DNA from: an uncultured bacterium | GTDB taxonomy: Bacteria; DUMJ01 | Reading direction: 5' to 3' | Assembly (NCBI GenBank): GCA_937958695.1 | Contig: CALGNK010000018.1 | Location: 1 to 40,429 of the forward strand | Length of the DNA: 40,429 bases | Shown: in pieces, positions 1 through 40,429 of the stretch | Layout of the letters: each line of letters opens with the position of its first letter | How positions within the stretch are numbered: the stretch's first letter is position 1 | Notes under the pieces: model-generated | Databases searched by the model: none | What the model was told of the DNA's origin: nothing | What the model saw: the letters and a program-made list of their open reading frames with translations, nothing else | Program-made: the position numbers and the translations under genes

Positions 1-164
1 TATCCACATTTGCTACAAACCTTTAGATTTCTTTCTAGCTCTTTATTGTATAGTATCGCAAGGCATTTAGGACACCTTGTCCAAAGTCCTTCAGGTATCT
101 CTTTCTTCTCAGGTTTCAAAACTGCATACTTAGGTTTTCTAGAGAACCAATCAGAAATATGCAT
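1..164 (-). CDS. accD: Acetyl-CoA carboxylase carboxyltransferase beta subunit, N-terminal part (cut by window edge)
   Basis: The minus strand from an ATG at 164 reads MHISDWFSRKPKYAV, then EIPEGLWTRCPKCLAILYNK, then ERNLKVCSKCG before the window ends. This is the typical start of AccD: a short W-containing leader followed by a four-cysteine zinc ribbon (CPKC and CSKC are visible). In the family the beta subunit joins AccA to transfer a carboxyl group from carboxybiotin to acetyl-CoA, the first step of fatty acid synthesis in the cytoplasm. Only about 54 codons are present, so the carboxyltransferase core is not seen. The start overlaps the end of glmM by 14 nt in another frame, which suggests translational coupling as the distal gene of the pil-argF-glmM run. 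Confidence 0.88.
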   Translation of the reverse strand, partial: MHISDWFSRKPKYAVLKPEKKEIPEGLWTRCPKCLAILYNKELERNLKVCSKCG

Positions 165-1497
165 TATCTATTTCTTTCACCCTTTCCTTTATCTCTTCGA
201 GTAACTTCTTTAAAAAAGCCTCATCATCTCCCTCTAATGTAAGCCTTAGACAGGGCTCTGTACCTGATGGCCTAATAATACATCTACCCTTACCAGACAT
301 ATTTTTATACACTTCATCTATTATTAACTGCATCTTTTCATTCTTCATTATATCATATCTATTCTTTACAGTTACCTTATCGGATATCTGAGGATAACGT
401 TTAAATAAACCACTAAACGAAGACAATGGCTTACCTTCTTCTTTTAATATTTTAACTATCATAAGAGATGTAAATATACCATCACCGGTAGTAACACCTG
501 GAAAACATATTATATGTCCTGAAGGTTCACCCCCAAGTATAGCACCATTTTCCAACATTTTTTCTAACACATATCTATCTCCAACATCAGCTCTAATTAG
601 ACGGATACCATAAGTAGAAAGAGTCTCCTCTAAGCCAAGGTTGCTTAAAATTGTTCCTACCACAACATTATTCTTTAAAAGCTTCTTTCCCAAAAGGTCT
701 ATACCTAGTATAGCTAAAATATCATCACCATCCAATATTTTCCCATTTTCATCTACCAGAATTACCCTATCAGAGTCTCCATCAAAGGATATACCAATGC
801 TATTAGGATACATCTTAGCTTTCTCTTTAATAAATTCAGGATGAGTTGACCCACAGTTTACGTTTATTCTATCACCTTTTGGTTCATCGTTTATGCATAT
901 CACATCAGCGCCTAAAGCTCTATAAACATATGGAGCAAGTTTATAGGATGCACCATATGCGCAGTCTAAAATTACTCTTATTCCATCTAACCTCATATCA
1001 ACCTGACTTATAAGATACTTAGCATATATATCACATGCATTCTCTAAAATTTCAACATTACCAACATCTTTCCCCGTAGGCTTTGGAAAATCAAATTCTT
1101 CTAAGATCAGTTTCTCTATAGATTCTTCCATCTTGTCTGAAAGTTTAAAACCATCTCCATCAAAAAACTTTATACCATTATCCTCTATGGGATTATGCGA
1201 AGCAGAAATAACTACTCCCCCGTTAGCTTTTAATCTCTTTGTAAGATATGCAATACCGGGGGTTGGTAAAATACCTACATCAATGACATCCGCTCCAATT
1301 GAGCATAAGCCTGCTATTACTGCTCCTTTTAACATATCGCCTGAACAACGCGTATCTCTTCCAACAACAAATCTAGGCTTATCTGTACCTCTTCCTAAAA
1401 AATACCCCCCAGCCTTAGCTATTCTTAGAGCTAATTCTGGAGTAAGCTCCAGATTAGCTATTCCTCTTACTCCGTCAGTGCCAAATATACTCTTCAT
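151..1497 (-). CDS. glmM: Phosphoglucosamine mutase
   Basis: This 448-residue protein has the full phosphohexomutase motif set: FGTDGVRG at residues 5-12, the phosphoserine loop ISASHNP (catalytic Ser near 100), the metal-binding DGDSDR at 239-244, the sugar-binding GGEPSGH at 322-328, and the C-terminal phosphate-binding RPSGTEPCLR. GlmM converts glucosamine-6-phosphate to glucosamine-1-phosphate on the way to UDP-GlcNAc for peptidoglycan. The length is normal for the family, and the FGTDGVRG start separates GlmM from general phosphomannomutases. The ATG is preceded by AGGATAA, which overlaps the argF stop codon, so it is probably translated in series with argF. No missing residues were noticed. 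Confidence 0.95.
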   Translation of the reverse strand: MKSIFGTDGVRGIANLELTPELALRIAKAGGYFLGRGTDKPRFVVGRDTRCSGDMLKGAVIAGLCSIGADVIDVGILPTPGIAYLTKRLKANGGVVISASHNPIEDNGIKFFDGDGFKLSDKMEESIEKLILEEFDFPKPTGKDVGNVEILENACDIYAKYLISQVDMRLDGIRVILDCAYGASYKLAPYVYRALGADVICINDEPKGDRINVNCGSTHPEFIKEKAKMYPNSIGISFDGDSDRVILVDENGKILDGDDILAILGIDLLGKKLLKNNVVVGTILSNLGLEETLSTYGIRLIRADVGDRYVLEKMLENGAILGGEPSGHIICFPGVTTGDGIFTSLMIVKILKEEGKPLSSFSGLFKRYPQISDKVTVKNRYDIMKNEKMQLIIDEVYKNMSGKGRCIIRPSGTEPCLRLTLEGDDEAFLKKLLEEIKERVKEIDNAYF

Positions 1498-1504
1498 ATG
1501 GTAT

Positions 1505-2425
1505 TTATCCTAATATCAAAGATAATATAGCCTTCTGTACATGTAATCTGTTTTCAGCCTGATCAAAGACTATAGAATTTGGACCATCCATCGCTTCGTC
1601 TGTGATCTCTTTTCCTCTTATAGCTGGTAAACAGTGCATAACTTTAACTGTTGGTTTTGCTAATTTTAACAGTTCCGAATCAACCCTAAAATCTTGAAAA
1701 TCCTTATTCCTCTTTTCTTCTTCCGCCTCATCTCCCATACTTACCCAAACATCAGTATATATTATATCTGCATTTTTAACTGCAAACTTTGGATTATTAT
1801 GAAACTCGATTATAGCTCCCGACTCTTTGGCGTACTTGGTTGCAATATCCCTAATTTCTCCTTTTATCTCATATCCAACAGGAGAAGCTATAGAAAAATT
1901 TATCCCTAGCTTTGATGTTATAAGTAAAAGAGAATTAGCTACATTATTCCCATCTCCTATATAAGAAAATTTTATCCCTTTATAAGTTCCTAATTTTTCT
2001 TTCACAGTATATATATCTCCAAGGGCTTGACAGGGATGTTCCATATTAGTAAGTGCATTTATAACTGGTATATCGGCATATTTAGCTAATTCTCTAACTG
2101 TTTCATCCTTTAAAGTCCTTGCCACTATACAACTTACGTATCTAGAGAGAACTCTAGCAGTATCTGCTAAAGTTTCCCCTCTTGAAATCTGAAGACTTTT
2201 ACTATCAAGATATATAGCCTGCCCCCCTAGCTGAAATATTCCCACTTCAAAGGAAACCCTTGTTCTAGTGGAAGGCTTTTCAAAGTACAGTGCCACAGAT
2301 TTACCCAATAAAGGCTTATGAACCTTTCCCCCCTCTGTTTTCAAAAAATCAGTAAATCTGAAGATGTTCTCTATATCTTCTACTGTCAGGTCATTTATAG
2401 AAAGAAGATCTCTATTGTATAGCAA
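1505..2425 (-). CDS. argF: Ornithine carbamoyltransferase
   Basis: The 306-residue product shows the carbamoyl-phosphate motif STRTR at 52-56, HPCQ at 130-133, the ornithine-side loop DVWVSMG around 225-231 and HCLP at 264-267. These distinguish ornithine from aspartate carbamoyltransferase. The enzyme makes citrulline from ornithine and carbamoyl phosphate in arginine synthesis; a catabolic role cannot be excluded from sequence. Translation begins at a TTG (MLYNRDLLS) seven bases after GGAGGAG, one base after the pilQ stop. It is the only arginine gene in the window, so its place between pilus genes and glmM probably reflects operon packing rather than shared function. Confidence 0.93.
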   Translation of the reverse strand: MLYNRDLLSINDLTVEDIENIFRFTDFLKTEGGKVHKPLLGKSVALYFEKPSTRTRVSFEVGIFQLGGQAIYLDSKSLQISRGETLADTARVLSRYVSCIVARTLKDETVRELAKYADIPVINALTNMEHPCQALGDIYTVKEKLGTYKGIKFSYIGDGNNVANSLLLITSKLGINFSIASPVGYEIKGEIRDIATKYAKESGAIIEFHNNPKFAVKNADIIYTDVWVSMGDEAEEEKRNKDFQDFRVDSELLKLAKPTVKVMHCLPAIRGKEITDEAMDGPNSIVFDQAENRLHVQKAILSLILG

Positions 2426-2426
2426 T

Positions 2427-4532
2427 CTATTTCTCCTCCTTTACTACATTCACTGTAATCATTATAATCAATTCTCTCTCTTCTTGCTTTGCATCTCTGG
2501 ATTTAAAAAGCTGTCCCAGTATTGGAATATTCGAAAGTAGTGGAACCTTCTTAACAGTTTCGGTATCTGAAGACCTCATTAAACCGCCTATAATTATAGT
2601 GTCACCATCTTTTACCTTCAATTCTGTAGAAGCTCTCCTAGTTCCAACATTAGGGGCTATAGTAGCTCCACTCCCTGTCCATCCTGTAATACTACTTACC
2701 TCAGGATTTAGAGTAACTCTTATAGTTTTACCCCTTTCCATCTTAGCAATAACTCTAAGAGTCACACCTGCGGTTACTGATTTGAGGTCAAATCCACCAT
2801 CCACCCTAGGTATAAAGTAATTGATTACGTCTCCTATAAAGATATTAGCCTCTTTACCATCTATCGCCGCTATTTTAGGGGCTGCTATAACCTTAGCTAA
2901 TCCCTTACTTTGTGCCATATTTAATACTGCATTAAGCTGAACTGTAGAGGATACTAAAGAAGTAAGAGATTCTAAAGCCAAAGCATTAGTTGATAAACCT
3001 ACATTTAAATTAGCTGAAAGAGAGCTATCTATACCAAGCAAAAAAGCTCCATCTCTATTGACCTCTACTACTTTTGCTTCTAACATATATTGAGGCGTAG
3101 GGATATCAACTGCGGTAACAAATTCTTGAACTCTATCAATTATGTCTCTTGTCCCTTTTACTATAACTGTATTTGTAGGCGTTTCTATAGCAAATGTATC
3201 TTGCGGGAAAAGACCTTTAATTGACTCCACAAAATCTTTAGCTTCTATATGTTTGAGAGTTATCCTTTCTGTTAATTCCGTAGTCTTTGCAATAACTTCT
3301 GGAATAACTGTTATAACATCAATAGTATTAACTAGCTTCTTAGCATCAGATACCTTACTACTCTCTCCTTTTAATACTAAGTATCTCCCACTTATACTGC
3401 TTACTAACTCTGGATATACTGCCTTTAATGCATTCTGTATCTGTACTATGTCTCCTTTTATCTCTATCGCCTCTACTACCTGCTTGGATTCTTTAGGAAC
3501 TCCAGAATCTAATATTTCAAGTAATCGTTTCGGAGTAGCCACTATGTAACCATTATTCCATCTTTCATAGGCTAAGCCGGAAGCCTTGGTTATCATTTCT
3601 AAAGCTTCTTTAGCAGTAACATTATTTAGCACTAGAGTAATCTTCCTAGAAACCCCTTCATCTACAATAATATTTACCCCCGCCTTAATAGATAAAGCTT
3701 GAAGAACATCTTTTATATCTGCATCCTTAAACGAAAGAGAAACCCTCTTTTCTATAGGAACAGTTGTGGTTTTCTTAACTTCTCTTGCAGGAATAGCGGT
3801 CTGTACTGTTGATACAGTTATAGGCTGAATTTCTTTACCAAAGCTTAATTTTATAATATTTTTAGATTTGTCCTCTGTTATTAAAGGCTCAATTTTATTT
3901 CTAAGTTCAACTACTATTACAGTATTTACATTCTTATTTATATCCTCATAGTCATAGGCTATCACTCTATTTACAATACTAGACTGAGCAATATTCTCAA
4001 TTTTACCAGTAAAGGAAGTATTTGGAAATTCCATTATAAATCTAGGAGGATTCTCATCTAATAAAAATTTAAATTTGCAGGATGAAGTAGCATATATTGA
4101 TACATTGTCATTACCATATGTTATTTTCCTTAGTAAAGTGCTAGCTGGAGAAATATCTAGCTGTACAACAACAGAAAGTCCTAACCCATTTTCTAGTAGA
4201 TTTATATTATAACTAGGAATTTTAATACCTTCCAATGTAATCCTCATTTTATTATCATCTCTAGGGCCCATTCTTAAAACCCTTATAGGGGTTTTGTTTA
4301 TATCAAAACTTTGAGACTTTGGCAGTGTTACATTATATACATCAATCACAAGACGCATAGGATCAGTCAAGGTAAAAGATGTATAAGTCATTCTCGTTGA
4401 AGCCTTTAAATTTATTATTAACTTACTTCCCTCTATGTACCAGTTTACATTTGCTAATTCTTCGCTTAATGAAAACTCTGCTGAATTAATGACTAAAAGT
4501 AATATAAATAATAATACTATGCCCTTTTTCAT
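2427..4532 (-). CDS. pilQ: Type IV pilus outer-membrane secretin PilQ
   Basis: This 701-residue protein begins with a signal peptide (basic start, then a hydrophobic stretch to about residue 23). AMIN-type beta repeats follow (roughly 25-130 and perhaps 140-230), then an STN/secretin short domain near 265-340 (SLSFKDADIKDVLQAL), a secretin N domain near 410-490, and the secretin barrel to the C terminus. The barrel carries the signature VPLLSNIPILGQLF at 663-676. PilQ forms the outer-membrane channel through which a type IV pilus, or a related secretion pseudopilus, passes, so an outer membrane or equivalent envelope is implied. It ends the pilM-N-O-P-Q run, four bases after pilP. AMIN domains usually bind peptidoglycan; that is inferred here. 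Confidence 0.92.
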   Translation of the reverse strand: MKKGIVLLFILLLVINSAEFSLSEELANVNWYIEGSKLIINLKASTRMTYTSFTLTDPMRLVIDVYNVTLPKSQSFDINKTPIRVLRMGPRDDNKMRITLEGIKIPSYNINLLENGLGLSVVVQLDISPASTLLRKITYGNDNVSIYATSSCKFKFLLDENPPRFIMEFPNTSFTGKIENIAQSSIVNRVIAYDYEDINKNVNTVIVVELRNKIEPLITEDKSKNIIKLSFGKEIQPITVSTVQTAIPAREVKKTTTVPIEKRVSLSFKDADIKDVLQALSIKAGVNIIVDEGVSRKITLVLNNVTAKEALEMITKASGLAYERWNNGYIVATPKRLLEILDSGVPKESKQVVEAIEIKGDIVQIQNALKAVYPELVSSISGRYLVLKGESSKVSDAKKLVNTIDVITVIPEVIAKTTELTERITLKHIEAKDFVESIKGLFPQDTFAIETPTNTVIVKGTRDIIDRVQEFVTAVDIPTPQYMLEAKVVEVNRDGAFLLGIDSSLSANLNVGLSTNALALESLTSLVSSTVQLNAVLNMAQSKGLAKVIAAPKIAAIDGKEANIFIGDVINYFIPRVDGGFDLKSVTAGVTLRVIAKMERGKTIRVTLNPEVSSITGWTGSGATIAPNVGTRRASTELKVKDGDTIIIGGLMRSSDTETVKKVPLLSNIPILGQLFKSRDAKQEERELIIMITVNVVKEEK

Positions 4533-4536
4533 ATTA

Positions 4537-5166
4537 TTAACCCCCTAGTTTTATGTTATAGACTTTACCTTTCCATTTAAGGTCTACAGAATCTGGATAT
4601 ATCTTCTTTACTATTAAATCCTCAATCAATTTATCTCCTTCTTCAAAAATTCCGCTCTTATTTTCAAATTCTATTATAACGAAAGGAGCATCATCATAAA
4701 TTACACCAGTCAACTTAATCTTAAAAGGAAGCTCTTCTTTAGATTCTACTTTTTCAACTTCAGGAAGCTCTCTCTTGTCTACTTTTTTAATCTCTTTCTC
4801 CGGCTTTACTTCTTCAATCATACTGCTTTTCTGCGGTTTAGTCTCTTTAATAGGAGGTACCTTAATTGGCTTAGACTCAGAAGTAACTATCGGGGTAGGC
4901 TGAGGTTGCCTTATTAGAGCAATCTCCTTTGTCTTTTCTATAGCAACCTTTACATTTATAGGCATCTTAAATGGATCTCTATAGACCTCTGGAGAATATT
5001 GAAACAATATTTCAGTTGTCTCCTCTTTTGGAATCTCTGGTAGAGGTGGAGGTATAGTAAACGGCTGATACTCTTCCCGAGTAAATTTCTTTACAAGAAT
5101 AACTGTTCCTAATATACTTATACATACTAAGGCAATTATTATTAAAAAAGTAACTCTACTGTACAC
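4537..5166 (-). CDS. pilP: PilP-like type IV pilus assembly protein
   Basis: The protein has one N-terminal membrane segment (FLIIIALVCISILGTVILV), then a long charged Pro/Lys/Glu-rich linker, and a small C-terminal beta domain (residues about 145-209: LTGVIYDDAPFVIIEFENK) typical of PilP/GspC homology regions. In the family PilP links the inner-membrane PilN-PilO complex to the PilQ secretin. A longer frame starts at a TTG at 5181, but the GTG at 5166 lies six bases after AGGAGG and is the better start, giving 209 residues. The start overlaps the end of pilO by 11 nt. No lipobox cysteine is visible, unlike proteobacterial PilP, so the anchor is probably the transmembrane helix. Identity rests on position plus this architecture. 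Confidence 0.75.
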   Translation of the reverse strand: MYSRVTFLIIIALVCISILGTVILVKKFTREEYQPFTIPPPLPEIPKEETTEILFQYSPEVYRDPFKMPINVKVAIEKTKEIALIRQPQPTPIVTSESKPIKVPPIKETKPQKSSMIEEVKPEKEIKKVDKRELPEVEKVESKEELPFKIKLTGVIYDDAPFVIIEFENKSGIFEEGDKLIEDLIVKKIYPDSVDLKWKGKVYNIKLGG

Positions 5167-5680
5167 CTTTGACCTCCTCAAAAGGTGTAGTTTCTAAGAT
5201 GCCACTATACACAATATCCTTATCTTCTATCTTCGCATTTAATTGTGTTATATTCAGCGTCTTTGTTACACTTAGTTCGTAAGACCATGGCACAAAATTT
5301 GTGTATTCGCCTCTTATTACAAAGTTAAAACTTACCTTTCCTTCATTCTTATCAGGACCGCTTAAACTCACCACTTCTAGATTATATTTTTTACTTATCT
5401 CCTCAATATCTTTCAGTAAGTTTACCAAAACATCATAAGAATAAAGGTTATTTTTTAATTCTTCTATTCGAGCTTTTTCTCTTTCTATCGCTAAGTCTAT
5501 TTGTCTCTCTCTGATAGGATAAAGCTGTACTCTAGCCAATTTTACTTTTTTTTCACTTAATTCCCTCTGAAGCTCCTGTATCCTTAATCCTTGTGGATAT
5601 ACAACAAAAATTATCCACAATATGTAGAATATTACCGATATAAGTATTATAAATCGCCAATCTTTAAAATTGACCCTCAT
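5156..5680 (-). CDS. pilO: PilO-like type IV pilus inner-membrane protein
   Basis: This 174-residue protein has one N-terminal transmembrane helix (FIILISVIFYILWIIFVVY, about residues 10-28), then a coiled coil rich in Glu/Lys/Arg (about 32-80), then a small ferredoxin-like alpha/beta domain. That is the PilO/GspM arrangement. In known systems PilO pairs with PilN in the inner membrane and contacts PilP. The ATG overlaps the pilN stop as ATGA. Sequence conservation in the family is low, so the call depends on architecture and on the pilM-N-O-P-Q order. Confidence 0.8.
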   Translation of the reverse strand: MRVNFKDWRFIILISVIFYILWIIFVVYPQGLRIQELQRELSEKKVKLARVQLYPIRERQIDLAIEREKARIEELKNNLYSYDVLVNLLKDIEEISKKYNLEVVSLSGPDKNEGKVSFNFVIRGEYTNFVPWSYELSVTKTLNITQLNAKIEDKDIVYSGILETTPFEEVKGVQ

Positions 5681-6210
5681 CGAACCCCTCTCAGTATCTC
5701 TATATGAAAGTTATAACAATCAACTCCATCGAGCTTCACCTTTTGAATATTTGTCCTTGAGAGAGAAGTATTGGGTATATTCTCCAATAGCAACTGTATA
5801 AAATTCTTTATGCCTTTTATAGAAATTCCGTAACCGTCGAGATTTATCCCTGTAGATGAAATTAAAGCGTTAGTTAACCAAAAATCAGATGGTGCATACA
5901 ACGATATATTCCTTATGATATCAAGATTAGCTCTAGGAGCACTTATCTTGCTCTCTATCTCCTTCCTTTTAGCTATAAGCATATTCAATTCTGTTGTTTT
6001 ATTCCTTATCCTAGCCTCTATAGGGAGAAGAACATTTAACTGGGCATCTATACTTTCTATCTCCATTTTTATAATGTTTCCTCTAAGCCAAAGTATATAG
6101 TAAGTAAGAAAGGCGTTAGCAACAAAAACAATAATAAGCACGGTCTGTAAAATAGATTGTAGTCTTACTCTACTTTCTTCTCTTTTAAACTCCCTCGCCA
6201 AGTCTAACAT
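5677..6210 (-). CDS. pilN: PilN-like type IV pilus inner-membrane protein
   Basis: The 177-residue product has a short cytoplasmic N-terminus (MLDLAREFKREESRVRL) with basic and acidic residues, a transmembrane helix (about 20-42), a coiled coil and a periplasmic alpha/beta domain, as in PilN/GspL C-terminal modules. In the family the cytoplasmic tail of PilN docks onto PilM, although the usual INLLP-type motif is not clear here. The start is fused to the pilM stop as TAATG, a one-base overlap that points to translational coupling. The function is inferred from order and topology. Confidence 0.8.
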   Translation of the reverse strand: MLDLAREFKREESRVRLQSILQTVLIIVFVANAFLTYYILWLRGNIIKMEIESIDAQLNVLLPIEARIRNKTTELNMLIAKRKEIESKISAPRANLDIIRNISLYAPSDFWLTNALISSTGINLDGYGISIKGIKNFIQLLLENIPNTSLSRTNIQKVKLDGVDCYNFHIEILRGVR

Positions 6211-7280
6211 TAGACTGATATCCTCCCAAATTCAAGACCATCAAAAAACTGGTAAGGGCATTTATAACCAACTCCACTCAATGCAGCTCCTACCGCTATA
6301 GAGTATAAGTTGGGCTCAGGTAAGTCTTCACTATTTCTAATAATACCACTTAGTCTTAATAATTCAACTGGAAGACCTAACTCCCTATTAATGTATTCTC
6401 TTAGCCCTACTACAAGTGACCCGCCGCCATCAAGTATTAATCTATTAGGATAGGTATATGTAAGTTGGTAAAAATAATCTATAGATCGATTAACTTCCCT
6501 GAGTAAAATGAGAAAGTTATTTAATAAAGCATCGCTAACCATTATCTTACTATACCCAACTTCCTGTTCAAAACGTTCCTTTTTCCATCTCTCTGCCTCT
6601 TCAAACGATATATTCAAAGCAGAAGATATCACCTCTGTTGCATTATCTCCTCCAAACCTTAGGGTTCTTATTACATTTATAAGATCTCCCTTACCCATAT
6701 AAAGAGTAGTAATTTTTGCCCCTATGTTCAGAAGTATAAAACTATCTTCAGTTGGTTTTAACAAATTTATCTGACAGATAAATTCTGGTTCAAGGATCTT
6801 TAGTTTAAGGTTAAGTTCTCTAAAGATGTTATATATGGTGCTAGCAGTCTCTTTAGGGATTCCTGCTACAAGAACTTTCATCTCCTGACTACTTTCGTTT
6901 TTATCTAAGATTGCATAGTCAAAAGCAACTAAATTTGTATCTACATCATATCTACTCGATATCTCCAACCTCACTGCTTCGTATAGCTCTTTATCTGGTA
7001 GTAGTGGTAAAGTAAGTACCCTAGTAAATTCATTTTCGCTCTTCCAAGAGATAGCCACCTCCTTACTCTCAAACTTATTATCTTTCCATAAACTATTAAT
7101 GGATTCAGTAAGGAGAGGAACATTTAAAAACTCTCCATCTTCTATCATCTTTTCAGAATAAGGCATAAATCCCATTCTCTTTAAGTATATCCCATCTTCC
7201 CTAGATTCTATTTCAACTGCTTTTATAGCATAGGTTCCAAAATCAATTCCCACTATACTTCTGCGTCTATTAAATCTCAT
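6210..7280 (-). CDS. pilM: PilM, actin-like type IV pilus assembly ATPase-fold protein
   Basis: This 356-residue protein has the actin/FtsA-like phosphate-1 loop (VGIDFGTYAIKAVEI, about residues 9-23), a second nucleotide-loop region (FILLNIGAKITTLYMG, about 180-195) and the adenosine loop LILDGGGSLVVGL near 280. It lacks membrane segments. PilM is the cytoplasmic ring component of type IV pilus machines and binds the PilN tail. It starts at ATG after GGGG, 11 bases after the third prepilin gene, so prepilins and assembly platform appear to be one transcript. No pilB, pilC, pilT or pilD lies in the window; motor ATPases and prepilin peptidase must be encoded elsewhere. Confidence 0.9.
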   Translation of the reverse strand: MRFNRRRSIVGIDFGTYAIKAVEIESREDGIYLKRMGFMPYSEKMIEDGEFLNVPLLTESINSLWKDNKFESKEVAISWKSENEFTRVLTLPLLPDKELYEAVRLEISSRYDVDTNLVAFDYAILDKNESSQEMKVLVAGIPKETASTIYNIFRELNLKLKILEPEFICQINLLKPTEDSFILLNIGAKITTLYMGKGDLINVIRTLRFGGDNATEVISSALNISFEEAERWKKERFEQEVGYSKIMVSDALLNNFLILLREVNRSIDYFYQLTYTYPNRLILDGGGSLVVGLREYINRELGLPVELLRLSGIIRNSEDLPEPNLYSIAVGAALSGVGYKCPYQFFDGLEFGRISV

Positions 7281-7291
7281 ATACTACCCCT

Positions 7292-7765
7292 TCACTTAAT
7301 ATTTCTCGGGGTAAATATCCCCGAGACGGTATAATCATTATTAAAGGTGATTGTCACTTTATAGGAATTACCCACTTCTTCTATCAAAAAGTTTTTTACA
7401 TTTGTAGCTATAATGTTATTCCCTGAGCTGTCTACTTTTCTAAATATTTTATCACCACTTTTTTCAAAACTTATTTCCCTATTACTAATATTTTTGAATG
7501 TTAATTTGCCATCCCCTACTATTACTGTGCCCTTTTTTGCTCCCCTAGCCTCTCTAATTATCCTTTCTAAAGACATTCTACCTTCCTGAACAGTCCAAAG
7601 TTTTGACTCTGTAGTCTTCCACATAAAAATTCCCATACTGTAAGTGGCATATATAATCCCAATAACAAACGCAAAGACTATTAGAGTAACCAGTAACTCT
7701 AATATTGTAAAACCATCTCTATAACGATATATACGTATTGATCTCATAACTTTTCCCAAAACCAT
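7292..7765 (-). CDS. Prepilin-like protein with type III signal (PilW/GspJ-like minor pilin)
   Basis: The protein carries a prepilin peptidase site, RDG|FTILELLVTL, followed by a hydrophobic helix with the conserved Glu at +5 of the mature protein, then a globular domain to 157 residues. Such proteins are minor pilins or pseudopilins, processed at the membrane by PilD and assembled into the fibre. The start could be the ATG at 7765 or the ATG at 7747 (MRSIRIYRYRDG), giving a 17- or 11-residue leader; neither has a strong ribosome site. It overlaps the preceding prepilin gene by 29-47 nt, depending on the start. It is the last of three prepilin genes before pilM. Confidence 0.8.
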   Translation of the reverse strand: MVLGKVMRSIRIYRYRDGFTILELLVTLIVFAFVIGIIYATYSMGIFMWKTTESKLWTVQEGRMSLERIIREARGAKKGTVIVGDGKLTFKNISNREISFEKSGDKIFRKVDSSGNNIIATNVKNFLIEEVGNSYKVTITFNNDYTVSGIFTPRNIK

Positions 7766-8252
7766 ATTCAGCTCTAACCTTAATACTAATAAGATTATCT
7801 ATGCCTTCTACTGTTCTTATCTCTATAACACCCTTTTCTATCCCCAATTCAGATAACAAAGATTTCCAATTATTAATCTTGAGCCTATCAAAAATAGAAG
7901 TATCTGAAATCTCAATATCGCCACCATCAAAGACATTATTATCATTCTTATCGTAATAAATTTTCTCTATGTTTTCTTTCAGGAATAACTCTATTAGGAG
8001 TTTATTTTGAATCTCTCCTGTGTATTCAAGTAGTCTTCGCAGATCCTTATATCCTACAGCTTTTATAGCCTCCACTTCTGAAATTACACTATTTGCAATT
8101 CTAGTTTTTAGTGCTGATTCTTCAGTTGCTCTCCTTGAAGTAGGGAAAAACATTAACACACCGACTATTACTAGGCTTATAATAAGGATAGCAAGTATGA
8201 TCTCTATAACAGTAAAACCTCTCTTATGGTTGTTTCTCTGATACTCTAACAT
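7719..8252 (-). CDS. Prepilin-like protein with type III signal (PilV/GspI-like)
   Basis: The N-terminus MLEYQRNNHKRG|FTVIEIILAI is a classical prepilin leader: short and basic, Gly before the cut, Phe at +1, Glu at +5, then about 20 hydrophobic residues. The remaining residues to 177 form a polar domain that includes a KNDNNVFDGGD segment, which resembles a calcium-binding loop. In the family such minor pilins prime or modulate pilus assembly. The gene overlaps the upstream prepilin gene by 29 nt and the downstream one as well, so all three are probably translated together. Assignment to a specific minor pilin class is not possible by eye. Confidence 0.8.
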   Translation of the reverse strand: MLEYQRNNHKRGFTVIEIILAILIISLVIVGVLMFFPTSRRATEESALKTRIANSVISEVEAIKAVGYKDLRRLLEYTGEIQNKLLIELFLKENIEKIYYDKNDNNVFDGGDIEISDTSIFDRLKINNWKSLLSELGIEKGVIEIRTVEGIDNLISIKVRAEYGFGKSYEINTYISL

Positions 8253-8688
8253 AACCTGTCACCGGCGTAATAATTACATAAAGATACCTATTACTCCTAG
8301 ATTTTATAGCTATTGTCCCCCCTTTATCAGGAGTTCCAACATCTCTCATATCTGGACATCCCACCGGATCAAACTCTATAATCTTTTTGCTAAAATTTGT
8401 CCAAGAAAAAACTATATCGTTTCCAAGATGATAAGTAGCAAAGATCTTAGGAATCTTTTCTACTCTTATAAGGTGATACCTATTATCTACAAAATCTAAA
8501 AGTATCCGAGTACGAACCCCTTCCTCCATACTAACATTTTGACAAACCTTTATAGATTTTGCAAGTAGTATGGCACTTGTATTCAAATTGCTGTATTCTA
8601 ATATTTTACCAAAAGGATTAACACTTATTAAAAACACTAAACTTAAAATAGCAAGAGATACTAAGAGTTCTAATACTGTAAAACCCAT
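8224..8688 (-). CDS. Prepilin-like protein with a minimal leader (GspH/FimT-like)
   Basis: The mature motif G|FTVLELLVSLAILSLVFL is unmistakable, with Glu at +5, and the 154-residue length and beta-rich C-terminus fit GspH/FimT minor pilins. The only available start in this frame is the ATG at 8688, so the leader is just Met-Gly and has no basic residue, which is unusually short. Upstream codons in frame include no ATG, GTG or TTG before unrelated sequence. GGGAGG lies about 14 bases upstream, inside the end of the LmbE-like gene, whose stop codon (8694-8696) is just upstream. Processing by prepilin peptidase is inferred. Confidence 0.78.
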   Translation of the reverse strand: MGFTVLELLVSLAILSLVFLISVNPFGKILEYSNLNTSAILLAKSIKVCQNVSMEEGVRTRILLDFVDNRYHLIRVEKIPKIFATYHLGNDIVFSWTNFSKKIIEFDPVGCPDMRDVGTPDKGGTIAIKSRSNRYLYVIITPVTGYVRVSEKQP

Positions 8689-8693
8689 ACATC

Positions 8694-9377
8694 CTAGTAT
8701 AACCTCCCTAAGAAAGAGGATGAAAGAAAGGCTTCAGCATACTTTGTACCTCTAAGATACCCTCTTACTTGAGCAAGAGCTTCTATATATCTCATTATAT
8801 TTGGCAAAACATCCATCTGAGAGCTCTGTGTCTCCATAGCTTTAAGTTTAAACTCCAAGGTATCAGAGATATCTATAAGAAGAGATGGGAATGCAAATAG
8901 TTCATTTATTTCATAAAAGTAAAGCTCTTTGGCTCTCCATGGAGTACCCATATCTGCTAGGACATTTTCTTGGGCTTTCCACCAAGCTTCTTCTGTAACC
9001 TCAGAAACAGCTCTATGATCTCTATGTTTATCCTTATTCCAGTGTGTAAATATTACATCTGGCTTATATTTTCTTATAATTCTTACACACTCTTGATAAG
9101 TCTCTTTATCGTTTGCAACTCCTTGGGTAGGCCTACCTAAAACAACTCTCTCTTTAATCCCTAAGATCTTATCACAGGCTTGCGCTTCTTTAAGCCTAAT
9201 GTTGGCTATACTATCCTTCTCTTCAGGGCGAGCATATCCTGTTTCACCTGCAGTAAAAGTGACAACATAAACATCTTTTCCCATTCTACTTAGTTTAGCT
9301 ATTGTTCCTCCTACACCAATTATCTCATCATCTGGATGTGCTCCAAATACTAAAATACTTTTCCACTCGTTAAGCAT
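8694..9377 (-). CDS. LmbE/PIG-L family zinc-dependent deacetylase
   Basis: The 227-residue protein has the family's metal-site motifs: GAHPDDE at residues 12-18 and, after FTHWN near 110-114, KHRDH at 117-121. Members remove acetyl groups from N-acetylglucosamine-type substrates (for example the MshB/BshB deacetylases of mycothiol and bacillithiol synthesis, or chitooligosaccharide deacetylases). The substrate cannot be read from the sequence; no thiol-biosynthesis partner is nearby. The ATG directly follows the recR stop (TAGATG) with GGAG nine bases upstream. Its place between recR and pilin genes is unusual, and a role in glycan modification of the envelope is only a guess. Confidence 0.85.
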   Translation of the reverse strand: MLNEWKSILVFGAHPDDEIIGVGGTIAKLSRMGKDVYVVTFTAGETGYARPEEKDSIANIRLKEAQACDKILGIKERVVLGRPTQGVANDKETYQECVRIIRKYKPDVIFTHWNKDKHRDHRAVSEVTEEAWWKAQENVLADMGTPWRAKELYFYEINELFAFPSLLIDISDTLEFKLKAMETQSSQMDVLPNIMRYIEALAQVRGYLRGTKYAEAFLSSSFLGRLY

Positions 9378-9968
9378 CTACTTCATCTCCTTTCGCCAAA
9401 GAATTGCCTCTTTTAGGGTAAACTCATCAGCATATTCTATTTCTGAACCAGTAGGTAAACCCTGAGCAAGCCTAGTTACTTTTATTTCCAAAGGCTTAAG
9501 TAGTTTACTCAAATAAATAGCAGTAGTTTCCCCTTCCACATTCAAATCTGTTGCTATTATTACCTCTTTAACACCCTTCTTTACTCTTTCTAATAAAGCA
9601 TCAATTGTCAAATCTTTTGGTCCTATACCCGAAAGAGGAGCTATAGCTCCCATCAAGACATGATATAGACCATTGTAAGAATGGGTATTTTCTATAGGGA
9701 TAATATCTTTAGGTTCTTCCACTACACATATGACAGACTGATCTCTCTGTAAATCTTTGCATATATCACATATTTCTTCTTCGGTAAGATTAAAACAGAT
9801 AGAACAGGGTCTTACCCTTTCTTTTACATCGTTAATAGTCTTAACTAACCTTTCTACTGTATCCTTTGGAGACTTGAATATATAATATGCTATTCTAACC
9901 GCTAATTTAGGCCCTATTCCCGGTAGAGCCTCTAACTCAGATACTAATCTATTAAAACTTTCAGTCAT
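9378..9968 (-). CDS. recR: Recombination mediator protein RecR
   Basis: This 196-residue protein contains the helix-hairpin-helix segment LPGIGPKLAVRIAYYI (about 15-30), a four-cysteine zinc finger (C55, C58, C67, C70) and a Toprim domain (about 78-170, with VVEEPKD and ATDLNVEGE). RecR acts with RecO and RecF to load RecA on gapped DNA. Its ATG directly follows the ybaB stop (TAGATG). The dnaX-ybaB-recR order is widely conserved in bacteria and supports all three calls. Confidence 0.96.
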   Translation of the reverse strand: MTESFNRLVSELEALPGIGPKLAVRIAYYIFKSPKDTVERLVKTINDVKERVRPCSICFNLTEEEICDICKDLQRDQSVICVVEEPKDIIPIENTHSYNGLYHVLMGAIAPLSGIGPKDLTIDALLERVKKGVKEVIIATDLNVEGETTAIYLSKLLKPLEIKVTRLAQGLPTGSEIEYADEFTLKEAILWRKEMK

Positions 9969-10283
9969 CTATAATAGACCTGGTATACCGAATTTCTTGG
10001 TAAAATCAGACATCTTCTCCTCTGCTAGATTTTTTGATTTCTCTAATGCATCTCTTACAGCAGCGAGAATAAGATCCTCCAATAATTCTATATCTTCAGG
10101 ATCAACTACTTCTTTTGATATCTTAATCTCTAAAACTTCCTGATTACCATTACACTTGACTATTACCTTTCCGCCTCCAGCGCTTCCCTCGATTATTTCG
10201 TTAGCGAGTTCTTCTTGAGTTTTCTTCATATCATCCTGTAGTTTCTGAAGCTGTTTAAATATATTACCTCTATCCATTTTCAT
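9969..10283 (-). CDS. ybaB: YbaB/EbfC family nucleoid-associated protein
   Basis: The 104-residue protein matches YbaB/EbfC in size and motifs: an N-terminal helix (FKQLQKLQDDMKKTQEELAN), the glycine-rich turn GSAGGGKVIVKCNGNQEVLEI, and the closing helix ending TKKFGIPGLL. Family members are dimeric DNA-binding proteins linked to nucleoid organisation and recombinational repair. Translation probably starts at the first of two ATGs (10283), nine bases after GGAGG; this overlaps dnaX by 14 nt. Confidence 0.94.
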   Translation of the reverse strand: MKMDRGNIFKQLQKLQDDMKKTQEELANEIIEGSAGGGKVIVKCNGNQEVLEIKISKEVVDPEDIELLEDLILAAVRDALEKSKNLAEEKMSDFTKKFGIPGLL

Positions 10284-11727
10284 CAGCTTTTTCCTCCTTC
10301 TTTGGTCCTGTCTCTATTATAGAACCGTTAAACATTTCAGCTACTTTACTAGCAGTAGCCTTTAGTTTATTATCCTTACTCTCTCCCATTACAAATTCTA
10401 TTTTGATTTCTCTTTTTAAGAGACTATGAAATATCTTCTCCAAAGTTTTCTTATTTTCTTGCCTAGAAAGGTATTCATAGTGGAAAGAAAATCCGGCCTT
10501 TATCCCTATAACTAGCGTATTATCATTGAATGAAAAGGGATAGCATTCTATAAGCATGGCATGTAACTTCACACTCTCTCTCCTTACTGACTCTAGGAAT
10601 AGAGGCCATAGATCCTTTATTCTATTAAAATCTGCAGAAAGCTCAACTATCGGAATTTCTGGTCTCTGAATCTCTTTTACAACAGCTGCCCTTTTAAAGT
10701 TACTTATAAGTTTTACTAAACCAACCTCTAACACAAGTTTAGGAAAGTTATACCAACGAAATTTAAGAGATAAATCCTCAAGTATAGATATACACTTTGA
10801 TATATCCTCTAGACTCCAATTAATCTCCTGTTTTCTATCACTCTTTAAAGCCAAATCCTTCAGCTCAGAGATAACATTATCTACAAATATCTTGGGTTCT
10901 ACCCCACTCTCCATAACCTCATCTATAATTTCTAAACCTCTATTTATATCCCCCCTATAAACTGCCAATAAAAAGTTCCTTATCTGTAACTGTGAAGGAA
11001 CACCTAAACACTCTATAACATCCTTCTCTCTAAGTTCACCTCCCCCATATAGTACAGCCTCCTCCATATACGCCAATGCATCTCTAAGAGAGCCATCAGC
11101 ATATCTAGACAATATCTCTAAAGCCTCTTCTTCATAATTTATCTTCTCTCCTATAGCAATCTCTTCTAATCTCTTCTTTATAAGTTCATCTGGGATTCTG
11201 CGGAAATCAAACCGGAGACATCTAGATAATATAGTAGGAGGAATTTTCTGCGGATCAGTAGTAGCTAATACAAATATTATACCTGGAGGTGGTTCCTCGA
11301 GAGTTTTCAGAAGTGCATTAAAAGCTTCCTGTGTAAGCATATGAGCTTCGTCTATTATAAAAACCTTATATCTTCCCCCCATAGGAACAAATCTAGTCTG
11401 CTCTCTAAGATTCCTTATCTCGTCTATACCTCTATTACTTGCAGCATCTAATTCTATAACGTCTAGAGATGTCCCTTGCTGTATAGAGATACACTGATCA
11501 CACTTATTACAGGGTTCTACTGTAGGACCTTCTCTACAATTTAATGCCTTAGCAAATATCCTAGCTACAGTAGTCTTTCCTGTTCCTCTTGGCCCAGAGA
11601 ATAGATATGCATGTGAAATCCATCCCATCTTTAACGCATTTGAGAGGGCTTTTACTATATGCTCCTGTCCTACCACTTCATCAAATCTTTGTGATCTCCA
11701 CTTCCTATATAGGGCTACATAATCCAT
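10270..11727 (-). CDS. dnaX: DNA polymerase III subunit gamma/tau
   Basis: From the ATG at 11727 the 485-residue product begins MDYVALYRKWRSQRFDEVVG. It shows Walker A GPRGTGKT at 45-52, zinc-binding cysteines at 64, 73, 76 and 79, Walker B/DEAH at about 126-129, and the sensor region ATTDPQKIPPTILSRC. It is the clamp-loader ATPase that drives beta-clamp loading and links polymerase cores. GAGGAGC precedes this ATG. A longer frame to 11790 exists, but its extra 21 codons run into the 3' end of the SRP RNA gene and lie outside the conserved protein. I saw no A-rich slippery run of the kind used to make the short gamma form. Confidence 0.96.
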   Translation of the reverse strand: MDYVALYRKWRSQRFDEVVGQEHIVKALSNALKMGWISHAYLFSGPRGTGKTTVARIFAKALNCREGPTVEPCNKCDQCISIQQGTSLDVIELDAASNRGIDEIRNLREQTRFVPMGGRYKVFIIDEAHMLTQEAFNALLKTLEEPPPGIIFVLATTDPQKIPPTILSRCLRFDFRRIPDELIKKRLEEIAIGEKINYEEEALEILSRYADGSLRDALAYMEEAVLYGGGELREKDVIECLGVPSQLQIRNFLLAVYRGDINRGLEIIDEVMESGVEPKIFVDNVISELKDLALKSDRKQEINWSLEDISKCISILEDLSLKFRWYNFPKLVLEVGLVKLISNFKRAAVVKEIQRPEIPIVELSADFNRIKDLWPLFLESVRRESVKLHAMLIECYPFSFNDNTLVIGIKAGFSFHYEYLSRQENKKTLEKIFHSLLKREIKIEFVMGESKDNKLKATASKVAEMFNGSIIETGPKKEEKADENG

Positions 11728-11754
11728 AGTTTTAAGCTCCTCTCTAAGAAAAAA

Positions 11755-12030
11755 CCGGCTGTGCACCCTCCAATCGATTACAGCTGACACAGGTTTTTAT
11801 GTAGAAACAACTCCAACTAGGTAATCCTATATCACACGGAGATGACTACTTACCGTTGCTTCCTTCCGGACCTGGCGGGGTTCGTAGGTCTCCGTTGTAT
11901 AGGGCCTAGTTTTCATCGTTGCCCTACATAAAATTGCCTGCACCAACCTAACCTCAAGGAGGGGATTCAGCCCTGCTATAGCGGGTTGCAGGTTCAGGGC
12001 ACCGCTAACTCCCCACCTAGCACAGCCGGG
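11755..12030 (-). ncRNA. ffs: Signal recognition particle RNA, long (Alu-domain) form
   Basis: The minus strand carries GTGCTAGGTGGGGAG and GCGGTGCCCTG near its 5' end, which match the Alu domain of Bacillus-type SRP RNA. The diagnostic domain IV tetraloop region AGGTCCGGAAGGAAGCA is near 11854-11870. The 5' CCGGCTGTGC and 3' GCACAGCCGG ends are complementary and close the molecule, giving about 276 nt. A run of six T follows the 3' end and may help termination, about 20 nt before the dnaX ribosome site. The RNA binds Ffh (and usually an Alu-binding protein) to target membrane proteins. Ends are accurate to a few bases. Confidence 0.95.
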
Positions 12031-12044
12031 ATTTTTCCTAATTA

Positions 12045-12136
12045 TGGCGGAGAGGGTGGGATTCGAACCCACGGGGCAGGATTTACTGCCCACTCGCTCT
12101 CCAGGCGAGCGCCTTAGTCCACTCAGCCACCTCTCC
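12045..12136 (-). tRNA. tRNA-Ser (anticodon GGA)
   Basis: The minus strand folds as a class II tRNA: acceptor GGAGAGG pairs with CCTCTCC, the anticodon stem CTCGC/GCGAG encloses CTGGAGA with anticodon GGA, and a long variable arm (GGGCAG/CTGCCC) precedes the T arm GTGGGTTCGAATCCCAC. CCA is encoded. It reads UCC/UCU serine codons. It lies 14 bases before the SRP RNA, in the same tRNA-Ser, SRP RNA, dnaX order as in Bacillus. Confidence 0.97.
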
Positions 12137-12145
12137 ACAGATATA

Positions 12146-12174
12146 AATTTATCACAAAGCACTACGATTTACAA
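12146..12174 (-). promoter_or_regulatory. Candidate sigma-70 promoter for tRNA-Ser/ffs/dnaX
   Basis: On the minus strand TTGTAA (12169-12174) and TAAATT (12146-12151) are separated by 17 bases, with the tRNA 5' end nine bases after the -10. Position and spacing are right, but both hexamers depart from consensus. Confidence 0.45.
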
Positions 12175-12192
12175 GAGCACTTAGTTTAAGTC

Positions 12193-13089
12193 CTACAGAG
12201 TAATTTTATTTTTACCTTTAGATTTACTCACGTACATTAAGCTATCTGCTCTTTCTAAGGCTCTTTCTAGATCTTCCCCTTCAGATACAACGCCACCAAT
12301 CGAAACAGATACTTTTATTATCTTGTCATTATCTTCGATAAATGAATTATTTATCAATATATGTATCCTATTAGCTAAACTACTAAGTTCTTCCCTATCT
12401 GTAATCTCAGAGATAACTAAAAATTCGTCTCCGCCATACCTAGCCACTATATCACTTATTCTAAGATTACTTTTCAAAACTCCAGCTACCATTCTCAAAA
12501 CTTTATCTCCAACTTTGTGTCCATATGTATCATTGATCAGTTTAAAGTCATCTATATCTATAAATAAAACCCCAAATATCTTTTTAAACCTTTCAGACTC
12601 CATTTTTTTATGGTTTAAGAAATATTCAAAGCCTCTCCTGTTTAATACCCCTGTTAATTCATCAACAAAAGCCAGACTCCTTAAAGATTCTAATTCCTCT
12701 TTTAGAGTCCTTGAGTCTGTCAAATCAGTAAATAACTCGATGGCTCCAACAGGAGTGTCATTTTCATTAGTTATAGGGATTACCTTAACAAACACCGGAA
12801 CCCTATGTCCATCTCTATGATGAAGGAAGACCCTTGCTTCAACCGGCTTATTATCCTTTATTGCATAAACTACAGGACATTCCCTCTTACATAGTTCGAC
12901 CCCATTCTCATTAATATGTCTCAGTATATTATCGTAGCAGTGAGACCCAGTCACCTCATTCCTTGAATACCCAGTTATATTCTCGGCAGATTTATTCCAA
13001 TATAAAATCTTCCTTTCTGGGTCTACAATATATAATCCGTCAGATATTTTCTCGGCAACAGATTGTAATAAATCATTAATTGTCATCAT
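12193..13089 (-). CDS. PAS-GGDEF diguanylate cyclase
   Basis: This 298-residue soluble protein has an N-terminal PAS domain (about 5-125, including CYDNILRHIN and the C67/C71 pair of the LCKRECP motif) and a GGDEF domain (about 135-298). The active-site loop is intact (GGDEF at 219-223), and an RxxD inhibitory site (RISD, 210-213) lies five residues before it. It should therefore make cyclic di-GMP and be product-inhibited. No membrane segment is present, so the PAS domain probably senses a cytoplasmic cue. The start ATGATG lies 15 bases after the nfo stop and has no clear ribosome site. The opposing HD-GYP enzyme is at 26508-28583. Confidence 0.9.
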   Translation of the reverse strand: MMTINDLLQSVAEKISDGLYIVDPERKILYWNKSAENITGYSRNEVTGSHCYDNILRHINENGVELCKRECPVVYAIKDNKPVEARVFLHHRDGHRVPVFVKVIPITNENDTPVGAIELFTDLTDSRTLKEELESLRSLAFVDELTGVLNRRGFEYFLNHKKMESERFKKIFGVLFIDIDDFKLINDTYGHKVGDKVLRMVAGVLKSNLRISDIVARYGGDEFLVISEITDREELSSLANRIHILINNSFIEDNDKIIKVSVSIGGVVSEGEDLERALERADSLMYVSKSKGKNKITL

Positions 13090-13104
13090 TCTAGAAACAT
13101 TATA

Positions 13105-13938
13105 TCATAAACTTTTATCAATCTCTGCTAGTTCTTTCAGCTTCTTAATGTTTTTCTCATCTGAACCTGCTGGTTCTTTAGGTGTCTCTATCACTAAAGG
13201 CCTACTCCTAAATAGTTCAAAAGATAGGAGATTTTTGAATCCTCCTTCCCCAATCTCTCCTTCTCCTATATGAGTATGTCTATCCAGATGAGAGCCTAAT
13301 GGACCTTTAGAGTCATTAGTATGAAAGAGTATAAGGTAAGAAGAATCTATAAGAGAAAACCATCTATCAAATGTCTCTTTTATACTTTTATTTGTCCTTA
13401 TATCGAACCCCGCAGAAAAGAGATGACAGGTGTCTAAACACATTCCAATCCGTGACTTGTCTTGTAAACCATCTATTATAAATTTAAAATCCTCAGGATT
13501 AGAGCCCAATTCCGTTCCTGAACCAGAAGTATTCTCTAATATAATCTTGCACTTTGTGTTGACTTTACCTATAATCTCTTCCAATGCATATAAAATCCTA
13601 TAAAGCCCCTTTTCTCTACCACTTCCCCTGTGACTACCTGGATGAACCACTATACCAATAGCCCCAATCGAATCTCCCCATAAAAGGTCTTCTACCAAGG
13701 CTTGTTTTGAACTATTATAGATCTCCTCTTCAGGGCTAGCTAGATTTAAGAGATATGGACCATGCAGAAAGAATACGCTAAATGGTATCCTTACGTTTTC
13801 AGGCCTCTTAGTAGTTCTTAAACTTCTAGGATTTCTGGAGAAGATTTGAAACGTACAAAGACCTAATCTATAAGCCTCCTCTATAGTTCTTAAAAAACCT
13901 CTAGCTATAAATAGGTGAGCACCTAAACAAAGTCCCAC
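13105..13938 (-). CDS. nfo: Endonuclease IV (AP endonuclease)
   Basis: The 277-residue TIM-barrel protein contains the full set of metal ligands expected for Nfo: His59, His99 (HPGSHRG), Glu135 (ILENTSG), Asp169 and His172 (CLDTCHLF), His206 (FHTND), Asp219 and His221 (LDRHTHIG), and Glu251 (VIETP). It cuts DNA at abasic sites during base-excision repair, using zinc. Translation starts at GTG (13938), six bases after AGGGG, which overlaps the stop of the upstream membrane protein gene, so the two are likely coupled. It is normal in length. Confidence 0.95.
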   Translation of the reverse strand: MGLCLGAHLFIARGFLRTIEEAYRLGLCTFQIFSRNPRSLRTTKRPENVRIPFSVFFLHGPYLLNLASPEEEIYNSSKQALVEDLLWGDSIGAIGIVVHPGSHRGSGREKGLYRILYALEEIIGKVNTKCKIILENTSGSGTELGSNPEDFKFIIDGLQDKSRIGMCLDTCHLFSAGFDIRTNKSIKETFDRWFSLIDSSYLILFHTNDSKGPLGSHLDRHTHIGEGEIGEGGFKNLLSFELFRSRPLVIETPKEPAGSDEKNIKKLKELAEIDKSL

Positions 13939-13946
13939 TTTAACCC

Positions 13947-14402
13947 CTAAAATAATGATAGTACACCAAGAGTACTTAGAGTCACTATGATTCCGGCAAT
14001 AAATACACCTAATAATACAGAGATTATAGCTCTAATAGGCCTTATACCCAATAAAAACGATGCTATCGAACCAGTCCATGCTCCAGTCAAAGGAAGTGGA
14101 ATAGCGACAAAGATTATTAATCCTAATACTTCGTATCTTTCAATAATTTCACTCTTAGCACGAGTACGTCTAAATATCCAGTCGAAAAATCTTTTAAAGA
14201 AGAGAGATCTTTTACTTAAAAATTTTGAGATTGGTTCTAAAAAGAGGATAATAAGTATCGGAGGAATTATATTTCCTAAGTATGAAAGTAAAAAGGCCAC
14301 CTCCACAGGCATCTTATAAACTGAGATAGCCAATGGGAGAGAAACTCTAAGCTCTCCCACTGGCGTCATTGCTAAAAAGAAAATAATTAAATAAGGACTC
14401 AT
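13947..14402 (-). CDS. Small multidrug-export family (PF06695-like) membrane protein
   Basis: This 151-residue protein is very hydrophobic, with about four membrane segments. It carries the family signatures TPVGELRVSLPLAI near the N-terminus and IPLPLTGAWTGSIASFLLG near residues 100-118. The family (COG2426) is annotated as small multidrug export protein, but biochemical support is thin and it is distantly related to DedA-type proteins, so the substrate is unknown. The gene starts one base after the stop of the oxidoreductase gene (TGATATG) and its stop overlaps the nfo ribosome site. Confidence 0.8.
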   Translation of the reverse strand: MSPYLIIFFLAMTPVGELRVSLPLAISVYKMPVEVAFLLSYLGNIIPPILIILFLEPISKFLSKRSLFFKRFFDWIFRRTRAKSEIIERYEVLGLIIFVAIPLPLTGAWTGSIASFLLGIRPIRAIISVLLGVFIAGIIVTLSTLGVLSLF

Positions 14403-14403
14403 A

Positions 14404-15426
14404 TCAATAAGGGAACTTTACCGGTTTACCTGTTCTACTAGATTCGTACATGGCCAAAACCATAGCTAAAGCAACTCTTCCTGCTCTCCCATCAATAAAA
14501 GGTGTTCTATCTAATAGTACATCATTATAGAAGTCCTTTATCTGTCTCTCGTGGCTTGAACCCCAATATCTAAGTCCACTTCCAGGATTACTAGATTGTT
14601 CTAACTGTATAGTAGTATTACCCAAATGTATAGTAGCTTTATCTCCAATAATATGCGCAATACCTTTAGTACCGAATATCTCTAAAAACACAGGGGCATC
14701 ATATGGATAGAAGCAATTTGCATATACACATCCAACTATATCAGGCTTAAACTTTATATAAGCCTCAGCTACATCATCTACACTTATATAACTATGAGCC
14801 CTCGTATCATAAGTTGCCCTTATATAGTCTATCTCGGTCCCTATAAGCCATTGCATAAGGTCTATAGTATGTATAGCCTGGTCTATAAGAACTCCTCCAC
14901 CTTCCTTATCCCAAGTTCCCTTCCAATCACTCTCCCTATAATAATTATCAGGACGATGCCAGGTAAGCATCATCCTTGCTCCTTTTATCTCTCCTAACTG
15001 TCCAGAAGTTATAGCCTTCTTTACCGCAACAGAGGCGTCATTATATCTATTTTGGAAGATTACTCCAAGTTTCACATTATATTCATCAGCAGTAGCTATC
15101 ATTTTATCTGCATCCTCTAATGTTATCGCCATTGGTTTTTCAGTAAGGACATGTTTGCCTGCTTTCATAGCTTTTATTGCTACATCTGCATGTAGATAAT
15201 GTGGAAGGCAAATTTCTACCGCATCTATATCATCTCTTTCTAAGACTTTATGATAATCAGTGTACCAGTCTTTTACGTCATATGTTTCACTGAAGAATCT
15301 AGCCTTCTCCTCTACTATATCTACTACTGCCTTCAATTCTGTTTCCTCCAACCTCTTTAACGCCTGAGCATGAACCCCCGCAACCCTTCCACAACCAATC
15401 AAAGCGACTCTTACTTTATTTTCCAT
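14404..15426 (-). CDS. Gfo/Idh/MocA family oxidoreductase
   Basis: From the ATG at 15426 the protein (340 residues) begins MENKVRVALIGCGRVAGVHA, a Rossmann GxGxxA motif for NAD(P). It then has the EKP motif (LTEKPMAITLEDAD) and the active-site segment GGGVLIDQAIHTIDLMQWLIG typical of sugar and inositol dehydrogenases. Substrates in this family range over myo-inositol, glucose, UDP-sugars and glycoside oxidation, so the reaction is undefined. An ATG at 15444 is in frame, but GGAGG lies between it and the ATG at 15426, eight bases from the latter, so the downstream start is chosen. The gene is divergent from the flavodoxin gene; the spacer of 84 bp should hold both promoters. Confidence 0.9.
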   Translation of the reverse strand: MENKVRVALIGCGRVAGVHAQALKRLEETELKAVVDIVEEKARFFSETYDVKDWYTDYHKVLERDDIDAVEICLPHYLHADVAIKAMKAGKHVLTEKPMAITLEDADKMIATADEYNVKLGVIFQNRYNDASVAVKKAITSGQLGEIKGARMMLTWHRPDNYYRESDWKGTWDKEGGGVLIDQAIHTIDLMQWLIGTEIDYIRATYDTRAHSYISVDDVAEAYIKFKPDIVGCVYANCFYPYDAPVFLEIFGTKGIAHIIGDKATIHLGNTTIQLEQSSNPGSGLRYWGSSHERQIKDFYNDVLLDRTPFIDGRAGRVALAMVLAMYESSRTGKPVKFPY

Positions 15427-15510
15427 TTCTCTGCCTCCGTACATTATAGATTTTTTAGAAGTTACAAGTTAGAATTATATCATAAATCTTTAAGAGGAGG
15501 GCTAGAGTTT

Positions 15511-15990
15511 ATGGCAAAGGTACTTATAGTTTATTATTCAAGGACAGGAAATACCAAAAAGATGGCTTTGAGTATAGGTGAAGGGATAAAAGAAGAATCT
15601 GCAGATGTGATAGTAAAAGATGTTGGAGAAACAAAAGTAGAAGAACTCCTTGATTATGACGGTATTATTATAGGCTCCCCAACATACTATGGTTTACCTG
15701 CAGGTGAGATAAAGAAACTTTTAGATGAAAGTGTAAAGTTTCATGGCAGATTAGATGGTAAGGTAGGTGGTGCCTTTGCATCATCTGGAGGTATAGCAGG
15801 AGGTAATGAAACTACTATTCTAGCAATAATAGAAGCACTATTAGTCCACGGAATGATTATTCAGGGTAACCCTGGAGGGGACCATTACGGTCCAGTCTCT
15901 ATCGGCAATCCCAATGATAAGGTTTTAAAAGCCTGTAAAGAATATGGAAAGCGTATAGCTAGACTTATAAAAAAGCTACAAACATCTTAA
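15511..15990 (+). CDS. Flavodoxin / flavodoxin-family NAD(P)H oxidoreductase
   Basis: Starting at the ATG at 15511 (AGAGGAGGG ten bases upstream), the 159-residue protein reads MAKVLIVYYSRTGNTKKMA, the FMN phosphate-binding loop of flavodoxins. The flavin-contact segments GSPTYYGLPAGE and ASSGGIAGGNETT follow. The GSPTYYG and GGNETT pattern resembles WrbA-like flavoproteins as well as short-chain flavodoxins. A longer frame upstream to 15370 overlaps the divergent gene and lacks homology. Its neighbour is a flavodiiron protein, so electron transfer to that enzyme is a plausible but unproven role. Confidence 0.88.
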   Translation: MAKVLIVYYSRTGNTKKMALSIGEGIKEESADVIVKDVGETKVEELLDYDGIIIGSPTYYGLPAGEIKKLLDESVKFHGRLDGKVGGAFASSGGIAGGNETTILAIIEALLVHGMIIQGNPGGDHYGPVSIGNPNDKVLKACKEYGKRIARLIKKLQTS

Positions 15991-16041
15991 TTAATCTTAG
16001 CTGAAGATAAGTACGTCTTTCTCTAATATCAGAAAATATTG

Positions 16042-16047
16042 TATAAT
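16042..16047 (+). promoter_or_regulatory. Candidate -10 element for the flavodiiron gene
   Basis: A perfect TATAAT lies 43 bases before the ATG of the flavodiiron gene, in the 100-bp gap after the flavodoxin gene. No good -35 is visible at 16-18 bases. Confidence 0.35.
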
Positions 16048-16090
16048 ATTAAGAAAGTAAATTAATTTAGTAATATTTAGGAGGGAAGCT

Positions 16091-17266
16091 ATGAAGCTTA
16101 GATCAATAAAAGACAAGATATATTTCTTAGGGGCAATTGATTGGGACAGAAGACTCTTTGATGCATTAATCCCTTTACCTGATGGAACAAGTTATAACGC
16201 TTATTTAATAGAAGGTTCGGAGAAGACTGTACTTCTAGATACAGTCGATCCAACAATGACAAATGTTCTTCTTTCTCAGCTTGAGGATGTTAAGAATATA
16301 GATTATATTGTCTGTCATCATGTAGAGCAAGACCATTCAGGGGCGATCCCATCAGTTTTAGAAAAATATGGCTCAGCCAAGGTGGTAATCTCTACAAGGG
16401 GCAAGGATATGCTTATTGATCATCTTCATATACCAGAGGAAAGAATAATTACTGTAGAAGATGGAGAGATATTATCCTTAGGAGACAAAACATTAAAGTT
16501 TATATACACCCCTTGGGTTCATTGGCCTGAGACTATGAGCACATATTTACTAGAAGACAAAATAATATTCACTTGTGACTTCTTTGGTTCGCATCTTGCT
16601 ACCAATGAATTATACGGAACTGATAAATCAAGGGTATATGAAGCTGCTAAGAGATACTACGCTGAGATAATGATGCCTTTTAGAACAAATATACAGAAGA
16701 ACTTAGAAAAGATTAAAGATCTAGATATCTCCATAATAGCTCCAAGTCATGGACCTTTATATAAAGATCCTAACTTTATAATAGATGCATATAAGGACTG
16801 GGCATCAGACATCCCTAAGAATATAGTGGTAATTCCTTATATATCAATGCATAATAGTACTAAGATTATGGTTGAGTATCTTGTCTCGGCTCTTACAGAG
16901 AGAGATATAAAAGTAGAGAGATTTGACCTATCTTCTGTTGACTTGGGCAAGTTAGCTATGAGTCTAGTTGATGCTGGAACTGTAATAATTGGAACCCCCA
17001 CTGTCTTAGTTGGTCCTCACCCTAATGTGGTTTATGCAGTATATCTATTTAATGCTTTAAGACCCAAAACAAGATATCTCTCTGTAATAGGTTCTTATGG
17101 TTGGGGTGGAAGAGCTATAGAATATCTAAAGGGGATGTTAACTAACGTAAAATTAGAACTTTTAGAACCAGTCTTAGTAAAAGGATTACCTAAGAAGGAT
17201 GATTTAAAAGCTCTAGATAAACTTGCCGATATAGTAGCAGAAAAACACAAAGAGTTCTCTAATTAA
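16091..17266 (+). CDS. fprA: Flavodiiron protein (oxygen / nitric oxide reductase)
   Basis: The 391-residue protein has an N-terminal metallo-beta-lactamase-fold diiron domain with ligands H77, E79, D81 (CHHVEQDHSG), H144 (WVHWPE), D163 (FTCDFFGSH) and H220 (APSHGP). A C-terminal flavodoxin domain (from about 250) has ISMHNSTKIM, GTPTVLVGPHP and GSYGWGGRA. All six iron ligands are present. In anaerobes such enzymes reduce O2 to water or NO to N2O using electrons from rubredoxin, flavodoxin or a flavin reductase. GGAGGG precedes the ATG. The preceding flavodoxin-family gene is a candidate partner. No rubredoxin gene is in the window. Confidence 0.95.
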   Translation: MKLRSIKDKIYFLGAIDWDRRLFDALIPLPDGTSYNAYLIEGSEKTVLLDTVDPTMTNVLLSQLEDVKNIDYIVCHHVEQDHSGAIPSVLEKYGSAKVVISTRGKDMLIDHLHIPEERIITVEDGEILSLGDKTLKFIYTPWVHWPETMSTYLLEDKIIFTCDFFGSHLATNELYGTDKSRVYEAAKRYYAEIMMPFRTNIQKNLEKIKDLDISIIAPSHGPLYKDPNFIIDAYKDWASDIPKNIVVIPYISMHNSTKIMVEYLVSALTERDIKVERFDLSSVDLGKLAMSLVDAGTVIIGTPTVLVGPHPNVVYAVYLFNALRPKTRYLSVIGSYGWGGRAIEYLKGMLTNVKLELLEPVLVKGLPKKDDLKALDKLADIVAEKHKEFSN

Positions 17267-17318
17267 GCATTAAAAATAAGATTTAATTATTGGTTCGATA
17301 ATAATACATGAAGATATT

Positions 17319-17340
17319 GGGGGGCTAAAATTAGTCCCCC
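17319..17340 (+). terminator. Hairpin, probable terminator of the flavodiiron gene
   Basis: GGGGGGCTAA and TTAGTCCCCC form a 10-bp stem (one G-T pair) around AA, 53 bases after the stop. The tail is ATTTGTAG, so the U-run is weak. Confidence 0.6.
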
Positions 17341-18014
17341 ATTTGTAGAAACCGAATGAATATTTAGAGATTACTTAAGAGGCTATGAATTCTAAGTTAT
17401 TCTTTTTATTCTATGATCCAACTACATCTATAGAAGAAATTGTAAATATTCCTGGAAATGCTGTGGAAGGTAAAGATCCGAACCTACAGGATATCAGGAT
17501 ATAGTCTCTATATTTAAATGTGAGAGATAAAAATCTAAGTTTAAAATTACTAAAATTTATAGAGCTTAGAGAAATAAGACAGAACCTTAATTCAGATTAA
17601 AATTCATTTTGCCTTAGTTCAACTTAATTTAATCTTTATCCTTAGAGTTTTATCAGCTATATATTGTTTCTAATAAATATAAAAGGGAGCAGATAAAGTT
17701 TAACTAAATAAGACTCAAAAGTCTAAAATATATTTTTAGGAAAGGGAATAAATGTTTAAAAGGTTCGTCATTTCTAATCCCTAAGGAAAACTTTATCATC
17801 TTTAAGATTAGAAGAATTATATCAAGGCTTTCTCAGATTTAGTCTATGTTATCAAAACATCTGAAAAATTAATCAAAATCAAAAAGTTTAAACTATTAAG
17901 TTAGTAAATATTCTACTAATATTTTTAACAATATAATTAAAAGCATCAGAATAAAATCCAGTTAATAAAGGCTTAAATAGAATATTATTCTCCAAAATAA
18001 TTTTTATAAAACTA
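17341..18014. other. Gene-poor, AT-rich spacer with possible decayed coding
   Basis: No frame longer than about 40 codons looks like a gene here. The best candidate is a 39-codon plus-strand frame at 17385-17504 (MNSKLFFLFYDPTTSIEEIV at its start), with AGAGG just before the ATG. A further short open stretch, in another frame, lies at 17520-17600 (KLLKFIELREIRQNL). The composition becomes very AT-rich towards 18000. No tRNA, array or inverted-repeat pair was found. It may be decayed gene sequence plus a long upstream region for the LacI regulator. Confidence 0.4.
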
Positions 18015-18043
18015 TTGACAAGGCTATATTAATGTGATAAAAT
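18015..18043 (+). promoter_or_regulatory. Strong sigma-70 promoter for the LacI-family regulator
   Basis: TTGACA (18015-18020) and TAAAAT (18038-18043) are separated by exactly 17 bases, 33 bases before the TTG start of the regulator gene. This is the best consensus promoter in the window. Confidence 0.8.
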
Positions 18044-18047
18044 TTTT

Positions 18048-18059
18048 GTAAAGTTTTAC
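18048..18059 (+). promoter_or_regulatory. Candidate LacI-family operator at the transcription start
   Basis: GTAAAGTTTTAC is an inverted repeat with 5-bp arms GTAAA/TTTAC around GT. It starts four bases after the -10, where initiation should occur. LacI-family operators are short palindromes of this kind, so autorepression is plausible. No second clear copy was seen before the binding-protein gene. Confidence 0.45.
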
Positions 18060-18075
18060 TGGAGGAGTATAAGCT

Positions 18076-19170
18076 TTGAAATTAAAAAAGAGAAAGATAA
18101 CAATAAAGGATATAGCTGAAAAAGCTAAAGTTTCGCCTACTACAGTATCTTTAGTTCTTTCCAGGAAAGGAAATATAAAGGATGAAACTCGAGAAAAAGT
18201 ACTAATGGCTGCAAGGGAATTAGGTTATAATAACTCTCGAGCTACATACAAGGAAACTATATCTAGTAGTAATCTTGTATCGCTAATAGCCTTTATAGAT
18301 GGTACTCATCCATCTGGAAGATTTTACTTACCGCTCATTCAGGGTGTTACCGATATAATAAAAGAAAAAGGATATAAAGTTACTATAGATATAGTAGGAG
18401 AATTATCTCAAGATAAAAGAAGTCTTAGAAAGAAATATTTAAAAGAATTCCAAGTAGAGCAGAAGGATGTATCCGGAATACTGATACTTTCCGCCTGGAA
18501 TATGGGTTTTGACGAAATTATTCCTTTTATAGGAGAAAACAAACCTGTTGTACTTCTAGAAACCAAGATACCCGAATTAGATAAGAATTTTATTATGATA
18601 GACCATTATAAAGGAGCATTTGATGCAGTTGAGTATCTTATAAAATTAGGGCATACAAATATTGTTCATATTTTAGGTACAAAGGGGCATCCTCATACTG
18701 ATGCTAGGCTCAATGGATATCTTGATGCTTTAAAAACTCATAATATCCCTATAAGAAAAGATTATATAATAGAAGGTGATTTTAATAATTTAGATTTAGT
18801 ACTAGAAAATATACAGAATATCCTTAATCTAAAACCATTACCTACAGCTATTTTCGGATCTAACGATAACATTACTATTACAGCAATGAAGTTTATAAAA
18901 AGTAAGGGATTTAATGTCCCGAAAGATATTTCTTTTATAGGTTTCGATAATAGCCACTCTTCTAGCCTTGCTGATCCACCGCTTACCACAGTAAGTCAAC
19001 CATTATATGAAGTTGGCAAAGAAGGTGCAAAAATGATACTAGAGCTTTTAGAAACTAAAAAGCTTTTTACTCAACCCAAAATATTAGGGGCAGAGTTAAT
19101 AATAAGGCAATCTACTTCTGAACCAGGAGGTGAGGAAAATGAAATGAGAGAGGAGATTAGAGCAAGGTAA
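18076..19170 (+). CDS. LacI-family transcriptional regulator
   Basis: This 364-residue protein has a LacI helix-turn-helix plus hinge at the N-terminus (ITIKDIAEKAKVSPTTVSLV, then ETREKVLMAARELGYN, residues about 8-56) and a periplasmic-binding-protein-like sugar sensor domain (about 65-345) with IPKDISFIGFDNS-type sequence near residue 290. The start is TTG at 18076, nine bases after GGAGGAG. The next genes are a sugar ABC transporter and a GH39 glycosidase, so it very likely senses the transported sugar and represses this operon. The C-terminal tail (EENEMREEIRAR) is short and charged and outside the conserved domain. Confidence 0.93.
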   Translation: MKLKKRKITIKDIAEKAKVSPTTVSLVLSRKGNIKDETREKVLMAARELGYNNSRATYKETISSSNLVSLIAFIDGTHPSGRFYLPLIQGVTDIIKEKGYKVTIDIVGELSQDKRSLRKKYLKEFQVEQKDVSGILILSAWNMGFDEIIPFIGENKPVVLLETKIPELDKNFIMIDHYKGAFDAVEYLIKLGHTNIVHILGTKGHPHTDARLNGYLDALKTHNIPIRKDYIIEGDFNNLDLVLENIQNILNLKPLPTAIFGSNDNITITAMKFIKSKGFNVPKDISFIGFDNSHSSSLADPPLTTVSQPLYEVGKEGAKMILELLETKKLFTQPKILGAELIIRQSTSEPGGEENEMREEIRAR

Positions 19171-19236
19171 AAAATGATATTTTAACTCTATGTTTTAACT
19201 TTAAAAATCTTTATTTAAAAAGGAGGGATTTAAATT

Positions 19237-20493
19237 ATGAGAAAGTTACTATTAGTTTTGTGTTTGGTGGTTTTGGTTTTAATATCTTCAGTTCTATATG
19301 CTGCTCCAGTAGAGATTAGATATATGTATTGGGGGAGTACCGAAGAAATACAGTTTAGAGAAGATATGATAAAAATCTTTGAACAAAAACATCCAGATAT
19401 AAAGGTAATTAGAGAGCCTTATCCGGCTGAATATGACCGTAAGCTTACTGCTCAACTAGCTGCAGGTAACGCGGCAGATGTAATAAATATGTGCAATGAC
19501 TGGTGGGGACAAAGAGCAAGACAAGGAGCATTTGAAGATCTTATGCCTTTTGTAAAAAGGGATAAAATAGACTTAGCAAAACTCTTCTGGACCTTCCCTA
19601 TAAAAAGTATGCAAAGTCCAGGAATATTAGAAGGACTACCTTACATCTTAAAGACACAAGCACTATTTTATAACAAGAGACTCTTTGATGAAGCAGGACT
19701 AGCATACCCTAAAGACAATTGGACCTGGGATGATTTCTTAGAAGCCGCTATAAAACTTACAAAAGGGGAAGGACCAAAAAAACAATATGGAGTAGTAGGG
19801 TTTCCGAGTATAAATGCAGCATGGATGTATGGGGGAGAGGTAACCTCTTCCAATATGAAAATAGTAATAGCAAATAATCCTAAGACCTTGAAAGGGATTC
19901 AGTTTTTAAGAGACCTTGTATTTAAATACAAAGTAATGCCTACTCAAGCTGAGTTTCAGGCTATGGGTACAGGAGCTAGATTTAGTACCGGAATGGGTGG
20001 AATGATGATAGATTATAGCTGGAGTGTAGCTTGGCTTCAGAAAGCTATGAAAGACCCTTGGGATGTGGTTCAACTTCCTATGGATCCTACGACTAAAAAG
20101 AGATATCCTGAGTGCAGAGCAGATGGACTTGCTATTTATTCACAGTCCAAGAATAAAGATGCTGCATGGGAGCTAGTAAAAGCATTTGCTACTGATCCAG
20201 ACATACAAAGATATGTAGCTAAAAATGAAGGGATTCCAGCTTTGAAAGCAATTGCTCTTTCTCCTGATCATCTAAACACATTTAGAGAAGGATTCAAACC
20301 TTACAATAAGAAAGCATTTGTAGATGCTGTAAGCTATTCTAAACTACAGCCATTTGGTGGTTACTACGAAGAACTCGGAACAGCATGGTATCGTGAGATG
20401 GATCTTGTACTTTTAGGAAAACAATCTCCTGAAGAAGCACTAAAAAGGTTCCAAAAAATAGGTAATGAAATTCTAAAAAGATTAACTAGGTAA
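19237..20493 (+). CDS. Sugar ABC transporter substrate-binding protein (family 1)
   Basis: The 418-residue protein begins with a signal peptide (MRKLLLVLCLVVLVLISSVLYA) and continues into EIRYMYWGSTEE and FEQKHPDIKVIREPYPAEYD, typical of family 1 extracellular solute-binding proteins. No lipobox Cys is apparent, so it may be held by an uncleaved signal helix or be periplasmic. Aromatic residues typical of carbohydrate binding are frequent. AAGGAGGG precedes the ATG. Two family permeases follow, but no ATPase gene, so a shared MsiK/MalK-type ATPase encoded elsewhere is expected. With the GH39 gene nearby, xylose-containing oligosaccharides are the likely ligands (inference). Confidence 0.92.
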   Translation: MRKLLLVLCLVVLVLISSVLYAAPVEIRYMYWGSTEEIQFREDMIKIFEQKHPDIKVIREPYPAEYDRKLTAQLAAGNAADVINMCNDWWGQRARQGAFEDLMPFVKRDKIDLAKLFWTFPIKSMQSPGILEGLPYILKTQALFYNKRLFDEAGLAYPKDNWTWDDFLEAAIKLTKGEGPKKQYGVVGFPSINAAWMYGGEVTSSNMKIVIANNPKTLKGIQFLRDLVFKYKVMPTQAEFQAMGTGARFSTGMGGMMIDYSWSVAWLQKAMKDPWDVVQLPMDPTTKKRYPECRADGLAIYSQSKNKDAAWELVKAFATDPDIQRYVAKNEGIPALKAIALSPDHLNTFREGFKPYNKKAFVDAVSYSKLQPFGGYYEELGTAWYREMDLVLLGKQSPEEALKRFQKIGNEILKRLTR

Positions 20494-20500
20494 AATTCAC

Positions 20501-20544
20501 ACTATTCAGCCCTTGCCTCATCAACGAGGTAAGGGCTGAATAGT
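20501..20544 (+). terminator. Long intercistronic hairpin between binding protein and permease genes
   Basis: Arms of 19 bases (20501-20519 and 20526-20544, one G-T pair) enclose the loop ATCAAC. The tail is CTTAAAG with no U-run, so it looks more like a processing or attenuation hairpin than a full terminator. Such hairpins often keep binding-protein mRNA in excess over permease mRNA. The core GCCCTTRCC/GGTAAGGGC recurs in the terminator at 23916-23941. Confidence 0.75.
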
Positions 20545-20570
20545 CTTAAAGAGTATTAAGGAGGCAAAAA

Positions 20571-21473
20571 GTGTATAAAAAAAGAGTTATAAAAGAGACA
20601 ATATATTTCCATCTTTACATCTCCCCATGGTTACTTGGATTTTTAATATTTACCTTATGGCCGATTATTCAATCTCTATATATAAGTCTTACTGATTGGG
20701 AGATGCAGTTAAATAAATATCCCAAGTTTATTGGTATAAGTAACTATAGGAATCTCCTATTTAATGATGAACTATTTTGGATAAGTCTTAAGAATACTAT
20801 CTATTATGCATTTGGTAGCGTACCCCTTGGGCTTATCCTTGCCCTTATACTAGCACTTCTCTTAAATCAGAAATTAAGAGGAATCACAATTTTCAGAACA
20901 ATATTCTATTTGCCGTCTGTAATTTCAGGAGTAGCAGTAGCTCTATTGTGGGTATGGATATTTAACCCTAACTTTGGGATTGTTAATGTAATATTGGCAA
21001 AATTAGGGCTTCCTACCCCGGGATGGTTTGGAGATCCAGAATGGGCTATGCCTGCTCTTATAATTATGAGTTTCTGGGGTGTAGGAGGTTCGATGCTAAT
21101 ATTTCTTGCTGGACTTCAAGGTATTCCAACAGAATTTTACGAGGCAGCAGAGATAGACGGAGCAAATTTGTGGTCAAAATTCAGACATATTACTCTTCCA
21201 ATGCTTTCTCCTACTATACTTTTCAACTTAGTTATGGGAATAATAGGAAGTTTCCAGGTATTTACAAATGTCTATATAATGACTAGTGGAGGTCCAGGAA
21301 CGGCTACCTTGGTTTATGTTTTATACCTCTTTCAAAATGCATTTCTATATTTTAAGATGGGTTACGCCTCTGCAATGGCTTGGATTCTTTTTGTTATTAT
21401 ACTAATTCTTACCTTACTTGTAATTAAATCCTCTGCTTTTTGGGTCTACTATGAAACGGAGGTAAAAAAATGA
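20571..21473 (+). CDS. Sugar ABC transporter permease (MalF/LacF-like)
   Basis: The 300-residue membrane protein has about six hydrophobic segments and the ATPase-coupling EAA loop EFYEAAEIDGANLWSKFRHI near residues 190-210, followed by TLPMLSPT. It starts at GTG (20571) with AAGGAGG upstream. It forms the transmembrane pore together with the next gene and receives sugar from the binding protein encoded before it. Its last bases overlap the next gene as ATGA. Confidence 0.94.
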   Translation: MYKKRVIKETIYFHLYISPWLLGFLIFTLWPIIQSLYISLTDWEMQLNKYPKFIGISNYRNLLFNDELFWISLKNTIYYAFGSVPLGLILALILALLLNQKLRGITIFRTIFYLPSVISGVAVALLWVWIFNPNFGIVNVILAKLGLPTPGWFGDPEWAMPALIIMSFWGVGGSMLIFLAGLQGIPTEFYEAAEIDGANLWSKFRHITLPMLSPTILFNLVMGIIGSFQVFTNVYIMTSGGPGTATLVYVLYLFQNAFLYFKMGYASAMAWILFVIILILTLLVIKSSAFWVYYETEVKK

Positions 21474-22303
21474 AAAAGAAAATAATTAAAATAATTATAG
21501 GATATTTACTACTCATACCATTCGCTATTCTTTTTCTTATTCCATTTTTATGGTCTATTTCTACTGCTTTAAAACCATTAGATCAGGTGTTTCTCTTCCC
21601 TCCTAAATGGATCCCAGATCCTGTTATGTGGGATAATTTCATTATAGGATGGAGGTCGGTTCCATTTGGTAGATTTTTCTTAAATACTACAATAATTACA
21701 GTCCTAGCAGTCTTGGGAACGGTTTTATCTTCTTCCATAGTAGCTTATGGTTTTGCAAGATTAGAGTCTTTCGATAAAAATATACTTTTCATAATCCTTC
21801 TAAGCACTATGATGTTACCAGGCCAAGTAACAATGATTCCTATCTATATATTATTTAAAAATCTAGGGTGGCTTAACACTTTCTTCCCGTTAATCATTCC
21901 TTCTTGGTTTGGAGGAGGAGCTTTCAACATATTTCTTTTTCGTCAATTCTTTCTGACTATACCAAAAGAATTTGATGATGCAGCAAAAGTTGATGGGGCA
22001 GGATATTTTGATATCTTTTGGGAAATAATTCTTCCACTTTCTAAACCTGTCCTAATCACCATTACTATATTTTCCTTCATATACCATTGGAACGACTTCT
22101 TAAATCCATTAATATATCTAAATAAAATGGAGAAATTTACCATAGCTGTAGGATTAAGGTACTTCCAAAATGCTTATCAAGCGACATATATAAATCTAAT
22201 GATGGCTGTCTCTCTTATCGCATTAGCTCCAGTCTTAGTAATATTTTTATTAGCTCAAAGATTCTTCATTAAAGGAATTGTATTAAGTGGATTAAAGGGC
22301 TAG
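21470..22303 (+). CDS. Sugar ABC transporter permease (MalG/LacG-like)
   Basis: This 277-residue membrane protein has six predicted helices, the FLIPFLWSISTALKP start typical of MalG-type permeases, and the EAA loop EFDDAAKVDGAGYFDIFWEI followed by ILPLSKPVL. It pairs with the permease encoded immediately upstream (4-nt overlap), an arrangement that usually means coupled translation and 1:1 assembly. GGAGG lies shortly before its ATG. Confidence 0.94.
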   Translation: MKKKIIKIIIGYLLLIPFAILFLIPFLWSISTALKPLDQVFLFPPKWIPDPVMWDNFIIGWRSVPFGRFFLNTTIITVLAVLGTVLSSSIVAYGFARLESFDKNILFIILLSTMMLPGQVTMIPIYILFKNLGWLNTFFPLIIPSWFGGGAFNIFLFRQFFLTIPKEFDDAAKVDGAGYFDIFWEIILPLSKPVLITITIFSFIYHWNDFLNPLIYLNKMEKFTIAVGLRYFQNAYQATYINLMMAVSLIALAPVLVIFLLAQRFFIKGIVLSGLKG

Positions 22304-22332
22304 AGATCTTATAAAGTAGGAGGGTTAATCTT

Positions 22333-23850
22333 ATGGAAAAAACAGTGGAGATAGTATTAGACTTCACAGGAGTTAAAAGCCCCTTCCCTCATTTTTGGGA
22401 GACTGTAATAGGATCAGAAGGTGCAGATTTTCCTCTAAGAGAAGATCTTCTTTCTCATTATCAAGACGTTAAAGAGAGATTTGGAGTCCAGTACGTAAGA
22501 TTCCATGGAATACTCCATGATAATTTAGAGGTTTATAAGGAAGATAATAATGGAAAACCCAAATTTAATTTTGAAAAAGTAGGTAAACTTTATGATAATC
22601 TTCTAGATATAGGTATAAGACCTTTTGTCGAGTTTAGTTTTATGCCAGAGGCATTAGCTTCAAAGGATACTCATATTTTCTTTTGGAGAGGGAATACATC
22701 TCCTCCTAAAGACTATAAAAAATGGGAAATGCTCATAAAAGCATTTATCGAATATTGCATAAAACGATACGGGAAAAAAGAGGTAAGAAGATGGTATTTT
22801 GAAATCTGGAATGAGCCAAATATAGGTTTTTGGTCTGGAAATCAAGAAGAATATTGGAAACTCTATGACCATGCTGTAAAGGCCATAAAAGAAACTGATC
22901 CTTATTTAAGAGTAGGCGGTCCTGCTTCTGCAGGTGGCGAATGGGTAAAGGAAATTTTAGAACACTGTAGTAAGGAAAACTTTGCCACTGGCGGATCTTC
23001 TAGCCCTATTGATTTTGTAAGTTATCACGGATATCCTACAGATAAAGGATATATTGTAGGAGGGAAACCTTTTGAATACTTTGGTCTTGACTTTTGGAAA
23101 GAATTATCAAAACTAAACTATGAAATAGTAAAATCATTCGACAAATCAGGTGAAATAGAAATTCACATCACTGAATGGAATATTAGTACAAATTTATGGG
23201 ATATTCAACATTGTAGTTCTAATAGTGCCGCTTATTGTTGTCAAGCCATTAATGACGTATATGGATATGTTGATACATTCTCCTACTGGACAGTATCAGA
23301 TATTTTTCGAGAAATGGGATTTCCAAATAAGGAGTTCCATGGTGGATTCGGATTAATTACTATTCACGGATTAAAGAAACCTAAATATTGGGCTTTTGAA
23401 TTACTACATAGACTAAATGGACCTAAACTTCCAGTATCAATTAAAAGTTCTGTAAAAGGTATAGGAGCAATCGCAACTAAACCGAAGGATAGTATAGCTT
23501 TACTTATTTGGTATTTCGATCCCTTATATTATAGCTCTTCAGAAAACACGCATTCAAATACTTCAGCCTCAAAAGAGCATATTAAATGTAGTGTTAAAGT
23601 TTTAAATCTCCCTTCTGGTAAAGCAAAATTTACAAAATCAATTATAGATGAAGAGCATAGTAATATACTAAATACCGCTAAAAATTTAGGAATAGAAATA
23701 GATTCTTTTCTAACTGAAAGAGAACTAACAAAATTAAAGGAATTAAACGTACTTTATGAAGAAAAAACAGAGATTGAGATAGATTACAAGTATGAAAATG
23801 ATTTTCTACTTACTCCAGGCAGTGTAATATTTATACAACTAGAAATGTAG
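22333..23850 (+). CDS. GH39 family glycoside hydrolase, beta-xylosidase-like
   Basis: The 505-residue protein matches GH39 beta-xylosidases: an N-terminal (beta/alpha)8 barrel with the acid/base segment YFEIWNEPN (Glu161) and the nucleophile segment IHITEWN (Glu281), then a beta-sandwich from about residue 360. The two glutamates are about 120 residues apart, as expected. No signal peptide is seen, so it should work in the cytoplasm on xylo-oligosaccharides imported by the adjacent transporter. GGAGGG precedes the ATG, 29 bases after the permease stop. GH39 also includes alpha-L-iduronidases; the transporter and LacI context favour a xyloside. It ends at the bidirectional terminator near 23.92 kb. 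Confidence 0.92.
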   Translation: MEKTVEIVLDFTGVKSPFPHFWETVIGSEGADFPLREDLLSHYQDVKERFGVQYVRFHGILHDNLEVYKEDNNGKPKFNFEKVGKLYDNLLDIGIRPFVEFSFMPEALASKDTHIFFWRGNTSPPKDYKKWEMLIKAFIEYCIKRYGKKEVRRWYFEIWNEPNIGFWSGNQEEYWKLYDHAVKAIKETDPYLRVGGPASAGGEWVKEILEHCSKENFATGGSSSPIDFVSYHGYPTDKGYIVGGKPFEYFGLDFWKELSKLNYEIVKSFDKSGEIEIHITEWNISTNLWDIQHCSSNSAAYCCQAINDVYGYVDTFSYWTVSDIFREMGFPNKEFHGGFGLITIHGLKKPKYWAFELLHRLNGPKLPVSIKSSVKGIGAIATKPKDSIALLIWYFDPLYYSSSENTHSNTSASKEHIKCSVKVLNLPSGKAKFTKSIIDEEHSNILNTAKNLGIEIDSFLTERELTKLKELNVLYEEKTEIEIDYKYENDFLLTPGSVIFIQLEM

Positions 23851-23915
23851 GTTATAATATCTCTATTGAATTAATATAGAAAGAATGTATTAAAATAACT
23901 CTTCCAAAGGACTAA

Positions 23916-23948
23916 AAGCCCTTACCAAGAGGTAAGGGCTTAGTTTTT
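23916..23948. terminator. Bidirectional terminator between converging GH39 and GH92 genes
   Basis: Perfect 11-bp arms AAGCCCTTACC and GGTAAGGGCTT enclose AAGA. TTTTT follows shortly after on the plus strand, and a TTTT run follows on the minus strand, so it can end both transcripts. Confidence 0.85.
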
Positions 23949-23971
23949 CTTTCTAGCGAAAAATCAATAAA

Positions 23972-26110
23972 TCATTTAATAAAGTCTGGAGGTAAACTCT
24001 CTTTTTTATTGCCAAGCTCTAAATTGGGCTTATTCCCCATCTTAAAGATAAGAGTTCCACCATTTACAATCTCATCGTGCCAAAGCCATAATCTATTTAG
24101 CGGTTTTCCATTTAGATAGAGCTCTTGTACGTATATGTTCTCTTTAGATACGTTCTCTGCCTCTATAATGAAATCTTTACCACTTGGAAGATGTATCACT
24201 GCTCTCTTCCATATAGGCGATCCTATAAGATAAATTGGTGTCCCTGGACAGAACGGATAAATCCCTAAGGAACTAAAGATATACCAGGCAGACATCTGTC
24301 CACAATCCTCGTTACCACAAAGTCCATCTGGTTCTATTCCGTAGAAAGAGTCTAATATCTTTCTTACTACTTCCTGAGTTTTCCATGGCATCCTAGCATA
24401 AATATAAAGATAAGCTATATGATGTGAGGGTTCATTACCGTGGGCATACTGTCCAATAAGTCCTGTAATGTCTGGCGGACCTTTTATAGGGACTTCCGTA
24501 TTAAAGAACTCATGTAATTTCTTAACAAATGCCTCTTCTCCCCCTAGGAGTCTAACCAATCCGTATGGATCTTGTGGAACGAAAAATGTCCATTGCCAGG
24601 CATTACCTTCTGTATAGTGAGTAGATGTAGCATCTGTAGGATCAAAACTTTTATCCATCCAATTTCCTTTAATATCCTTAGCTCTCATAAAACCAACTTT
24701 AGAATCATAGAGATTTCTATAATTTTGAGATCTCTTAATAAAGATTTTATAATCGCTTTCTTTACCAAGTATCTTAGCAACCTGAGCTAAACAAAAATCA
24801 TTATAGGCATATTCTAAAGTCCTAGAAACAGATTGATTAAATCTATCCCCAGGGACATAGTCCAAATCTTTATAATCTGTTATACCTTTTCTACCTTGAT
24901 TAAAGTCTCTAGATTCTATCATTGCATTTTTATACATAGCATCATAAGCTTTATCCCAATCAAAGCCTTTTAAACCCTTAACTACTGCATCTGCAATCAC
25001 TGAATCACTATGAGTACCAATCATACAATTAGTCTCTCTATTGCCCTTATGCCACCTTGGTAACCAACCAGATTGCATATAGATATCTAAAAAGCTCCTT
25101 ATTATATCTACATTTCTCTCTGGTTGTATCAAAATAAAGAGAGGATGTAAACTCCTGAATGTATCCCAGAGAGAGAAGACTGTGTAGTGTTTATAACCAG
25201 AAGTATAGACCTTATCATCTACTCCTATATATTTATTATCTATATCTGAAAATAGACTAGGATGGATAAAAGAGTGATAGAGAGCGGTATAAAACTTTAC
25301 TTTATCCTTTTCCTCTCCTTCTATCTCTATTTTAATTAGTTCCTGATCCCAAATCTTTTTAGCTTCCTCTTTTACCCTCTCGAAATTCCAGTCTGGTATC
25401 TCCTGTAAATTTTTTCTAGCACCTTCTATACCAGTAAACGATATCCCAACCTTTACCATTATCTTTTCTTTTTCTTTCGTAGAGTATCTTACAAAAGCTC
25501 CAATGAATGGGTCAGACCTACTTAGCATTCTTTCTTCTCTGTTACCTTTATCTATTCTAAAGACCTTCCAAGTACCAAACTCATCAAAAGGTTTAGAAAA
25601 TTTAGCAGAGAAATATATAGTCTGAGGGTCTCTAGCTCCACAGAAATGGCCTCCAGTTATAGAACCAACAATCTCATCATTTCCAATAATCTTTACCCAA
25701 GCTTTCTCAGCCATATCTCCTATCCTAGTAAAAAGATCGATAATAATGTAAGCATTATCTGTCCTTGGAAACGTATATCTATGGAATCCAACCCTATAAG
25801 AAGTGGTCAACTCAGCCAAAATATTATAATCCTCTAAGAAGACAGAATAATATCCAGGTTGTGCAAACTCTTTACTATGACTAAATCTAGACCTATAACC
25901 AATCGCTGGATTCTCTTTAGGTCCTGGTATTATTTTCAAATCCCCAACAATAGGCATTATTCTTACCTCTCCATAATCAGCTGCACCCGTTCCACTCAGA
26001 TGAGTATGACTAAAACCCATTATAGAATTATCTGAATAATGATAACCTGAGCACCAGTCCCATCCTTCTACACCTGTATCTGGACTTAGCTGAACCATCC
26101 CAAAAGGCAA
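23972..26110 (-). CDS. GH92 family alpha-mannosidase, 5' end disrupted or fused
   Basis: The frame encodes the hallmark GH92 segments: PFGMVQLSPDT, GFSHTHLSGTGAADYGEV, LWDTFRSLHPL, GNEPSHHIAYLY (catalytic acid Glu region) and GNEDCGQMSAWYIFSSLG near the C-terminus. GH92 enzymes are calcium-dependent exo-alpha-mannosidases acting with inversion. The first possible start is TTG at 26110, but the same frame continues upstream to 26164 as VDPFIGTGGHGHTFPGAT, which is also conserved family sequence. There is no ATG, GTG or TTG in that extension before a TAG at 26190-26192, and it overlaps the end of a GntR gene in the other frame. Either the protein is truncated at its N-terminus, or it is made as a GntR fusion by a -1 shift, or a base is missing. 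No signal peptide is present. Confidence 0.82.
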   Translation of the reverse strand: MPFGMVQLSPDTGVEGWDWCSGYHYSDNSIMGFSHTHLSGTGAADYGEVRIMPIVGDLKIIPGPKENPAIGYRSRFSHSKEFAQPGYYSVFLEDYNILAELTTSYRVGFHRYTFPRTDNAYIIIDLFTRIGDMAEKAWVKIIGNDEIVGSITGGHFCGARDPQTIYFSAKFSKPFDEFGTWKVFRIDKGNREERMLSRSDPFIGAFVRYSTKEKEKIMVKVGISFTGIEGARKNLQEIPDWNFERVKEEAKKIWDQELIKIEIEGEEKDKVKFYTALYHSFIHPSLFSDIDNKYIGVDDKVYTSGYKHYTVFSLWDTFRSLHPLFILIQPERNVDIIRSFLDIYMQSGWLPRWHKGNRETNCMIGTHSDSVIADAVVKGLKGFDWDKAYDAMYKNAMIESRDFNQGRKGITDYKDLDYVPGDRFNQSVSRTLEYAYNDFCLAQVAKILGKESDYKIFIKRSQNYRNLYDSKVGFMRAKDIKGNWMDKSFDPTDATSTHYTEGNAWQWTFFVPQDPYGLVRLLGGEEAFVKKLHEFFNTEVPIKGPPDITGLIGQYAHGNEPSHHIAYLYIYARMPWKTQEVVRKILDSFYGIEPDGLCGNEDCGQMSAWYIFSSLGIYPFCPGTPIYLIGSPIWKRAVIHLPSGKDFIIEAENVSKENIYVQELYLNGKPLNRLWLWHDEIVNGGTLIFKMGNKPNLELGNKKESLPPDFIK

Positions 26111-26148
26111 TGTTGCACCTGGAAAGGTATGCCCATGTCCTCCCGTCC

Positions 26149-26391
26149 CTATAAATGGATCAACACAAAACTGCCTATTCCGCGCCTTCTAGATATAATT
26201 CCTTCTGAAACCAACAGATTAAGAGCCTTTTGTATAGTCCCACGACTTACATTATAAAGTCTACATAACTCTTTCTCTGTAGGAAGTTGAGCGCCAGGTT
26301 TTAAATCACCACTTTTTATCTTGCTTCTTAACATTTCAGCTATCTTAGCGTATATAGGTAAAAAATCCCAATCACCTAGTTCTCTTAACAT
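26149..26391 (-). CDS. GntR-family DNA-binding domain protein lacking an effector domain
   Basis: The 80-residue product is a complete GntR winged helix (IYAKIAEMLRSKIKSGDLKPG, then LPTEKELCRLYNVSRGTIQKA, then GIISRRRGIGSFV) and ends four residues later. Full-length relatives have 120-350 residues with a UTRA, FCD, YtrA-type or LacI-like effector domain, which is absent. The gene has its own promoter and a GNTANAC-type operator. The next frame, -1 relative to it, is a GH92 mannosidase whose conserved N-terminus starts at the point where the wing ends. It may be the remnant of a regulator cut by a deletion, or the DNA-binding half of a frameshifted fusion. AGGAGAG precedes the ATG. Confidence 0.85.
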   Translation of the reverse strand: MLRELGDWDFLPIYAKIAEMLRSKIKSGDLKPGAQLPTEKELCRLYNVSRGTIQKALNLLVSEGIISRRRGIGSFVLIHL

Positions 26392-26408
26392 AACTCTCCT
26401 AAATGTTT

Positions 26409-26422
26409 ATTGTCTATACAAT
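26409..26422. promoter_or_regulatory. Candidate GntR (HutC-type) operator
   Basis: On the minus strand ATTGTATAGACAAT is a palindrome with ATTGT/ACAAT arms. Its core GTATAGAC fits the GT-N-TA-N-AC operator known for HutC-type GntR regulators. It lies just downstream of the -10 of the gntR promoter, so binding should block initiation (autorepression). Confidence 0.65.
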
Positions 26423-26425
26423 TAG

Positions 26426-26455
26426 AATATACCATACAGAGCATAATTGTGTCAA
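26426..26455 (-). promoter_or_regulatory. Promoter for the gntR-GH92 transcript
   Basis: On the minus strand TTGACA (26450-26455) and TATATT (26426-26431) are 18 bases apart. The -35 is consensus and the -10 has five of six matches. The start would fall within the palindromic operator. Confidence 0.65.
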
Positions 26456-26507
26456 TGGTCTGTTATAAAATTGAAAAATTAGATGACTATAACAGAACTA
26501 ACTAAAA

Positions 26508-28583
26508 TTATAACATTAGTTCCTCTTGTATGATTGATATCATCACTTCTACCAGATTTGGGTCAAACTGAGACCCACCGCATCTTCTAATCTCTTCAAC
26601 AGCTTCTGATAAGGTTAAAGCCCTTCTATATGGTCTTTCTGTGGTCATAGCATCAAATGCATCTGCTATCGACAATATCCTAGAGCCTAAAGGAATATCC
26701 TCCCCAGCCAGTCCATCCGGATATCCCTTACCATCCCATCTTTCATGATGGTGTCTGACAATCTTTGCCTCTTCCTCCAATCCTTCCATCTGAAGAATAA
26801 GCTCTTCACTCTTAACAGGGTGTATCTTAACAATCTCATATTCTTCTCCATTTAAAAATCCATTCTTATTTAATACAGCTTGAGGGACAAATATCTTTCC
26901 TATATCATGAATATAACCAGCCCAATATATCTTTCTAGAGGTTTCTACATCAAGCCTTAATCTTTCCGCTATTCTTAAAGAGTATCTTGCAACACGTTCA
27001 GAATGTCCTCTAGTATATACATCGTAGTAATCTAAAGCCCTAGTAAGAACCATAACTAGAGTATTAAGAAACATCTTTTCTCTTCTAGCATAATTTCTAA
27101 TAGCATAAAAAGATGAGACAAAACTAGATAATCTCTTAGCCATATTTATATCCATATCTGTAAAATGAATATCGTTCTCTACAATATCTAAAGAGATATA
27201 ACCAAATTTCTTATCTTCCCACATTAAAGGAGATATAATAGTCTCCTTAACGGAACCAGTAAAAGTCTCCATAACTTTATACTTCTCTTCAGGCATAATA
27301 TGCCTATTTATACTTAGGATATTTTTTACAACCGTCACTTCGTCTATATCAAGAAGTTCTCCACGGTCAAAAACAAGTCCTTCCAATTCTTTAGAGTGCC
27401 CTTCTGTCTTTATTAATGAAATGCTTCCATCTTCTCCTATTAAAAATACACTTCCTGCTTTAGCTTTAGGAATTGTATCTAAGGCTAACTTCAGAACATC
27501 TTCTAAGAAATCTTCTTCCAATATATTTAGGCTTGCCAACTTTGATACCGCCTCAAAAGTTTCTAATGTTACATTTGTAGCCCTTTCTAGCTCCTTATAG
27601 AGCTCCTCTAGCTCTTCATTGGAAGCCTTAAGTTCTTCGTAAGTAGCTTCAAGTTCCTCATTAGAAACCCTCAATTCTTCGTACAGTGCAGTCAACTCTT
27701 CATTCTTATCTCTCAATTCTTTTGTTGCCTGAACTATCCTTTTAGAAAGGAATCTATTAATCCCTATTAAGATTAGCATTAAAAGAAGTAACGCTAATAA
27801 TGTGTAGGACAAAGGTTTTATCCAACGTGGCTGTCTTTCCACCTTTACAGTATATCTATCTACTAATTCCAATAACTCGTCTTTAGAAATCTTAGAGAGG
27901 CCATCCCTTAGTATATTAAGGACTTTGGAATTTCCCTTTTGGGTAGCTATATACAGATAATTAAAAGCAATTGGTTCTGTCTTTGAAAACTCGTATAACA
28001 AATCATACTTAACAAGATAATAATTGGCTGGTAAATCGTCCATCAAAAATACTTTTATTTCTCCGTTCTTAGCTGATCGAACAATATCGGAGTAATTCTT
28101 ATAGAGTTTAAACTTAATAGAAGGATTCTCAGCCCTAGCTATATCTATTAGGGCATCTGCATCTTTTACACCTACTATATATGGAGTTAGGTCTTTTAGA
28201 GACTTAATATTACCAATCTGAGGGTCATAATAGATGCTTGAGGTCATCTCAAATATTGGAGTAGTAAAGTCTAAGAATTCTTCTCTTGCTTGAGTCTTAA
28301 AGAGCGTATCTATCACATCAGCTGAATGCTCTCTAATTATCTTAAAAGCCTCTGCCCATTCAACTGGCATTAGCTGAATATCTATTCCTGTTTTTCCCTT
28401 AAATAATCTCCAAAATTCTACAGATATGCCAACAAGATTTCCATCCTTATCTATGTAGGTAAAAGGAGGATAATCTTTATCTAACACCACTCTTAGAGTT
28501 TTAGATAATAGAGAGGAGGGAAGAAGAATCATAAAAACAGTTATTGCTAATATTAATGTTTTCTTTATTAACTTTGTAATCAA
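26508..28583 (-). CDS. Membrane sensor HD-GYP cyclic-di-GMP phosphodiesterase
   Basis: The 691-residue protein has a signal/anchor segment, a periplasmic SBP_bac_3 domain (about 28-250, starting TLRVVLDKDYPPFTYIDKDG), a transmembrane helix (about 255-275), a coiled coil with repeated YEELRVSNEELEATYEELKA-type heptads (about 285-345), a GAF-like domain (about 350-500) and an HD-GYP domain (about 505-690). The catalytic HD is at 559-560 and GYP at 620-622, in a complete HHERWDGKGYPDGL motif. It should degrade cyclic di-GMP in response to a periplasmic small molecule, perhaps an amino acid. The annotated TTG start is only two bases after GGGAGG; an ATT codon one position later has better spacing, so the exact start is uncertain. 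Confidence 0.9.
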   Translation of the reverse strand: MITKLIKKTLILAITVFMILLPSSLLSKTLRVVLDKDYPPFTYIDKDGNLVGISVEFWRLFKGKTGIDIQLMPVEWAEAFKIIREHSADVIDTLFKTQAREEFLDFTTPIFEMTSSIYYDPQIGNIKSLKDLTPYIVGVKDADALIDIARAENPSIKFKLYKNYSDIVRSAKNGEIKVFLMDDLPANYYLVKYDLLYEFSKTEPIAFNYLYIATQKGNSKVLNILRDGLSKISKDELLELVDRYTVKVERQPRWIKPLSYTLLALLLLMLILIGINRFLSKRIVQATKELRDKNEELTALYEELRVSNEELEATYEELKASNEELEELYKELERATNVTLETFEAVSKLASLNILEEDFLEDVLKLALDTIPKAKAGSVFLIGEDGSISLIKTEGHSKELEGLVFDRGELLDIDEVTVVKNILSINRHIMPEEKYKVMETFTGSVKETIISPLMWEDKKFGYISLDIVENDIHFTDMDINMAKRLSSFVSSFYAIRNYARREKMFLNTLVMVLTRALDYYDVYTRGHSERVARYSLRIAERLRLDVETSRKIYWAGYIHDIGKIFVPQAVLNKNGFLNGEEYEIVKIHPVKSEELILQMEGLEEEAKIVRHHHERWDGKGYPDGLAGEDIPLGSRILSIADAFDAMTTERPYRRALTLSEAVEEIRRCGGSQFDPNLVEVMISIIQEELML

Positions 28584-28610
28584 AGCCTCCCATTTTATTG
28601 TAATGTTAAT

Positions 28611-28650
28611 GTATAATTTTATAATTATACCAATAAATCTAAAAAGTCAA
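28611..28650 (-). promoter_or_regulatory. Extended -10 promoter with palindrome for the HD-GYP gene
   Basis: On the minus strand TGGTATAAT is an extended -10 (TATAAT 28624-28629), with TTGACT at 28645-28650 only 15 bases away. The -10 overlaps a palindrome with arms GTATAATT/AATTATAC around four bases (28611-28630), which may be an operator or chance AT-rich symmetry. Confidence 0.5.
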
Positions 28651-28661
28651 TACAAAGAAAG

Positions 28662-28730
28662 GGTTACTGGGGATGGGACTTAATGAGGCTTAATGCCTAT
28701 CATCCAGAACAATTCTTCTTCAAGAAGTAA
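28662..28730 (+). pseudogene. C-terminal fossil of a family 5 solute-binding protein gene
   Basis: On the plus strand, the frame ending with TAA at 28728-28730 reads GYWGWDLMRL and then NAYHPEQFFFKK. This is the usual end of a DppA/oligosaccharide-type binding protein (compare NPCQYFFKK at the end of the intact gene at 31660). Upstream of about 28660 the frame no longer looks like that family and there is no room for the rest of the gene. It lies upstream of the HD-GYP gene, on the opposite strand, and overlaps nothing. A terminator-like hairpin follows at once. I read it as what remains after a deletion or rearrangement. Confidence 0.65.
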
Positions 28731-28735
28731 AACGA

Positions 28736-28761
28736 TAGGCGGTGCATCTATGCACCGCCTA
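28736..28761. terminator. Strong hairpin terminator
   Basis: Perfect 11-bp arms TAGGCGGTGCA and TGCACCGCCTA enclose TCTA. On the minus strand it follows the small secreted protein gene and is followed by TCGTTTTAC. On the plus strand it lies six bases after the fossil stop codon and is followed by CACATTTTA. It may have served the lost plus-strand gene and now ends the minus-strand transcript. Confidence 0.75.
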
Positions 28762-28767
28762 CACATT

Positions 28768-29166
28768 TTAAGTTATTAGTCCTAAAGTTATTGATACTTC
28801 TATAGAGGCATCGGTAGGATTATATATAACAGTACGATATGTTCCATCAGAATAGATCGTGTATATCTCGTCTAATTTTCTAATCCCTTCAGCTAGGATA
28901 TAATGATAATAATAAGTTTGATAGGTAGCCCATTCATTATAATTTGTTTCATCAAAAAGATAAAAGTTTATTCCAGAATTTGCATTTATATATATTCTTA
29001 GTCTATTTCCATTCTTACAGTTTATAGGATAAGCTCTATGACTTCCCGAGCTGAGATTAACTACTTCGTTTACCAATATGGTTTCATTAATACAGGTATA
29101 TCCATTAGCTCCTAATAGGAATATAAGTGCCCCTAGAAGAAGCATCACCTGTAGCCTATATCTCAT
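28768..29166 (-). CDS. Small secreted protein of unknown function
   Basis: I do not recognise this 132-residue protein with certainty. It has a clear signal peptide (MRYRLQVMLLLGALIFLLGANG) and a mature part of about 110 residues that is mostly beta-strand, with many Tyr, Asn and Ser and two cysteines (about 25 and 50). The end (GTYRTVIYNPTDASIEVSIT) resembles the last strands of small beta-sandwich domains such as PPC-type domains. GGGGGAGG lies directly before the ATG, a very strong ribosome site. It stands alone, between a terminator and the long leader of the next plus-strand gene. Confidence 0.7.
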   Translation of the reverse strand: MRYRLQVMLLLGALIFLLGANGYTCINETILVNEVVNLSSGSHRAYPINCKNGNRLRIYINANSGINFYLFDETNYNEWATYQTYYYHYILAEGIRKLDEIYTIYSDGTYRTVIYNPTDASIEVSITLGLIT

Positions 29167-29698
29167 TTCCTCCCCCTCCTAACATTAAGGTAAATTTTTC
29201 GAAAACTCTAAAACCTCTTTTAGACTCAACTCCAAGGATTATATTATTTCATTTTACCACTTACAGTCCAATCATCTTGCTATTAATACTTTGCCCCCTC
29301 ATCCTAGTATTAAAAACCAGGACAAGGAGGCGATAATTATGCTAAAATCACAATATTTATTATACCAAAAATTTCATTAATTTGCTGAGATAATTTCGGA
29401 CATCTTATACACAAAATTACCATCATTACCTTGTCAGTTCACATTCCTCTTGCTTTAAGTCAATCTGAAAGGTATAATTTTACTGAAGGAAAGTGAGAAT
29501 TGAGTTAAGAAGAGAAACTTTACAAAGATAGAATCAATTATTGTTAAGTCGCAGAGCACTTTGAGAACGCAATTTATCAAGGAGGTGAGAGATAGAGATA
29601 TTGTAAGTTTATTAATTTTCAACTAATAATACACAATCAAGCTAATCCTTATGGATAGAAGTTTATACTTAAAAATTATTAAGAGGAGGAGGTTGAAT
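29167..29698. other. Long intergenic region and 5' leader of the binding-protein gene
   Basis: It holds the upstream region of the small secreted protein gene (a TATAAT on the minus strand at 29238-29243 is a possible -10), then the promoter of the family 5 binding-protein gene at 29450-29478. Two plus-strand ribosome-site sequences lead nowhere: AAGGAGG before a 13-codon frame (29339-29380), and AAGGAGGTGA at 29579-29588 without a usable downstream start. No gene is convincing here. Confidence 0.5.
29450..29478 (+). promoter_or_regulatory. Promoter of the family 5 binding-protein gene
   Basis: TTGCTT (29450-29455) and a perfect TATAAT (29473-29478) are 17 bases apart. Transcription from here would give a leader of about 210 nt before the ATG at 29699. 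Confidence 0.55.
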
Positions 29699-31660
29699 AT
29701 GAAGGGTTTACTAGCAATTATTTTATGTATAAGTTTAGTTTTTGGAATCTTAACAATTTCTTATGCGCAGAAATATCCGTCTCCATCGCAGTATAGCACA
29801 ATAGCAGATTACAAAAAGGCTACTGGAAAAGATATAAAATCCTTTAGTGAGGCTCCAATGTTAGCAGAACTGGTAAAACAGGGAAAGCTTCCACCAGTAG
29901 ATAAGAGACTTCCTGCTGAACCATTGGTGGTAGTCCCTGTAGAAGAGGTTGGACAGTATGGAGGGACTTGGAGGGCTGCTCTTTTAGGTAGGGCTGACAC
30001 TGCATGGTTAACAAGAACAGTAGATTATGAAGGATTGTTAAGATGGTCTCCCGACTTTACGACCCCTATTCCAAATATAGCTAAAAGCTATAGGGTAACT
30101 GATGAAGGTAGGACATTTACACTTTCTCTTAGAAAAGGTATGAAATGGTCTGATGGCCAACCGTTTACTGCTGATGACATACTCTTTTGGTATGAAGACG
30201 TTCTAATGAATAAAGAACTTACACCTACCATACCTAAATGGCTAACTACTGACGGACAACCGGTAAAGGTAGAAAAGGTTGATGATTATACGGTAAGATT
30301 TAAATTTACCCAGCCAAATGGTCTATTTACACAGAGATTAGCTACTCCGGATGGTTTAGGGCTAATTATACCAAAACACTATATGAAGCAGTTCCATATT
30401 AAATATACTTCTAAAGAAAAACTAGATGCATTAGTAAAGGAGAAACAACTTGCTGACTGGTTCTCTCTATTCTCCAATATGAATGACAGCTGGATGAATC
30501 CAGATAGACCAGTTGTAAATGCTTGGAAAGTGGTAGTAGCTTTAGGTACAGGTCCACGTTGCGTATTTGAGAGAAATCCTTACTACTGGAAGATAGATAT
30601 TGCTGGCAATCAATTGCCATATATAGATAAAGTAAGCTATGATATAGTAGAAAGTGTTGATGTTGCGGTAATGAAGGCGTTAAATGGAGAAATAGATATG
30701 CAGGATAGACATATTGGCGCTATAGCAAATTTCCCACTATTTGCAGACAAGAAGAATCAGGAAAAGGGTAACTTTAGACTTTTCTATACGATACCAACCG
30801 GTATGAATACAATGGTAATAGCATTTAACCTTAATCATAAGGACCCAGTACTTAGGAAGATTTTCAATGAAAAAAGATTCCGTTTTGCTATGTCTTCAGC
30901 TATCAATCGAAAGGAAATTATAGATCTAGTATATCTAGGGCAAGGAGAACCCAGACAGCCTTCCCCATTACCAGAGTCTCCTTTCTATCATGAACAATTA
31001 TCTAAGGCTTATATTGAGTATAATCCTACACTTGCTAATAAGTTACTCGATGAGATAGGCTTAAAGCGTGGGCCAGATGGCTATAGACTAAGACCAGATG
31101 GCAAACCATTAGCAGTTACTATAGAAGTTGCAACTATATCGCAACAGTGGATAGATGCCTGCGAACTTGTTAAAAGATATTGGGAAGCTGTAGGAGTAAA
31201 GACTGCTATAAAAACTATGGATAGATCATTATTCTATTCTAGGAAAGCAGCTGCTGAGCATGATATAGCAATATGGGGTGGAGACGGTGGAATGGAAGTC
31301 CTTCTAGAACCAAGATGGTACTTCCCATTCAGTGCTGAATCTAACCATGCTCCGTTGTGGCAACTCTGGTACAACTCTGGTGGAAAGTCTGGTGAAGAAC
31401 CACCTCCGGAAGTCAAAAAACAGATGCAGTTATACGATGAGATCACAAAGACTACAAGCTTTGCTAAGCAGAAACTTTTGATGAAGCAAATCCTTGATAT
31501 AGCTGCAAAGAATCTTTATGTAATAGGAATAAGCTCTAATCCTAGAGGATTTGGTATAGTCAAGAATAACTTTAGAAATGTTCCAGAAGAAATGTTTGGT
31601 AGCTGGTTATATCCTAACCCAGCCCCAACTAATCCTTGTCAGTATTTCTTCAAGAAGTAA
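29699..31660 (+). CDS. ABC transporter substrate-binding protein, family 5 (peptide/oligosaccharide type)
   Basis: From the ATG at 29699 (GGAGGAGG shortly upstream) the 653-residue protein begins with a signal peptide MKGLLAIILCISLVFGILT. It then shows typical family 5 segments: YRVTDEGRTFTLSLRKGMKW, SDGQPFTADDILFWYEDV and the closing QYFFKK. An in-frame ATG at 29651 would add 16 codons that include the ribosome site, so it is rejected. In hyperthermophiles such proteins bind oligopeptides or beta-linked oligosaccharides. No family 5 permease or ATPase genes follow, so partners must be elsewhere. Given the surrounding hydrolases, an oligosaccharide ligand is plausible but unproven. Confidence 0.92.
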   Translation: MKGLLAIILCISLVFGILTISYAQKYPSPSQYSTIADYKKATGKDIKSFSEAPMLAELVKQGKLPPVDKRLPAEPLVVVPVEEVGQYGGTWRAALLGRADTAWLTRTVDYEGLLRWSPDFTTPIPNIAKSYRVTDEGRTFTLSLRKGMKWSDGQPFTADDILFWYEDVLMNKELTPTIPKWLTTDGQPVKVEKVDDYTVRFKFTQPNGLFTQRLATPDGLGLIIPKHYMKQFHIKYTSKEKLDALVKEKQLADWFSLFSNMNDSWMNPDRPVVNAWKVVVALGTGPRCVFERNPYYWKIDIAGNQLPYIDKVSYDIVESVDVAVMKALNGEIDMQDRHIGAIANFPLFADKKNQEKGNFRLFYTIPTGMNTMVIAFNLNHKDPVLRKIFNEKRFRFAMSSAINRKEIIDLVYLGQGEPRQPSPLPESPFYHEQLSKAYIEYNPTLANKLLDEIGLKRGPDGYRLRPDGKPLAVTIEVATISQQWIDACELVKRYWEAVGVKTAIKTMDRSLFYSRKAAAEHDIAIWGGDGGMEVLLEPRWYFPFSAESNHAPLWQLWYNSGGKSGEEPPPEVKKQMQLYDEITKTTSFAKQKLLMKQILDIAAKNLYVIGISSNPRGFGIVKNNFRNVPEEMFGSWLYPNPAPTNPCQYFFKK

Positions 31661-31689
31661 GTAGATACATATTAGTAGAAGAATCTTAG

Positions 31690-31716
31690 TAGGAGGGGGG
31701 TAATTACCCCCTCCTA
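31690..31716. terminator. Terminator after the family 5 binding-protein gene
   Basis: TAGGAGGGGG pairs with CCCCCTCCTA around a small self-complementary centre, 29 bases after the stop. The tail is TCATTATGAATTT, a modest U-content. Confidence 0.7.
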
Positions 31717-31821
31717 TCATTATGAATTTCCCATCCCTAAAAACAGAACGTTACCTCTAGGAAATTTTAAAGGCTTTATAGATATTCTAAAACTCACATA
31801 CCAATTTTCAGCAAAAACATC

Positions 31822-31830
31822 TGATATAAT
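31822..31830 (+). promoter_or_regulatory. Extended -10 promoter for nrdD-dcd-nrdG
   Basis: TGATATAAT fits an extended -10 (TGn before TATAAT), 32 bases before the nrdD ATG. No good -35 is visible, which is usual for extended -10 promoters. Confidence 0.55.
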
Positions 31831-31862
31831 AATTTATATAATTTTCAAAGTGGAGGATTGCT

Positions 31863-33956
31863 ATGTTTAAGGAGATTAGGAAGCGAGACGGAAGAATAGT
31901 TAAGTTTGATGCTAGTAAAATAACAAATGCTATTGCTAAGGCAGGTATGGCAACTGGAGAATTTGGAAGAGATATAGCTGAGAGATTAACTTTAAAGGTT
32001 TTGAGCCTAGCAGAAGAGGTAATAAAGAATGAGATCCCTACAGTAGAAGAGATACAGGATGTTGTAGAAGAAGTCCTTATAGGCTCACCTTATAAAAAGA
32101 CTGCCAAAGCCTATATACTCTACAGAGATCAACATACAAAGATTAGGGAGATATCTGCCAAGGCCAATGTAGACCTTGTTGACCAGTATCTAGAAAAGAT
32201 AGACTGGCAGGTTCAAGAAAACAGTAATATGACGTTTTCCCTTCAGGGCTTAAATAACTATATAGCCTCAGAGATAAGTAAAGTATACTGGTTAAACAAG
32301 ATATACCCGCCTGAGATTAGGAATGCACATATAAATGGAGATTTTCATATTCACGACCTTAACAGTCTTTCTGTTTATTGCGTTGGTTGGGATTTGCAGG
32401 ATTTACTTATAGAAGGTTTTAGGGGGGTCCCAGGTAAGGCTGAGAGTAAGCCCGCAAAACATTTCAGAAGTGCGTTGGGACAAATAGTTAACTTCTTCTA
32501 CACCCTTCAAGGAGAGGCTGCCGGAGCTCAAGCATTTTCTAACTTTGATACATTACTAGCACCATTTATAAGATTTGACAATCTAAGCTACAGAGATGTA
32601 AAACAAGCTCTTCAGGAATTTATATTCAATACAAATGTCTCTACTAGAACGGGGTTCCAAACACCCTTTACTAATGTAACACTAGACTTGACTGTTCCTC
32701 AGTTTATGAAGGATCAACCTGTAATTATTGGTGGAAAACCTCAGTCTGCTACGTATGGAGAATTCCAAGAGGAACTAGACATCTTTAACAAAGCCTTCTT
32801 AGAGGTTATGCTAGAAGGGGACGCCAAGGGAAGAGTATTTACATTTCCTATACCAACATATAGTATTACAAAAGACTTTGATTGGGACAACCCCAATATC
32901 GAGCTTCTCTGGGAAGTTACTGCAAAGTATGGTATTCCTTACTTCTCTAACTTTATAAACTCTGATATGAAACCTGAAGATGTTAGAAGTATGTGCTGTA
33001 GGTTAAGGCTTAATAATCGTGAACTGCAGAAACGAGGTGGAGGGCTTTTTGGGGCAAATCCACTTACTGGTTCAATAGGTGTAGTTACTATAAACATGCC
33101 AAGGCTTGGATATTTATCAAAAGATGAAGATGAATTCTTTGAAAGACTCGAGAAGCTTATGATTCTTGCCAAAGAGAGCCTAGAAATTAAGAGGAAGGTC
33201 TTAGAAAGATTTACAGAAAGAGACCTATATCCCTATTCAAAGTTCTACCTTAGAGAAGTAAAGAAGAGATTTGGAGAATATTGGAAGAATCATTTTTCGA
33301 CAATAGGACTTATAGGAATGAACGAGGCATGTCTGAATCTTCTAGGTGTAGATATTGGAACAGAAGAGGGGAAAGACTTTACTATAAAGGTTCTCTCTTT
33401 TATGAGAGAAAAATTAATAGAGTTCCAGGAGGAGACTGGTAATATATATAACCTAGAGGCTACACCAGGCGAAGGGACATCATACAGATTGGCTAGGATA
33501 GACAAAGATAAATATCCAGAAATTATATGTGCAAATGAAAGAGAATTTAGGCAAGTTTCGGCTGAACCTTTCTATACAAATTCGACACAGCTACCTGTAA
33601 ATTATACTGATGATATCTTTTATGCCCTTGATCTGCAAGATGATATACAGACTATGTACACAGGAGGAACAGTATTTCACATATTTGTTGGAGAAAGGAT
33701 ACAAGACCACAGTAGTGTAAGGAATCTAGTAAAGAAGGTCTGTGAAAACTATAAACTTCCTTACATAACAATAACTCCAACTTTCAGTGTGTGTCCAAGC
33801 CATGGGTATATTGCTGGAGAATTTGACATATGCCCAAAATGTGGCGAGACAACAGAGATCTATTCACGTGTAGTTGGATACTTAAGACCTGTAAACCAGT
33901 GGAACAAAGGCAAGCAGGAGGAATTTAAACTAAGAAGAACGTTTAATGTTAAATAG
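31863..33956 (+). CDS. nrdD: Anaerobic ribonucleoside-triphosphate reductase (class III)
   Basis: The 697-residue enzyme has an N-terminal ATP-cone (IRKRDGRIVKFDASKITNAI, about 4-95), the long barrel with IYPPEIRNAHINGDFHIHDL, a C-terminal zinc site (CPSHG and CPKCGE), and the glycyl-radical segment RVVGYLRP with the radical Gly near residue 672. It makes deoxyribonucleotides under anoxic conditions. The tail continues VNQWNKGKQEEF, as in NrdD subtypes. GGAGG lies eight bases before the ATG. The activating enzyme is encoded two genes downstream, and a dCTP deaminase lies between them, which makes a compact deoxynucleotide operon. Confidence 0.97.
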   Translation: MFKEIRKRDGRIVKFDASKITNAIAKAGMATGEFGRDIAERLTLKVLSLAEEVIKNEIPTVEEIQDVVEEVLIGSPYKKTAKAYILYRDQHTKIREISAKANVDLVDQYLEKIDWQVQENSNMTFSLQGLNNYIASEISKVYWLNKIYPPEIRNAHINGDFHIHDLNSLSVYCVGWDLQDLLIEGFRGVPGKAESKPAKHFRSALGQIVNFFYTLQGEAAGAQAFSNFDTLLAPFIRFDNLSYRDVKQALQEFIFNTNVSTRTGFQTPFTNVTLDLTVPQFMKDQPVIIGGKPQSATYGEFQEELDIFNKAFLEVMLEGDAKGRVFTFPIPTYSITKDFDWDNPNIELLWEVTAKYGIPYFSNFINSDMKPEDVRSMCCRLRLNNRELQKRGGGLFGANPLTGSIGVVTINMPRLGYLSKDEDEFFERLEKLMILAKESLEIKRKVLERFTERDLYPYSKFYLREVKKRFGEYWKNHFSTIGLIGMNEACLNLLGVDIGTEEGKDFTIKVLSFMREKLIEFQEETGNIYNLEATPGEGTSYRLARIDKDKYPEIICANEREFRQVSAEPFYTNSTQLPVNYTDDIFYALDLQDDIQTMYTGGTVFHIFVGERIQDHSSVRNLVKKVCENYKLPYITITPTFSVCPSHGYIAGEFDICPKCGETTEIYSRVVGYLRPVNQWNKGKQEEFKLRRTFNVK

Positions 33957-33965
33957 GAGGAAGGA

Positions 33966-34520
33966 ATGGGAGTAAAATCAGACAGATGGATTAGAAAAAT
34001 GGTAGAAGAATATAAGATGATAGAACCTTTCTGTCCTGAACTTATAAGTAACGGAAAGATATCGTATGGGCTTTCATCATATGGCTATGATGTAAGGGTT
34101 GATAATAAGTTTAAAATATTCACAAATATAAATAGTACTATCGTTGATCCCAAAAACTTTGATAACAAGTCCTTTGTAGACGTAGAGTCAGATGTATGTA
34201 TCATACCTCCTAACTCTTTTGTCTTAGCTAAGTCTATTGAATATTTTAGGATTCCAAGAAATGTTATAGTGATATGTATTGGTAAGTCTACATATGCTAG
34301 ATGTGGAATAATAGTCAATGTAACCCCTCTTGAACCTGAATGGGAGGGATATATTACTTTAGAGATTTCTAATACAACCCCCCTACCTGCCAAGATATAT
34401 GCATATGAAGGATTAGCACAACTTGTATTCTTCGAGGCGGATGAGCCTTGTGAGATCTCCTATGCTGAAAGAGGTGGTAAATATAATAAGCAGATAGAGT
34501 TAACTTTACCCAAGGTATAG
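33966..34520 (+). CDS. dcd: dCTP deaminase
   Basis: The 184-residue protein carries the dCTP deaminase/dUTPase fold motifs: [29 protein letters not shown] followed by WEGYITLEI (with the catalytic Glu in the LEI strand), and [15 protein letters not shown]. It converts dCTP to dUTP, feeding dTTP synthesis; some relatives go directly to dUMP, and I cannot separate the two by eye. AGGAGGAAGG precedes the ATG, nine bases after nrdD, and the next gene begins one base after its stop. Confidence 0.93.
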
Positions 34521-34521
34521 G

Positions 34522-35214
34522 ATGCTTATTGGCGGATTACAGAGGTTTTCACTTATAGATTATCCGGGCAAGATCTCTGCAGTTATCTTTACTATGGGCT
34601 GTAATTTTAGATGCCCTTATTGTCATAATCCTGAATTGGTGGAGTTTAATAAAGGAAATCTTATAGGAGAGCAATATATACTCTCTTTTTTAAAAGAGAG
34701 AAGGAAAAAACTCGACGGGGTTGTTCTGACTGGAGGAGAACCAACCCTCCAGTCAGATATTATAAATTTTTTAAGAAAGATAAAAGAGTTGGGTTTTCTC
34801 ATAAAACTAGATACTAATGGAAGTTATCCGGAGGTAATAGAGAATTTATTAAAAGAAAAACTAGTAGACTATATAGCTATGGACATAAAGGCAAGTTTAG
34901 AAAAATATAACGAAGTAACAAATAGCAACGTTGATATTGAGTATATAAAAAGAAGTATTGATATTATAATGGGCTCAGGTATAGACTATGAGTTTAGGAC
35001 AACTGTAGTTAGGTCTCAACTCAGCAAAAATGATATTCTCAATATAGGAAGGTTGATAAAATCTGCAAAAACTTACGTCCTACAGGAATTTAAACCATCA
35101 AAGACACTAGATCCAGATTTTCTTAAAGAGGCATCTTACACTAGGAAAGAGCTAGAAGAGATGGCATTTAGCATTAAGGACCTAGTGAAACAGGTAATTA
35201 TTCGGGGTCAGTAA
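34522..35214 (+). CDS. nrdG: Anaerobic ribonucleotide reductase activating enzyme (radical SAM)
   Basis: This 230-residue protein has the radical-SAM signature CNFRCPYC (Cys27, Cys31, Cys34, i.e. CX3CX2C) and begins GGLQRFSLIDYPGKISAVIF, the form typical of NrdG2-type activases. It uses a 4Fe-4S cluster and S-adenosylmethionine to install the glycyl radical on NrdD. VVLTGGEPTLQ is the SAM-contact GGE motif. It starts one base after dcd. Its last 33 bases overlap the end of the converging DapA-family gene, so no separate terminator exists here. Confidence 0.93.
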   Translation: MLIGGLQRFSLIDYPGKISAVIFTMGCNFRCPYCHNPELVEFNKGNLIGEQYILSFLKERRKKLDGVVLTGGEPTLQSDIINFLRKIKELGFLIKLDTNGSYPEVIENLLKEKLVDYIAMDIKASLEKYNEVTNSNVDIEYIKRSIDIIMGSGIDYEFRTTVVRSQLSKNDILNIGRLIKSAKTYVLQEFKPSKTLDPDFLKEASYTRKELEEMAFSIKDLVKQVIIRGQ

Positions 35215-36072
35215 TTTTTTTAACCCTTCTATATCTTCACTACTTAATGTCTTTGTCTGAACCCTGCATATAGGTTTAAAAGGAATTCCTATCATAGAGA
35301 AGAAGATTTTACCAGTAAGTGGCCAACTCTTAGCTAAGATGTCCCATCTCCTTATTATCTCCCACTGAAGTTTTCTGCTAACATCTATATCTCCTTTTTC
35401 ATAGCTTTTCAACAGCTGATTAAAAAGACTAGGATACACATTACATCCTCCACCTATGACACCCGTAATACCTAAAGATAGAGAAGCAAGATAGAGGACT
35501 TCATTTCCTTGGATCACCTGTACCTTAGTCCCCTCTGTCTCCATAACCATTCTAGTTATCTTGTTCATATTACTAGAAGAATCTTTTATACCTGCAATAT
35601 GACTTAACTCTGAAAGTCTCTTGAAGAGTCTAGGGGTGATGGTATATGGCTCGTAACCTCCTGGTTCATACAGATAGATTGGAATACCTATATTCTTGTC
35701 TACCTCCCTGTAATAATTAAATATACTATCTTCCGTTGGCTCTATATCTCTTGGTATTACTACCACAACTGCATCTGCCCCAAGCTTTTCTGCATACTGT
35801 GATAGTTCTATGGTTTCTTTGAGATCATCCCCTCCAGTTCCAGGCCAGACTGGAACCCTCTTATCTGCCTGTTCTACAACTATCTCCATCACTATCTTTT
35901 TCTCTTCCTTAGTTAATGTTACCCTTTCACCACTCCCCCCTATGGGGAATAGAGCGGATATCTCTTTTTCGATAAGCCAATCAGTAAACTTCCTTAAGGT
36001 CTCAACATCAATACAAAAATTCTCACTAAAGGGGGTAAGCATAGGGACTATAGGACCCTTAACTTTTTCCAA
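35182..36072 (-). CDS. DapA-family (DHDPS/N-acetylneuraminate lyase) aldolase or dehydratase
   Basis: The 296-residue TIM barrel has GGSGE at 45-49 (the phosphate/carboxylate loop), IPIYLYEPGG with the catalytic-type Tyr near 135, and the Schiff-base lysine in AGIKDSSSN (Lys163). The superfamily includes dihydrodipicolinate synthase and sugar-acid lyases or dehydratases that form pyruvate-type products. YEPGG instead of YNxP argues against true DapA. Next to a SorC regulator and a pyruvate-type dehydrogenase, a 2-keto-3-deoxy sugar-acid lyase is a reasonable guess. The start is TTG at 36072, five bases after GAGGTGA. A terminator separates it from the E2 gene. Confidence 0.85.
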   Translation of the reverse strand: MEKVKGPIVPMLTPFSENFCIDVETLRKFTDWLIEKEISALFPIGGSGERVTLTKEEKKIVMEIVVEQADKRVPVWPGTGGDDLKETIELSQYAEKLGADAVVVVIPRDIEPTEDSIFNYYREVDKNIGIPIYLYEPGGYEPYTITPRLFKRLSELSHIAGIKDSSSNMNKITRMVMETEGTKVQVIQGNEVLYLASLSLGITGVIGGGCNVYPSLFNQLLKSYEKGDIDVSRKLQWEIIRRWDILAKSWPLTGKIFFSMIGIPFKPICRVQTKTLSSEDIEGLKKLLTPNNYLFH

Positions 36073-36094
36073 GATGTCACCTCTATAAAAAGTA

Positions 36095-36123
36095 AATAGG
36101 GGGCAGATAATCTACCCCCTATT
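36095..36123 (-). terminator. Terminator at the end of the E2 gene
   Basis: AATAGGGGG and CCCCCTATT form a 9-bp stem that overlaps the E2 stop codon. On the minus strand it is followed by TACTTTTTA. It lies between the E2 and DapA-family genes and should limit read-through. Confidence 0.75.
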
Positions 36124-37297
36124 ATAATAGATACAAAACTGGATCTTTTAATGCCTCACCTAAGTCTCTTAGGAACATAGCAGCTGGAGCTCCGTCCACT
36201 ACACGATGATCTACAGAAAGGCTTAAAGTAACTTCATTTACCACTACATTACAAGGTTTAATAGCTTCTCTTATCCTTCCGATACCCAATATGGCTACCT
36301 GTGGTGGATTTATTATTGGGGTAAAGAAGTCTATCCCAAACATACCAAGATTGGTAATGGTAAATGTTCCTCCAGCTAATTCATCAGGTAAAATCTTACC
36401 ATCTCTTGTCCTAGCTACTAAGTCGCTTGTTATCTTGGCTATCTCGAATATATTTTTCTTCTCTGCCTCTTTAACTACAGGGACAAGAAGTCCTTCTTTT
36501 ACAGCTACTGCCACTCCCATATTTACAGTATTGAAGACGGTAAGTTTTTCTCCATCAAAATAGGCGTTTAGATTTGGATAGTCTTTTAGAACAACCGATA
36601 CAAGTTTTACAAAGATATCATTAAAGGTAGGAACTGGCAAGCTTTTACTAGAAGCCTTCTCTTTAAGCTTTTCTCTTATCTCAACTATACTAGTTACTTC
36701 TGCGGTAAACTCTAGCGTAATATGGACAGCCTCTCTATAGCTCTTAGAAAGTCTTCCCGCAATCTCTCTTCTTACAGATGATATAGGCTCTTCCTTAAAT
36801 GTAGGCTGAACAACTTGGATAGTTGGCTCTGTAGTAATCTGGGGTTTTACTTCTACCTTTTTATGAGCTTCTATATATTCTAAAACGTCTTTTTCTACAA
36901 TCCTACCATCTGGTCCAGTTCCTTTAATGAGAGATAGATCTATACCAGCCTCTTTAGCTAATCTCTTTGCCGCAGGAGAAGCCTTAATTACTTCTTCTTC
37001 AACCTTTGCCCCTTCTTCCTTCTCTTCTATCTTCGGTTCTACCGCTTTAATCTCTTCTCCTTCTTCACCTATAATAGCTATTGGCTGTAGTATAGGAACA
37101 ACATCTCCCTCTTTAGCTACTATCTTTAAAAGAGTACCATCATATGGGGACTCAACCTCCATATTTACCTTATCTGTCATTACCTCAACGATAGGTTCCC
37201 CCTTTTCTACTTTATCTCCCTCTTTCTTTAACCACTTAGTTATTGTTCCCTCTTCCATAGTCATTCCAAGTTTAGGCATAACAAACTCTTTACTCAT
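36122..37297 (-). CDS. 2-oxo acid dehydrogenase complex E2 (dihydrolipoyl acyltransferase)
   Basis: The 391-residue protein has one lipoyl domain (residues 1-77, lipoyl Lys43 in EVMTDKVNMEVES), a Glu-rich linker, a peripheral-subunit-binding domain (about 108-146, SPAAKRLAKEAGIDLSLIKG), a second flexible linker and the acyltransferase core (about 165-391) ending with the catalytic DHRVVDG (His near 364). It forms the core of a pyruvate, branched-chain or acetoin dehydrogenase complex and passes the acyl group to CoA. AGGAGG precedes the ATG, 10 bases after the E1beta stop. No E3 (dihydrolipoamide dehydrogenase) gene follows. Confidence 0.94.
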   Translation of the reverse strand: MSKEFVMPKLGMTMEEGTITKWLKKEGDKVEKGEPIVEVMTDKVNMEVESPYDGTLLKIVAKEGDVVPILQPIAIIGEEGEEIKAVEPKIEEKEEGAKVEEEVIKASPAAKRLAKEAGIDLSLIKGTGPDGRIVEKDVLEYIEAHKKVEVKPQITTEPTIQVVQPTFKEEPISSVRREIAGRLSKSYREAVHITLEFTAEVTSIVEIREKLKEKASSKSLPVPTFNDIFVKLVSVVLKDYPNLNAYFDGEKLTVFNTVNMGVAVAVKEGLLVPVVKEAEKKNIFEIAKITSDLVARTRDGKILPDELAGGTFTITNLGMFGIDFFTPIINPPQVAILGIGRIREAIKPCNVVVNEVTLSLSVDHRVVDGAPAAMFLRDLGEALKDPVLYLL

Positions 37298-37307
37298 AAA
37301 AGACCTC

Positions 37308-38279
37308 CTAGCGTATTTCCTTTATAGCAGAGATAATTTCCTTTTCCTGAGGAATAAATTCATCCTCAAGTGGTCTAGAGTATGGAACAGGAGTGTCTGG
37401 GGCTGTAACCCTAAGGATAGGTGCATCTAAATAATCAAAAGCATTCTCTACTAGTACTGCTACTATCTCTGCCCCAAATCCATTTGTCTTTACAGCTTCA
37501 TGCACAACTATTGCATGCTTTGTCTTCTTAACAGACTTTACTAACGTTTCAACATCTAATGGCTTTAATGTCCTAGGATCGACAACTTCTACGCTTATGC
37601 CTTCCTTCTCCAACTCTTTTGCTGCATTGAGTGCCTTATGAACCATCATAGCAGTAGCTATTACCGTTACATCTTTACCTTCTTTTTTTATATCTGCAAC
37701 ACCCAAAGGTATAGTGTACTCTTCTTCAGGGACGGGCCCTTTAAAGTTATAAAGCATCTTATGCTCTAGAAATACTACTGGATTATCATCTCTTATACTT
37801 GATTTTAATAGTCCCTTTGCATCATACGGAGTAGATGGCATTACAACCTTTAAACCAGGAACATGAACAAAAAAGGCTTCTAGTGATTGGCTATGTTGAG
37901 CAGCATTTCCTCTTCCTGCACCACAGGGAGCTCTTAGGACCATAGGTATCTTTGCCTTTCCCCCAAACATATATCTAATCTTTGCTGCCTGGTTTACAAG
38001 CTGATCCATCCCAATAGTTGCAAAATCTACATACATTAGCTCAGCTATGGGTCTCATACCTGTCATTGCCGCCCCAGTAGCGGAACCAACTATAGCAGAC
38101 TCTGATATTGGCGTATCCTTTACTCTTTCTGGTCCAAACTCGGCAAGCATTCCTCTAGTCACTCCAAAGGCTCCACCATATATACCAACGTCTTCACCCA
38201 TAATAAATACAGTTGGGTCTTTCCTCATCTCTTCACTCATAGCTTCCCTTATCGCTTCAGCAAATGTAATCTCTCTCAT
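37308..38279 (-). CDS. 2-oxo acid dehydrogenase E1 component, beta subunit
   Basis: This protein of about 323 residues matches the E1-beta/transketolase-like family: [58 protein letters not shown] and the C-terminal [15 protein letters not shown]. With E1alpha it binds thiamine diphosphate and decarboxylates a 2-oxo acid. The longer frame begins at a TTG (38285), but the ATG at 38279 has GAGGTGA six bases upstream and is the likely start. It lies between E1alpha and E2 on the same strand with 10-16 base gaps. The pattern is equally compatible with pyruvate and acetoin dehydrogenases. Confidence 0.94.
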
Positions 38280-38294
38280 TTTCAATCACCTCTT

Positions 38295-39266
38295 TTATGC
38301 ATAAACATCACTAAGTAGGTCTTCCGGATCTGGGAAAGGACTTGCCTTAGCAAATTCTACAGCACTATTAAGGTCCTCATCAACCTTCATCTGCAATTCT
38401 CTAAATCCTTCCTCAGTAAGTAGACCTTCAGCTATTAGTCTCTCTTTAAATCTCTTTATTGGGCATTTTTCTCTCCACTCTGCCTCTTCCTCTCTTGTCC
38501 TATAAGCCCTAGCATCACTACGAGAGTGACCTCTCCACCTATAGGTAAGAGACTCTATAAGAATTGGGCCTTCCCCATTTCTCACCTTTTCTACTGCTTC
38601 ACTTACAGTATCATAAACATTTATAACATCATTTCCATCCATAACTATACCAGGGATATTATAAGCCTTTGCCCTGTCAGCAAGCCTCTCTATCTTTACC
38701 GCCTTACTTACCGCCATAGACATACCGTATAGATTATTCTCTATAATATAGATCACCGGCAAGTTCCATATAGATGCAAGGTTTAAAGACTCATGAAATG
38801 AACCCTGATTAACCGCTCCATCCCCAAAGAAGCATATAACTACCTGTTTGGTTCCTCTCATCTTTATAGAGAGCCCTGTCCCTGTGGCTATAGGAATACC
38901 TCCTCCTACTACACCATTCGCACCTAGTATACCGATATCTATGTCCACTATATGCATAGAGCCACCCTTACCCTTACAGTAACCTGTCTTCCTGCCCAAG
39001 AGTTCCGCCATCATATATTTGACGTCTCCACCTTTGGCTATACAGTGTCCATGGCCACGATGTGTACTTGTTATATAGTCATCTTTGTTCAAAGCTTTAC
39101 AAGCTCCTACTGCAGTAGCTTCTTGTCCTATGTATAGATGTGTACTCCCATGTATAAGATTTAAAGAAAATAGTTCCTCTACCTTCTCTTCAAAACCCCT
39201 TATAAGCATCATCTTGTATAGCATATCAATCTTATCTTCTCTTGTTAATCTTTCAGAATAATTCAT
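38295..39266 (-). CDS. 2-oxo acid dehydrogenase E1 component, alpha subunit
   Basis: The protein of about 323 residues has the thiamine diphosphate motif [20 protein letters not shown] followed by NN in [10 protein letters not shown], the entry [16 protein letters not shown], and the loop segment [15 protein letters not shown]. These are typical of E1alpha from pyruvate or acetoin dehydrogenases. The TTG frame from 39272 overlaps the SorC gene; the ATG at 39266 is six bases after AGGAGG, which is part of the SorC 3' end, so it is preferred. This close coupling indicates that the regulator and the complex are co-transcribed. Confidence 0.94.
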
Positions 39267-39268
39267 AA

Positions 39269-40225
39269 TCAACCTCCTAGGTTTAATAGTTCTCTTGCTG
39301 TCTGGTCATCTGTAACAAGTCCATTTAAGACTCTCATCCTAAGGGCACCTAAGATAGCCCTCAACTTGTTTCTCCCTCCAGCTACTCCAATAACATAAGG
39401 AATCTTCTTTAATTCATCTATCCCTATACCTATAATCCTATTCTCTAGTGAAGAATAGATAGGACATCCGCTCAGATTGTAAAATCTTCCGAGTATATCT
39501 CCAACACCACCTCTCCCTTTTATCTCTTCAAGCTCCTCTTTTGAGACACAGCCTGAGGTAAGAAGTATAGAATTACTATCCATAGCTCCTATTCCAACAA
39601 TAGCCACATCAACCTTACAGGCAAGAGAGAGAACCTCCCTTATATGACTCTCCTTGAGCAACATATCTCTAATCTCTGGGCTATCCACCACCATAGGAGC
39701 CCTAAGAATATACGCACTACCATACAATTTTAAGGCTAGATTTTTCGCCAATTCATCTGCATAAATAGAAGAATTCAAAGGGTTCATTCCTCCCACAAGT
39801 TGAACCACTTTAATCTCTGAAACGGTAAGGTCACTTGAAAATTTATTAACAACCTCATATAGGGTAGAGCCCCAAGATATTCCCAGAGTTTCTATCCCCT
39901 TTACCTTTCTCCTAAGTAGGTCTGCACCACCTCTTCCCAGATTCTGTTTTAAAAGGACAGGATTTTCATCATAAGAAACTATAACTACTTCTTCTAGTGA
40001 AAACATCTTTTCAAGTCTATCTTCTAACTCTGGGAATACCTCATTGGGGACATTAAGACTAATTGAAACTATACCGGATTTCTTAGCGTAGTCTAGCATC
40101 CTAGAGATAGTAGGGCGAGAGATACCTAACTGCTTAGCTATCTCTTCCTGAGTCTTCTCCTCAGTATAGTATAGGTGCGCTACTTTTACAACTGTATGTA
40201 GATACTCCCAATCTCTATTCTTCAC
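39269..40225 (-). CDS. SorC-family transcriptional regulator
   Basis: The 318-residue protein begins with a helix-turn-helix ([20 protein letters not shown], then [16 protein letters not shown], residues about 13-52). A sugar-phosphate-binding SorC domain follows (about 58-318) with [22 protein letters not shown] and [20 protein letters not shown]. SorC proteins respond to phosphorylated sugars or polyols and control catabolic operons. This one heads the E1-E2 operon, so its ligand may be an intermediate of a pathway leading to pyruvate. It starts at GTG (40225) with no ribosome site; the -10 lies about eight bases upstream, so the mRNA may be leaderless. Confidence 0.9.
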
Positions 40226-40232
40226 AGTATAG

Positions 40233-40261
40233 ATTGTAGTATATATATTTCAAAATTTCAA
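40233..40261 (-). promoter_or_regulatory. Promoter of the sorC-E1-E2 operon
   Basis: On the minus strand TTGAAA (40256-40261) and TACAAT (40233-40238) are 17 bases apart. The -10 ends seven bases before the GTG start, so initiation would be at or next to the start codon. Confidence 0.6.
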
Positions 40262-40275
40262 TATTTGAAATTTTG
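40251..40275. promoter_or_regulatory. Perfect palindrome, candidate SorC operator
   Basis: CAAAATTTCAA and TTGAAATTTTG form a perfect 11-bp inverted repeat around TAT. It covers the -35 of the sorC promoter, a typical place for an operator. An AT-rich hairpin of the GH38-like gene just upstream is an alternative, although no U-run follows. Confidence 0.6.
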
Positions 40276-40280
40276 TTCAG

Positions 40281-40429
40281 CTATCCCTTAATCCTTATAG
40301 TCTTTATCTCGTAGGGCTTAAGGTCTAGAGATATAGTCTTCCCAACTATTTGTCTTTCTACACCTATAGGCTGTTCTATAAGATCAGTCTCTACATAAGA
40401 ATTGCATGGAATATTTAGTGTTATCTTAG
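40281..40429 (-). CDS. C-terminal end of a probable GH38-type alpha-mannosidase (cut by window edge)
   Basis: On the minus strand a frame open from the window edge to a TAG at 40281-40283 reads ITLNIPCNSYVETDLIEQP and ends ISLDLKPYEIKTIRIKG. The pattern 'E-x-D-L-I-E ... L-x-L-K-P-Y-E-I-K-T' is the usual C-terminal beta-domain end of GH38 alpha-mannosidases. Only about 49 codons are visible, so the call rests on that tail. The neighbourhood also holds a GH92 alpha-mannosidase, so mannoside breakdown fits. It lies 55 bases upstream of the sorC GTG, and the space between holds the palindrome and promoter. Confidence 0.7.
   Translation of the reverse strand, partial: KITLNIPCNSYVETDLIEQPIGVERQIVGKTISLDLKPYEIKTIRIKG

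What the first reader, a model, noticed from the sequence alone, without database searches (positions are those of the whole stretch)
28662..28761. Fossil C-terminus of a binding-protein gene with its terminator
The plus-strand tail NAYHPEQFFFKK plus stop is followed at once by a strong hairpin. It matches the way family 5 binding proteins end (the intact one nearby ends NPCQYFFKK, also with the DNA TTCTTCAAGAAGTAA). The rest of the gene is gone and an HD-GYP promoter now sits where its body would be. This marks a past deletion or rearrangement joint.
Basis: partly seen in the sequence, partly recalled or inferred. Interest (0 to 1): 0.5.

Follow-up and report, generated by a model that had tools for sequence, protein, structure and literature searches.

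The report
Gene-end relic at an insertion edge
A short stretch next to a signalling gene is the leftover last 24 codons of a lost nutrient-binding-protein gene, and it marks the left edge of about 3 kb of extra DNA that the two related genomes examined lack at this spot; it is ordinary genome decay, in a genus crowded with such genes.

Summary
Window 28656-28727 encodes 24 codons (RKGYWGWDLMRLNAYHPEQFFFKK, then stop) that match the C-termini of family 5 substrate-binding proteins (SBP5): E 2.9e-7 in the own genome, E 1.3e-8 with a profile of 37 C-termini. A strong hairpin follows.

It is a rearrangement joint. However, the HD-GYP promoter did not move in: it is conserved in both congeners held. 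In G002 the HD-GYP gene directly neighbours nrdD; in G001 one SDR gene lies between. The window carries about 3.15 kb there: SBP5 tail, hairpin, a small - strand ORF, a relic of an IS1182-like element and a complete SBP5. Homology to the relatives' HD-GYP side stops at 28650-28651; SBP homology starts at 28659. The tail is the truncated left edge of added DNA. Whether it arrived truncated or was trimmed later cannot be settled.

Side result: the IS relic belongs to a family whose left end lies 8-16 nt from a G-rich, mostly Shine-Dalgarno, core in 16 of 16 copies examined; 2.7% of window positions pass the same test. That deserves its own study.

The parts
28583..28651 (-). Resident 5' region and likely promoter of the HD-GYP gene (TTGACT at 28650-28645, TATAAT at 28629-28624, spacing 15, shorter than usual), conserved in G001 and G002; homology stops at 28650-28651
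   Evidence: motifs read directly from the sequence; the consensus scan, which allows spacings of 16-18 only, lists the same TTGACT with AATTAT
28651..28659 (.). Left joint: end of resident sequence, start of SBP homology (K codon at 28659)
   Evidence: three-genome alignment and profile alignment starting at K
28656..28730 (+). SBP5 C-terminal relic, 24 codons plus stop
28735..28762 (.). Hairpin, terminator-like on the - strand (followed by CGTTTTACTT)
28768..29166 (-). Small ORF, 132 aa, hydrophobic N-terminus (signal-peptide-like by eye, not tested), strong Shine-Dalgarno; no Pfam or NCBIfam family
   Evidence: partial DNA matches in G002:C52
29191..29386 (+). Relic of the left end of an IS1182-like element, including the first codons of its transposase
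29651..31660 (+). Complete SBP5 gene (Pfam SBP_bac_5; likely start at 29699, by eye); not the sibling of the tail
31690..31716 (.). Hairpin after the SBP5 gene
31740..31815 (.). Approximate zone of the right joint; the resident nrdD leader resumes at about 31815-31825
31863..33956 (+). Resident anaerobic ribonucleotide reductase gene nrdD, right flank of the insertion

Best explanation
The tail is a non-functional gene relic. Roughly 3.15 kb (28651 to about 31815) sits in the short gap between the divergent HD-GYP and nrdD genes. Its left end lies inside the last 24 codons of an SBP5 gene whose body is absent, and its right end lies just before the nrdD leader. The added DNA carries tail, hairpin, small - strand ORF, IS1182-like left-end relic and a complete SBP5 gene. 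Shown: the homology, the empty arrangement in G002 with collinear flanks, the different cargo in G001, and the position of the joints to within about 8 bases (left) or tens of bases (right). Inferred: that the tail came as the cut edge of a segment copied from an SBP5-rich region, rather than by trimming of a whole inserted gene; and that the joint falls right at the HD-GYP -35 box because only insertions that spare both flanking promoters survive. Retention of the hairpin by use as terminator of the small - strand gene is a plausible inference, untested.
For: Tail homology and controls. The same places are SBP5 genes. Empty arrangement in G002 and collinearity of flanking genes (HD-GYP, nrdD, dCTP deaminase, NrdG, DHDPS and four more). 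SDR gene instead in G001. The complete SBP5 has likely orthologues elsewhere in both relatives: G001:C28 and C108 (73% and 86% identity; taken as two halves of one gene cut by the assembly, an inference), beside a glycosidase-like gene (named by eye) and a DHDPS-type gene; and G002:C384 (77%). The tail is closest to another subfamily (15 of 23 identical to G000:C3) and shares only 6 residues in a 9-residue local match with the neighbouring SBP5. IS relic. SBP5 turnover is common here: 44, 51 and 55 matches at E<=1e-5 in G000, G001, G002, fragments included, 8 of these rows with internal stops; and a C-terminal fragment in a 127-aa frame at G000:C24 directly behind a sugar-isomerase-like gene (named by eye).
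Against: Only three genomes of the genus are held, all draft assemblies, so the direction (gain here or loss in G002) rests on parsimony. The collinearity test was possible in G002 only; the G001 contig has 3744 bases. No donor locus with tail, small ORF and SBP5 together was found. No target duplication or mobile-element end was seen at the left joint. A deletion after insertion of a whole SBP5 gene predicts the same sequence.
Confidence: 0.75

Rival explanations
1. In-place decay: two SBP5 genes were present between HD-GYP and nrdD, and a deletion removed all but the last 24 codons of the first, stopping at the HD-GYP promoter because that promoter is under selection.
For: The sequence at the joint fits equally well; SBP5 matches with internal stops occur elsewhere in the genome.
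Against: Neither of 2 relatives has an SBP5 gene at this place. It needs an insertion first and a deletion afterwards, unless two relatives lost the genes.
Confidence: 0.2
2. Chance resemblance of a short reading frame to SBP5 C-termini.
For: Only 24 codons.
Against: E 2.9e-7 and 1.3e-8, at the correct distance from the stop; 0 of 500 shuffles above 12.1 bits against 30.9.
Confidence: 0.01
3. Assembly chimera: the joint was made by the assembler between SBP5 repeats.
For: Draft genome with dozens of similar SBP5 genes; some SBP5 matches of the relatives sit at contig ends.
Against: Both flanks of the insert are the same resident neighbours as in G002, in the same order and orientation, which would need two chimeric joins returning to the same place. 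The tail has no near-identical copy in the genome.
Confidence: 0.04

Closest known systems
SBP_bac_5 (Pfam PF00496) extracellular solute-binding proteins, family 5
   Same: The last 24 residues match C-termini of several own-genome members, at the correct distance from the stop
   Different: The relic lacks everything else, including the Pfam-defined middle domain; it is a remnant, not a member
Gene relics at insertion or deletion joints in bacterial genomes (general kind, from own knowledge)
   Same: Short in-frame remnant with a terminator-like hairpin at the edge of a non-collinear segment
   Different: Nothing unusual
IS1182 family insertion sequences (for the IS relic)
   Same: Transposase of an open copy (G002:C53) matches NF033551 (E 4e-18) and DDE_Tnp_1; terminal inverted repeats
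   Different: NF033551 score 65.5 is far below its cut-off of 270; left ends lie 8-16 nt from G-rich, mostly Shine-Dalgarno cores, whereas IS1272 of this family mostly replaces inverted repeats (PMC5678879, passages seen; that paper also reports three copies with non-repeat targets)

Membership tests
SBP_bac_5 gene (tail) | C-terminal sequence of the family at the correct distance from the stop | tested here: met
SBP_bac_5 gene (tail) | Family 5 middle domain and signal peptide | tested here: not met
   upstream of 28656 lies the resident HD-GYP promoter; the gene body is absent
Inserted segment | Site without it in a relative, with both flanks collinear | tested here: met
   G002:C174
Inserted segment | Target-site duplication or mobile-element ends at both joints | tested here: not met
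   none at the left joint by inspection; a 17-bp IS-end-like match with one mismatch at 31779-31795 near the right joint is unproven
IS1182 family (relic 29191-29386) | DDE transposase of the family in an open copy | tested here: inconclusive
   E 4e-18 to NF033551 but below the curated cut-off
IS1182 family (relic 29191-29386) | Terminal inverted repeats | tested here: met
   left GTAGATTTTCGGAAACTC, right GTAGGCTCTCGGAAACTC in G002:C53, 15 of 18, a short match of E 0.11; a similar right end, GTAGCCTCTCGGAAACTC, is seen in the copy

The most novel reading that the evidence does not exclude
The insert carries a relic of an IS1182-like element that inserts about 12 nt (8-16) upstream of Shine-Dalgarno sequences, with its left end towards the gene, so that it lands between a gene's promoter and its ribosome-binding site. 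Repeated use of SBP5 genes as targets (6 of 15 left ends with a readable neighbour) may help rewire and reshuffle the unusually large SBP5 set of this genus, including the segment whose edge is the fossil tail.
Probability: 0.45. Interest if true: 0.55.

Novelty: new member of a known kind. Interest (0 to 1): 0.25.

Why it matters
By itself the relic is an ordinary trace of gene turnover, useful as a marker of the joint. It shows that the HD-GYP/nrdD gap holds different cargo in different congeners and that SBP5 genes change place and decay in this genus. The IS relic in the same insert points to a possibly unusual target preference (upstream of ribosome-binding sites) that could be tested directly.

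Tried and rejected
Rejected: tandem-duplication leftover of the neighbouring SBP5 (the tail is closer to a different subfamily). Not found: a donor in the own genome at DNA level (apart from the window itself, only about the last 30 bp of the tail match other places). Not found: an RNA element in 28400-31900 (no Rfam family reaches its gathering score). Looked at and left: C-terminal SBP5 fragments in G001:C88 and G002:C353 begin 12 and 5 bases from a contig end, so they cannot be told from genes cut by the assembly. Literature on IS targets near Shine-Dalgarno sequences: three searches (55, 2 and 7 papers, of which 20, 2 and 7 were listed); only the listings (titles, starts of abstracts) were seen, and of PMC5678879 the 12 passages. 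No description of such a target was seen there, which is not proof of absence. A search on SBP5 expansion found no paper, and one for strain SKW194 found one unrelated paper. Searches reached G000, G001 and the unrelated G003, not G002; G002 was compared.

Full report
Check of the observation. The + strand reading NAYHPEQFFFKK-stop is present, and the homologous stretch is 28656-28727, RKGYWGWDLMRLNAYHPEQFFFKK. Searching the own genome with these 24 residues gives 9 places at E<=10: itself and 8 others, the best at E 2.9e-7 and 65% identity. All 8 are among the places that match the window's intact SBP5 protein, and the match ends at or within about two residues of their C-termini; 7 are in frames of 654-683 aa, one in a frame of 127 aa. 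A profile from 37 SBP5 C-termini (the window's intact SBP5 included, the relic not) finds the relic at E 1.3e-8 in the six-frame translation of the window; the next hit besides the intact gene is E 0.4. In 500 dinucleotide shuffles of 28501-29000 the best score was 12.1 bits, against 30.9. It is not chance.

The hairpin. 28735-28762 folds into a stem of 12 pairs on the - strand; -20.3 kcal/mol for the + strand segment and -26.0 for the - strand segment. The terminator scan accepts it on the - strand only, where CGTTTTACTT follows. Four bases separate it from the tail's stop and five from the stop of the small - strand ORF (28768-29166), so it can have served both.

Comparison with relatives. 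Of 40 genomes searched by DNA (28500-29166), the own one included, only the own one and the two congeners match at E<=0.001. In G002 the HD-GYP gene and nrdD are divergent neighbours; 65 bases lie between the TTGACT box and the nrdD start, against 971 in G001 and 3212 in the window. The genes behind nrdD in G002 are collinear with the window at 80-98% protein identity. In G001 a short-chain dehydrogenase gene lies between; its contig is too short for a wider comparison. The conserved HD-GYP promoter side ends at AAAAAGTCAA(T) in all three, i.e. at 28650-28651. SBP homology starts at K, codon 28659. The joint is thus placed to within about 8 bp. On the right, similarity to the relatives' nrdD leader resumes near 31815-31825.

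What the added DNA holds. In order: SBP5 tail; hairpin; small - strand ORF of 132 aa without Pfam or NCBIfam family, with partial, apparently decayed DNA matches in G002:C52 and no protein match at E<=0.01 in the 19 other genomes searched, G001 and G002 among them; a relic of the left end of an IS1182-like element (29191-29386); a complete SBP5 gene; a hairpin; then nrdD. The complete SBP5 gene has likely orthologues in both relatives, but at other loci. The tail is not its sibling: the tail is nearest to G000:C3 (15 of 23 identical), while with the neighbouring SBP5 only 6 identities in a 9-residue local match remain.

Mechanism. I take the tail as the cut left edge of inserted DNA (confidence 0.75). 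An insertion of a whole SBP5 gene followed by a deletion up to the HD-GYP promoter gives the same sequence (0.2). An assembly chimera is unlikely because the insert returns to the same resident neighbour (0.04). The place of the joint, directly outside the -35 box, is most simply explained by selection: G002 has only 65 bases between that box and the nrdD start, so few positions tolerate an insertion. This step is inference, and the promoter itself is a conserved motif pair with a spacing of 15, shorter than usual, not a mapped promoter. SBP5 turnover looks frequent here: 44, 51 and 55 matches to the intact protein at E<=1e-5 in G000, G001 and G002 (separate matches, fragments included), 8 of them with internal stops, and a C-terminal fragment in a 127-aa frame at G000:C24.

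Side result on the IS. An open copy (G002:C53) encodes a 499-aa DDE transposase, nearest to the IS1182 family but below its curated cut-off, and has end repeats 15 of 18 identical. A search for the left end gave 22 rows in three genomes; 16 (E up to 0.003; 8 in G000, 8 in G002) were examined and 6 weaker ones, among them the only row of G001, dropped. In 16 of 16 a G-rich core (GGAGG, GGGGG or AGAGG) lies within 8-20 nt outside the left end; in 13 of 16 it is GGAGG. The same tests hold at 2.7% and 0.98% of 80,810 window positions. The core starts 8-16 nt from the end, median 12, and 11 of 16 have the start of an ORF of at least 100 aa 19-29 nt from the end. The other 5 do not, so the target may be the G-rich core rather than the ribosome-binding site as such. 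The criterion was chosen after seeing the flanks, but the effect is very large. Only left ends were searched for; right-end flanks were looked at in two copies. In 6 of 15 ends with a readable neighbour the gene is an SBP5-type gene (places matched); two of the 15 ends share one gene. A binomial estimate of 5e-7 for this enrichment assumes 2000 genes and independence and is rough; selection for such insertions instead of targeting is not excluded. An empty site exists for one copy: before a rhamnose-isomerase-like gene (named by eye) G000 and G001 have an uninterrupted leader, while G002 carries an internally deleted copy between the -10-like region and the Shine-Dalgarno, with an apparent 6-bp duplication TTAAAT that the empty sites do not confirm. 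The second such test, with a fucosidase-like gene (named by eye), gave only distant homologues of 62% identity or less besides the query itself and was not used. Three literature searches did not show such a target preference described (listings only). IS1272, a member of the IS1182 family, mostly replaces inverted repeats instead (PMC5678879, passages). Nothing shows that this IS made the joint of the finding.

Verdict. Observation confirmed; interpretation partly supported. An ordinary gene relic at an insertion edge, with a more interesting IS relic nearby.

Noticed in passing
29191-29386; copies in G000 and G002 (L093-L109): Left-end relic of an IS1182-like element whose left ends lie 8-16 nt from a G-rich core in 16 of 16 copies examined (GGAGG in 13), mostly just before gene starts and often before binding-protein genes.
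   Followed up: partly
L125 (G002:C67) against L126 (G001:C13) and L127 (G000:C26): Filled and empty site of that element before a rhamnose-isomerase-like gene; the copy lies between the -10-like region and the Shine-Dalgarno, with an apparent 6-bp duplication.
   Followed up: partly
L050:2975-7159 (G002:C174); window 31863-33956: G002 nrdD holds two in-frame inserts (residues about 267-583 and 707-1074); the second matches intein splicing and LAGLIDADG domains, the first only weakly a HINT domain. The window's nrdD has neither.
   Followed up: partly
L117:2368-2751 (G000:C24): A second C-terminal SBP5 fragment, in a 127-aa frame, directly behind a sugar-isomerase-like gene (named by eye).
   Followed up: partly
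G000, G001, G002: Very large SBP5 gene set (44, 51 and 55 matches, fragments included, in genomes of about 2.1-2.4 Mb), with broken copies such as G000:C47:20229-22049 with 9 internal stops.
   Followed up: no
31779-31795: TAGATATTCTAAAACTC, one mismatch to a variant of the IS left end, close to the right joint; possibly another relic.
   Followed up: no
L014 / L054 near 12907-13067 (G002:C52): Partial, apparently decayed DNA copy of the small ORF 28768-29166 beside a beta-lactamase-like gene (product guessed by eye, not tested).
   Followed up: no
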